Notes under the pieces: generated by a model
The model's database searches: none
Seen by the model: only the letters and a program-made list of their open reading frames with translations
Told to the model about the DNA's origin: nothing
DNA from: Chamaesiphon sp. 341R_metabat_111
GTDB taxonomy: Bacteria > Cyanobacteriota > Cyanobacteriia > Cyanobacteriales > Chamaesiphonaceae
DNA: 45,403 bases
Direction: 5' to 3'
Assembly: GCA_025351825.1 (NCBI GenBank)
Contig: JANXVE010000119.1
Span: 1-45,403 of the forward strand
Made by a program: the position numbers and the translations under genes
In this document: positions 1-45,403 of the stretch, piece after piece
Position numbering within the stretch: the first letter of the stretch is position 1
Layout: each line of letters opens with the position of its first letter

Positions 1-1365
1 ATCGATAGTTTTAATACAATTCAATCGGAGCGAAACTATCAACAGGCACAGGCTAGTCTGCGCCAAATTTTAGTGAATTTAGATCTGAGTCAGCGGGAAA
101 GATTTGGACTAGAAGCCGAGATTGCCGAGCTGAGTAATCTGCTGCTGAAGCTCGATCGATCGGTATTTCAAGTAGCTGTATTTGGGATGGTGGGCAGAGG
201 TAAATCTTCACTATTAAATGCTTTAATCGGGCAAGATCTATTTCAAGCTGGTGCCTTGCATGGCGTGACTAAGGAACGTCAGCAGGTAGTTTGGGAAATA
301 GATAATTGGCAAGATGAATTCGATTTGGATAAAGATACTCCAGCGACATTGCAAGAAGCGATCGAATTTATCGATACGCCAGGTATTGATGAAGTAGCTG
401 GGGAACAACGTCAACTCCTCGCCCATGATATTGCCCGTCAGGTAGACTTAATTTTATTCGTCATCGCTGGCGATATTACCGAACTCGAACTGCAAACTCT
501 TTCTCAACTGAGAGCTGCTGGTAAACCGATCTTATTAGTATTCAATAAAGTCGATCTTTTTCCCGATCGAGATAAACTAGAAATATACGCCAAAATTCGG
601 GATGAGCGGGTGAGAGAAATTCTCAGTCCGAACGAGATTATCATGGTAGCTGCTGCACCAGTTGCAATTCGTGCCGATCGACGGGAAGATGGCAGCCTGG
701 GCGTGAGTTATCATCCAGGTGTACCCCAAGTATCAGAGCTGAAATGGCGGATTGTCGAAATCCTTCAGCGTGAGGGCAAATCCCTGGCAGCACTCAATGC
801 GATGTTAGCAGCCGATCGAATCCAGCAGCAACTGATCGATCGTAAAATGGGCAGTCGCGAAGATAAAGCCAATGATATTATCTGGCAATCAGTGATGACA
901 AAATCAATTGCGATCGCGCTCAATCCCATCACTGCTGCCGATATTATCGCAGGTGCGGCGATCGATATTGCGATGATAATTCGACTATCTAAATTTTACG
1001 GGATGCCGATGACTCGATCTGGTGCCACCAAACTGCTGCAAACAATGGCAATCGGCATGGGCGGGCTGACAATTAGTGAACTGGCAGTCAGACTCGGGTT
1101 GAGTGGAGTCAAAGGCTTGCTCGCCATCCTTGCCCCCGCTACAGGCGGAATCAGTATCGCACCCTACACCGCTGTAGCCCTGACTCAGGCTAGCATCGCC
1201 GGAGTCGCTACCTACACAGTCGGGCAAGTCACCAAGACTTATCTAGCAAATGGTGCTTCCTGGGGCGACAGTAGCCCCAAGTCAGTCATTACCCAAATTC
1301 TTGATACCATTGATAAACACTCGATCGTCGATCGAATCAAGCAAGAATTGGCTGACAAAACATAG
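1..1365 (+). CDS. Dynamin/Era-like GTPase with DUF697-type membrane domain, 5' partial
   Basis: Predicted membrane-associated GTP-binding protein. The reading frame is open from base 1 (24 codons before the first GTG at 73), so the true start probably lies upstream of the window and the GTG at 73 is only the first start-like codon visible. The G1 P-loop GMVGRGKSS lies at about residues 62-70 of the visible frame, followed by G3 (DTPG) and G4 (NKVD) motifs. The C-terminal half has several hydrophobic, Gly/Ala-rich helices typical of DUF697, a domain often fused to GTPases in cyanobacteria. Its cellular role (membrane remodelling or stress) is unknown. A weak hairpin follows the stop. The family call is firm; the function is inferred only to the level of GTPase. 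Confidence 0.85.
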   Translation: MDSFNTIQSERNYQQAQASLRQILVNLDLSQRERFGLEAEIAELSNLLLKLDRSVFQVAVFGMVGRGKSSLLNALIGQDLFQAGALHGVTKERQQVVWEIDNWQDEFDLDKDTPATLQEAIEFIDTPGIDEVAGEQRQLLAHDIARQVDLILFVIAGDITELELQTLSQLRAAGKPILLVFNKVDLFPDRDKLEIYAKIRDERVREILSPNEIIMVAAAPVAIRADRREDGSLGVSYHPGVPQVSELKWRIVEILQREGKSLAALNAMLAADRIQQQLIDRKMGSREDKANDIIWQSVMTKSIAIALNPITAADIIAGAAIDIAMIIRLSKFYGMPMTRSGATKLLQTMAIGMGGLTISELAVRLGLSGVKGLLAILAPATGGISIAPYTAVALTQASIAGVATYTVGQVTKTYLANGASWGDSSPKSVITQILDTIDKHSIVDRIKQELADKT

Positions 1366-1415
1366 CACCAAATCTAAGTAAAAGCACAGATCTTAGATTA
1401 CCCCTCACAATTAAT

Positions 1416-1453
1416 CCGTAGGGGTGCCCTTAATGGGTACCCTGGATCTACGG
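1416..1453. repeat. Imperfect hairpin after the GTPase gene
   Basis: The arms CCGTAGGGGTGCCC and GGGTACCCTGGATCTACGG pair imperfectly. It lies about 50 nt downstream of the GTPase stop. No T-run follows, so it may be a degraded intergenic repeat rather than a terminator. Confidence 0.35.
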
Positions 1454-1518
1454 TTAGCACCAATTGAGTTCGCCCTAGTTTCATTTTTCAACCCAACCTA
1501 CAGATCTAATTAATTTCC

Positions 1519-1550
1519 CTAAAGCCTAACCGCTAAAGCCTAAAGCCTAA
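1519..1550. repeat. Heptamer repeat (GCCTAAA type) before the SRPBCC gene
   Basis: Degenerate tandem units of CTAAAGC/GCCTAAA run to within about 6 nt of the ATG at 1557. The same unit is found at 16282-16529, 34093-34124 and 36843-36998. It resembles the short tandemly repeated repetitive (STRR) sequences known from filamentous cyanobacteria. Confidence 0.7.
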
Positions 1551-1556
1551 TTAAAG

Positions 1557-2009
1557 ATGCCAATTTTTGAACAATCAATTCAAATTAGAGCTAGTGCGAC
1601 AGCAGTAGATCGCTGTATCACCGATTTAGCCTTGATGCAGCGATGGCTCAATCCGATCCTCAAGTGTGAACCGACAGGCGAATGGGGAACTAGTGTTGGC
1701 AGTCAAAGTAAATTCACCATTCAAATTCCGGTAATTCAACCGACATTGAAAAATACTGTACTGGCAAGAGAGCCTGGGTTAATTGTGTGGGGATTTAACG
1801 GCTTTTTCAAAGGTACAGATCGATGGGAATGTGAACCGAATGAACGCGGCACGAGATTAGTTAACCAGTTTGAATTTAATATTCCCAATCGATTAGTTGC
1901 CTGGGGATTCGATCGATTTGCAGCGACTTGGACAAAAGCAGACATGGAGGCACAACTCCGACGATTGAAGCGAGTAGCTGAAGAATTGCAACAAGAATTA
2001 GATCGTTAG
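1557..2009 (+). CDS. SRPBCC-family (polyketide cyclase/START-like) protein
   Basis: A 150-residue protein with the pattern of the SRPBCC ligand-binding fold. The N-terminal strand IFEQSIQIRASATAVDRCI is followed by a helix containing LMQRWLNP, then antiparallel strands, and a long C-terminal amphipathic helix (TKADMEAQLRRLKRVAEEL). Such proteins bind hydrophobic ligands, and the ligand here cannot be told. The ATG at 1557 gives the canonical N-terminus but has no clear Shine-Dalgarno, because a heptamer repeat ends just upstream. The gene converges on the frameshifted gene at 2027-3315 with only about 17 bp between the stops. Confidence 0.75.
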   Translation: MPIFEQSIQIRASATAVDRCITDLALMQRWLNPILKCEPTGEWGTSVGSQSKFTIQIPVIQPTLKNTVLAREPGLIVWGFNGFFKGTDRWECEPNERGTRLVNQFEFNIPNRLVAWGFDRFAATWTKADMEAQLRRLKRVAEELQQELDR

Positions 2010-2026
2010 ATAACGATCCAATGCCC

Positions 2027-2254
2027 TTACTTACTAATAGATTGCAAGAAGTTTAGTGATGAGGCATCCATTTTACCAAAGTGAATCGCGCCAGCTACAT
2101 TCCAATTTTCGAGAGATTTCACCAACCAGGGGACACCATTGCACTGGGAAGATTCATAGTGATCGAACAGAATTGATAATCTACTTCTAATAAGGGCTTG
2201 ACTTTCTTGCAAATCAAAACGATTTTGAGCAGCAATCCAGTTGTAAACACTGAG
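2027..2254 (-). pseudogene. C-terminal part of the 2119-3315 protein in a shifted frame
   Basis: This frame encodes about 75 residues beginning LSVYNWIAAQNRFDLQESQ and ending with NFLQSISK. It overlaps the last part of the 398-residue reading on the same strand. Upstream of 2254 the frame soon meets a stop, so it has no start of its own that makes sense. It reads smoothly as the continuation of the upstream protein after a one-base correction. Extending the gene to 2027 leaves 17 bp to the convergent SRPBCC stop, which fits the compact spacing. Confidence 0.55.
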
Positions 2255-3315
2255 CCTAAATTACTAATCATATCCATGAAAACAAAATGCTGCGGGTTAC
2301 TAGGACTCTCGATTACTAAGTGATTGAGAATATGTGTACAAGTTCTCAGGAGTCCAAGTTCATCAAGTGGCTGCCGATCTCGATCGGGTGCAACATTAAT
2401 AATCGCCTTGTATAACCTGTCGTTAAAAGTACGACTACCATAACTACTGTCTACGCCAGAGACTATATACTCATATAAATCGCCCTTGAATTTTTTGATA
2501 CTGGGCTGCATCTGAAGCCGTGAAACAAAACCGCGAGACAAATCTTGATAGCTAGCATCACCTTCAGCCTTCCCTGAAAATTGACCAAAAGCCATTCCCA
2601 ATTCCTTGGTAGAGAGTAGAGTGGGATTGTCTACTAGCGGCAGATTATTAGCAGCATCGCGTCCCAATTGAGCTTTGACTCTAGATCTTCTAACTTGATA
2701 AGCGAGATAGTGTGATAGATTTGTTTCTTGCTGCTGACGCAAATTTAGTTGGACTCGTTTAATTGTTTCTACATTTTCATGGGTACGTTCTTCAGAGACT
2801 AAAGAATGATCGTATAGATAAGGATAACGAGAAATTAACGTGCCTAATGGTCGATCTAGAATTGTTTTTTTATCAGAGCTAGCTCCATTCAGAACAGCAT
2901 TCAACCGTTTGAGCTTGGGATAGTCATCACCTTGCAGATATACCTGGAGCAACTGGCGCAGGCGGCGAACAGTTCGAGAATATGTCATCCGCACATCATT
3001 GAGCCGATCTAGTAACTCCACCAGATCGGCAATGGCTACTCTGCCCGTAGGTTGCATTTGCCAATAGTTAACCAGAATATAACAACAACGATTGATTATC
3101 AGGGGAAAATTCTGTTCGGCAGTTTTTTCAAACGCTAATGTTTCGATCGTCGTCCAAATCCGATTGTCACTATAACTGACACCCTCAATAAATAAACTCT
3201 TGAATCTTTCAATTACTCTATCTGAAGTCTCAGTCTTAACGACATATAAAAAATGTTCGTAGATAATTTGCTCGATCCCGCTACCAACCTTTTTTCCAAC
3301 TGCAAACATATTCAA
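2119..3315 (-). CDS. Conserved hypothetical protein, probably frameshifted near its C-terminus
   Basis: I do not recognise the family. The 398-residue product as read is mostly soluble and helical, with many Arg/Gln/Leu stretches and no membrane segment. After the sequence DMISNLGS (about 2255) the frame turns into unconvincing sequence. A different frame then reads LSVYNWIAAQNRFDLQESQ and continues as good protein to a stop at 2027. Adding one base between about 2254 and 2255 joins the two into a protein of about 430 residues. Either the gene carries a one-base deletion or the sequence has an error there. The true stop is therefore probably 2027, and the last ~45 residues of this frame are likely spurious. 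Confidence 0.6.
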   Translation of the reverse strand: MNMFAVGKKVGSGIEQIIYEHFLYVVKTETSDRVIERFKSLFIEGVSYSDNRIWTTIETLAFEKTAEQNFPLIINRCCYILVNYWQMQPTGRVAIADLVELLDRLNDVRMTYSRTVRRLRQLLQVYLQGDDYPKLKRLNAVLNGASSDKKTILDRPLGTLISRYPYLYDHSLVSEERTHENVETIKRVQLNLRQQQETNLSHYLAYQVRRSRVKAQLGRDAANNLPLVDNPTLLSTKELGMAFGQFSGKAEGDASYQDLSRGFVSRLQMQPSIKKFKGDLYEYIVSGVDSSYGSRTFNDRLYKAIINVAPDRDRQPLDELGLLRTCTHILNHLVIESPSNPQHFVFMDMISNLGSVFTTGLLLKIVLICKKVKPLLEVDYQFCSITMNLPSAMVSPGW

Positions 3316-3426
3316 TCTCCACGCCTATTTTTAGCAAATAACCACTGCAAATCACCGTAGTGGCTGTTTTAATCGATTGCTCCGTCAACGAAATCTTGCC
3401 ATAGCAACATAAACTGTAGTAACTAG

Positions 3427-3440
3427 CCTGGAATTCCAGG
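3427..3440. repeat. 14-bp perfect palindrome
   Basis: CCTGGAATTCCAGG is a perfect palindrome about 115 bp upstream of the start of the gene at 2119-3315. It could be an operator or chance. No other signal was seen in the 3316-3597 gap, and no tRNA-like fold. Confidence 0.3.
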
Positions 3441-3597
3441 TAGAAGAACGATCGAGACAACTTATGTTAAATTTAGCCACAAAAATAGTAGATTGCTGTG
3501 AGATCGATCGCTCCCAGCATACCCATGATTACCACTTAATCTGTCATTTATGGAAAATTCTCGCTAGAGGTACGCAGGGAGATTAGATAGATAGAGA

Positions 3598-3945
3598 TTA
3601 AAACGGCAAAAATTCAACAACATTCATCCACTCTTCAGGTTCCGAAGATTTAGCAATTAATTCTAAATCTCGAACATATTGACCGATTGTTCCACCGAGT
3701 TGATGCCCAAAAATCAATCCAAAGAATGGTTTATTTTGACGCTGCCATTCTTGAGCCATTACTCTAAAGCCAATATCTTGAGTAAAAATAATCCGACCGA
3801 ATAAATGTACTCGTTCTAAAAGTCTACGATCTAGCATCGTATCGACACCATCTTCGATCGCAGTTAAGACATCCACCTCTCGACGACGAAGTTGTTCGGT
3901 AATTGCTTGCGGAACGTGGACATCCATGTATAGCCGAACAGTCAT
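3598..3945 (-). CDS. DUF5615 family PIN-like protein (putative toxin)
   Basis: A 115-residue protein with the DUF5615 hallmarks. An N-terminal acidic strand (LYMDVHVPQAITEQLRRR) is followed by a repeat of the aspartate theme (DVLTAIEDGVDTMLDRRLLE). The segment IIFTQDIGFRVMA then carries the conserved T-x-D. DUF5615 proteins belong to the PIN-like nuclease superfamily and are usually paired with DUF433 proteins as VapBC-like toxin-antitoxin modules. Here the ATG overlaps the stop of the upstream DUF433 gene by 4 nt (ATGA), so the two are translationally coupled. RNase activity is inferred from the superfamily; the acidic residues D8 and those around D41 and D57 are candidates for metal binding. 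Confidence 0.8.
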   Translation of the reverse strand: MTVRLYMDVHVPQAITEQLRRREVDVLTAIEDGVDTMLDRRLLERVHLFGRIIFTQDIGFRVMAQEWQRQNKPFFGLIFGHQLGGTIGQYVRDLELIAKSSEPEEWMNVVEFLPF

Positions 3946-4259
3946 AGTAAGCCTCTGGCTTGCATTCGTAGGGCGAAACTTGATTTACCAGCATCAATCT
4001 GCTCAATTTTCACACCTGCCCATTCAGCATTTATTTCTGCATCTATTTCTACTTGATGGTCGAAATAATAACCCATTACTGCATAAATTTCAGCAAGCTG
4101 TAAATATGGATGTTGTCGATACATTTCCTCTACCGACCAACCATAAGCTAAATAATCCATGACTATTTGTGCCACTCGAATTCTCGGAACTCTTTGCAGC
4201 CTAGCTGATTCACCGTCTAGTCTCTCGATATGCGGATAAGCAATAGTTTGAGGTGTCAT
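3942..4259 (-). CDS. DUF433 family protein (putative antitoxin)
   Basis: A 105-residue protein from the ATG at 4259, which has a good Shine-Dalgarno (TGAGGAAAATATC) directly upstream; a longer reading from 4337 lacks this and is disfavoured. The core RIRVAQIVMDYLAYGWSVEEMYRQHPYLQLAEIYAVMGYYFDH matches the DUF433 helix-turn-helix-like fold (V-x-x-I-x-x-x-G-x-S-x-E-E-h-x-x-x-x-P-x-L). DUF433 proteins are the predicted antitoxin partners of DUF5615 proteins. The stop overlaps the start of the DUF5615 gene, so this is a bicistronic unit with the antitoxin first, the usual order for type II modules. Confidence 0.8.
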   Translation of the reverse strand: MTPQTIAYPHIERLDGESARLQRVPRIRVAQIVMDYLAYGWSVEEMYRQHPYLQLAEIYAVMGYYFDHQVEIDAEINAEWAGVKIEQIDAGKSSFALRMQARGLL

Positions 4260-4399
4260 GATATTTTCCTCAGTTGAGATTATATTATAGCGATCGGATG
4301 TTGAAAGTAAGGATAATTCGAGATCTCGATCGAACATCTCAAAAGTATCGAGATCGATCTAATTACAGAAGACGATTTATGCGGGGATAAAAAACAATT

Positions 4400-4426
4400 T
4401 TTCTAAAAAGTCGGGTTTTTGGCAGC
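4400..4426. repeat. Degraded copy of the AGAAACCCGACTT palindrome
   Basis: The segment ending AAAAAGTCGGGTTTTT downstream of ribBA matches one arm of the palindromes at 22591-22623 and 40235-40268; the other arm (CAATTTTTCT) has decayed. It lies just past the ribBA stop, where it could still act as a weak hairpin. Confidence 0.4.
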
Positions 4427-4437
4427 ACTAGTATAGA

Positions 4438-6162
4438 TTAATTAAAGCTATAAATAGATTGAAGTTTGAGTTGCGAACTCAGACTAGAGGGTAATTGAGA
4501 TTTTGGGTGACTTTGACGATCGAGTTGCATCTGCAAGCCAGTTAGGGGATCTTGTCCATTGGCTACTAAAAATTCTAGCCGAATGATGTGGGGCATAATG
4601 GCGATCGCATCCAAGATTTTACCCACTGCTTGAACATAGGGATGATGGGGATCTTGGTACCAACTTTCAACTGCTAAATTAGCCTGATCGAAGCCGAGAT
4701 GAAAGGTGAGTGAAGGATTGCCGAATAAAGCTGTCCCAACGGGTCTACCTTCCTCTTTGAGCAGGAGATTATGGGTTTGGGCGATGTGACGGAGTTTGTC
4801 GAGTCGATCGTACCTTGCAGACACGTCTAGGGGTTCCTCGTTCCAGGTAATTCCAACGGTGACGAGATAGGTTTGGAGCAGCATGTGCCCGAGTTTTTCG
4901 GCTTTAGTAGCAAGATAGTCATTGTTGTAGTCATTGGCTTCGATCAGCAATGGTACTCGATCGACCATTTCTAGTCCATAGCCTTTTAGTCCCGCAATCT
5001 TGCGTGGGTTATTGGTAATCAGCCGAATTTTGCTAATACCCAAATCGTTGAGTACCTGAGCACCCACACCATAGTCGCGGAGATCGGCGGGAAATCCGAG
5101 CCGATTATTTGCTTCGACGGTATCTAGTCCCATATCCTGGAGCGAATAAGCTTTGAGCTTGTTGATCAAGCCGATCCCGCGCCCTTCTTGGCGGAGGTAG
5201 ACAACTACGCCTGCGCCAGCATTTTCGATCATTTTCAGAGCAGCCTGAAGCTGCATCCGACAGTCACAGCGGAGGGAGCCGAGGGCATCACCTGTCAGGC
5301 ATTCCGAGTGCATCCGCACCATCACAGGTTTGCCAACGAAATCAGCCGGATCGCCTTTGACAATTGCGACGGTTTCAGTTTGATCTAATAGATTCCGATA
5401 GCCGTAGATCTGAAACTGTCCAAATTGACTGGGAAGCTTGGTAATTGCGTCGCGCTGAACAAACCTGTCGTGTCTGAGACGGTAACTAATCAGATCGGCA
5501 ATACTGATAATTTTTAATTTGTGCGTCTGAGCATAAGTAATCAGATCTGACAGTCGCGCCATCGAACCATCGAGATTCTGAATCTCACAAATTACCCCTG
5601 CGGGAGTCAAGCCAGCCAGCCTCGCTAAATCTACAGCAGCTTCCGTATGTCCCGCCCGCTTGAGTACACCACCTGATTGGGCACGAAGGGGGAAAATATG
5701 ACCGGGACGGCGCAGATCTCCTGGTTTAGTCTGAGGATCGATCGCCAGTAAGATCGTCCGAGTGCGATCTTCAGCAGAGATGCCAGTAGTGACTCCAGCA
5801 CTAGGACTAGCATCGATACTGACGGTAAAAGCAGTCTGATTGGGATCGGTATTATTCGTCACCATCAAGGGTAGATCCAATCGATCTAATTTGTCCCCCG
5901 TCATCGCCAGACAAATTAAACCTCTGGCATTGACAGCCATGAAATTAATATTGGCAGCAGTCACTGTCTGGGCTGCACAGATCAAATCACCCTCATTCTC
6001 TCGATTCTCATCATCTACGACCACGACCATTTTACCCGCCGCAAAGTCCACGAGGGCGGTATCGATCGAATCAAACTTAAAATTGGTCGGGTCAGTAGGT
6101 GAAGTTGCTATCACAGATCGGTAAAATGTTGGTAAACTATATAGTCCATTGAAGCAATTCAA
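4438..6162 (-). CDS. ribBA: Bifunctional DHBP synthase / GTP cyclohydrolase II
   Basis: This enzyme makes both precursors of riboflavin: 3,4-dihydroxy-2-butanone 4-phosphate from ribulose 5-phosphate, and the pyrimidine from GTP. The N-terminal RibB domain (about residues 30-230) has the acidic motif DDENRENEGDLICAA and the HTEAAVDLARLAGL segment. The RibA domain (about 235-430) has the zinc cysteines in SECLTGDALGSLRCDCRMQL and the RQEGRGIGLINKLKAY motif. A C-terminal extension of about 140 residues follows, beyond the roughly 400 residues of bacterial RibBA; cyanobacterial RibBA proteins are often longer in this way. The enzyme is cytoplasmic. It is divergent from argC across about 160 bp. 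The ATG at 6162 is acceptable, but the first ~20 residues are poorly conserved in type and a later start is possible. Confidence 0.95.
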   Translation of the reverse strand: MNCFNGLYSLPTFYRSVIATSPTDPTNFKFDSIDTALVDFAAGKMVVVVDDENRENEGDLICAAQTVTAANINFMAVNARGLICLAMTGDKLDRLDLPLMVTNNTDPNQTAFTVSIDASPSAGVTTGISAEDRTRTILLAIDPQTKPGDLRRPGHIFPLRAQSGGVLKRAGHTEAAVDLARLAGLTPAGVICEIQNLDGSMARLSDLITYAQTHKLKIISIADLISYRLRHDRFVQRDAITKLPSQFGQFQIYGYRNLLDQTETVAIVKGDPADFVGKPVMVRMHSECLTGDALGSLRCDCRMQLQAALKMIENAGAGVVVYLRQEGRGIGLINKLKAYSLQDMGLDTVEANNRLGFPADLRDYGVGAQVLNDLGISKIRLITNNPRKIAGLKGYGLEMVDRVPLLIEANDYNNDYLATKAEKLGHMLLQTYLVTVGITWNEEPLDVSARYDRLDKLRHIAQTHNLLLKEEGRPVGTALFGNPSLTFHLGFDQANLAVESWYQDPHHPYVQAVGKILDAIAIMPHIIRLEFLVANGQDPLTGLQMQLDRQSHPKSQLPSSLSSQLKLQSIYSFN

Positions 6163-6218
6163 AATTCAAAACTTTAGCAGATGGGTATGTAGGTCAGAAT
6201 CCCTTTTGCCACATTGCC

Positions 6219-6241
6219 AAATTCAAACTTTAAATTTGAAT
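6219..6241. repeat. AT-rich inverted repeat between ribBA and argC
   Basis: The arms AATTCAAA and TTTGAATT flank a short AT core in the divergent promoter region. It could be an operator or simple AT-rich DNA; no FMN-riboswitch-like structure was recognised upstream of ribBA. Confidence 0.25.
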
Positions 6242-6320
6242 TCAAGCTCGAACTAGTTTGCAGGTGCCAGCATCAAAAGTATGGTGCTAACTCTCTCTTA
6301 TTATATAGGTCATAACATTC

Positions 6321-7382
6321 ATGGGTGAGCAGATTAACCGCCTTCAAGTTGGGATCGTCGGTGCGTCAGGTTATGGCGGTGTTCAGTTGGTGCGCTTATT
6401 GCAAGATCATCCGGCGATCGAAATTGCCTATCTGGGTGGATCCAGCAGCGCGGGCAAAAAGTTCGCAGATCTCTATCCACATCTCGCTCACGCCGTGGAT
6501 TTGAAGATTGAGCCGATCGATGTCGATGTAATTGCTTCCCGTTGTCAGGCGGTCTTTTTAGCTATGCCAAATGGTTTAGCTTGCGAACTCGCACCCAAAT
6601 TAATCGCTAAAGGTTGTAGCGTGCTGGACTTATCCGCAGACTATCGATTTGCCGATTTGGACGTATATACCCAATGGTATAAGATGCCGAGAGTCGATCG
6701 CGAAACCGCCGCCCAAGCCGTCTACGGTTTGCCCGAACTCTACCGCGCCAAACTCAAAAATGCCAAGCTAGTCGGCTGTCCTGGCTGCTATCCTACCGCC
6801 AGTCTCCTCGCCCTCTCCCCGCTGCTCAAACAGGGTTTGATTGACGTAGATACCGCGATCGTCGATGCCAAATCCGGCACCTCTGGCGGCGGGAGGCAAG
6901 CCAAAACCCATTTATTACTCGCCGAAGCCGATAATAGCCTCACGGCTTACAGCGTCGCCGGACATCGCCATACGCCAGAAATCGAGCAAATATGCAGCGA
7001 TCTCGCTGGTAATGAAGTAAAGATTCAATTCACCCCCCATCTGATCCCAATGGTGCGAGGTATCCTCACCACCGTCTACGCCACCATTCGTGACCCTGGT
7101 TTGGTGACTGAGGACTTGATTACCATTTACAAAGCTTTCTATCGTTCCTCGCCATTCGTGCGGATCTTAGATGGCGGTGTTTATCCCCACACCAAATGGG
7201 CAGCAGGAACTAATCTCTGCTACATCGGGCTGGAAGTCGATCCTCGTACTGGTAGGATTATTGTGATTTCAGCGATCGATAATCTGATCAAAGGTCAAGC
7301 CGGACAGGCAATCCAGTGTCTGAATGCGATGATGGGCTGGGATGAAACGCTAGGATTACCGCAACTGAGCATCTATCCCTAG
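6321..7382 (+). CDS. argC: N-acetyl-gamma-glutamyl-phosphate reductase
   Basis: Third step of arginine biosynthesis: NADPH-dependent reduction of N-acetylglutamyl phosphate to the semialdehyde. The 353 residues match the usual length. The N-terminal Rossmann motif is [18 protein letters not shown] (about residues 11-28). The catalytic cysteine lies in GCPGCYPTA (about 152-160), and the conserved SGTSGGGR and [11 protein letters not shown] motifs follow. The ATG at 6321 gives the expected N-terminus. It is transcribed away from ribBA and ends before a strong bidirectional terminator at 7717-7752 shared with tsf. Confidence 0.97.
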
Positions 7383-7500
7383 ATTTGTTCAGATCGGGTT
7401 AAATCATATCAACAACAGGTTAGCTTCTTCCCCAAATTCAGAGGAGGACTGGGATGGGATAAATATCTGTTGTTATATTCGATCGAATCTAGTGAATTTT

Positions 7501-7673
7501 GTAGGTTGGGTTGAGCCTCGAAACCCAACATCACCAATGTCGATCGCACCTAATCAATCGAATATGGATTGAATGTTCAGAAATTGTAAATATTGAGAGG
7601 GTGAAGGGATGCCCGATCATCTTAATCGATCGATCTCGAACGCTGAAATTGTTGGTTTCGAGGCTCAACCTAC
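7501..7673. repeat. Pair of inverted repeats (arms 7501-7530 and 7651-7673) in the argC-tsf gap
   Basis: GTAGGTTGGGTTGAGCCTCG with AAACCCAACA is repeated in inverse orientation about 120 bp further on, with a 5-bp GGGTT difference. This is a typical dispersed cyanobacterial intergenic element. The DNA between the arms shows no gene. The AAATCTATAAATCTA direct repeats at about 7671-7714 fill the rest before the terminator. The whole 7383-7780 gap has no supported CDS. Confidence 0.55.
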
Positions 7674-7716
7674 AAATCTAAATCTATAAATCTATAAATC
7701 TACAAATCTAAATCAA

Positions 7717-7752
7717 AAAAAGGATAAGTCTACATGTAGACTTATCCTTTTT
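7717..7752. terminator. Bidirectional intrinsic terminator between argC and tsf
   Basis: A perfect 36-bp inverted repeat (18-bp stem centred on ACATGT at 7732-7737) has A-runs on the left and T-runs on the right. On either strand it gives a stem followed by U residues, so it can end both argC (plus) and tsf (minus), which converge here. Confidence 0.85.
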
Positions 7753-7780
7753 AATTGTGTTGATAAAAATAGACTATAGC

Positions 7781-8725
7781 TTACATTTTGCCCATTTGAG
7801 CAGCAACTTCAGCCGCAAAATCAGACTCTACTTTCTCGATCCCTTCACCCAAGATAAAGCGGGTAAAGCGGCGAACTGTAATATCTTCACCCAACTGTTT
7901 AGTAGTTTGACCGATTAATTCAGTTACGCTGATATTCTGATCCTTGATGTAAGGTTGATCTACCAAAGTCATCTCTTTCAAACGTTTGTCGATCCGACCT
8001 TTGACGATCTTTTCTTTCATCTGGTCGGGCTTGTTGGCGATATCATCGCGACCCATTTCGATTTCTTTTTCCTTGGTGGCAATCGCTTCAGGAATTTCAC
8101 CCACGTTGAGATACTCAACGTTGGGACATGCTGCGATTTGCATCGCCAAGTTCCGCGCCAGATTCTTGAAATCTTCGCTAGCAGAAACATTTGCCGATGT
8201 ACAGCCGAGTTCGATCAACACTCCAACTCTTCCACCCGTGTGGATGTAGCAATCAACCGCGCCTTCAGTACCAGCCGCAACTGTGTAGTTAGCTAAACGG
8301 CGCACATTGAGGTTTTCACCAATTTTGGCGATCGATTGGACGATCGCTTCAGATACTTTGATGCTAGGATCTGCCGTGTAAGGCTGCGCTAATAGTGCCT
8401 CAACGGTACCCGCAGTAATCGCTTGGTGCGCCAAGCTTTGGACGAGATCTTTGAACGCATCGTTTCGCGCTACGAAGTCAGTTTGACAGTTGACTTCCAC
8501 CAGTACGCCAGTCTTGCCATCAGCTTGAATGAAGTTATCGACCAAGCCTTCGGCAGTTACACGGTCACTCTTTTTACCAGCCGCCACCATCCCTTTCTGA
8601 CGCAGCCATTCTGACGCTTTGGTCAAATCACCTTCAGTTTCGCCTAAAGCCTTCTTACAGTCCATCATGCCTGCACCCGTATTGCGGCGCAGTTCTTGAA
8701 CCATCTTTGCAGTTATTTCAGCCAT
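7781..8725 (-). CDS. tsf: Translation elongation factor Ts
   Basis: Guanine-nucleotide exchange factor that recycles EF-Tu-GDP. The N-terminal UBA-like domain reads [19 protein letters not shown], and the core carries the signature [16 protein letters not shown] (about residues 74-89). The domain then continues with a second core half ([20 protein letters not shown]), giving 314 residues, similar to other filamentous cyanobacterial EF-Ts proteins and longer than the shortest bacterial forms. It lies 143 bp downstream of rpsB, the usual rpsB-tsf pair, with a long hairpin in the spacer that may lower read-through. Confidence 0.97.
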
Positions 8726-8762
8726 GTTCTTTTATCTGTATTCGAGCTGGTTGTGGGTGGGT

Positions 8763-8812
8763 GAACAAGAAGAGGGGCAAAGGATAAAGCATACCCTTTA
8801 CCCCTCTTGTTC
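8763..8812 (-). terminator. Long hairpin between rpsB and tsf
   Basis: GAACAAGAGGGGTAAAGG and CCTTTGCCCCTCTTCTTG with GTTC pair, with a small bulge and a ~10-nt loop, on the minus strand. There is no U-run after it, so it may be an attenuating or RNA-processing hairpin between rpsB and tsf rather than a full terminator. Confidence 0.55.
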
Positions 8813-8868
8813 AATTAACTAAATAATTGGTACCTAAGAGCTAATTTTAAAACACTCAATACCTAATC

Positions 8869-9648
8869 TTAGCCTTCGCCGCCTTCACTAGCGACTTCTT
8901 CGCCTTCTTCGTCGTACTCTTCACCGTCGCCGAAGTCTTCAAATACTTCGCCTTCGCTATCGAGTTGACCGTGACGACCTTCATAAATCGCATCGGCTAG
9001 TTTGCCGAGGATTAATTTGACGGAACGAATCGCATCGTCATTTGCTGGAATTGCGACATCAACCAAATCTGGATCGCAGTTGGTATCGAGTAACGATACG
9101 ATCGGAATGTTCAGTTTCTTACATTCCAACATCGCGTTATACTCCCGACGTTGATCGACTACGATCACGATATCAGGCACCTTCCGCATGTTCTTGATCC
9201 CACCCAGATATTTCTGGAGCTTCGCCATTTCCCGCCGCAACACAGAAGCTTCCTTCTTGGGTAACAGATCCAGCGCGCCGCTATTTTCCCGACGTTCGAG
9301 ATCCTTCAACCGCTCAACACGAGTTTTGATCGTCGTCCAGTTGGTGAGCATCCCACCCAACCACCGCTGGTTGATATAAGCTGCACCACAACGACTTGCT
9401 TCTTGAGCGATGATTCCGGCTGCTTGGCGTTTGGTACCAACAAACAGGAACCGTTTACCTTGTTCGGAAGCTGTCCGCATGTAAACATAAGCTTCTTCCA
9501 TCAACTGGGCAGTTTGCACCAAGTCGATAATGTGTACGCCGTTGCGCGCAGTGAAGATGAATGGAGCCATTTTGGGGTTCCAACGTCTGGTTTGGTGTCC
9601 AAAGTGAACGCCAGACTCCATCATTTGCGCCAAAGATACTACTGGCAT
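8869..9648 (-). CDS. rpsB: 30S ribosomal protein S2
   Basis: S2 sits in the small subunit head-body junction. The sequence has the canonical start [19 protein letters not shown] and [11 protein letters not shown], then the conserved [17 protein letters not shown] and [18 protein letters not shown] segments. The S2 core ends around residue 225. An acidic tail of about 35 residues ([20 protein letters not shown]) follows and makes the protein 259 residues long; acidic tails of this type occur in cyanobacterial S2. AGGAG lies upstream of the ATG at 9648. It is first in the rpsB-tsf unit. Confidence 0.98.
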
Positions 9649-9987
9649 AAGACTTAATTTCTCCTAATCGGGTTTATCCTCCATCCAGGCTGTATTTCAC
9701 AATTGAAACACCCGAATTCCTGAATGTGCGAATTTTTAGACAACCTTTTTATTATAGCTTAAGTTGCTGCTCAAATTGCTAGTGATTCAGCGGGAAGCGG
9801 GGAGTAGCCCATTCGGGCGGCTACGCCAACGGAGCGGGGAAGGAAGAATACGGTGTCGATTAAGTTTATCGAGAATATTTGATTCCTACCTAAGGAAAGA
9901 AAAGAGCCTACACAAATATGTAAGCTCTTTCTTGTAATGTAATATTTACTTAGGTTTGGGTAGATTCTTAGCTACAACTAGTGATGA
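9649..9987. other. Spacer between rpsB and rpoC2
   Basis: No gene is supported in these 339 bp. It holds the rpoC2 terminator (9897-9933). At about 9790-9843 there is a repeat fragment with GGGCGGCTACGCCAACGGAG. Related GGCTCCGCCAACG-type motifs recur at 30639-30652 and, in inverse orientation, at 33597-33625. Confidence 0.5.
9897..9933 (-). terminator. Terminator of the rpoBC1C2 operon
   Basis: On the minus strand AAGAAAGAGCTTACA pairs with TGTAGGCTCTTTTCTT across a short loop, and the stem is followed by a T-rich run. It lies about 55 nt after the rpoC2 stop. Confidence 0.75.
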
Positions 9988-12900
9988 TTATGAATAATCC
10001 TCCTCTTCTTCCTCATCGGTATTAGCAGGTTTCCAATCATCATCTTCATCATCGCTGGCCGCAGATTCGATCGTATCGCCGTAAAGTCCAGCAAACTCAT
10101 CTGCCTCTTCCTTGCTTGAAGGTTTGATGATCGACAAACCGCCGAGGCTGGCATCGTCTAGATCGTAGCTGCGGGCAGTGCGATCGTCGAGAATCATGTC
10201 CTCATCGGTACCAATCATCCCCTCATAAGCACCATACATGCCTGGAGTGCCATAATCGTTGTCCATAATCGGGCTGGAGAAGTTTGAGTCCTCATAGGCA
10301 TTGAAGCCTGTACCAGCGGGGATTAAGCGACCGATGATCACGTTTTCTTTCAAGCCACGGAGCCAGTCGGATTTGCCTTCGATCGCAGCTTCTGTCAGTA
10401 CCCGTGTAGTTTCTTGGAAACTCGCGGCGGAGATGAAGCTGTCGGTGTTCAGGGATGCTTTGGTGATTCCGAGCAGCATTGGCGTATATTCCGCTGGAGC
10501 CGCACCTGTAATCGACATGGCTTCGTTGACCTGTTCGACTTGGCGGAGTTCTTGGAGTTCGCCTGGGAGCATGGTAGTGTCGCCACCATCGTCGATCCGG
10601 ACTTTGGAGGTCATCTGCCGGACGATCACTTCGATGTGTTTGTCGGAGATTTCTACGCCTTGGGATTGATATACAGATTGAACTTCGTTCACCAGGAAGG
10701 CTTGAGCTTTCTGGAGCGCGAGCAGGGCTGCTTCAAATACACCATTTTCCTCGCGGAAGTGGTTGAAGTAGACTTCTAGAATCTCGTGGGGATTCATCTG
10801 TCCATCGGTGAGCAAGTGTCCGGCTTTGACGACGTTGCCATCTGATACGAGCAAGTTTTGACCAGGGCCGAGGAAGTATTCTTCGACTGCACCGCTATTG
10901 TCAATTACTTTGATCTCAGTTGGTTCGTTGTCCTCGTTGTAGATAACTGATGCCGTACCGTCGCGACGGTTGAGGATACATGGTTCTTTTGGTTTCCGCG
11001 CTTCGAGTAGTTCCTCGATCCGTGGTAAACCTTGGATAATGTCCCCAGTTTTCGATCGCTCGTATACTAGTAACACCAGATTATCGCCCCGTTGAACGAG
11101 ATCGCCAGTATCGATGTGCAGAATTGCACCAGGTGATACACGGTAGGGACGAGATGTCCGCAGTACAACTTGAGTATCAGTAGCTGAGACAACTTGACCA
11201 GAATCTGGACTAGGAGAGCCGTCTGCAAGTGGGCTACCAGAAATGACTAGTTGACCGACTTTGACCGTTGGTTTATTGCCATTGGTATCAACAGTAACCC
11301 GATCGGTATCACGGACAACCAATACTCGTCGGACGGATTCAGCTCCGGCGCGAATGCCGCGTACTTCACCAGGATGCTTACAGCGAATCTCAGTTCGAGC
11401 GACTACTGCACCTGGAGCGATTTTTTGGCCATCGGTGACTAGTGCTTCGGTATAGGTGCTACCACCTAAGTTATCGCCAGCGGTATCACGACGAATGGTA
11501 AGCGATTCGAGGATCACTAGCTGGAGTCGAAGTTCGCCGGATTTCTCGTCTTTGACTAGCTCGATATCAGCCGCGAGTTGCGGGGTGCTAGTGGATTCCA
11601 GTTCTAACACCAGTTGGGTGCGGAGTAGTTCGACTCCATCAACTGATTTCACCCGTTCGCCATCTTTGTAAGGTACGCGCTGGACGGCGCGGAGTTCGAT
11701 TGTCGCTGCTTTGCCTTCAACGATCGCACCTTGAGCAGCAGCTTGATTGACTGATGCTTGAGACGGTAGATTTGGCTCGTCAGGGACTTGATATTCCACG
11801 ACAGGGCGGATTAGTAATGCCGAACCTTCTGGGGTTTCGACGTACTCTAAGTACCGCATTTCGGTGACTGCTTCAAGTTCGGGAACTGGCTTGTTGCCTG
11901 GGTAACAGATCGTTCCGGTCACGGATTGCCCAGCTTCTGGATCGTCGAGTAGGTGCAATTCCCCTGGTTTGATCGTGATTTCACGGAGAATGTCATTCTT
12001 CTGAACGACTTCAATAATTCCGCTAATTCCGCAGAAGATATCGCGGATTACTTCGGTTCCGGCTTCAACAAACTGACCATCTTCGACGTTGAGGAGAGAG
12101 ATGTCTTTGTTGACTTCGTGAGACTCTTCAGGAATCCAGAGGATAGTACCGCCTTGAACGACTTCGTAGCCCTGTTTGGCTTTACCTTTCTTCTGGACAT
12201 CTAGTCCCGCAAACTTAATGATTCCCCCTGTGCGAGTCCGGTACTTATCATCGATTAATTCGGCGACGGCAGTACCACTTTGGACTTTGGTGCCTGGAGC
12301 AGTCAGGAGTTGGAAGCGTTGGTTTTCGTCAGTAACGATCGAATATTGCTCGCGTCCAGATTCGGTATCGACCTCGACTTTAGACCGATCGAGTGACACG
12401 GAAGCGGTGATAATATCGATCTCCCGTTCGCCGCGTAGTCTGACGACACCACCACTAACGGAGATTAACTTGGTTTCAGCTAATACGCCGTCGGTGTCAA
12501 CCATTTCGCCGTTTTTGACCATGGCTTCGGCACCAGGTGGTAAGTTATAAACTTCCCCTGAGAGTACCCAAATCAAGCCACCCCGTTGAGCGATCCGCGT
12601 CATGTTGCCTTGACGATCGGTTTTTTCTTCCGGTACGATATCGGCAAATAAGACTTCACCAGCGAGATCGGCGGCTACGTCTTTGGTTGCTTTCTCAGTC
12701 GAACGTCCACCTTTACTCAGTGCGATTTCGGCAAGGAGATCGCCAGTTTTGACTTCCGCACCGTCAGCGACGAGCAGGAGCGAACCAGGCGTGAGATTAA
12801 AGGTCTTTTTCTTGCCTTTACCTTTTGGTTCGAGGACGAGATCGCCGTTGACTTCTACTTGTTCGCGATCTTCGCCGTGCTTGGTACGGACGGAGCGGAC

Positions 12901-14013
12901 GCGGAGGTTCAAGAATTTGACGGTACCATCGTGAGGCGCACGAATTTGTTGCTCGACTTCTCCGGTAAATACCCCACCCGTGTGGAATGTCCGCATCGTG
13001 AGCTGGGTACCTGGTTCACCGATCGATTGCGCGGCAATAATTCCGACGGCTTCACCAAGATCTACGAGGTGTCCGTGGGCTAGACTCCAGCCATAGCAGA
13101 GCTGACAGACCGAACGGGCTGCTTCACAGGTTAATGGCGATCGCGTAAAGACGTTTTTCACATCAGCCTTGACGATTGCAGCGATCGTATCTTCATCTAG
13201 TTGCTGGTTGCGACTGGCAATTAGGGCTTTAGTTTCAGGATGGAAAACGTCTGAGGCGAGTACGCGCCCGTGCATCCGATCCTTGAGCGGGATCAAGACC
13301 CGATCTCCATCTTTCATCGCTTCGACGGTCAAGCCGCGAGTTGTGCCGCAGTCATGTTCGCGGACGATTACGTCTTGGGAAACGTCTACCAGACGACGAG
13401 TAAGGTAGCCAGAGTCAGCGGTACGTAATGCAGTATCTACGAGTCCTTTCCGCGCACCGTAGGAGGAAATAATGTACTCGGTAACAGTTAAGCCTTCTTT
13501 AAAGTTGGTCTTAATTGGTAAATCGATGATCTCCCCTTGCGGATTGGCCATCAAGCCCCGCATCCCTACGAGCTGGCGGACTTGGGACAGGTTTCCCCGC
13601 GCGCCGGAGAAGGCCATCATGTAGACGGAGTTGAGCGGATAGTTTTCGCGGAAGTTGACAACTACCTGATCTTTGAGGCTCTCGGAGGTGATGTTCCAGG
13701 TATCGATTACTTTCTGGAACCGTTCTACTTCCGTAATCTCGCCACGGGTGTATTTCGCTTCGGTTTCGTCGATCGTATTTTCCGCCGCTTCAAGCATTTC
13801 TTTCTTGATGGGGGGGATTTTCAGATCGTCGATACTGATCGATACACCTGCTCTGGTGGCGAACCGGAAACCCAATTCTTTGAGTTTGTCGGCCATTTGC
13901 GCGGTTCTGGCGGTGCCGTAGTGGCGGAATGACCAGGTGATCAGTTTTTTCAACTGTCCTTTATCAACCATGCGGTTGTTAAATGCGATCGGCTTTCTCT
14001 CTTTTTCGCTCAT
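9988..14013 (-). CDS. rpoC2: RNA polymerase beta-prime subunit, C-terminal part (cyanobacterial type)
   Basis: Cyanobacteria and plastids split beta-prime; this is the C-terminal half. The family start is [20 protein letters not shown], reached from the ATG at 14013. A longer reading from a TTG at 14067 adds 18 Pro/Thr-rich residues that look like spacer. Zinc-binding cysteines lie in HDCGT and [15 protein letters not shown] (about residues 222 and 296-306), and the trigger-loop segment [13 protein letters not shown] is at about 335-347. The long following region (~350 to ~950) fits the large SI3 insertion of sandwich-barrel repeats typical of cyanobacterial rpoC2. The conserved [14 protein letters not shown] motif resumes after it. 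The tail is strongly acidic ([19 protein letters not shown]). The spacer to rpoC1 is unusually long (387 bp). Confidence 0.97.
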
Positions 14014-14400
14014 GATGGGGGTGGTGGTGGTTGGGCTGAGGTGTTCTTGTGGGTGGCGAATCGGCAAACTATTAGAACTTGACTAGTTTCAAGCTTTTCT
14101 GGTGGGGACAGAACCCGGACTTGGGGGGTCTGCCCCCCAACCCCCCCCACCGAGGGGCGGGACGCACCCCCTCGGACTCCCCATCGTATGGATGGCTTGT
14201 GGGCTAGCTCAGACTCACATTCACTCCACTTTAGGATTTAGTTGGAGGTTATTTGCTCTGATGGCATAGGTTGATCTTTCTTCTGTAAAGAAATGTAGGC
14301 TTTATTTCGCTTCGCTTCATTCAACCTGCTATTGAATGGAATCTTAGTCCCCCTTAAAAAGAGGGATTTAGGGGGGGTTAGGGGGATTCTAGGGCTTGCG
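14014..14400. other. Hairpin-rich spacer between rpoC1 and rpoC2
   Basis: No gene is supported. It holds two adjacent GC-rich hairpins: TTGGGGGG-TCTG-CCCCCCAA at 14121-14140 and CCGAGGGG/CCCCTCGG at 14150-14175. Near rpoC1 (about 14350-14390) there is a CCCCCTTAAAAAGAGGG... repeat fragment of a kind common between cyanobacterial genes. Homologous operons normally have a much shorter rpoC1-rpoC2 gap. Confidence 0.6.
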
Positions 14401-16275
14401 CTACACCGATAAAACCTCCTGAATTGTTTGGTTATAAATCATCCTTCCTGGAGTGGTGTAGATGTATTGGGACATGAATTCACCTGTTTTGGATTCGCGA
14501 ACGCGGCGGTATTTATAGAGTTTGGTGATTGTGCCGTCAATGGCTTCGATCGTTTGCAACGGTTCTTGTTCGTTCTCGTCGCATTCCATTAAGCCGTCGT
14601 AGCGCACCCAGACGAAGGTGTGGATATTTAGTTCGGCTCTGTCGTATGCTCTGATTGCGTCGTCTAGGTTAGCGAAATATCGATCGGTTTCCGCTAGAGC
14701 GGGGTTACGGGCGGTGAGGTAGTAGCAGCCTAGTACCATATCCTGAGATGGTGCGACGATGGGCGAACCTGTTGCTGGTGAGAGGATGTTGTTACTCGCC
14801 AACATCAGTAACCGCGCTTCGGCTTGGGATTCTAGGGAGAGAGGGACGTGAACCGCCATTTGATCTCCATCGAAGTCGGCGTTAAATGCCGGACAGACGA
14901 GGGGATGAAGTTGGATCGCGCGTCCTTGGACGATGATTGGTTCAAAGGCTTGGATGCCCAGACGGTGCAGGGTTGGTGCCCGATTGAGCATGACTGGGTG
15001 TCCGGCGATGACTTCTTCGAGTACGTCCCACACCATTGGGTCGCCTTTTTGGATCATCTTTTTGGCGGCTTTGATGTTGTTAACTAAGTTATTTTTAATT
15101 AACCGATGAATCACGAAGGGCTGGAACAATTCGATCGCCATTTCTCGCGGTAATCCACACTGATGAATCTTCAGTTTTGGCCCGACGACGATGACAGAAC
15201 GTCCTGAATAATCGACCCGTTTACCGAGTAAGTTTTGACGGAATCGACCCTGTTTACCTTCGATAATATCGGAGAGAGATTTGAGGGCGCGATTGTTGGC
15301 ACCGACTACTGTTCTACCGCGTCTACCGTTGTCGATCAGTGCATCGACGGCTTCTTGCAACATCCGTTTTTCGTTACGGACGATGATCTCTGGGGCGAGG
15401 ATTTCTTTCAGTCTGGCGAGACGATTATTCCGGTTAATGACGCGGCGATAAAGGTCGTTTAGATCAGAAGTTGCAAATCGTCCACCATCCAATTGCACCA
15501 TCGGGCGCAAGTCGGGTGGGATAACGGGAATATAGCTAAGAATCATCCATTCTGGACGGCTGCCTGTCGCGATGAAGTTATCAATTACTCGCAGGCGTTT
15601 GATTAATTTGGCGCGTTTTTGTCCCTTAGACTCACTGATTTGTTCGCGCAGCTTTTCAGCTTCTTCTTCTAATTGTAGGTCTTCAAGCAATCGTTGAACG
15701 GCTTCTGCACCGATGCCCACTTCCACGCCTTCGAGTTCGGAATCTTCACTGTAGATCCGCTCTTCGATTTCCAGCCATTGCTCTTCTGTCAATAGCTGTT
15801 TGTAGCCAAGGGTATCATCGTTACCCGCAGACAACACAACGTAGGAGTTGAAATAAACAATCTGCTCGACATCCCGCAGGGGCATGTCTAGTAAGATGCT
15901 CAGATAGCTGGGAATCCCTTTCAGATACCAAACATGGGACACTGGCGCGGCTAATTTAATAAATCCCATCCGGTGACGGCGGACGCGGGATTCAGTCACT
16001 TCTACCCCACAGCGTTCGCAAACAATCCCCCGATGGCGCACCCGCTTGTACTTACCACAATGACATTCCCAATCCTTCGCTGGGCCAAAAATTCGCTCGC
16101 AGAATAAACCATCCATTTCCGGCTTCAATGTCCGGTAATTAATAGTTTCAGGCTTGGTAACTTCACCGACTGGCGTTCCATTGGGGAGATTTCGAGAACC
16201 CCACTCGCGGATTCGATCGGGCGAAGCAATCCCAATCTTAACGTAATCAAACTTAGTTTCTAGCTTTTGACGCAT
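14401..16275 (-). CDS. rpoC1: RNA polymerase gamma subunit (N-terminal part of beta-prime)
   Basis: The 624-residue gamma subunit holds the polymerase active-site aspartates in NADFDGDQ (from residue 465) and the zinc-binding cluster [20 protein letters not shown] near the N-terminus. It starts [20 protein letters not shown], the family N-terminus. It forms the core enzyme with rpoB and rpoC2, its operon neighbours. The ATG has no evident Shine-Dalgarno: a heptamer repeat array (16282-16529) ends about 7 nt upstream of it, filling the whole spacer to rpoB. Confidence 0.98.
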
Positions 16276-16281
16276 AATTAG

Positions 16282-16529
16282 ACTTTAGGCTTTAGGGATT
16301 AGGCTTTAGGACTAGGCTTTAGGCTTTGGGCTTTAGGCTTTAGGACTAGGCTTTAGGGATCGAGCTTTAGAGATTAGGACTAGGATTTATAAATCAGGCT
16401 GTAAGACTATGCTTTAGGCTTGAGAACTAGGATTCAGATGTTGGGTTTTAGGTATGAGTGTAAAAATAAATCTATACCTAAAGCCCAAAGCCTAAAACCT
16501 AACCCCTTCCTAAAGCCTAAAGCCTAATA
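16282..16529. repeat. Heptamer repeat array (TTTAGGC / GCCTAAA) filling the rpoB-rpoC1 spacer
   Basis: Variants of CTTTAGG(C/G/A) run from 16282 to about 16455, then the inverse GCCTAAA variants (CCTAAAGCCCAAAGCC) from about 16476 to 16529. The two opposed arrays could pair into a long imperfect hairpin. The unit is the same as at 1519-1550, 34093-34124 and 36843-36998. Periodicity is 7 with many single-base variants, so it is an STRR-type element, not CRISPR. Confidence 0.8.
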
Positions 16530-16534
16530 CCTTC

Positions 16535-19500
16535 CTATCCTTCTTCGCTATCGTCTCCACGGGCAAAGGACTCGTAAGTCGGACGCGATGGGGCACGGCG
16601 AGTATTGACATCTGCCATCAGATCGACTTCCACGTCGCGGCTATCGCCGTCGGCTGTCTGTTCGACTTTATGGACGGCGATATCCAGTCCGAGGGATTGC
16701 AATTCGCGCATCAGTACTTTGAACGATTCGGGAGTACCAGGGCTAGGAATCGATTTACCTTTAACGATCGCATTTAAGGCATCATTCCGTCCTTGCATAT
16801 CGTCGGACTTGACTGTCAGTAACTCTTGGAGCGTATACGCTGCACCGAATGCTTCCAGTGCCCACACTTCCATTTCTCCAAACCGCTGTCCACCTTGCTG
16901 CGCTTTACCACCGAGGGGCTGTTGCGTAACCAGGGAGTAAGGTCCGGTAGAACGGGCGTGAATCTTGTCATCGACTAAGTGGACGAGTTTGAGCATGTAC
17001 GCCTTGCCGACTGTTACTGGTCTGTCAAAGGCTTCGCCTGTGCGTCCATCGTATACTGTGGTTTTACCTGGCTCTTCTTTATCGAAGATCCACGGTTTGT
17101 TCTGCTGTTTTGCAGCCTGTTTCAGCTTACTATGGACTGTCGATCGGGATGCTTCAGGTGCATACATTTCATCGAATGGAGTGACTTTGAATCGCTTGTT
17201 CAGGTTATGTCCCGCCCAACCAAGTAAGCATTCAAATACCTGTCCAACATTCATCCGTGACGGTACACCCAGAGGGTTGAGAACGATATCCACAGCGGTA
17301 CCATCGGGGAGATAAGGCATATCTTCGACGGGCATAATTCGGGACACAATCCCTTTATTGCCATGTCGTCCCGCCATTTTATCACCGACTTGGATTTTAC
17401 GTTTTTGAGCAACGTAGATCCGCACGACCATATTCGCGCCTGGTGGCAGTTCGTCGCCCTGTTCGCGGGTAAATACGCGAACATCGACGACGCGACCTTT
17501 TTCACCATTTGGTACACGGAGGGAGTTGTCGCGGACATCACGCGCTTTTTCACCGAAAATCGCACGAAGTAACTTTTCTTCTGGTGGCTGATCTGACTCA
17601 CCTTTGGGAGTGACTTTACCAACGAGAATATCCCCAGACATGACCCAGGCACCTTTACGGATGATTCCGGTTTCGTCAAGGTTTCGCAATGATTCTTCAC
17701 TAACGTTGGGAATCTCACGAGTGATTTCTTCAGGTCCGAGTTTGGTTTGACGGGCTTCGATTTCAAACTTCTCGATGTGGATACTGGTATAGAAATCCTG
17801 GGACACTAATTTTTCACTAATCAGAATCGCATCCTCGTAGTTGTAGCCTTCCCACGGCATGTAGGCAACGAGAATATTCTGACCCAGAGCCAGTTCACCG
17901 CCTTCAGTCGCCGAACCATCTGCGAGTACTTGACCTGCAACTACTCGATCTCCGATATGGACGAGCGGACGTTGGTTGAGGCAAGTATCTTGGTTAGAAC
18001 GGTGATATTTTTGGAGCAGATATTTCTGCGTCCGACCATTATCGCCTTTGACATCGATCGATTCTGCTTCGACAAAGCAGACTACCCCGTCGAATTTGGC
18101 AACAACTACCATACCTGAATCTCGCGCCGCTTGGACTTCTAAGCCCGTACCGACGAGTGGACGCTCGGGACGCAGTAATGGTACCGCCTGACGTTGCATG
18201 TTGGAACCCATTAGGGCGCGGTTAGCATCGTCATGTTCGAGGAATGGAATCAACGATGTCGCAACCGAAATAATCTGCACGGGAGAAATCGCCACATAGT
18301 CCACCTGATCCGGTGTGGTAGTGGTAAATTCATGCCGATACCGAACGGGAATCGTCGAACCTAAGATGTACCCATTCTCATCGGTGGTAATATCGCCAGG
18401 TGCAACCCGCAGATCGTCTTCCTGATCCGCTGTCATATATTCGGCTTCCAGCTCCCGCTTCACCCGACCATTTTCGACAGGAAGGAATGGAGTTTCGATA
18501 AATCCGTACTGATTCACCCGCGCGTGAGTAGCCAGAGAACCGATCAAACCAGCGTTGGGGCCTTCAGGAGTCTCGATCGGACAAATCCGCCCGTAGTGGG
18601 AGGTGTGGATGTCTCGCACGGCAAAACCAGCCCGTTCTCGCGTCAAACCACCAGGGCCTAATGCTGACAGACGGCGTTTGTGTGTCAATTCCGCGAGTGG
18701 ATTGGTTTGATCCATAAACTGGGAGAGCTGGGAGGAACCGAAAAATTCCTTAACTGCTGCTACCAATGGCTTAGGATTGACCAAACTAGCGGGTGTCAAA
18801 CTACTAGTCTCCGAAACCGTCATCCGTTCGCGGATAATCCGTTCGAGGCGATTTAAACCTACCCGAATTTGGTTCTGAAGTAGCTCACCTACTGACCGCA
18901 CGCGGCGATTTCCTAAGTGATCGATGTCGTCGGTGCTGCCGATATCAAATTCGAGATTGATCAGATAATCGATCGCGCACAGGATATCCTGAGGAGTCAG
19001 CACCCGAATTGAATCAGGCGTAGTCAACCGCAGTTTACGATTTAATTTATACCGTCCAACTTTGCCCAAATCATAACGCTTGGGGTCAAAGAAACGAGAA
19101 TCTAGCAGTTGCTGACCACCACTGACAGTAGGTGGTTCGCCTGGACGCAACTTTTTATACAGCTCCATCAACGCTTCTTCTTCGGTCAGATTCCCTTCTT
19201 TATCGATTGTCTTTTGATAAAATTCAGGGTGACGCAATGAGTCAAAAATCTCATTGTCACTTAAACCCAAAGCTTTCAATAATACCTGCGCCGAAAGTTT
19301 ACGAGTCTTGTCGATCCGCACCCAAACGATATCATTTTTGTCAGTCTCAAATTTCAGCCACGCACCACGGTTAGGAATCAAGGACGCGCTATAGGTACGG
19401 CGACCATTCTTGTCCAATTCAGACTTATAGTACACCCCAGGCGATCGCACGATCTGGTTGACAATTACCCGTTCGGCACCGTTAATAATAAACGTACCCC

Positions 19501-19837
19501 GATCGGTCATCAATGGCAAATCGCCAATAAAGACATCCTGCTCGATGATTTTGCCCTTATCTTCTTTGTTGATCAACTGAGTCGGCACATACATCTGTAC
19601 TGCATAGCTAGCATCGCGTCGCTTTGCTTCATCTACGTCATACTTAGGACGTTTGAGCTTATAATTTTTGGCGAGGAATCTCAATTCCAGCTTGCCAGTA
19701 TAGTCAGTAATTGGTGAAAAGCTATCTAATTCTTCGATCAAACCTTCTTCCAAGAACCAGCGAAAACTAGAACGCTGAATCTCTACTAAATCAGGCAACA
19801 TGTAAGTGGATGCCGTCGTAGTAATCTGACTAGTCAT
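16535..19837 (-). CDS. rpoB: RNA polymerase beta subunit
   Basis: The 1100-residue catalytic beta subunit has the usual cyanobacterial length. The start is near [20 protein letters not shown]. The protrusion and lobe segments are followed by the rifampicin region ([30 protein letters not shown]). The conserved [19 protein letters not shown]-like element appears here as [17 protein letters not shown]. The [13 protein letters not shown] motif and the C-terminal [20 protein letters not shown]-like clamp segment ([20 protein letters not shown]) follow. It is followed by rpoC1 across a repeat-filled spacer and preceded by tatD across 303 bp. Confidence 0.98.
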
Positions 19838-20140
19838 GTATAATCCTCTATGAGTGCGTTCTAAATAGCGATCGATTCGTCTAAATTAAATTGGCGTTCC
19901 AAACTTATCGAGATCGACCTTGGTACGGCAACGTAGCTGTGTCTTTATTAGCCCAAACTACCCGATTATGTATATACATACTTAAAATGCCCCCATTGCG
20001 AGTAATAATTGCTTTGCTCCGATCTTACATTTGCTGCGGCTGGGAAAGTATTAGCCTGCGAGTATGAGTTCAAAAACATCTTCGTGGCGAAAGTATATTG
20101 ATTTAGGCTGGATCTGAGCAGAAAAATTAGATATGGTTAG
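19838..20140. other. Spacer between tatD and rpoB
   Basis: These 303 bp should hold the rpoB promoter and leader, but I see no convincing promoter boxes. The only clear structure is the 14-bp palindrome TATGTATATACATA at 19967-19980. No RNA gene was recognised. Confidence 0.5.
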
Positions 20141-20932
20141 CTAAATAGTTGATAATGTTGGTAGTTTAAATAATTGTCGCGCATTTGCCGTCGTAAAATC
20201 AGCGAGTGTTTCGAGGCTTTCACCCCGCAACTGAGCTAGATAACTGGCAATATGACTAACGAAAGCTGGTTCATTCCGCTTGCCACGTTTGGGCACAGGT
20301 GCCAAAAATGGGCAGTCAGTTTCGATCAGCAATTTTTCAGGAGGTACGATTTGAGCCGAAGCTTGAATCTGAGTCGCATTTTTAAAAGTAACGACTCCAC
20401 TGAAGCTGATAAAAAAGCCCAAGTCCAGAAACCACTGAGTCTCCTCTGGAGTTCCCGCCCAGCAATGCATCACGCCCCGAACTTGCCCGAACTCTTTCCA
20501 GAACTCCTCACACACTTGGCGCATCATAGTAGCTGCATCGCGACAGTGAATAATCACTGGCAAATCTAGATCTCTAGCAATCTGTAATTGCGATCGAAAT
20601 ACTTCAATTTGCCACTGACGATCGTCAGCCTTGAAGAAGTCCAGACCCATTTCACCGATGGCAACTACCCGTTTGTCGCTAATTGCCAGTGCTCGAATCC
20701 GCTCTCCCAGATCTGCTTCCCATAATTTTGCGTCCAATGGATGCAATCCTACCGAAAAGAACAATTCTGGTAGCAGATCTGCTAATTTCTGCGTCTTGGT
20801 AAACTCGGCTGGCGTTACACAAGAGTGTACTAACTGTACGACCCCTTGCTCGCGCCAACGATCGCGCACTGCCTCTAGATCGGCATCGAAGCTATCAAAG
20901 TTGATGTGGACGTGAGTATCAATTAGCTGCAT
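20141..20932 (-). CDS. tatD: TatD-family metal-dependent deoxyribonuclease/hydrolase
   Basis: A TIM-barrel hydrolase of 263 residues. Metal ligands are visible: DTHVHIN (His pair, residues 5-9), GEMGLDFF (Glu), VIIHCRDA (His), [10 protein letters not shown] (His) and [11 protein letters not shown] (Asp). TatD proteins are 3'-5' exonucleases implicated in DNA repair and degradation. The gene lies 38 bp after rpsT on the same strand and upstream of rpoB, an arrangement conserved in many cyanobacteria. Confidence 0.93.
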
Positions 20933-20970
20933 TTAGCACAGGTTAACTGGTTTCGAGAGGATTGCTTGAA

Positions 20971-21261
20971 CTATGCAGCCGCTTTGACTGCGATCGCTTT
21001 GGCTAGACGAGATTTCTTGTTAGCACCGTTGTTCCGATGCAGAACACCCTTCTGAACGGCTTTGTCGATCTTCTTGAATGCTTCATTCATACATTTTTGA
21101 ACTTCAGCAGATGTTTCATCTGAAGGGGTTGCAGTATGTTTCTCAACCGCAGTGAAGTATTTTTTCATCAATGTCCGAACTACGGATTTGTGTGCTTTAT
21201 TACGAAGTCTATTGCGCTCGGCGACTTCGACACGTTTGATTGCAGACTTAATATTTGCCAT
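20971..21261 (-). CDS. rpsT: 30S ribosomal protein S20
   Basis: A small, Lys/Arg/Ala-rich helical protein of 96 residues. It has the S20 start [20 protein letters not shown], the [13 protein letters not shown] segment and the C-terminal [20 protein letters not shown] signature, which binds the 5' domain of 16S rRNA. It is first in the minus-strand rpsT-tatD-rpoB order. Confidence 0.97.
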
Positions 21262-21589
21262 TTGCTTTAATCCCGCTATTTCCTACTTTTTCGCATTAAA
21301 GCGTCGCCACGCGAGCCTGTCACTTTGGATCTTACAATTACAAAAATTGACATAATGCCAGACATATAATCATAGCATAGCGTCCTAAAAATTAGCAAGA
21401 TGTTTTTTTGGTTGGGAGCGAAGATTTACCCATCCCGCCCTACGGGCACCCCTCCAAGGAGGGGATTTGTTAAATGGAGAGCTTATGTACTATTTTACCA
21501 AATTCGTGATATACTTGTACTAAGACAGGATTGAAGCCAAGGACAGCTTGTCCGCCACAGAACTCTATAAATATTTGCCGAGCAGACCT
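21262..21589. other. Divergent spacer between rpsT and the DUF5895 gene
   Basis: No gene is supported. A perfect 16-bp palindrome CCCCTCCAAGGAGGGG at about 21449-21464, followed by ATTTGTT, is a dispersed hairpin related to those inside the 30010-30177 element. Promoters for both flanking genes must lie here, but none is clear enough to call. Confidence 0.45.
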
Positions 21590-22549
21590 ATGACTTACTC
21601 GAAAACCAGAGCGACTAAAGACCATACTGCTGAATACTTACACACGCCCAGCCCTGATGTACTTGCAGAGTCTCTTTCACAAATGGAAGAATTGACGATT
21701 ACTCCCTCAGCATCACATCAAAGCACCCCACCTGTACTAGGTGGAGCCAAAGTACGCGACAGGTTTGCCGCACCTGAATATGTCAATCCCAACGCTCGCC
21801 TACCCCGCATTCAAGCCCTGCGCGGCGAAAATGGTGCGAGTGAGTGCGGTTACTTCATCACTGAAGCCGAGATGGCTAAAGCTGGCTGGGGTCAGATCGA
21901 CGAGTCGCAAACGATCGTCTATGAATACAACAGTGGCGGCAAAGAGCGGGGATTATTGGTTCAATCACCTCGGATGTTGGTAGTACCTCGATCGCCTTTA
22001 TTTGCATTTGATAGACAGGTCTCTCGCCAGGAAGAACGGCTAGTTGTTGCCGGACAATATACCAAACAGTTATACAGTAATCGCGAGAAATTTGGTACTG
22101 CTCAATGCTATGAAGTATTGCTCTTAGATGCCAATAATCAACCATTACATGAAATTGGTTTAGCTTATGTTGCAAAAGGTGCAAATCAGGCGAGTTTTAG
22201 CTTCCACTGGCAGCAACTGGTCGATCGAGTCACCAAGTGTCACGCGATCGCCAATTCAATCCCAGCCCGAGTCAAAGACGCGCGGTTCAATAGCCTCTGT
22301 GTGTTTGAGTTTACTGTCAAACGCGAACTGGCAGGTAATAATGCTAAGTCCCCAGCATGTAAAGTTCACAGCCACGTCGAGCCAATCCAGGAGAATTGGG
22401 AACAGTTTTTCTTAGGTCGTCAAGATGAAATTGCCGATCGGTTTCTAAATTTATTAGCACCTACAACTGAATTAACTTTACCCCATAATAATGTTTTGAG
22501 TTTAGCAGACAAAATTGAGGATGAACTTAGTGATTCTATCGCCGCATAA
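21590..22549 (+). CDS. DUF5895 domain protein (cyanobacterial, unknown function)
   Basis: A protein of about 319 residues from the ATG at 21590 (MTYSKTRATKDHTAEYL). A TTG at 21548, with AAGGA just before it, would add 14 residues. After a Ser/Thr/Pro-rich N-terminus of about 70 residues, the body begins LPRIQALRGENGASECGYFI, which is typical of DUF5895, and continues with GLLVQSPRMLVVPRSPLFAFD. It is soluble, with no signal peptide. DUF5895 has no established function; proteins of this type resemble single-strand-binding or phage/plasmid accessory proteins only loosely. Followed by ruvX after a 190-bp gap. Confidence 0.65.
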   Translation: MTYSKTRATKDHTAEYLHTPSPDVLAESLSQMEELTITPSASHQSTPPVLGGAKVRDRFAAPEYVNPNARLPRIQALRGENGASECGYFITEAEMAKAGWGQIDESQTIVYEYNSGGKERGLLVQSPRMLVVPRSPLFAFDRQVSRQEERLVVAGQYTKQLYSNREKFGTAQCYEVLLLDANNQPLHEIGLAYVAKGANQASFSFHWQQLVDRVTKCHAIANSIPARVKDARFNSLCVFEFTVKRELAGNNAKSPACKVHSHVEPIQENWEQFFLGRQDEIADRFLNLLAPTTELTLPHNNVLSLADKIEDELSDSIAA

Positions 22550-22590
22550 AATCATTTTTGTGAGCTGGCAATTGCCGTTCTAGTGGGAAC

Positions 22591-22623
22591 AGAAACCCGA
22601 CTTCTTGGAGAAGTTGGGTTTCT
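22591..22623. repeat. Palindromic repeat AGAAACCCGACTT (copy)
   Basis: The arms AGAAACCCGACTTCT and AGAAGTTGGGTTTCT (one G-T mismatch) flank a 3-nt loop. The same palindrome occurs at 40235-40268 and, degraded, at 4400-4426. It sits about 40 nt after the DUF5895 stop and may also act as its terminator. Confidence 0.65.
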
Positions 22624-22703
22624 TGCCGTAATGATATAAATTTCCGCTATGATAGACATCGAACAAGATGCCAAGTTTTTTAAAATGAATAAAAATCGTT
22701 GGT

Positions 22704-22735
22704 CACTATCCCCTATTCCCTATCCCCTATTCCTT
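22704..22735. repeat. Tandem repeat CCCTATCCCCTATT before ruvX
   Basis: Two to four units of CCCCTATTCCCTAT end about 5 nt before the ruvX ATG. It is another heptamer STRR family; inverse GGGGATAGGGG units occur at about 29390-29407 after the lipoprotein gene. Confidence 0.6.
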
Positions 22736-22739
22736 AAAG

Positions 22740-23171
22740 ATGAGAGTTGCAGCATTAGGATTGGATGTCGGGGGTAAACGCATCGGCGTAGCTGGCTGTG
22801 ATGGGTTGGGATTGATTGCGACGGGGATTACCACGATTTGGCGCAGTTCGTTTCAGGAAGATATCGCCCAATTGAGGCAAATTATCGCAGAACGACAGGT
22901 AAAAATATTAGTACTGGGGTTGCCTTACAAGATGGATGGGAGTATCGGATCCCAAGCCAAGCAGGTGCAAAAGTTTGCACGACGAGTAGCTGCTGAGATT
23001 GATTTGCCAATCGAATATGTAGACGAACGCTTGACTTCCTATGCAGCCGAAGAAATGATGAAGGCGGCACAGATCTCAGTATCTCAAAATAAAGGGACGA
23101 TCGATCGAATCGCAGCAGCGGTAATTCTCCAACAATGGCTCGACGATAGGGTGAGCAGCACCAAAATCTAA
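22740..23171 (+). CDS. ruvX: Putative pre-16S rRNA nuclease / Holliday junction resolvase-like (YqgF)
   Basis: An RNase H-fold protein of 143 residues. It begins with the acidic motif ALGLDVGGKRIGVAGCDGLG (Asp near residue 9). It has VLGLPYKMDGSIG, the central VDERLTSYAAEEMM with a second catalytic acid, and the C-terminal KGTIDRIAAAVILQQWLD with the third. YqgF family members process the 5' end of 16S rRNA in E. coli. The start is the only good ATG and has no Shine-Dalgarno, because a tandem repeat ends right before it. Confidence 0.92.
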   Translation: MRVAALGLDVGGKRIGVAGCDGLGLIATGITTIWRSSFQEDIAQLRQIIAERQVKILVLGLPYKMDGSIGSQAKQVQKFARRVAAEIDLPIEYVDERLTSYAAEEMMKAAQISVSQNKGTIDRIAAAVILQQWLDDRVSSTKI

Positions 23172-23261
23172 ATTACTGTAGTTACGATGAATCAGAAATG
23201 TCTCTTTTGTGAGTGCGGCTGGGTAATCTAAGAATAAGCAATATTATTCGATCGAGAGATT

Positions 23262-24599
23262 ATGTCTAGCCATCTACCAAAATCGTTACTTATTAGCAGT
23301 GTCGGGATATCCGTTTCAAGTGCTCTAATCCCTATGGTAGCTCAATCTCAAGGCACTACCCCCCCCGAAAAAATAACTGAATCAACGGCGGCTGATGCCA
23401 ATCGCCAAATTCAGAAATTCAATCCGATTCAGTCAACGGTGGCTCCAGGCTCTACAGCAGTCAATGCAGGACAGTACACATTTGTCGTACCGACTTATGC
23501 AGCAATGATAGTTGCAGTTGTTATTGGTGGAGTTGCTCTATTTCCAGTAGTATCTTTGCTGCTAAATGCAAAAAAAGCTGCTAAGTTGGGTCAGGAATCT
23601 TTTCTAGCAAAGTTCGGTAACAGATTTCGGAAGCCCCCAGTATTAGAAAGTGACAAATTTTTGCATCAACGTAATTTTGAGAAACTTGCCCAGATCACTA
23701 ATCAAGCCGAAAATATTAATGCAGATAAATTTGGCAACACTGAGTTTATGGTTTTTTTCAAAATCAAAAGCTATATTGCCAGATCGATCGATGAATATGC
23801 GAACTTAGATAATGCGATCGAAATGCTATCAGTTGCAGTTGCTGCTCAACATAGCTTCTTGACGATCGATAGCACTGAATCTAGATACTGTAGCACCGGA
23901 CAGCAAGAGCTTTATAAATTTGTTAATGGATTATTAACTCAAGATTTAGATCCTACGGTTTTTCAAGAGCAGGTTGCTCGTAAACTCCAAGAAGTACTTC
24001 CACTCCTAAAGACAGAAGAAGGAAAGGTTGCACTGGAATCTTATGTAAAAGAAGTAAGTAAGATTTCTGATAATCCAGTGGGACTAAGATTACTGCTCTT
24101 ATTCAAAAAGTATCAGCTTGATGACTATTCAACGTTGCGTAGTGTCTCTAATACGATTGCTCAGTTAGAATCAGAGGACTTGTTGAATGTAGATTCACTA
24201 CTGCTACTAGTAATGGTCAAATATGATGTCTTTGAAAAATTAGGACCAATCGTTGGAATCGAAGATAAATACAATCGGCCAGAAACTTATAGCAAAATGC
24301 TCCAATACATTGGCTTAAAGTCTCGACATGAATCTTCTTATCAGAAATTTCAAGAGTTTTTAACACTACTTAAACAATGGGAAACTCATTATAAATCAGT
24401 TGTCAATGTCCGTCAAAAGTATACAGCAGAAGCATATCGACTACCGAAAGAGTTTAATGCGGAAATTCCAGGTTTAGCACTGCATGAGAAATATAAAGAG
24501 AGTTTTCACCTTATAACTCCCGTAACACCAATAACTATCACACCTAATAAAATTGCAGAAGTCAAAAAAGAGGCTCCTGTTTTAACTAGTGCTAACTAA
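23262..24599 (+). CDS. Unknown protein with N-terminal export-like helix and one further membrane helix
   Basis: I do not recognise the family. Residues about 5-30 form a signal-like hydrophobic segment (LLISSVGISVSSALIPMVAQ) ending at AQSQG. A Ser/Thr-rich linker follows to about 72. A long hydrophobic helix (TYAAMIVAVVIGGVALFPVV) lies at about 79-98, then a basic stretch (NAKKAAKLGQ). The remaining ~340 residues look soluble and all-helical, with no Cys-rich or enzyme motif. By the positive-inside rule the large C-terminal domain is probably cytoplasmic, with a short segment outside. The neighbours (ruvX, coaD) do not suggest a role. Confidence 0.7.
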   Translation: MSSHLPKSLLISSVGISVSSALIPMVAQSQGTTPPEKITESTAADANRQIQKFNPIQSTVAPGSTAVNAGQYTFVVPTYAAMIVAVVIGGVALFPVVSLLLNAKKAAKLGQESFLAKFGNRFRKPPVLESDKFLHQRNFEKLAQITNQAENINADKFGNTEFMVFFKIKSYIARSIDEYANLDNAIEMLSVAVAAQHSFLTIDSTESRYCSTGQQELYKFVNGLLTQDLDPTVFQEQVARKLQEVLPLLKTEEGKVALESYVKEVSKISDNPVGLRLLLLFKKYQLDDYSTLRSVSNTIAQLESEDLLNVDSLLLLVMVKYDVFEKLGPIVGIEDKYNRPETYSKMLQYIGLKSRHESSYQKFQEFLTLLKQWETHYKSVVNVRQKYTAEAYRLPKEFNAEIPGLALHEKYKESFHLITPVTPITITPNKIAEVKKEAPVLTSAN

Positions 24600-24617
24600 T
24601 AATTGATGACACAGATA

Positions 24618-25109
24618 TTAGGAAGAAGGAGTTCGATTTTTATAAGATTGGTAAATCTCTGCTGCAACATGAGCTGGCACAAGATGATCGATCGAGCCGT
24701 TAAATTTGGCGATTTCTTTGACGATACTGCTGCTCAAGAAACCATGCTCAGTTGAGGTCGCCAAAAACACTGTTTCGATTTCTTTCGATAGAGTTTTATT
24801 GGTGTGCGCCATTTGGAGTTCTTTCTCAAAATCAGACATCACTCGCAATCCCCTCAGCAATACTTTTGCGCCAATCTGGTTGGCATAATCAACCGTCAAC
24901 CCATCAAAGCTATCTACCTCTACTTGGGGCAGATGTCGGGTGGCTGTGTAAATTTGGCGTAGACGTTGTTCGACGGTAAATAATGGTGTCTTGCCTGGAT
25001 TGCGGAGGACAGCAACGACGACTCGATCGAATAGTTTGCTACCACGTTCGATAATGTCTAAATGACCGAGGGTAATGGGATCGAAACTGCCAGGGTAGAT
25101 TGCAATCAT
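24618..25109 (-). CDS. coaD: Phosphopantetheine adenylyltransferase
   Basis: Fourth step of coenzyme A synthesis: ATP plus 4'-phosphopantetheine gives dephospho-CoA. The 163 residues have the nucleotidyltransferase motif [16 protein letters not shown] at the N-terminus, [21 protein letters not shown] in the middle and the [15 protein letters not shown] motif near the C-terminus. It converges with the unknown membrane protein gene (18-bp gap). The ATG at 25109 is immediately preceded on its strand by a tandem (A)GTTGGGA-type repeat in inverse orientation, with no Shine-Dalgarno. Confidence 0.96.
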
Positions 25110-25110
25110 A

Positions 25111-25167
25111 GAGTTGGAAGTTGGGAGTTGGAAGTTGGGAGTTAGAAGTGTGGGGAGTGTGGGGAGA
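25111..25167. repeat. Tandem repeat (AGTTGGGAGTTGGAA type) upstream of coaD
   Basis: GAGTTGGAAGTTGGGAGTTG is repeated, then decays into GTGTGGGGA units. It starts 2 bp from the coaD start codon. Inverse units (CCGAACTCCGAACTCCCAA) lie at about 25201-25222, so the leader could fold. A related array is at 26480-26512. Confidence 0.65.
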
Positions 25168-25280
25168 AGGAATTAATAGGAAGAATCGTTTTTTCTAGTC
25201 TCCGAACTCCGAACTCCCAATTCTTCCCGAAATAATACATAGATTTACACCGCCCACTACTAGCAACAACGAGCGTAAAA

Positions 25281-26477
25281 TTATTCATCTGAGAGGCTAG
25301 CCATTTGACGGCGATCTTGGGGAATGAACATTCGATCGCGTGGTAACATCGATACTGCTTCAGTGAGGAGAAATTCACCTCGATCGATCGTTTCTTTTAG
25401 CTCGATGGCGACTTGTTTCGATCGATAGATACTTGCTAGGGGGGCTACTCGGACAGTCCTACCCTCGATTTTAATTTTACCCGACTTGAGTTGCTCATAG
25501 CTGACTAGCCCAAACGTCGGACGCACCCGTCGCGGAATCGAGAAATCGACAACAGGGGCAAAAATATCGCGATCCTGAACCGCACATTTCGCCACAATAT
25601 CGGCATTCAAGACTGGGATTGGCACACCAACGCCCAACATTAACGAAGGGCCATAATTCTTGAGATAACAGCCGCGTACCCAGTTGGGATCCATCTGTTT
25701 GGCATCACCCACGAGGGCAAGAGTGGCTGCTGGGCCGATGGGAGTGCGATTTTCGGCACGACGTTGGAGCGGGAAGTGTTGGGTGCCTTCCCAGGCCACG
25801 TAGCCGATGGCTCCACCCAACCAGATCCGCGTACCGATACCGATTACTTCTAGGTCTGGATCGTTTAATAGGGGTGAAATTGCCCCCGCATTGGAATATA
25901 CAGCATTGCCTAATTGGGGCTGTAACGGGCCAAGATAAGTATATAGCTGTCGATCGCCACCATTGACACCGACGATGAAGTTTTGGTACAGATTGCGGGG
26001 ATTGTAGAGATAGAATTGATTGATTGTATCTTTGGTAATAGTCGTATCAAATGCTGTGCGAGGATAGCAATCTGTCCCTTGACCAATTGCCCGAAGATTG
26101 ACACTTTTTCCGGCAATTAGGTCGGCAATTACATGTGCGCCACCACGTTCTTTGCGATCTTCACCATCGCCGATTTCACTGGTGTAATCGACTAATTGAG
26201 TCGCACCTAAATAGAGATCGACTGCCCCAAATCCAGCATAGGCAGGCACACCATCTAATGTACACGATCGAATCTTGATCGGTGGATCTGTGTGTCCTAA
26301 ATTGAGAATTGCTCCCGATGATTCCATCGGCTCAAAGCTACCTGTAGTAATCACATCCACTAATTCGGCAATCTTGGCAATACCTAGTTCACCAACTTTG
26401 AGTTTGACTTCATCAACTGTCCAAACTACTGCTTTTTTTTGGTCGATCTTATCGTTGATTTCGTCGATTGTTTTCAT
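25281..26477 (-). CDS. DUF39 homocysteine biosynthesis protein (aspartate semialdehyde sulfurtransferase family)
   Basis: A DUF39/HcyBio protein of 398 residues. Archaeal and anaerobic-bacterial relatives convert L-aspartate semialdehyde to homocysteine using sulfide carried on a conserved cysteine. Here the equivalent is likely Cys137 in IGQGTDCYPRTAF. The N-terminus TIDEINDKIDQKKAVVWTVDE and the segments GSFEPMESSGAILNLGHTDPP and GIGTRIWLGGAIGYVAWEGTQH match the family. Cyanobacteria carry this gene, but whether it works in homocysteine synthesis alongside standard routes is unknown. A short tandem repeat ends about 3 nt before the ATG. Confidence 0.82.
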   Translation of the reverse strand: MKTIDEINDKIDQKKAVVWTVDEVKLKVGELGIAKIAELVDVITTGSFEPMESSGAILNLGHTDPPIKIRSCTLDGVPAYAGFGAVDLYLGATQLVDYTSEIGDGEDRKERGGAHVIADLIAGKSVNLRAIGQGTDCYPRTAFDTTITKDTINQFYLYNPRNLYQNFIVGVNGGDRQLYTYLGPLQPQLGNAVYSNAGAISPLLNDPDLEVIGIGTRIWLGGAIGYVAWEGTQHFPLQRRAENRTPIGPAATLALVGDAKQMDPNWVRGCYLKNYGPSLMLGVGVPIPVLNADIVAKCAVQDRDIFAPVVDFSIPRRVRPTFGLVSYEQLKSGKIKIEGRTVRVAPLASIYRSKQVAIELKETIDRGEFLLTEAVSMLPRDRMFIPQDRRQMASLSDE

Positions 26478-26479
26478 AA

Positions 26480-26512
26480 GAGTTGGGAGTTAGCAGTTGG
26501 GAGTTGGGAGTA
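26480..26512. repeat. Tandem repeat GAGTTGGGAGTTAGCAGTTG upstream of the DUF39 gene
   Basis: About four degenerate AGTTGGG units lie directly before the start of the DUF39 gene (on the minus strand they read CTCCCAACT). It is the same family as 25111-25167. Confidence 0.6.
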
Positions 26513-26519
26513 GAGTATT

Positions 26520-26556
26520 AATTCTAGATGGTGGGCACTGCCCACCATCTAGAATT
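26520..26556. repeat. Perfect 37-bp palindrome with GGTGGGCA/TGCCCACC core
   Basis: The arms AATTCTAGATGGTGGGCA and TGCCCACCATCTAGAATT are exact complements around one central C. It lies between the genes at 26594-26875 and 25281-26477 (both minus), so it could terminate the upstream gene, although no T-run follows. A decayed copy (GGTGGGCAATG) lies at about 29964. Confidence 0.7.
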
Positions 26557-26593
26557 GACGATGCAAATATAGTCAGTTAGAAATCATCCAATC

Positions 26594-26875
26594 TTACAAT
26601 ACACCTGATTCTAATTGGTCTAGATATATAAACTCAGGAGCTTTAACACCAGCTTCTCTTCTAATTTCAATTAGCTTGGGAGATTCAAAAAATTGTTTAG
26701 CAGCATCGATCGATGTCCATGCTGAAAAATGGACTATTTTGTTATAGTTATTTTCATACTTCAACACTTGATATGTTCTCTCTCCAGCTTGTCTGCGGAT
26801 CTCAGCCGCATTGTCAAAAACTTTTTTCCATAATTCGTAGTCTTCAACTTCGTGAATAATCAAAACGTATTGCAT
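26594..26875 (-). CDS. Small dimeric alpha-beta barrel (antibiotic biosynthesis monooxygenase-like) protein
   Basis: A 93-residue protein. It begins MQYVLIIHEVEDYELWKKVFD, followed by the helix AAEIRRQAGERTYQVLKYE. It then has the strand IVHFSAWTSIDAAKQFFESP and a C-terminal EFIYLDQLE strand. The order strand-helix-strand-strand-helix-strand fits the ferredoxin-like ABM fold, whose members bind haem or small quinoid substrates, but no catalytic residue can be assigned. It stands alone between intergenic repeats. Confidence 0.6.
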   Translation of the reverse strand: MQYVLIIHEVEDYELWKKVFDNAAEIRRQAGERTYQVLKYENNYNKIVHFSAWTSIDAAKQFFESPKLIEIRREAGVKAPEFIYLDQLESGVL

Positions 26876-26907
26876 AATTTATTGAACTTTAATAGTGAGC
26901 CAGACAA

Positions 26908-27513
26908 TTAATCTCGCACCCACAAAGCTAATCCACCACCGCGTCCACGGGCGGCAATGCTATTTTCACCCGCCCAGAAAAAAGCGAAAAATGGTAAATT
27001 GGCGATCGAGAGTTGTTCAAAATCTTTGCCGCCACGCTTACCGCTGCGGATTTTGCCTTGATAGATTGTTGCACCTAGTATCTTCATTTGAATCTGGGTA
27101 AAGTCAAATGCTAGTAAGTTTTTCTTACCTGGATAACGACAAGGCCCTGTGAATTGAAACTGAACTGCGGCAACAATTAGCTTATTCATTGCTGTCCCTG
27201 TTGACGATCCAATATCTTGAGTAAAAGCGATCGATGCTGGTGTGATTTTGGGAAAATAAAACCCGCTACCTAATTTAATTCCGCCACGTTGTTTATCCTT
27301 TTTCGCTCCAGTTGCAAAACATAGCCGCCACTCACCGAGCAGAGATTCAAAGGGGATAACTAATTTCTCACGACGGGCAAATATTTCGGCTGATTGCAAC
27401 GCATTTACCATCACTTCTTTAGCTGGACGATCGATACCTTGAGCCGCTCGATCTAAGATAGTGGTAAAGTCAGAAGTAGAAGTATTCACGATCGAATGGC
27501 TATGAGTTAGCAA
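26908..27513 (-). CDS. Fibrillin/PAP-like (plastid lipid-associated) protein
   Basis: About 200 residues. The segment LLGEWRLCFATGAKKDKQ resembles the G-x-W-x-L-x-Y/F-T signature at the start of the PAP/fibrillin lipocalin-like fold. Later features are VQFQFTGPCRYPGKKNLLAFDFTQIQ and the C-terminal LPFFAFFWAGENSIAARGRGGGLALWVRD, the last strand typical of this cyanobacterial/plastid family. Fibrillins associate with thylakoid lipids and plastoglobules. The start is uncertain: the frame can begin at a TTG (27513) or a GTG (27489). It begins 6 bp after the DUF4336 stop, so the two form an operon. Confidence 0.65.
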   Translation of the reverse strand: MLTHSHSIVNTSTSDFTTILDRAAQGIDRPAKEVMVNALQSAEIFARREKLVIPFESLLGEWRLCFATGAKKDKQRGGIKLGSGFYFPKITPASIAFTQDIGSSTGTAMNKLIVAAVQFQFTGPCRYPGKKNLLAFDFTQIQMKILGATIYQGKIRSGKRGGKDFEQLSIANLPFFAFFWAGENSIAARGRGGGLALWVRD

Positions 27514-27519
27514 TTGGGA

Positions 27520-28761
27520 CTAAACTTTGGGTTGAGCGGGGAAAATAATTCGCCATCGAACTAATTGCCGCTCGATTTGCTGAAGCAAGTTGTTATTTGT
27601 TGATAAGTTAGCATCAACTGGACTACTAGATTTAAGAAAGTCAAAAGCTGCTCGAAACTCTTTGGGAGTCGCAGTAATCGGTGCGTCAAAATGACAGGGA
27701 ATAATTTGTTGGAAGTCCCATTGTGACACGCGATCGACCCATTCGATCGTTTGAGCGGGGGCGCGATTGAGAATCAGTGTCTGAAGAATCGGCGCGACTA
27801 ACAACCGACCATTATTGCGTAAGTCGATAAATCCCTGCTGCCAATTCGATTTCCATTGAAACGGATATAAACCAAAGTAGCCCTGTCTGGAGCGATCTGC
27901 CGCCCTAATTGACCTGCGGAAGGTTTCACCCCAAGCGAGGATTTCGAGGACGTTGGGCTGGAAATAGAAGGCAAATAAGCAGATCCGCTGCCAGCCCTGG
28001 AGTCGATTCGCTGAAGTGTCAGAGATCGATTCGCTGGCTCGATCGCGTGCGTGGAATAATAATGGGTAAAGTTCTGCTTGAAGAATTTGCGGTGGTTCCG
28101 TTGGAATTGAGACAATTGTATCGGTAACTAGGAGTGTGTGTGACGGGCGGTGAAAAAAAGCAACTTCGGCAAACTGTCCTGGCCCCAGATCGATCGTCGC
28201 CAAGATGGCATAATCAAACTCATCACCGAAAGGTGTTTTGCTACTATCGCGGGGGAGGATCTGTGTTCTCTCCCGTGGCAGTCCCAACCAGCTCAATGGT
28301 AGATTAATGGGAAAGCTCCATTGATCCGGCGTTACCCATACCTGCGCCTGGGAAAAGTTTCTGGCAAATGGGCCAACAAAAACCTTGTGTTCTAACCCCG
28401 AAATTGTGGGCAGGATAATGTAGCGAATATCACCATGAATGCAAACTAGCTCGTCAATTAATTCCAGGCATTCACCAGTCGGAGCAACAGGCGCGTAGAC
28501 GAGTAAACCACCACCGACTAGTTTTATCACCGTCATCCGAATCGGCACAACTACATACAAAGTACCTTGAACTTGATCGAATGTCCAAATTGTATTTGGC
28601 GTTACTTCGGTGCGAATAGTTCGTCTGTTATTGTATGGATAGATCGGCAGCGTAAACCAAAATCGCCACAACCTGTCCATGTGTTGCGCTTCAGTTTGCG
28701 TAGTTATGCGTTCGTCTACAGTCACCGCCCGACCTCCAGCAATACTTGTCGGTATTGCCAT
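27520..28761 (-). CDS. DUF4336 protein (metallo-beta-lactamase-like fold)
   Basis: A 413-residue protein with the DUF4336 hallmarks. The N-terminus is DRLWRFWFTLPIYPYNNRRT. Next come IWTFDQVQGTLYVVVPIRMTVIKL and the core IRYIILPTISGLEHKVFVGPFA with its single His. The C-terminal part has FQQIIPCHFDAPI. DUF4336 proteins look like beta-lactamase-fold proteins with an altered metal site and are common in cyanobacteria and plants, with no settled function. It is co-transcribed with the downstream fibrillin-like gene. The ATG at 28761 is preceded by GGGAAAG on its strand. Confidence 0.78.
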   Translation of the reverse strand: MAIPTSIAGGRAVTVDERITTQTEAQHMDRLWRFWFTLPIYPYNNRRTIRTEVTPNTIWTFDQVQGTLYVVVPIRMTVIKLVGGGLLVYAPVAPTGECLELIDELVCIHGDIRYIILPTISGLEHKVFVGPFARNFSQAQVWVTPDQWSFPINLPLSWLGLPRERTQILPRDSSKTPFGDEFDYAILATIDLGPGQFAEVAFFHRPSHTLLVTDTIVSIPTEPPQILQAELYPLLFHARDRASESISDTSANRLQGWQRICLFAFYFQPNVLEILAWGETFRRSIRAADRSRQGYFGLYPFQWKSNWQQGFIDLRNNGRLLVAPILQTLILNRAPAQTIEWVDRVSQWDFQQIIPCHFDAPITATPKEFRAAFDFLKSSSPVDANLSTNNNLLQQIERQLVRWRIIFPAQPKV

Positions 28762-28940
28762 AAAACTTTCCCAATTCTTTCCAATCTACAGTCAGATCGT
28801 GTGCTGTAGTTAATTGCATCGCCTGACGACACGGAGATCGTGCCCTGTAAATTATATCCCGATCGATCTGTCTACTACGCGATCGGGTGAAAAGAATAGG
28901 CTAAGATAAGGCGTTTGGTGTGTGTCCTGAGGTAGGGAAA

Positions 28941-29387
28941 ATGAAATTTAAAGTGCAACAGCTCGGAATTCTGGGCATGACGATCGCGATCGGCTCGATC
29001 GTCGTAAGCTGTAGTAGCAGCAAGGTATCACAGTGCGCGAATATAATTAAAGTAGTCAATCAAACTGTGACCGATACTAAAGATATTACGGCGGCTGGTA
29101 CTAAAGGCGATGTAGCAACGATCGAGAAATTGGCTGGAATTTTTGAGAAAGCAGCAAAAGATCTAGATTCGGTCAGTTTGAACGATGAGAGGCTCAAAAC
29201 TTACAGGGGTCAGTTTCTAGCAATGTATAAAGGCGCAACTGACATCAATAAACAACTCGTCGCTAGCATCAAAGAGCGAAAAACGACTAAGGTCTATGAA
29301 GGACTGAGAAAATCTAGAGCTACTTTCAGCCCCGAACAGGATCTCGCTACTGGTTTGACTCAGTATTGCAAGGAGCCGGAGAAGTAG
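28941..29387 (+). CDS. Putative lipoprotein, cyanobacterial hypothetical
   Basis: About 148 residues from the ATG at 28941 (a GTG at 28920 is less likely). The N-terminus MKFKVQQLGILGMTIAIGSI ends in a lipobox-like VVSC, so it is probably a membrane-anchored lipoprotein. The mature part is helical, with two further cysteines (SQCANII and the C-terminal TQYCKEPEK) that may form a disulphide. It resembles small cyanobacterial helical-bundle lipoproteins, but I cannot name a family. It is divergent from the DUF4336 gene. Confidence 0.65.
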   Translation: MKFKVQQLGILGMTIAIGSIVVSCSSSKVSQCANIIKVVNQTVTDTKDITAAGTKGDVATIEKLAGIFEKAAKDLDSVSLNDERLKTYRGQFLAMYKGATDINKQLVASIKERKTTKVYEGLRKSRATFSPEQDLATGLTQYCKEPEK

Positions 29388-29469
29388 AAGGGGTAGGGGA
29401 TAGGGGCGTGTGGGGGGTGTGCGGAGATGGGTATAGCAAATGTTTCCCTCTGCCCTATTCCCTGAAAAG

Positions 29470-29880
29470 CTATTTCTCATGAGTAACTTCTACAATCATG
29501 TGAACATTACCGCGTGGGGAAAAATCAGCTTTGACAATGATGCGATGGGGATCGGCGATCGCTACAAAGTCATCTAAGATCTGGTTAGCTACTTCTTCAT
29601 GGGAAATATATCGATCGCGATAACTATTGATATATAGTTTCAATGCCTTGAGTTCTACCACTTTCTGGTCGGGTACATAGATGATCCCGATCGTGGCAAA
29701 ATCAGGGTAGCCTGAAAAAGGACATTTGCAGGTAAATTCGGGCAAACTAATATCGACATTGTAACGTCTGCCAATTCTCGGATTGGGGAAGGTAATTAAT
29801 TCACCATTGATAATTTCGCGTTCCCCATATTTCATTTCGATGGGGGTTGCTGTGACTGATGCTGGATTTTCCTGACTCAT
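29470..29880 (-). CDS. queF: NADPH-dependent 7-cyano-7-deazaguanine (preQ0) reductase
   Basis: Reduces the nitrile of preQ0 to preQ1 in queuosine tRNA modification. The 136-residue unimodular QueF has the catalytic cysteine at position 53 and aspartate at 60 in CPFSGYPDFATI. It also has the family motif VELKALKLYINSYRD and the C-terminal segment HRIIVKADFSPRGNVHMIVE. No preQ1 riboswitch was recognised upstream. The other queuosine genes are not in this window. Confidence 0.95.
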   Translation of the reverse strand: MSQENPASVTATPIEMKYGEREIINGELITFPNPRIGRRYNVDISLPEFTCKCPFSGYPDFATIGIIYVPDQKVVELKALKLYINSYRDRYISHEEVANQILDDFVAIADPHRIIVKADFSPRGNVHMIVEVTHEK

Positions 29881-30009
29881 GTAATCGGTAATTAGTTATT
29901 AGTTATTTGAATTCTCAGTGGATAGACGCAAATAATTGCTAGATAGAAATTGCGGAAACTTTAGCTGGTGGGCAATGTCTACCCTACGGAGTATCTTTCT
30001 GTCGGAGTT

Positions 30010-30177
30010 GATGCGTAGATCGATACCCCACCCAACCTCCCCTTGGAAAGGGGAGGAGCTAAGTTATCATTGAGTATCATCAATTTAATACATAATGAAT
30101 TTTCCCTTTAAAGGTGGGAATCTTGCCTCCTCCCCTTTCCAAGGGGAGGACTGAGGTGGGGTATAGATCTACGCATC
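30010..30177. mobile_element. MITE-like element with ~50-bp terminal inverted repeats
   Basis: The left arm (30010-30058) begins GATGCGTAGATCGATACCCC and the right arm (30126-30177), read in reverse, begins GATGCGTAGATCTATACCCC. Both arms continue into CCTCCCCTTGGAAAGGGGAG, so each also holds an inner palindrome. A ~67-bp AT-rich centre has no ORF. The size (~168 bp), long terminal inverted repeats and lack of coding fit a non-autonomous miniature element. No target duplication is evident. It ends about 5 bp from the stop of the gene at 30183 and fills most of the 29881-30182 gap. Confidence 0.6.
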
Positions 30178-30182
30178 ATCCT

Positions 30183-30572
30183 TTAATTGAGATCGTTACC
30201 GCTCTCAGCTTCCCAGTCCTCACAAGCTTCGTCAGTACAGCCATAGGGATGAAACCCGCACACCAAGAGATTGCCGCCATACGCAGAACCATTATAGTTG
30301 ACACAACCGACGCAAATGGGATGAATTGCCGGATCTGGCTTCGGTTGGGTGGGAACGTGAATGTCCCAATTAAAGGGACTAGGTTCTTCAAATTCTAATT
30401 CTTGCCAGAGTTCAGTCAACACTTCTTTCAGTTCGTCCCATTGGAGATTGAGGATTTCCTGAGCTTCGGTGGTAACTTCTTCGGCCAATTCTGTGAGTTC
30501 CAGGCGAAATCCATCAAACAGAGCGGTTAAGTCTTTAAACGCGGCGGAGATTTCCTTTTGCCATTCTTCCAT
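30183..30572 (-). CDS. Conserved cyanobacterial protein with C-terminal Cys motif
   Basis: 129 residues from the ATG at 30572, which has AGGTG 6 nt before it; a GTG three codons upstream is less likely. The N-terminal half is an acidic amphipathic helix region (WQKEISAAFKDLTALFDGF). The C-terminal half carries ICVGCVNYNGSAYGGNLLVC followed by GFHPYGCTDEACEDWE, so five cysteines and a His form a likely metal-binding knot. This motif, CxxC...LVCGxHPYG...C-DWE, is widespread among cyanobacterial hypothetical proteins as far as I recall. Its function is unknown. Confidence 0.75.
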   Translation of the reverse strand: MEEWQKEISAAFKDLTALFDGFRLELTELAEEVTTEAQEILNLQWDELKEVLTELWQELEFEEPSPFNWDIHVPTQPKPDPAIHPICVGCVNYNGSAYGGNLLVCGFHPYGCTDEACEDWEAESGNDLN

Positions 30573-30922
30573 AGCGAACACCTAGTAATTATTGTTCAAT
30601 CTAAACTCGGACTAAACGACGCGATTCTCCTTCAGAGAGGCTCCGCCAACGAATATCGCATCGTTTGATTACTATTTTAGATAGAAATGATACCTCAGCT
30701 CTAGTCTAGCATTCCCCATTACGATCGAAATGTTACGATCTCATCAAAATCTTGAATATTTCAAACAACTTATTTATGTAGTTGCAGGAGCGGAATTAAG
30801 TTAGTAATTTTTCTCAACAAGAAGCCCCAAGCTTAGTCTCCAAGCTATTTTTATCTCCCCAATTGCTTAGAATTTGATTAGAATATGATGGAAATGAGAT
30901 CGATCGAGAGAATTAATCAATT
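30573..30922. other. Spacer upstream of the VIT-like pseudogene
   Basis: No gene is supported in 350 bp. A repeat fragment TCAGAGAGGCTCCGCCAACG lies at about 30632-30651, flanked by GCGATTC and GAATATCGC. The rest is AT-rich and featureless to me. Confidence 0.45.
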
Positions 30923-31344
30923 ATGTCAACGATCGAACACACTGAGAAGCACTTCACGGCCTCTGAAACCGTTCGGGATTCGTGATTGGCATGTCTGATG
31001 GTTTAACCGTTCCCTTTGCCCTTGCAGCGGGTTTATCGGGGGCAATCAGTTCGACAAATATTATTGTCACTGCGGGGCTGGCTGAGATTGCGGCTGGCGG
31101 AATTGCAATGGGTTTAGGTGGCTATCTGGCGGCGAAGACTGAATCAGAACATTACGCCAGCGACGACAATGCTAACTTGGCACTAAAAATATCTGCTTTA
31201 TTTACATTGCTTGCCCTATTTGGATTTGGCTATATCAAAGGGAGATTCACAGGTGCTAAACCTTTAAATTCAGCGATTCAAACAGCAGCAATTGGTGGAT
31301 TAGCAGCGATCGCCGCTTTTTCAATCGCCCAGATATTTCACTAA
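30923..31344 (+). pseudogene. Decayed VIT1/CCC1-family iron/manganese transporter gene
   Basis: From the ATG at 30923 the frame reads MSTIEHTEKHFTASETVRDS and hits TGA. One base further on, the typical VIT sequence continues from the GTG at 30982 (VIGMSDGLTVPFALAAGLSG). A one-base loss at about 30980-30981 (GAT-TC-GTG for D-I-V) explains this. The remaining protein is also short. After TESEHYASDD it goes straight to a terminal pair of helices (ALFTLLALFGFGYIKGRF), so about 90 residues with the cytoplasmic metal-binding helices and TM3 are missing. Intact relatives have about 230 residues. Two separate lesions make a true pseudogene likely. Its stop abuts that of the convergent molybdoenzyme gene. 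Confidence 0.7.
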
Positions 31345-32046
31345 TCAAATCCCCCCAAACCATTCATAGCCTTGCTCTTCCCAATAACCTTTGCCACCTT
31401 GAGGAATTTGACTGACAAAGCTGATTTTCGTTACCCATTTAGATTGCTTGTAGCCCAATTTAATTGGTGCTGCTAATCTCAGCGGGGCACCATTCTCAAC
31501 TGGTAACGGCTGCCCATTCATCTGATAGGCTAGCAGAGTTTGAGGATGTAAAGCCGAAGCAAGATCCCAACTGTCGGTATATTTATCTGCCGATCCAAAT
31601 AAGACATAGCGAACACCAGCTTTGGGCTGAACTATTTGAGCTAAATCTCGTAGTCTGATGCCACCCCATTGAACGATCGCTGCCCAGCCCTCGACACAAA
31701 CATGTTGCATAATCATCGAAGCAAATGGTAGTTTCTTTAAGTTAAATAAGTTTAGTTCAGTCGGGAATTTCACTTCACCATCAATAACTAATTTATAGTC
31801 AATCGGATCGATCTTAGGGGTGAGATCGTAAGTGTTGATGAGTAATGCTTTGGGATCGATCACACTAGCCGAAAATTCAGGGATTAGACCTTGGGATCTA
31901 ACTAGTAACTCACCAAATGACTGATTCAGTGGCTCTGACAAATTGCCGACTTGAGTAGTTAGATCGTTTGTACAACTACCAAGGAAATAGCCGATACTAG
32001 ACATTCCCAATAATTGAATAGCTTGCCGACGATTGAGCTGATTCAT
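31345..32046 (-). CDS. Tat-exported molybdopterin-dependent oxidoreductase (sulfite oxidase/MsrP family)
   Basis: A 233-residue protein from the ATG at 32046. The N-terminus NRRQAIQLLGMSSIGYFLGSC has a twin-arginine motif and a lipobox-like LGSC, so it is probably a Tat-exported lipoprotein. The molybdenum-cofactor cysteine is in MQHVCVEGWAAIVQWGGI. The C-terminal half has GAPLRLAAPIKLGYKQSKWV, typical of the family. It lies directly after a membrane cytochrome b gene, which probably passes electrons to or from it. The substrate (sulfite, methionine sulfoxide or other) cannot be told. A TTG at 32112 would give a longer, less likely N-terminus. Confidence 0.85.
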   Translation of the reverse strand: MNQLNRRQAIQLLGMSSIGYFLGSCTNDLTTQVGNLSEPLNQSFGELLVRSQGLIPEFSASVIDPKALLINTYDLTPKIDPIDYKLVIDGEVKFPTELNLFNLKKLPFASMIMQHVCVEGWAAIVQWGGIRLRDLAQIVQPKAGVRYVLFGSADKYTDSWDLASALHPQTLLAYQMNGQPLPVENGAPLRLAAPIKLGYKQSKWVTKISFVSQIPQGGKGYWEEQGYEWFGGI

Positions 32047-32112
32047 CTTTCTAACTGCCTTAGATGTAGCGAAACTATTGATTTTAAATCTTGGATAGAG
32101 AACTAAATACAA

Positions 32113-32712
32113 CTAGGGACGGAACATTGACTGTGTTAATCGAATCCCTCCAGATCTAATCCCCATCATGATGTGAACAAAGACAAATAGCAAGGAAATT
32201 GGTACTGTCATAAAATGTACCGTACGCAAGGTTTGCCAATCAATAAATAACCAAGAGAGCAAATGAAATTGAGCGGGTTTATACATTGCCAATCCCGACA
32301 CGATCGCGATTAATAGCACGGGAATAATTGCTGTATAGATAATCCGATGCCAAGCGTAAGTACGTCGCTTGGGATTTTGCCCAACTTTTAGTGCTTGTAA
32401 ATCTTGTCCAGAAACAAATTTTCTTTTCCACCGCTGGGTAAGCAAGATATAAATCCCGTAAATTAGCAGGGTAAATGCGAATACCCACATCGTTGTAAAG
32501 TGCCAATTTCTACCGCCAGCTAGCCAATCACCCAATGTCGCCCACTTCGGAAATGTCCAACCACTCTTGCCTCCAAATACTGGAGTAGCATTGTAAATTT
32601 GCAAACCACTACCCATCATCAAAAATAGACTAATAATAATTAACCCGTGGAGGATTTTAATAAATCCTGTCTGGGGTGGAACGGGCGGAGATTTTTTAGG
32701 TTGTTTGTTCAT
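32113..32712 (-). CDS. Membrane cytochrome b (b561/b6-like) partner of the molybdoenzyme
   Basis: A 199-residue membrane protein with four hydrophobic helices: about residues 20-40 (LHGLIIISLFLMMGSGLQIY), 71-92, 123-147 and 161-185. Histidines placed for two b haems are visible in ILHGLII, NWHFTTMW, TVHFMTVP and FVHIMMG. It most likely anchors and exchanges electrons with the neighbouring Tat molybdoprotein, like the subunits of other bacterial molybdoenzyme pairs. The gene order is cytochrome first, molybdoenzyme second, on one strand. Confidence 0.85.
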   Translation of the reverse strand: MNKQPKKSPPVPPQTGFIKILHGLIIISLFLMMGSGLQIYNATPVFGGKSGWTFPKWATLGDWLAGGRNWHFTTMWVFAFTLLIYGIYILLTQRWKRKFVSGQDLQALKVGQNPKRRTYAWHRIIYTAIIPVLLIAIVSGLAMYKPAQFHLLSWLFIDWQTLRTVHFMTVPISLLFVFVHIMMGIRSGGIRLTQSMFRP

Positions 32713-32859
32713 AAGTTGGGAATTGATGAATCGGGGTTAGGCGGAAATATTAAAATTATTCAAGCTAGAGACATCATTCGATCGACTGAATCCATACCTT
32801 AAATACAAGCTCGATCGATGATTGGATTCATTTCATTCTACATGACCAGAAATGAGTAA

Positions 32860-33555
32860 TTAGAGTCTCACTTTTAGGCAAGTCATCAACCACAAAAATC
32901 CTATTCCATATCCAGCAATAATATCCGTTGGATAATGTACGCCTAGATATAAACGGCTAAACCCGATCGAGAGAATCAGTATACTAGCAGAAATATAAAT
33001 GTATCTTTGATACTGCACTAACTCTTTGGCAAATATATAAGCAATAAAACCATAAACAACCATCGAACCAACGGCGTGACCACTTGGAAAAGAAAAAGAA
33101 TGTTCGCTAATTAATCGCGTCCATAATTCAGGGCGAGGTTTCGCGAAAAATAACTTCATCACCTGGTTGATTAATACCCCACCGACACAGACGATAGTAA
33201 ATCTTGCGACATCAGCAAATCGTCGCTTTATTCCCAACCAAATAATAGTAGCCACGAAGACAGTTACTACCATTGGTGGATTGCCGAGAGCCGTAATAAA
33301 CAGCATCACACGATCGAGTTGCGGATTGGCAAATTGATGAATCCACAATAGTGCAGATCGATCGAAACTAACTGCTTCTCGTTCCCATGCCTCCGTACAT
33401 AGCCACGCCACAACACCCAGAATAAGCAGGTAGCCACTCAACCATAAGCCTTGATGTCGGAGGCTATTAATTAGATTCTGATGGCTAGAGCGAAGCTTGT
33501 GCATGGTGAGGTTAATTAAATGCGATGAGTTTATATTATCGATCTCAACAAACAT
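32860..33555 (-). CDS. PAP2-family membrane phosphatase
   Basis: A 231-residue protein. It shows the three PAP2 phosphatase motifs: KLFFAKPRPELWTR (K-x6-R-P), FSFPSGHAVGS (PSGH) and SRLYLGVHYPTDIIAG (S-R-x5-H-x3-D). Five to six membrane helices surround them. Such enzymes hydrolyse lipid or undecaprenyl diphosphates at the membrane. The ATG at 33555 overlaps the upstream gene by 11 bp; an internal ATG at 33504 is the alternative start, giving a 214-residue protein. Confidence 0.9.
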   Translation of the reverse strand: MFVEIDNINSSHLINLTMHKLRSSHQNLINSLRHQGLWLSGYLLILGVVAWLCTEAWEREAVSFDRSALLWIHQFANPQLDRVMLFITALGNPPMVVTVFVATIIWLGIKRRFADVARFTIVCVGGVLINQVMKLFFAKPRPELWTRLISEHSFSFPSGHAVGSMVVYGFIAYIFAKELVQYQRYIYISASILILSIGFSRLYLGVHYPTDIIAGYGIGFLWLMTCLKVRL

Positions 33556-34033
33556 CCGGTGGTAATTGCGACTTGGGCGGTTGTTGTAGTCGCTGTTCGC
33601 TGGCGGAGCCTTCCCGCTGGGAAATTGAATCTTCTAAGCTCTGGCGGGAGATTTCTTTACCAAGATCGAGATTTTGAGAGTTATTGAGAAAGACAATTCG
33701 ATCGATCTCAGGGAAAGCCAGTAAATAAAATAATAGCTGAATCACTGGAACTTCGACGGCTGAATCATTCACCAGCGAACCACCGTCGAATTGACCGATA
33801 TCTTCAGGTTTAATAAAAGCGTAAATAACTTTAATTTCTAAATCGGGTTGACGGTGATGCTTGAGGGTGGTAATTACCGATTCGCCCTGCTGACTTTGGC
33901 AGATATAATATGTCGTCTGGGGTAAAGTCTCGGCAGCCTGTTGCAAGATGGGAGCAATCTCTCTTACGCTCTTGCGACTTTCGACATCTGGCGCGCCGTC
34001 AATTAATTTCTTTATTTGCTCTTCAATATTCAT
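33545..34033 (-). CDS. Conserved hypothetical protein with repeat-derived C-terminus
   Basis: A 162-residue soluble protein. The first ~130 residues (MNIEEQIKKLIDGAPDVESR to about LGKEISRQSLEDSI) look like a normal folded domain, with predicted strands around TYYICQS and EIKVIYAFI. I do not recognise the family. The last ~30 residues (SQREGSASEQRLQQPPKSQL) are encoded by a repeat related to the GGCTCCGCCAACG elements at 30639-30652 and 9790-9843. The protein may thus end in read-through repeat sequence. It overlaps the PAP2 gene by 11 bp. Confidence 0.6.
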   Translation of the reverse strand: MNIEEQIKKLIDGAPDVESRKSVREIAPILQQAAETLPQTTYYICQSQQGESVITTLKHHRQPDLEIKVIYAFIKPEDIGQFDGGSLVNDSAVEVPVIQLLFYLLAFPEIDRIVFLNNSQNLDLGKEISRQSLEDSISQREGSASEQRLQQPPKSQLPPDVC

Positions 34034-34092
34034 CGAATTAGGCTGTAGTAATGAGGCTCTGGTGATTAGGCTCCATAACGCATAATTATCGA

Positions 34093-34124
34093 CCTAACAC
34101 CTAAAGCCTAAAGCCTAAAGCCTC
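34093..34124. repeat. Heptamer repeat (GCCTAAA type) upstream of dnaK
   Basis: CCTAACACCTAAAGCCTAAA, then AGCCTAAAGCC, in the divergent spacer before dnaK; unit spacing 7. Single AGGC units also occur next to the start of the gene at 33545-34033 on the other strand. Confidence 0.65.
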
Positions 34125-34250
34125 CACATTCAAGCTACCGTCGTGTAACTCTAGCTCCCTAAGTAGGGCTATCCCCACCCGAATAGTGTGCCAATCGGAT
34201 AAAATAAGACCAACATTTGTGACAAATTAGTCATCTAGGAAAAGCAACGG

Positions 34251-36842
34251 ATGGGCAAAGTAGTAGGCATCGACCTGGGTACCACCAATTCAGTGGTAGC
34301 TGTCATGGAAGGCGGGAAACCAGTAGTAATCGCCAATGCCGAAGGTATGCGTACCACTCCCTCTGTCGTTGGTTTTAGCAAGGATGGCGAGCGTCTGGTG
34401 GGGCAGATGGCGCGCAGGCAGACTGAGTTAAATCCCCAGAATACCTTTTATGGGGTCAAGCGGTTTATGGGGCGCAAATATGCCGAACTCAGCCCCCAAT
34501 CCAAGCAAGTGCCCTACACCATCCGTAAAGATGAAGATGGTAACGTCAAAATCAAATGTCCCAAACAAAATCGGGAATACGCACCAGAAGAAATTTCGGC
34601 AATGATTATGCAGAAGCTAGCTGATGAAGCTAGCCGATACCTGGGCGAACCCGTGACTGGTGCCGTAATTACCGTACCTGCTTACTTTAATGATGCCCAA
34701 CGTCAAGCAACCAAAAACGCTGGCAAGATTGCTGGATTGGAAGTGCTGCGAATTCTGAATGAGCCAACGGCAGCCTCCCTGGCGTATGGGTTGGATAAAC
34801 GCCGGAGTGAGACGATCTTGGCGTTCGATCTTGGCGGCGGTACGTTTGATGTGTCGGTACTCGAAGTTGGCGATGGCGTGTTTCAGGTTAAGTCTACCAG
34901 CGGTGATACGCAGTTGGGTGGGGTGGATTTCGATCGCAAGATCGTTGATTGGCTAGCAGAGCAGTTTCTCGCGACTGAGAATATCGATCTGCGGAAGGAG
35001 CGTCAATCCCTCCAGCGGCTGACAGAAGCGGCGGAGAAGGCCAAAATCGAACTTTCTGGCGTGATGGTCACAGATATCAATTTACCCTTCATTACAGCCA
35101 CGGCAGATGGCCCCAAGCACATTGAGACTAGACTCACCCGCGCTCAATTTGAGGAGCTGTGTGGGGATCTGATTAGTCGGCTGCGGGGACCAGTCAAGCG
35201 GGCGATGAATGATGCTCAGTTATCAGCTTATGACATCGATGAAATTGTTTTAGTCGGTGGCTCGACGCGGATTCCCGCCGTTCAGGAATTAGTCCGCAAT
35301 TTTATCAATAAACGCCCGAATCAAAATGTCAATCCTGACGAGGTTGTCGCTGTTGGTGCCGCAATTCAAGCGGGGATCTTAGCTGGTGAAGTCAAAGATA
35401 TCTTACTGCTCGATGTGACTCCACTCTCGATCGGACTAGAAACTATCGGTGGTGTGATGAAAAAACTCATCCCTCGCAACACTACCATCCCAGTGCGGAA
35501 GTCGGACATCTTCTCCACATCTGAAAATAACCAAACGATGGTGGAACTCCACGTCGTTCAAGGCGAACGGGAAATGGCTAATGATAATAAATCACTAGGT
35601 AGATTTAAGCTCACAGGCATTCCACCCGCGCCGAAAGGCATTCCCCAAGTTCAGGTGTCTCTGGATATCGATGCCAATGGTATCCTCCAAGTCACCGCAA
35701 TGGATCGCACCACTGGGCGCGAACAAACGGTGACAATCCAAGGTGCTTCCACTCTGGGCGAACTGGAAGTTCAACGAATGATCGAAGAAGCAACTCAATT
35801 TGCCGCTAGCGACAAGCTAAAGCGCGATAAAATTGATAAGCGCAATCGAGCTGAATCTCTATCCTATCAAGCCGAACGCCAATTACGGGAAGTTGCCCTC
35901 GAATTTGGGATGCAATTTGCCAATGCTCAACGCAAACAAATCGAAGCTTTAGTTCGTGAAATTCGGGAAGCTTTAGCCGATGGTGATGAGCGACTAATCG
36001 ACGAAGTAAAAAATGAACTCGATGACGCGCTTTATGATTTTAGTCGTCAGGTCAAAACCCTGACTGAGGAGGAAGATAAAGGTATTCTGGGTACGCTCAA
36101 AGATATCTTTATTGGCGACGACGAGGAATATAATTATCGCGATAACTACAACAACCGCGACATTTACAATCCTTACGGCAATCCCCAAGATTCTTATTAC
36201 GATAATCGGGGCAATGACTATTACAGAGATCGCGGTGCGCTGCCACCCCAAAACTACAACCAAGACTATAATCCACCCAGAGATCCCTATGGCGATAACT
36301 CTAGAAATAGACAGAATGAAAATCGCTCGAATCCGCGCAATAATCCAGATCGTTCCAATCGCAATCCGCCACAGGATCGATCTGACTATAACAATGACAG
36401 ATACACTCGCGACGATCGATACCCCAATCGTCAGCCTGATAACTACAACCCCAATCCGCGCGGCGATGACTACCCTCGTCGTCCACCAGCAAATAACCCC
36501 CCTGTGGATCGATTTCGCCAAGATAGCGACTATCTAGATGACGCACCAGAACAGGATCGATGGGATGAGCCAGCCCCACAGCCATCTCGTCGGAACCCAG
36601 ATCCAGAGACACGCTCACAAAGACCTCCAGCAGATAGATCGACTCCTCCAGATTCCCGCCCTAGCAATCCCCGTTCCATGCCCCCAGAACAGCGAGATGC
36701 TCGCTATGGAAACGAATCTCCACCACCCCTAAGACCTGAAGTTCGCCGTCAGCCAAATGACAACCCACCGAGTCGTCGCCCCAACAATTCCCCCGTTCAG
36801 CCAGTTCGTGATGATTGGGATGATGAAGATGAGTGGTATTGA
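34251..36842 (+). CDS. dnaK: Hsp70 chaperone DnaK, cyanobacterial DnaK3-like with long disordered tail
   Basis: ATP-dependent chaperone of 863 residues, far longer than the ~640 of standard DnaK. The N-terminal ATPase domain has [11 protein letters not shown], the [15 protein letters not shown] motif, [14 protein letters not shown] and [13 protein letters not shown]. The linker [19 protein letters not shown] is followed by the substrate-binding domain, which ends around residue 620. A tail of about 240 residues rich in Asn, Asp, Arg, Tyr, Pro and Gln then runs to [10 protein letters not shown], with no membrane segment. In characterised cyanobacteria DnaK3 has a long C-terminal extension, is essential and associates with thylakoids; a dnaJ gene follows it, as here. 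AGGA lies 10 nt before the ATG. Confidence 0.92.
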
Positions 36843-36998
36843 TTAGGGGTTAGGCTTTGGGCGTTAGGCTTTAGGGTAGATATTTTTGTCTTTCAGTTCA
36901 AGCCAAGATCTTAATCATCTCTCTTATCCAACGCCTAAAGCCCAAAGCCCAAAGCCCAAAGCCTCCTTCTAAAGCCTAACCCCTAAAGTCCAAAGCCT
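36843..36998. repeat. Heptamer repeat array between dnaK and dnaJ
   Basis: It begins with GGGGTTAGGCTTTGGGCGTT and TTAGGCTTTAGGG on the dnaK side. It ends with GCCTAAAGCCCAAAGCCCAA and related units on the dnaJ side, in inverse orientation, so the spacer can fold. It is the same family as the rpoB-rpoC1 spacer (16282-16529). The last unit ends about 3 nt before the dnaJ ATG. Confidence 0.75.
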
Positions 36999-37001
36999 AC
37001 A

Positions 37002-38006
37002 ATGCAAGATATTCCCAATTATTACGAGCTATTAGGTGTGAAGCGGGATGCTGCGCCTGATGAGATTAAACAATCATTTCGGAGGTTGGCACGGCAATAC
37101 CATCCAGATCTCAATCCTGGGGATAAAGCGGCTGAGGATAAGTTTAAGGATATTAGTGAAGCTTATGAAATTCTGTCCGATCGATCCAAGCGATCTCAGT
37201 ATGATAAATTTACTGGATTTTGGCGCAAAAATCGCACAAAGGCTCCCACCAGTCAGCCGAGAGAGCCTAGAGATCGATCGAATGATGAAGAAGAATTTGG
37301 CGATGATTTCAATACTTTTATCGATCGATTATTAGGGCGAAAAAAAGAGTCAAGCAATAGTAGAGATAAAGGATCGAGATCTGAGGCTCAAACAGATCGT
37401 AGTACTCGGAACACTGAACGCCGAAATCCCCGCGAAGCTAGAGATCCAGATCGCAATACTTTTACAGAACCTCAACCTAGATTAAATCCCAAAAACCTCG
37501 AAGCCGAACTCACTTTACCGCTAGACAAAGCTTATTTGGGTGGGCGGGAGCGGATTACAATCCAAGAAGATGGTCGATCTCTAGAAGTTGATATGCCTCC
37601 AGGCATGATTCCAGGTCAAAAGATTCGGCTACGCGGACAAGGAATTGGTGGCGGCGATCTTTATCTGAAAATCAATGTTTCACCACACCAATTTTTTAGA
37701 CTCGAAGGGGTGAATATCTATTGCCAATTGCCAATTACACCAGCAGAAGCCGTCCTCGGTGGATTTGTAGAAGTGCCAACCCTCGATGGATTGGTCAAGA
37801 TTAGTCTGCCTCAAAGTATCACTTCTGGTCAAAAATTGCGATTGGCTGGCAAAGGTTTTCCTGGTGAAGATGGTAGGCGAGGCGATCAACTATTAGAAAT
37901 CCAGATTGTCGTACCTAAAAATCTCCTCCCCGCCGAACGTGAACTCTACGAAAAGCTGCGCGAAATTGAATCATTTAATCCTCGATTGGATCTAACCACA
38001 ATTTAA
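37002..38006 (+). CDS. dnaJ: J-domain co-chaperone (DnaJ, type II without zinc finger)
   Basis: Activates the neighbouring Hsp70. Residues 6-72 form the J domain with [20 protein letters not shown], including the HPD tripeptide essential for DnaK contact. A charged linker rich in Arg/Ser/Glu follows to about 160. Then come two beta-domain repeats as in CbpA/DnaJB proteins (GGRERITIQEDGRSLEVDMP and LPITPAEAVLGGFVEVPTLD). There is no CxxCxGxG zinc finger. The position 159 bp after dnaK3-like dnaK matches the dnaK3-dnaJ pairing of other cyanobacteria. No Shine-Dalgarno is visible. It converges with uvrB (5-bp gap). Confidence 0.9.
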   Translation: MQDIPNYYELLGVKRDAAPDEIKQSFRRLARQYHPDLNPGDKAAEDKFKDISEAYEILSDRSKRSQYDKFTGFWRKNRTKAPTSQPREPRDRSNDEEEFGDDFNTFIDRLLGRKKESSNSRDKGSRSEAQTDRSTRNTERRNPREARDPDRNTFTEPQPRLNPKNLEAELTLPLDKAYLGGRERITIQEDGRSLEVDMPPGMIPGQKIRLRGQGIGGGDLYLKINVSPHQFFRLEGVNIYCQLPITPAEAVLGGFVEVPTLDGLVKISLPQSITSGQKLRLAGKGFPGEDGRRGDQLLEIQIVVPKNLLPAERELYEKLREIESFNPRLDLTTI

Positions 38007-38011
38007 TAGCA

Positions 38012-40024
38012 TCAAGAGTTCTTAGAATTACCAACTAATTTACTGCGTAATTGTTTGATTCGATCGCGTAATGTTGCGGCTTTTTCAAACTCTAGTTCTT
38101 TAGCAGCTATTTTCATTTCTGCTTCTAGCTGGACGATCGCATCTGGTATTTGTTCGAGGGATAATTCATCAACATGGGCGATAACTGTCTCCAATTGTTG
38201 AGCATTCATTCGACGCGAAAGATCGAGGAATTGGAGAATTGAGTTATTGCCAGTTTTGACGATCGATTGGGGCGTAATATTATTTAGTTTATTATGTGCC
38301 GATTGAATTCCCCGTCTGCGGTCGGTTTCATCGATTGCGGCAATCATACTATCAGTCATTTTATCTGCATACAAAATGGCTTGTCCGCGCACATGTCGAG
38401 CGGCTCTACCCATTGTTTGAATCAACGATCGAGTCGAACGTAAGAACCCTTCTTTATCGGCATCCAGAATCGCCACTAATGACACTTCCGGTAAATCTAA
38501 ACCTTCCCGTAATAAATTCACCCCAATTAATACATCAAACTCACCATTTCGCAAACCCTGAATGATTTCAATTCGTTCGATCGATTGAATTTCTGAGTGC
38601 AGATATTTTACTCTCACACTCCGCTCATGAAAATATTCAGTCAGATCTTCCGCCATTCTTTTAGTCAGCGTCGTAATCAAAACTCGTTCTTCCCGCTGAA
38701 CTCGATCGCGAATTTCACCTAATAGATCGTCTACTTGTCCCTCAGTTGGGCGCACGAAAATTTCGGGATCGATTACCCCCGTTGGCCGGATAATTTGTTG
38801 AGCGATTCGATCCTCTGACAGCTCGATTTCCCAGGTGCCAGGAGTCGCCGAAACAAAAATACATTGATTTACCTTCTCCCAGAACTCATCTGCCTTTAAA
38901 GGGCGATTATCAGCCGCACTGGGCAATCGGAAACCGTGATCGATCAAGACTGTTTTCCGCGCTCGATCGCCATTATACATGCCCCGAATTTGCGGGACGG
39001 TAACGTGAGACTCATCAACGACAAGTAACCAATCATCATCAAAATAATCCAATAAACATTCAGGCGGATCGCCAGCATTTCGTCTGGCTAAATGGCGGGA
39101 ATAATTTTCGACACCATTACAAAAACCCACCTCACGCAGCATTTCTAGATCGTAGCGGGTGCGTTGATCGATCCGTTGAGCTTCGATTAATTTACCATTA
39201 GTTTCTAGCTCGACAATTCGCTTTTTCAATTCATCATCGATATCATTACAAGCATCTTGCAAAGTATCCTCCGGTGTCACAAAATGCCGCGCTGGATAGA
39301 TATTCAAACTACCAACCGTATTTAGAATTTCACCCGTCACTGGATCGACATAGCGAATTGCTTCAATTTCATCGCCGAAAAATTCTACTCGCACGATCCG
39401 ATCTTCGTAGGCAGGACCAATTTCTACCACATCCCCACGCACCCGAAAATTACCACGTTTTAAGTCAATATCATTGCGACTATATTGGACAGAAACCAAC
39501 TGTTTTAACATCTCTCGCTGGTCGATTTCCATCCCCACCTTCAGCGGAATTGCCGCTTTCAGATATTCCGCTGGCGTACCCAAACCATAAATACAGCTAA
39601 TCGAAGCCACCACAATTACATGTCGATGCTCGAACAGCGATCGAGTTGCCGAATGTCGCAACATATCGATTTCATCATTGATTGCCGATGCTTTTTCGAT
39701 GAAGGTATCACTAACGGCAATATATGCTTCCGGCTGATAATAATCGTAATAAGAAACAAAATACTCGACGGCATTATTAGGGAAAAATTGCCGCAGTTCA
39801 TTACACAATTGCGCCGCTAATGTTTTATTGTGAGCTAATACTAACGTTGGTTTCTGATGCTGGGCGATCGTCGCCGCGATCGTAAATGTTTTGCCCGTAC
39901 CCGTTGCACCCAACAAAGTTTGAAACCGCTGTTCGGATTTTAACCCAGCCACGAGCTGTTCGATCGCCCCAGGTTGGTCGCCAGTTGGTTTAAACGGTGC
40001 GATCAGTTCAAATTCAGTATCCAT
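38012..40024 (-). CDS. uvrB: UvrABC nucleotide-excision repair subunit B
   Basis: Damage-verifying helicase of the UvrABC system. The 670 residues match the family. Walker A is in [15 protein letters not shown] (about residues 38-50), and the beta-hairpin [15 protein letters not shown] follows. The DE-H motif is [10 protein letters not shown]. Helicase motifs V and VI appear in [20 protein letters not shown] and [11 protein letters not shown]. The C-terminal UVR coiled coil for UvrC ([20 protein letters not shown]) is present. It is convergent with dnaJ. Confidence 0.98.
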
Positions 40025-40234
40025 GCGTCTTTATTACCACCAGCTACATCGAACAAATTACCAGATTGCCAAAAATCGGTCGTTATATTTTAACGCAGTT
40101 TGATGGGTCAGGGGTAATTTTGTACCAAGAATGAAAGATGTTCTGGTTTGAGCGCGATTGACATCGTGACTTTTCTCCATGTTTGTCTTTACTTTAGCTG
40201 CTAGCAGTAGCCGCTGTGAGAGCTAGCTTCGCCA

Positions 40235-40268
40235 AGAAACCCGACTTTTTCCAAAAAGTCGGGTTTCT
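40235..40268. repeat. Palindromic repeat AGAAACCCGACTTTTT (perfect copy)
   Basis: Two 16-bp exact arms flank a 2-nt loop (CC). It lies about 30 nt past the ilvB stop on the minus strand, so it probably also acts as an ilvB terminator, with TTTCTTGG after the stem. Copies are at 22591-22623 and 4400-4426. Confidence 0.75.
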
Positions 40269-40296
40269 GAATCCTACCTGTGCGAATCGATATACT

Positions 40297-42168
40297 CTAA
40301 CTCGATCGCTTGGGGTTTGCCAGTCCTAACATTTCGGCGTTAGATTTACCTGCGGCTACCATTGGGTAACAGTTTTCGTTCCGCTTGACTTGAGCATTGA
40401 GGAGCACGGGACCATCATGGGCTAGCATCTGGGCGATCGCATCTGGTAGATCTTCGCGATTGTCAACTGCCATTCCCTTGATGCCATAAGCCTGGGCTAA
40501 CAGCATGAAATCGGGCTGGGAGGGTGCCATTTCTGAGGAAGAGTAGTTTTCCTCATAAAAGGCTTCTTGCCACTGTCTGACCATCCCTTGCCAGCCGTTG
40601 TTGATAATCACGATTTTGACGTTCAAGCCGTAGTGTTTGAGGGTGCCGAGTTCCTGAAGATTCATCTGGAAACTGGCATCGCCACTGATACAAATGACTT
40701 GCTCGTTGGGAAGTGCCATTTGGACACCCATTGCAGCAGGTACGCCAAAGCCCATCGTGCCTAGTCCTGCGCTCGAAATCCAGTGACGCGGGAGATTATT
40801 GAGAAATTGCGCTGCCCACATTTGATGCTGTCCGACATCGGTGGTGTAGTAAGCATCGGGTGCTTGAAGGCGACATTCGACGATTACTTCTTGGGGTGCG
40901 AGTAAACCTTCATAGGTAGGGGCAACCAGGGGATTGTCTACGCGCCAACCATCGATCGTGTCCAGCCAAGGTTTCGTCAGGGTGGAATTACGACCCAATC
41001 CTAGTTCCTGCACTCGTTGAAGGAGTTGAATTAATACTTGTTTGATATCACCAACGATCGGTACGTCTGGAGTCCGATTTTTGCCAACTTCGGCTGGATC
41101 GATGTCGATGTGGATTACCTTGGCGGTAGCCGCAAATTCGTCGAGTTTACCAGTGACTCGATCGTCAAATCTAGCCCCAACAGCGATCAGCAGATCGCAA
41201 TCAGTTACTGCCCAGTTTGCATAGGCGGTGCCGTGCATACCCAGCATCCCGACGGAGAGCGGATGAGTTTCATTAAATGCACCTTTGCCCATCAGGGTAG
41301 TGGTAACAGGGATTTGAAATAATTCGGCGAGTTGTTTGATTTCGGCATGAGCACTGGCAGAAATCGCGCCGCCACCAACGTAGAGCAGTGGTTGACGACT
41401 ATCTGCGATCAGTTTAACTGCTCGATCGATTTCGGTGAGGTTGCCTTTGACGATCGGAGTGTACCCAGGTAAATTGACGCAACCAGGTTCGATCGGAGTA
41501 TAGTCGCACAACATTGCGCCGACATCTTTGGGAATGTCGATCAGGACGGGGCCAGGGCGACCAGATGCCGCGATGTAGAAAGCTTCTGCGACAATTCGGG
41601 CTAGATCTGCGGGGTCGCGCACGATATACGAATGCTTGACGATTGGCAGTGTAATTCCATAGATATCTGTCTCTTGAAAAGCATCAGTACCGATGAAATA
41701 ACTAGGGACTTGTCCAGTGACAACTACTAGCGGAATTGAGTCCATTTGGGCCGTGGCGATGCCTGTAACGAGATTTGTAGCTCCAGGGCCAGAAGTTGCA
41801 AAACACACGCCTACCTGTCCGGTTGCGCGGGCATAGCCATCAGCGGCATGTGCGGCACCTTGCTCGTGCCGCACCAGAATATGTTTGATTTTACCTGCGG
41901 CTTCAAATCGATAGATTTCGTCATAAATCGGCAGGATCGCGCCACCAGGATAGCCAAAAATATGTTTGACTCCATGACGGTAAAGGCTATCCAGTAGCGC
42001 GTAGGCTCCAATTTGCCGTTGGGATTGGGGTGGAGCGATTGCCTGTAAGTTTGGTGATGACTGGTTAGTTGCTACTTCAAAGACACGTTGAGAAACCACG
42101 GAATAGACCTCGGATGGGGGACTGGGAGACTGGGGGACTGGGAGAAGCACATGGATGATAGCCACCAT
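40297..42168 (-). CDS. ilvB: Acetolactate synthase large (catalytic) subunit
   Basis: First common step of branched-chain amino acid synthesis: condenses two pyruvates, or pyruvate and 2-oxobutyrate, with ThDP, FAD and Mg. The catalytic glutamate is in [16 protein letters not shown]. The middle FAD-binding domain follows, then the ThDP/Mg motif [20 protein letters not shown]...NN near the C-terminus. The start is uncertain. The ATG at 42168 puts repeat-like DNA (CCCAGTCCCCCAGTCTCCCA) into the coding region, whereas a GTG at 42099 (giving [15 protein letters not shown]) has GAGG 8 nt upstream and looks more natural. The small subunit ilvN is not in this window. Confidence 0.95.
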
Positions 42169-42282
42169 CCATCATCAACCGATTAAGAAGTCGTACTAGA
42201 TCGACTGGCATTCGTGGGCATAATAAGCACAACTCTCAGTATTAGGTGAATTTATGCTGTCTACCCTCGCTCTATATACACA

Positions 42283-43662
42283 TTGACTTTCAATCCCGAA
42301 TTATGTCGAAATGAAAGTGAAGTTGAAAGCAAACTGATCGTTCATTACCTGCTTCCAAAACTGGGTTACTCTCCCGATACATGGCATCAGGAGGTAAAGT
42401 TTGGCAAGATTAGATTGGATTTCCTGGCATTTACTCAAAAATTGCCCTTGACATCAACTCCTCGCTCTTCAGTGGGTTTGGTAATCGAAGCCAAGAGTCC
42501 ACGTCGGAATTTAGATAAGCACGTTTCTCAACTTCGCAACTATTTAACTAGCTTAGATATTGCTTATGGATTGTTGACAAATGGCAAAGAATTAAGAATT
42601 TATTATCAATCTCTAGGTAAATTACAATTAATATTTAGATGTGCTGGGAAAGATATTGACGATCGATTACCAGATATAATTCAATTAATTGGTCGTGATT
42701 TTATCAAAGAAAGGCTACAACTACCAGAATCATTAACACAAGTCACACCCAATCCTATTGTTGCTAAATATTGCAGGACATTATCGATGAAAACTATTGC
42801 TATCTATCACAATAAAGGCGGTGTCGGTAAAACGACAGTCTCGACTAATCTAGCTGCTGCTATGAGCAAAAAAGGCTATCGGGTGCTACTAATTGATATT
42901 GATGCTCAGGCGAATAGTACTTTTGCCACAGGTTTGGTAAAATTTCAATTTGAAGAAGAAGATGATTTGCGCGATCGGAATATCTGCGATCTGATTAGTA
43001 GTGCTGAGAAGAATTTTGTTGGTGAAATAGTTCGGACATCTCAATATTTCAACAATCCAGAGATCGATGTCATTCCAGCACATATTAATTTGATCGATAA
43101 GCAGAGCGATCTGACAACAGCGATGGCAAGTCGAACGAGATTATTAAACAAACTCAAGCACGTTAATAATATCTATGACATCGTAATCATTGACACGCCA
43201 CCGTCTCGCGATATTTATGCTGAAGTTGCCCTGATTACCGCTGATTATCTAATCATTCCCTCCGATCTCAAACCATTTGCCAACCAAGGTTTACCTACTG
43301 TCAAAAATTTTATTAAGGATATCAATGAAAACCGGACAACATTTGGCAGAAAACCAATTGAGTTGCTTGGAGTATTGGCATCAAAAATATCTACTAACGC
43401 CCGATTTATCCAATACACGTTTCCCAAACAGCGCGATGTCATCGGCAAGCGATATGAGATGCCGCTAATGGAATCAGTAATTTACGATCGAACTGCCTTA
43501 TCTGAGTCATTTAACAAAACCATCGTCGTCGGCGAGGTAGAATATCCAGATCCTAAATCAATCTTTAAATACGCTGACGAGGTGAATAATGCCGCTCAAA
43601 CATCTGCAATGGAATTTGATATCTTGGCAGAGGAAGTTTTAGCTAAAATTGGGTTAAAGTAA
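42283..43662 (+). CDS. Nuclease-like (HSDR_N/PD-(D/E)XK) domain fused to ParA ATPase
   Basis: A 459-residue two-domain protein. Residues ~10-150 resemble the N-terminal endonuclease-like domain of type I restriction enzymes. They show NESEVESKLIVHYLLPKLGY, D46 in IRLDFLAF, E69-A-K71 in GLVIEAKSP, and the QLRNYLTS element. The second part starts at an internal Met169 (MKTIAIYHNKGGVGKTTVST), a full ParA/MinD deviant Walker A. The VLLIDIDAQANST segment and Walker B IVIIDTPPS (D304) follow. The protein thus joins a restriction-type nuclease fold to a partition ATPase. The start is a TTG at 42283 without a clear Shine-Dalgarno; no in-frame ATG exists upstream before the stop at 42247. It is coupled to the ParB-like gene (1-bp stop/start overlap). 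Confidence 0.85.
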   Translation: MTFNPELCRNESEVESKLIVHYLLPKLGYSPDTWHQEVKFGKIRLDFLAFTQKLPLTSTPRSSVGLVIEAKSPRRNLDKHVSQLRNYLTSLDIAYGLLTNGKELRIYYQSLGKLQLIFRCAGKDIDDRLPDIIQLIGRDFIKERLQLPESLTQVTPNPIVAKYCRTLSMKTIAIYHNKGGVGKTTVSTNLAAAMSKKGYRVLLIDIDAQANSTFATGLVKFQFEEEDDLRDRNICDLISSAEKNFVGEIVRTSQYFNNPEIDVIPAHINLIDKQSDLTTAMASRTRLLNKLKHVNNIYDIVIIDTPPSRDIYAEVALITADYLIIPSDLKPFANQGLPTVKNFIKDINENRTTFGRKPIELLGVLASKISTNARFIQYTFPKQRDVIGKRYEMPLMESVIYDRTALSESFNKTIVVGEVEYPDPKSIFKYADEVNNAAQTSAMEFDILAEEVLAKIGLK

Positions 43663-44570
43663 TGATTAAATGTTATTTTGTCGATATTAAGGACATCAGC
43701 TCAGACTTACCTAGATCGCATTTTATCAAATCAGATTTAGAACAGCTAGCAAATCTAATTTTGGCAACTGATGGATTGATCCGTCCGTTAATCTTGAAAA
43801 AAAGCGGTGAAGAGAAATATACCGTAATTGAAGGGCATCGAGAATATTATGCAGCCCTAATAGCAAAGGAGAAAAATAGTAGCAAAGCCGAAATGGTTAA
43901 TGCCTTTGTGATTAATCCTAATATTCAAGCATCTGCGATCGAGCAATTACAGCTATTAAGAGAAGATCGTTCTCCTATAGTTATACCAGCTCCTACTTCT
44001 TCAGGTATCGAGCAGCTACTACCAGCATTATCAGCAGCAATCTCTCAACAAATTCAACCATTAGTAGAGCAAATTGCCCAGCAGCAAAAGATGCTAGAAG
44101 CACTGATGCTCGATCGTGCTGCGCCTTCACCTGTTCCGGTAGCAAAAATTGACAAGCCAGATTTACCTAAGCCAGAAGATCCTTTACCAATTGCTCCTGC
44201 TGTGGTAGTTAAACCTGTGAAAGTAGTAGAACCCAAACTACCTAAGCCACAAAAAGCAGAGAGATCTAAGCCAGATAAAACACCTAAAGCTACATCTAGC
44301 AAGAAAGTGGCTAAATTACCAGAATCGATCGATCCAATTAAGGCAACAAATACCCTCGATCTGATTAATACTCTTAGTCAAGATGATTTGATCTTTAAGA
44401 TGGAAAGATCTAAAGTATCAAAAGCTGCAATTAAACTAGTACCAGATATTATCATGGTTCGCGATCGTCAGCCAGGTCGAAAATTTGATACATGGGAAAC
44501 TGTCGTTGATTTAAAAATCAAGGGGCTGGGAGCTAAAATAGTCGAAGGAATTATTGAAAAGTTAAAGTAA
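43662..44570 (+). CDS. ParB-like N-domain protein with coiled coil and C-terminal HhH-like segment
   Basis: A 302-residue protein translated from an ATG that overlaps the upstream TAA (TAATG). Residues 1-75 match the ParB/Srx-like N domain: GLIRPLILKK and the box VIEGHREYYAALIA. The usual Arg-rich ParB box is replaced (GHREYY). Residues ~105-140 form a Gln-rich coiled coil (ISQQIQPLVEQIAQQQKMLE), and 140-215 a Pro/Lys-rich linker (KPDLPKPEDPLPIAP). The end (FDTWETVVDLKIKGLGAKIV) looks like a helix-hairpin-helix DNA-binding motif. There is no ParB central HTH. Its partner is the nuclease-ParA protein; the product is probably the DNA- or partner-binding component. Confidence 0.75.
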   Translation: MIKCYFVDIKDISSDLPRSHFIKSDLEQLANLILATDGLIRPLILKKSGEEKYTVIEGHREYYAALIAKEKNSSKAEMVNAFVINPNIQASAIEQLQLLREDRSPIVIPAPTSSGIEQLLPALSAAISQQIQPLVEQIAQQQKMLEALMLDRAAPSPVPVAKIDKPDLPKPEDPLPIAPAVVVKPVKVVEPKLPKPQKAERSKPDKTPKATSSKKVAKLPESIDPIKATNTLDLINTLSQDDLIFKMERSKVSKAAIKLVPDIIMVRDRQPGRKFDTWETVVDLKIKGLGAKIVEGIIEKLK

Positions 44571-44581
44571 AGTCGATCGCA

Positions 44582-44633
44582 GCGATATATCAAGTAGGGG
44601 CAATTCATGAATTGCCCCTACTTGATATATCGC
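44582..44633. terminator. Perfect 52-bp palindrome between convergent genes
   Basis: Two 26-bp exact arms (starting GCGATATATCAAGTAGGGGC) are centred between 44607 and 44608 on TCATGA. It lies 11 bp after the parB-like stop and about 30 bp before the stop of the J-domain/TPR gene on the other strand. It can end both transcripts, although the T-run is weak. The core GTAGGGGCAATTCATGAATT is, as I recall, a dispersed hairpin common in cyanobacterial genomes. Confidence 0.7.
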
Positions 44634-44664
44634 GTAAAAGTCACAAGTTATTTAATCTGCGATC

Positions 44665-45267
44665 CTAACTTAATTGAGTAATGCGATTGAATGCTCGATC
44701 GACTTCTTGCCATAGTTGTCGATTGTGAGGATCTACCTTGAGAGCCTTCTTGAGATAGATGCGTGCCTTATCAAACTCTCGGTGCTGGATTAATTGATGT
44801 CCGTATTGCGAATAAATAATCCCTTGCCATTGACAAACTTGGGCATCCAGAGGATTGTGATGAGCTAATCCTTCAATTAACACGATCGCTTTGAGAAACT
44901 GTTGTTGCTTTAGTAATGACTGCAATTCATAATATAATTGCCACTTCAATTCATCCTCATTCTTCTTCGCTGGATGAGTTTTCGCTGGTGGTGCGTCGCG
45001 ACGAGTGGTGCAGGCAGGTGCGGGAGAGCTGACTGGAGTCGCTGGAGCTGTGCGAACTGAATGCGCCTGAATTTTGCCGAGTAATACTTGATAAGCTTCG
45101 TTTAGAGCGATGAAACGTTGAGAGGCATCGAGATCGCCTGGATTGAGATCGGGATGAAATTTGCGGGCTAATGAACGGTAAGCAGCTTTTAGTTCATCGA
45201 GAGATGCCCCTCGATATATCCCTAATAACTGATAACATTTGTCCAGACTTATGGTGGATGCAAGCAT
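44665..45267 (-). CDS. J-domain protein with TPR-like C-terminus
   Basis: A 200-residue protein. The N-terminal J domain (about residues 8-66) has [20 protein letters not shown] and the HPD tripeptide in [21 protein letters not shown] Pro/Ala-rich linker (70-105) follows, then tetratricopeptide-like helices (about 108-195) such as [20 protein letters not shown] with [14 protein letters not shown]. It probably recruits DnaK to a client or membrane partner. The TPR type is typical of cyanobacteria, but no specific role is known. The next 136 bp to the window end hold no supported gene. Confidence 0.85.
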
Positions 45268-45403
45268 TTATTTACCAGAACGCAACTAATCTAAAATTTG
45301 AATCATACTTACTTAGTGTTCCCCGCAATTCCACCCGAATATCACCCAGTCTCGATGTATACTAACCAATTGAAAGTCGCGCATTTTTAAAGCTCTTGCA
45401 ACG

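Follow-up and report, generated by a model that had tools for sequence, protein, structure and literature searches.

ParA/ParB pairs have a known role in the movement of DNA and cellular cargo, and in type Ia ParA (P1/F type) the ATPase is preceded by an N-terminal DNA-binding domain, a winged HTH. In PMC5512222 and PMC12839542, GmrSD is presented as a ParB-like domain together with an HNH, and the ParB/Srx-superfamily domain is joined to nuclease function in other conflict proteins too; PMC5512222 also covers ParB/Srx proteins such as Osa, which act in plasmid conflict, and ParB domains of polyvalent proteins without ParA association. A description of a nuclease-ParA fusion was not found in the open-licence PMC literature, but may still exist in print.

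Such a fusion is encoded on the forward strand of the window, by which we mean the whole stretch of 45,403 nt analysed, at 42283-43662 (459 aa, TTG start), and is followed on the same strand by a ParB-like gene of 302 aa at 43662-44570. The two ORFs have base 43662 in common, hence the coordinates and the gene coupling given in the preliminary description, a 1-bp overlap, were right. The TTG start recurs in three near relatives examined (L126, L127 and L129). The layout resembles type I ParABS (Soj/Spo0J, plasmid ParA/ParB) in its deviant-Walker ParA with a Soj-like fold and in the ParB_N-like downstream gene, and departs from it in the N-terminal nuclease-type domain, in its patchy presence and in not being consistently near dnaN. 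Like type Ia ParA it has an extra domain N-terminal to ParA, but this domain is of PD-(D/E)XK type with conserved catalytic residues and not a winged HTH. The combination of a ParB/Srx-superfamily domain with nuclease function is shared with GmrSD and with the nuclease-armed ParB/Srx conflict proteins; unlike in these, the nuclease and the ParB-like domain reside in separate proteins, and it is the ParA ATPase that carries the nuclease.

We suggest, with about even confidence, that the pair may be a module of immunity type, its nuclease being directed by the ParB-like protein as recogniser and by ParA as motor. In this two-gene, partition-derived system armed with a nuclease, the ParB-like protein would recognise a DNA feature, and so choose the target, by binding DNA through an exchangeable C-terminal module of HhH or Rho_N/SAP type, while its ParB_N-like domain would engage the ParA-nuclease. 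ATP-bound ParA would then dimerise or assemble on the recognised DNA, and the PD-(D/E)XK domains, brought together, would cut it; the likely role would be removal of invading DNA, be it phage or rival plasmid. If this is true, partition machinery has also been turned to conflict. The preliminary description had listed defence, plasmid partition or addiction, and DNA processing as possible functions; the evidence leans to conflict or defence, with partition as the main rival.

The N-terminal domain (residues 1-150, 42283..42732, forward strand) had been likened to the N-terminus of HsdR, and this likeness was borne out by matches to Pfam HSDR_N_2 and HSDR_N together with the D..ExK residues. 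HSDR_N_2 covered fusion residues 17-107 with 26.8 bits (cut-off 25), and since it matched 21/21 N-domains scanned, the marginal score of the single sequence is not chance and the PD-(D/E)XK relationship is seen in profile searches. The catalytic-type residues E11 (42313), D46 (42418), E69 (42487) and K71 (42493) are invariant in 38/38 group-1 and 16/16 group-2 proteins. D46, E69 and K71 are also present in the plasmid relative L039 of the same alignment, the remaining row of which, L083b, is a helicase-ParA fusion without nuclease domain, and they occur in 49/49 rows of alignment A5, so these positions do not vary freely among homologues. The distant group 3 keeps the E..PD..ExK set (equivalent residues in 8/8), and hhalign related its N-domain to that of groups 1 and 2 with probability 97.5 and E 5.4e-12. 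By its sequence, the N-domain is of the HsdR_N-branch PD-(D/E)XK type, with conserved D..ExK and a helix glutamate, and would be expected to cleave DNA.

In the AlphaFold2 model the N-domain has the order helix, ExK strand, helix, strand, with residues 35-63, including D46, at pLDDT <50. Foldseek with the fusion returned ParA/MinD/NifH-superfamily ATPases and no nuclease among the matches listed (50 of 1333). A PDB sequence profile search with the N-domain likewise gave no nuclease; it returned the repeat protein 7ue2, with no stretch significant alone, and weak matches including ISWI (E 0.035). For the immunity reading we counted the invariant catalytic residues, their group-3 equivalents and the hhalign match, and against it the low-confidence D46 region and the absence of a nuclease from the Foldseek matches listed.

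A linker (42733..42786, forward strand; AlphaFold2 residues 147-166 at pLDDT <50) leads to the ParA-type ATPase (residues 169-459, 42787..43662, forward strand), for which Foldseek against Soj/ParA structures indicated a Soj-like fold. Pfam AAA_31/ParA matched residues 169-350 with 181 bits. The Walker A motif KGGVGKTT lies at residues 178-185, and K178, K183, T184, D205, D207 and D304, thus both Walker A lysines and the acidic residues, are found in 49/49 rows. At residue 169, where the ParA start Met had earlier been seen as preserved inside the fusion, 36/38 group-1 rows indeed have M; the group-2 set mostly has S, A or G there, hence an internal start is not conserved at this position.

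In the ParA tree, from which 3 of 100 domains (<230 residues) were left out and which rows with a frame broken before the Walker motif never entered, ParA + ParB-like pairs without nuclease lie inside group 1, and the starred branches force at least five label changes; L083 counts there as fused, its extra domain being a helicase part. The core has thus been kept without the nuclease. The nuclease-less pairs, which we counted against the immunity reading, lend themselves to a modified partition or DNA-positioning system, where DNA would be segregated or positioned by ParA and the ParB-like protein, with the nuclease-like domain as an accessory, either for DNA binding in place of the type Ia N-terminal domain or for resolving tangled copies. 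We regard this as possible but rather unlikely. The ParA/ParB-like gene pair itself and the several group-1 ParA genes that retain the partner while missing the nuclease domain agree with it, whereas the full catalytic set under strong constraint does not.

The ParB_N-like domain of the partner (residues 1-101, 43662..43964, forward strand) was assigned by Pfam ParB_N (36.2 bits, cut-off 26.3), residue counts and Foldseek matches to Noc/ParB, and ParB_N (PF02195) matched 39/39 partners (E 0.01). Position 60, the place of the ParB/Srx-pocket arginine of the superfamily, is F in 30, L in 6, R in 2 and C in 1 of the 39; as R60 is kept only in the window's partner and L126, the family as a whole lacks this arginine, the window's protein alone does not. 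No HTH was among the 25 Pfam families listed for the 39 partners (E 0.01). Both observations speak against partition. Unlike in type I ParABS, then, the partner is without a listed HTH, has mostly exchanged the arginine, and ends in HhH or Rho_N/SAP-type C-termini.

Behind the ParB_N-like domain, the AlphaFold2 model predicts a long coiled-coil-like helix (residues 113-153, 43998..44120, forward strand), and a C-terminal helical HhH-like module follows (residues 225-302, 44334..44570, forward strand). The HhH-like C-terminus reported earlier is thus present in the window's partner, but is only one of at least two types among relatives; the window's partner matches ParB_N only, and HhH or Rho_N/SAP matches appear in some other partners. 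Between L052 and L056 the C-terminus is of a different type, Rho_N/SAP in L052 and HhH in L056, and the remainder near-identical. The dN/dS of the partner was 0.26-0.74 (four pairs) versus 0.03-0.24 for ParA (six pairs). The exchange of C-termini and the partner dN/dS were both counted for the immunity reading.

Nuclease-domain relatives occur in 54/292 cyanobacterial genomes, 49 of them in a single open frame of 449 aa or more, and a ParB-like gene follows nearly all of them. A scan of the species collection with group 1, non-cyanobacterial genomes included, gave 225 relatives, the best 80 of which were kept and were all cyanobacterial; beyond the phylum, group 2 was searched in plasmid and phage records and group 3 in plasmid records. 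With these numbers a chance or annotation artefact is ruled out, and the worry that the fusion might be unique to this sequence could be dismissed. Presence in only 54/292 genomes is also at odds with partition; patchiness was counted for the immunity reading.

One slot behind the same gene was compared in 40 loci: it is occupied by group 1 at 30 of them, by group 2 at 3 and by a remnant at 1, and has no system at 6; the anchor gene is found in 57 genomes, of which 46 were read (the 40 slot loci and 6 fetched). In genus g35 the slot, enclosed by one and the same pair of genes, contains group 1 in G255, group 2 in G157 and G321, and no system in G315. The two enclosing genes of G315 match those of G321 with 96.5% and 98.2% identity; among the six slots without the system the same right flank is shown for G315 only. 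G321 has palindromic repeat copies on both sides of the module, and G315 has one stretch. The slot alleles were likewise counted for immunity. Group 1 is present in 27/27 genus g9 genomes of the anchor-gene set, which is stability and not turnover; this observation, counted against the immunity reading, is one that partition would accommodate.

The genes adjoining the pair in the window encode a TPP-enzyme (acetolactate-synthase type) and a DnaJ-TPR protein. Neighbour genes were named by eye from their first residues, save those profile-scanned; no defence island was seen, and the recurrent neighbours recognised in this way are of housekeeping types, again counted against the immunity reading. 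Such neighbours would suit an enzyme of chromosomal DNA repair or processing, with ParA as an ATP switch and no relation to invaders, as would the one relative that sits in frame behind an SF1-helicase AAA_12 part. We hold this to be very improbable in view of the patchy presence, the alleles and empty sites, and the phage homologue of the partner described below.

Unlike HsdR of type I restriction, the fusion has no helicase domain (no helicase match above cut-off), and HsdM/HsdS are not among the genes adjoining it in the window. PADLOC-DB 2.0.0, with its known and candidate anti-phage systems, gave no core-model match for the system and none at all for the partner; the fusion was matched in its ATPase region only (PDC-M28B best, E 7.5e-9) or weakly in its nuclease region (mad2, E 0.006), and these partial matches were counted against the immunity reading.

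For a chromosome partition system a place near the origin, marked by dnaN, was considered. In 20 genomes the distance to dnaN ranged from 1.2% to 49.2% of the contig (median 19%), with 7/20 within 10% against 4 expected by chance, and origin-proximal chromosome partition is thus unsupported. No shared parS-like repeat was seen by eye near the operon among six stretches of five loci. A perfect 52-bp palindrome lies just 3' of the ParB-like gene (44582..44633, no strand assigned), but the 26-bp core recurs through the genome, 14 copies being spread over 14 contigs, hence it is a dispersed repeat and was rejected as a private centromere, the rejection covering a private site and not a bound site. 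The scattered dnaN distances and the failure to find a private centromere in these stretches weigh against partition. That the arrangement is non-standard for partition, as first proposed, is supported by the mostly replaced arginine, the missing listed HTH and the position relative to dnaN, and the system falls into no known family of defence or partition.

Group 3 was encountered in five plasmid records from cyanobacteria, two being L. boryana plasmid entries of the same size. The small plasmid ABRG53g of Pseudanabaena has no annotated ParA-type ATPase besides the fusion, and neither has pLBA, where a terminase gene is present too; this agrees with partition and was counted against the immunity reading. 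Two Nostoc plasmids with a fusion also hold ordinary ParA/ParB pairs, which was counted for it. The group-3 records, these two plasmids and the plasmid conflict role of ParB/Srx proteins such as Osa (PMC5512222) are in line with a competition device between plasmids or replicons, an exclusion or incompatibility weapon repeatedly moved into chromosomes; we consider this improbable, as many members lie on contigs of several megabases. The group-1 N-domain matched 8 plasmid records, where the annotation of the proteins reads N-6 DNA methylase or HsdR N-terminal. The full-length fusion reached 80% coverage in 1 of at least 5000 plasmid records, the match spanning two separate genes, and the full-length group-2 fusion had no match over 80% in plasmids or phages.

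The Anabaena phage A-4L encodes in its virion region a 1717-aa 'tail protein', ORF27, with a homologue of the N-domain of the group-1 partner at about residues 1313-1417. This domain scored 21-38 bits to three group-1 partners and no more than 5.1 bits against any of six canonical ParBs, and 31/32 of its cyanobacterial matches are the ParB-like gene of this system. Its setting, a large protein of the virion region, resembles that of the DdrB-like ParB domains in polyvalent phage proteins that are injected, but the nearest relatives found for it belong to the cellular partner described here. The homologue was counted for the immunity reading; its finding in one phage only, and the lack of a Pfam ParB_N match to ORF27 at E 0.01, were counted against.

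With such a relative in a virion-region protein of a phage, the unit may act against invading DNA as a weapon that has gone unrecognised. Somewhat doubtfully, we propose a new cyanobacterial DNA-targeting immunity class, whose ParB-like recogniser, fitted with interchangeable target modules, would load the nuclease-carrying ParA, and which A-4L would counter or hijack by injecting a virion mimic of the recogniser's ParA-facing domain. If true, this would give a reason for the ParB-like domain in the phage protein. In cyanobacteria, where phage A-4L and transformable Anabaena strains exist, the system is a candidate for immunity that is concrete and can be put to the test. A phage-borne system was rejected, with 0 group-1 N-domain relatives in viral contigs; the wider profile found four loci there, two of them with the record lengths of halophages whose own matches are annotated as methylases or hypothetical protein.

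In the window, two minus-strand genes, one for a TPP enzyme of the acetolactate-synthase type (40297-42168) and one for a DnaJ-TPR protein (44665-45267), enclose two overlapping plus-strand genes, which encode a 459-aa fusion (42283-43662) and a 302-aa ParB-like protein (43662-44570). The genome comprises 4.06 Mb in 202 contigs, the window being contig C76, and several Chamaesiphon genomes were among the closest named relatives of this locus in the species-genome search (best 80 of 225). By Pfam, the fusion joins an HsdR_N-type domain (N-domain) to a complete ParA ATPase. HSDR_N_2 scored 26.8 bits on it against a cut-off of 25, which is marginal as a single-protein score; among N-domains drawn from two deep groups this model matched 21 of 21, and HSDR_N 20 of 21. 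A perfect 52-bp palindrome lies immediately 3' of the ParB-like gene (44582-44633), and its 26-bp core occurs 14 times in the genome, on 14 contigs.

The N-domain search detected relatives in 54 of 292 cyanobacterial genomes; 38 of these, the window counted, hold close relatives of the window's fusion (group 1) and 16 hold distant ones (group 2). The fusion was a single open frame of at least 449 aa in 49 of the 54, the remaining five (G286, G080, G013, G121 and G060) being short, split or cut. A ParB-like gene was found at all but one of the 37 group-1 loci fetched, the exception (L067) lying at a contig end, and adjoins 15 of 16 group-2 genes (exception L082). A search of 84,980 species genomes gave 225 relatives of the group-1 N-domain, of which the best 80 were retained; all 80 are cyanobacterial, and an intact fusion abuts a ParB-like gene in 70 of them. 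Among the other ten, L131, L148, L165 and L201 reach, or nearly reach, the contig end and gave no partner match, L128, L132, L145, L155 and L156 have a shortened fusion frame, and in L158 the gene overlap exceeds the limit set for abutting pairs. A third, very divergent group is represented in the window's own genome by a second nuclease-ParA fusion on contig C62 (L121, 9981-11429), which with its own 178-aa partner spans 9393-11429 of that locus. Matches to group 3 came from 8 of 292 genomes, among them a split copy in G083, one with stops in G289 and a weak one in G280, and from five plasmid records, each of them cyanobacterial. The Pfam scan of L121 gave no HSDR_N match for this group; with hhalign its N-domain aligned to those of groups 1 and 2 at a probability of 97.5 (E 5.4e-12).

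The motif residues E11, D46, E69 and K71 of the N-domain are invariant in 38 of 38 group-1 rows, 16 of 16 group-2 rows and L039, a plasmid-borne relative, as well as in all 49 rows of a further alignment, and group 3 has E41, P75-D76 and E92-x-K94 invariant in 8 of 8 rows. The AlphaFold2 model of the fusion (mean pLDDT 82.4) shows the expected order of elements, namely helix, ExK strand, helix and strand. Residues 35-63, which include D46, fall below a pLDDT of 50; the geometry of the predicted nuclease site is unproven. The 50 structural matches listed for the fusion included no nuclease structures.

ParB_N matched 39 of 39 ParB-like partners by Pfam, and the partner model resembles Noc/ParB structures across roughly the first hundred residues. 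Judged from sequence, the partner family is nevertheless not ordinary ParB, since the superfamily arginine is retained in only 2 of 39 partners (the window's own and that of L126, a close relative) and no HTH family was among the 25 Pfam families listed for the 39. The C-termini of the 39 are diverse; HhH-type matches were to DUF655 in eight, HHH_6 in five and HHH_3 in one, while Rho_N and SAP were each found in four, and the window's partner, like many others, matched neither type there at E 0.01. L052 and L056 have near-identical fusions (ParA dN 0.006) and partner residues 1-100 (dN 0.022), with partner C-termini which by eye are of different types. L072 and L075 show the reverse pattern, a near-identical partner middle region with a diverged ParB_N part. 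The partner dN/dS was 0.26-0.74 in four measurable pairs, where the highest value (L052/L056) is inflated by the aligning of unlike C-termini and two other pairs gave 0.30 and 0.50; for six pairs each, ParA gave 0.03-0.24 and the N-domain 0.09-0.32.

In one cyanobacterial family, 57 of 59 genomes have the same anchor gene ahead of the fusion site. Of 40 such slots read, 30 held group 1, three group 2 and one a remnant, and six were empty of the system. All 27 genomes of the genus g9 held group 1, 23 of them being among these 40 slots, which shows that stable retention of the system is possible. In genus g35 the slot is occupied by group 1 in G255 and by group 2 in G157 and G321, and holds no system in G315, with the same two flanking genes in all four; those of G315 and G321 are 96.5% and 98.2% identical, and G315 is the one of the six system-free slots for which the shared right flank was shown. 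Copies of a palindromic repeat flank the module on both sides in G321 and G315 has a single stretch of it, so that entry and exit by recombination between repeats is plausible. At another locus, L060 (group 1) and L089 (group 2) likewise share neighbours. Within a few kb after the system-free slots of G262, G306 and G129, genes match PADLOC ATPase, TPR or helicase models; as such models match broadly, this no more than hints at a hotspot. In G262 we noted an AAA ATPase like the HEC-01A/AbiLi/PtuA models with two small genes (L247, 3952-6383). Group-1 and group-2 fusions alike often have as a neighbour a separate ParA (about 294 aa), which forms its own clade in the ParA tree (L043, L045, L052, L054, L056, L060, L061, L089 and others). 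Downstream of the group-1 pair, many g9 loci also encode another ParB-like protein, about 360 aa long (e.g. L041, 12272-13366), with ParB_N and Rho_N below cut-off and closer to a group-2 partner.

The ParB-like family profile matched (E 2.7e-9) a 'tail protein' of 1717 residues in the PDB, chain 9k3a_B. In Anabaena phage A-4L (NC_024358), ORF27 is equally long (1717 aa) and includes the matched sequence, its ParB-like domain lying at L260 6986-7285. With the group-1 partner of L045 as query (E 1e-3), the sole matches among 50,697 phage records were two A-4L records, and a viral-contig scan for the domain's exact peptide patterns detected nothing beyond A-4L itself. ORF27 scored 37.8, 22.9 and 21.2 bits against three group-1 partners and no more than 5.1 bits against six canonical ParBs and the group-2 and group-3 partners tried; Pfam ParB_N did not match it at E 0.01, and its one PHROG match ('ParB-like partition nuclease', residues 1543-1715) is outside the partner-like domain. 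In the reverse search a 100-residue piece of ORF27 matched 32 of 292 cyanobacterial genomes (E 0.01 per genome), best in G024; 31 matches were the ParB-like gene of this system, nuclease-free loci among them, many being weak (E 1e-4 to 6e-3), and one was a different 775-aa frame. The host named in the A-4L record is Anabaena variabilis. ORF27 is flanked by genes for an M23 peptidase and a tail fibre, a position which by T7 gene order would be that of a large ejected internal protein, hence it is plausible that ORF27 is injected along with the phage DNA. ORF27 might act as a decoy, might turn the nuclease on the host as its activator, or might use a borrowed domain for some unrelated purpose. 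ParB-like domains that lack a ParA association are known from injected 'polyvalent' phage proteins (PMC5512222), and the Dar proteins of phage P1 are a known virion-linked defence against restriction (PMC12810830).

A group-1-type ParA lacking the N-domain and followed by a ParB-like gene occurs in G011, G213, G111 and G123, more divergent pairs of this kind occur in G247 and G151, and in G019 a nuclease-free ParA lies directly upstream of that genome's own fusion. As these forms nest within group 1 and the starred branches of the ParA tree force at least five label changes, the nuclease was apparently lost on several occasions, with ParA and partner retained. No other result speaks as strongly against a role based purely on the nuclease. 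Four of the seven genomes (G011, G247, G151 and G019) also have a fusion, elsewhere or adjoining, so it is possible that a fusion helps the nuclease-free forms in trans. Together with the stability in g9 and the housekeeping-type neighbours, these forms speak against an immune system; the main rival, a modified partition system, we find rather doubtful overall. Plasmids bear on it both ways. On Pseudanabaena ABRG53g (12.6 kb) a group-3 fusion beside the CyRepA1 replication protein is the sole annotated ParA-type ATPase, and Leptolyngbya boryana pLBA has a group-3 fusion, a terminase gene and no other annotated ParA, the PLSDB annotation being incomplete. On Pseudanabaena galeata pPg_01 (30.5 of 225.6 kb read), another small ParA-type ATPase is encoded about 1 kb from the group-3 fusion, while in Nostoc UHCC 0870 ordinary ParA/ParB pairs are co-resident, one with the group-3 fusion of unnamed10 and two, plus ParM, with the distant L039-type fusion of unnamed4. 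A partition role is thus plausible for some plasmid members and superfluous for others. The pLBA record (L256/L258) is 77.8 kb and may be a phage-plasmid.

We favour a targeted nuclease acting as an immune or conflict system, for which the patchiness, the alleles, the module exchange, the less constrained partner and the phage-borne relative of the partner domain argue. Given the nuclease-free forms, the g9 stability, the neighbours and the plasmids with the fusion as sole annotated ParA, we put this reading at an even chance. The partner would recognise DNA through its exchangeable module, ParA would undergo ATP-driven dimerisation or assembly on DNA, and the paired PD-(D/E)XK domains would then cut it.

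NCBIfam gave only generic models below cut-off for the fusion (best 25 of 40 matches), PADLOC only partial matches to the unit, and we found no description of a nuclease-ParA fusion unit in the open-access literature searched; the unit is unnamed in every family library searched (NCBIfam, PADLOC). Since it fails tested features of both ParABS partition and type I restriction, we class it as a variant ParA/ParB-like operon, and a categorically new immune class would be the bold reading. In G121, a group-1 ParA domain is encoded in one frame (L083, 4079-7974) after the AAA_12 segment of an SF1 helicase, and the preceding gene has the AAA_11 part with REase_MTES_1575/DUF559 below cut-off.
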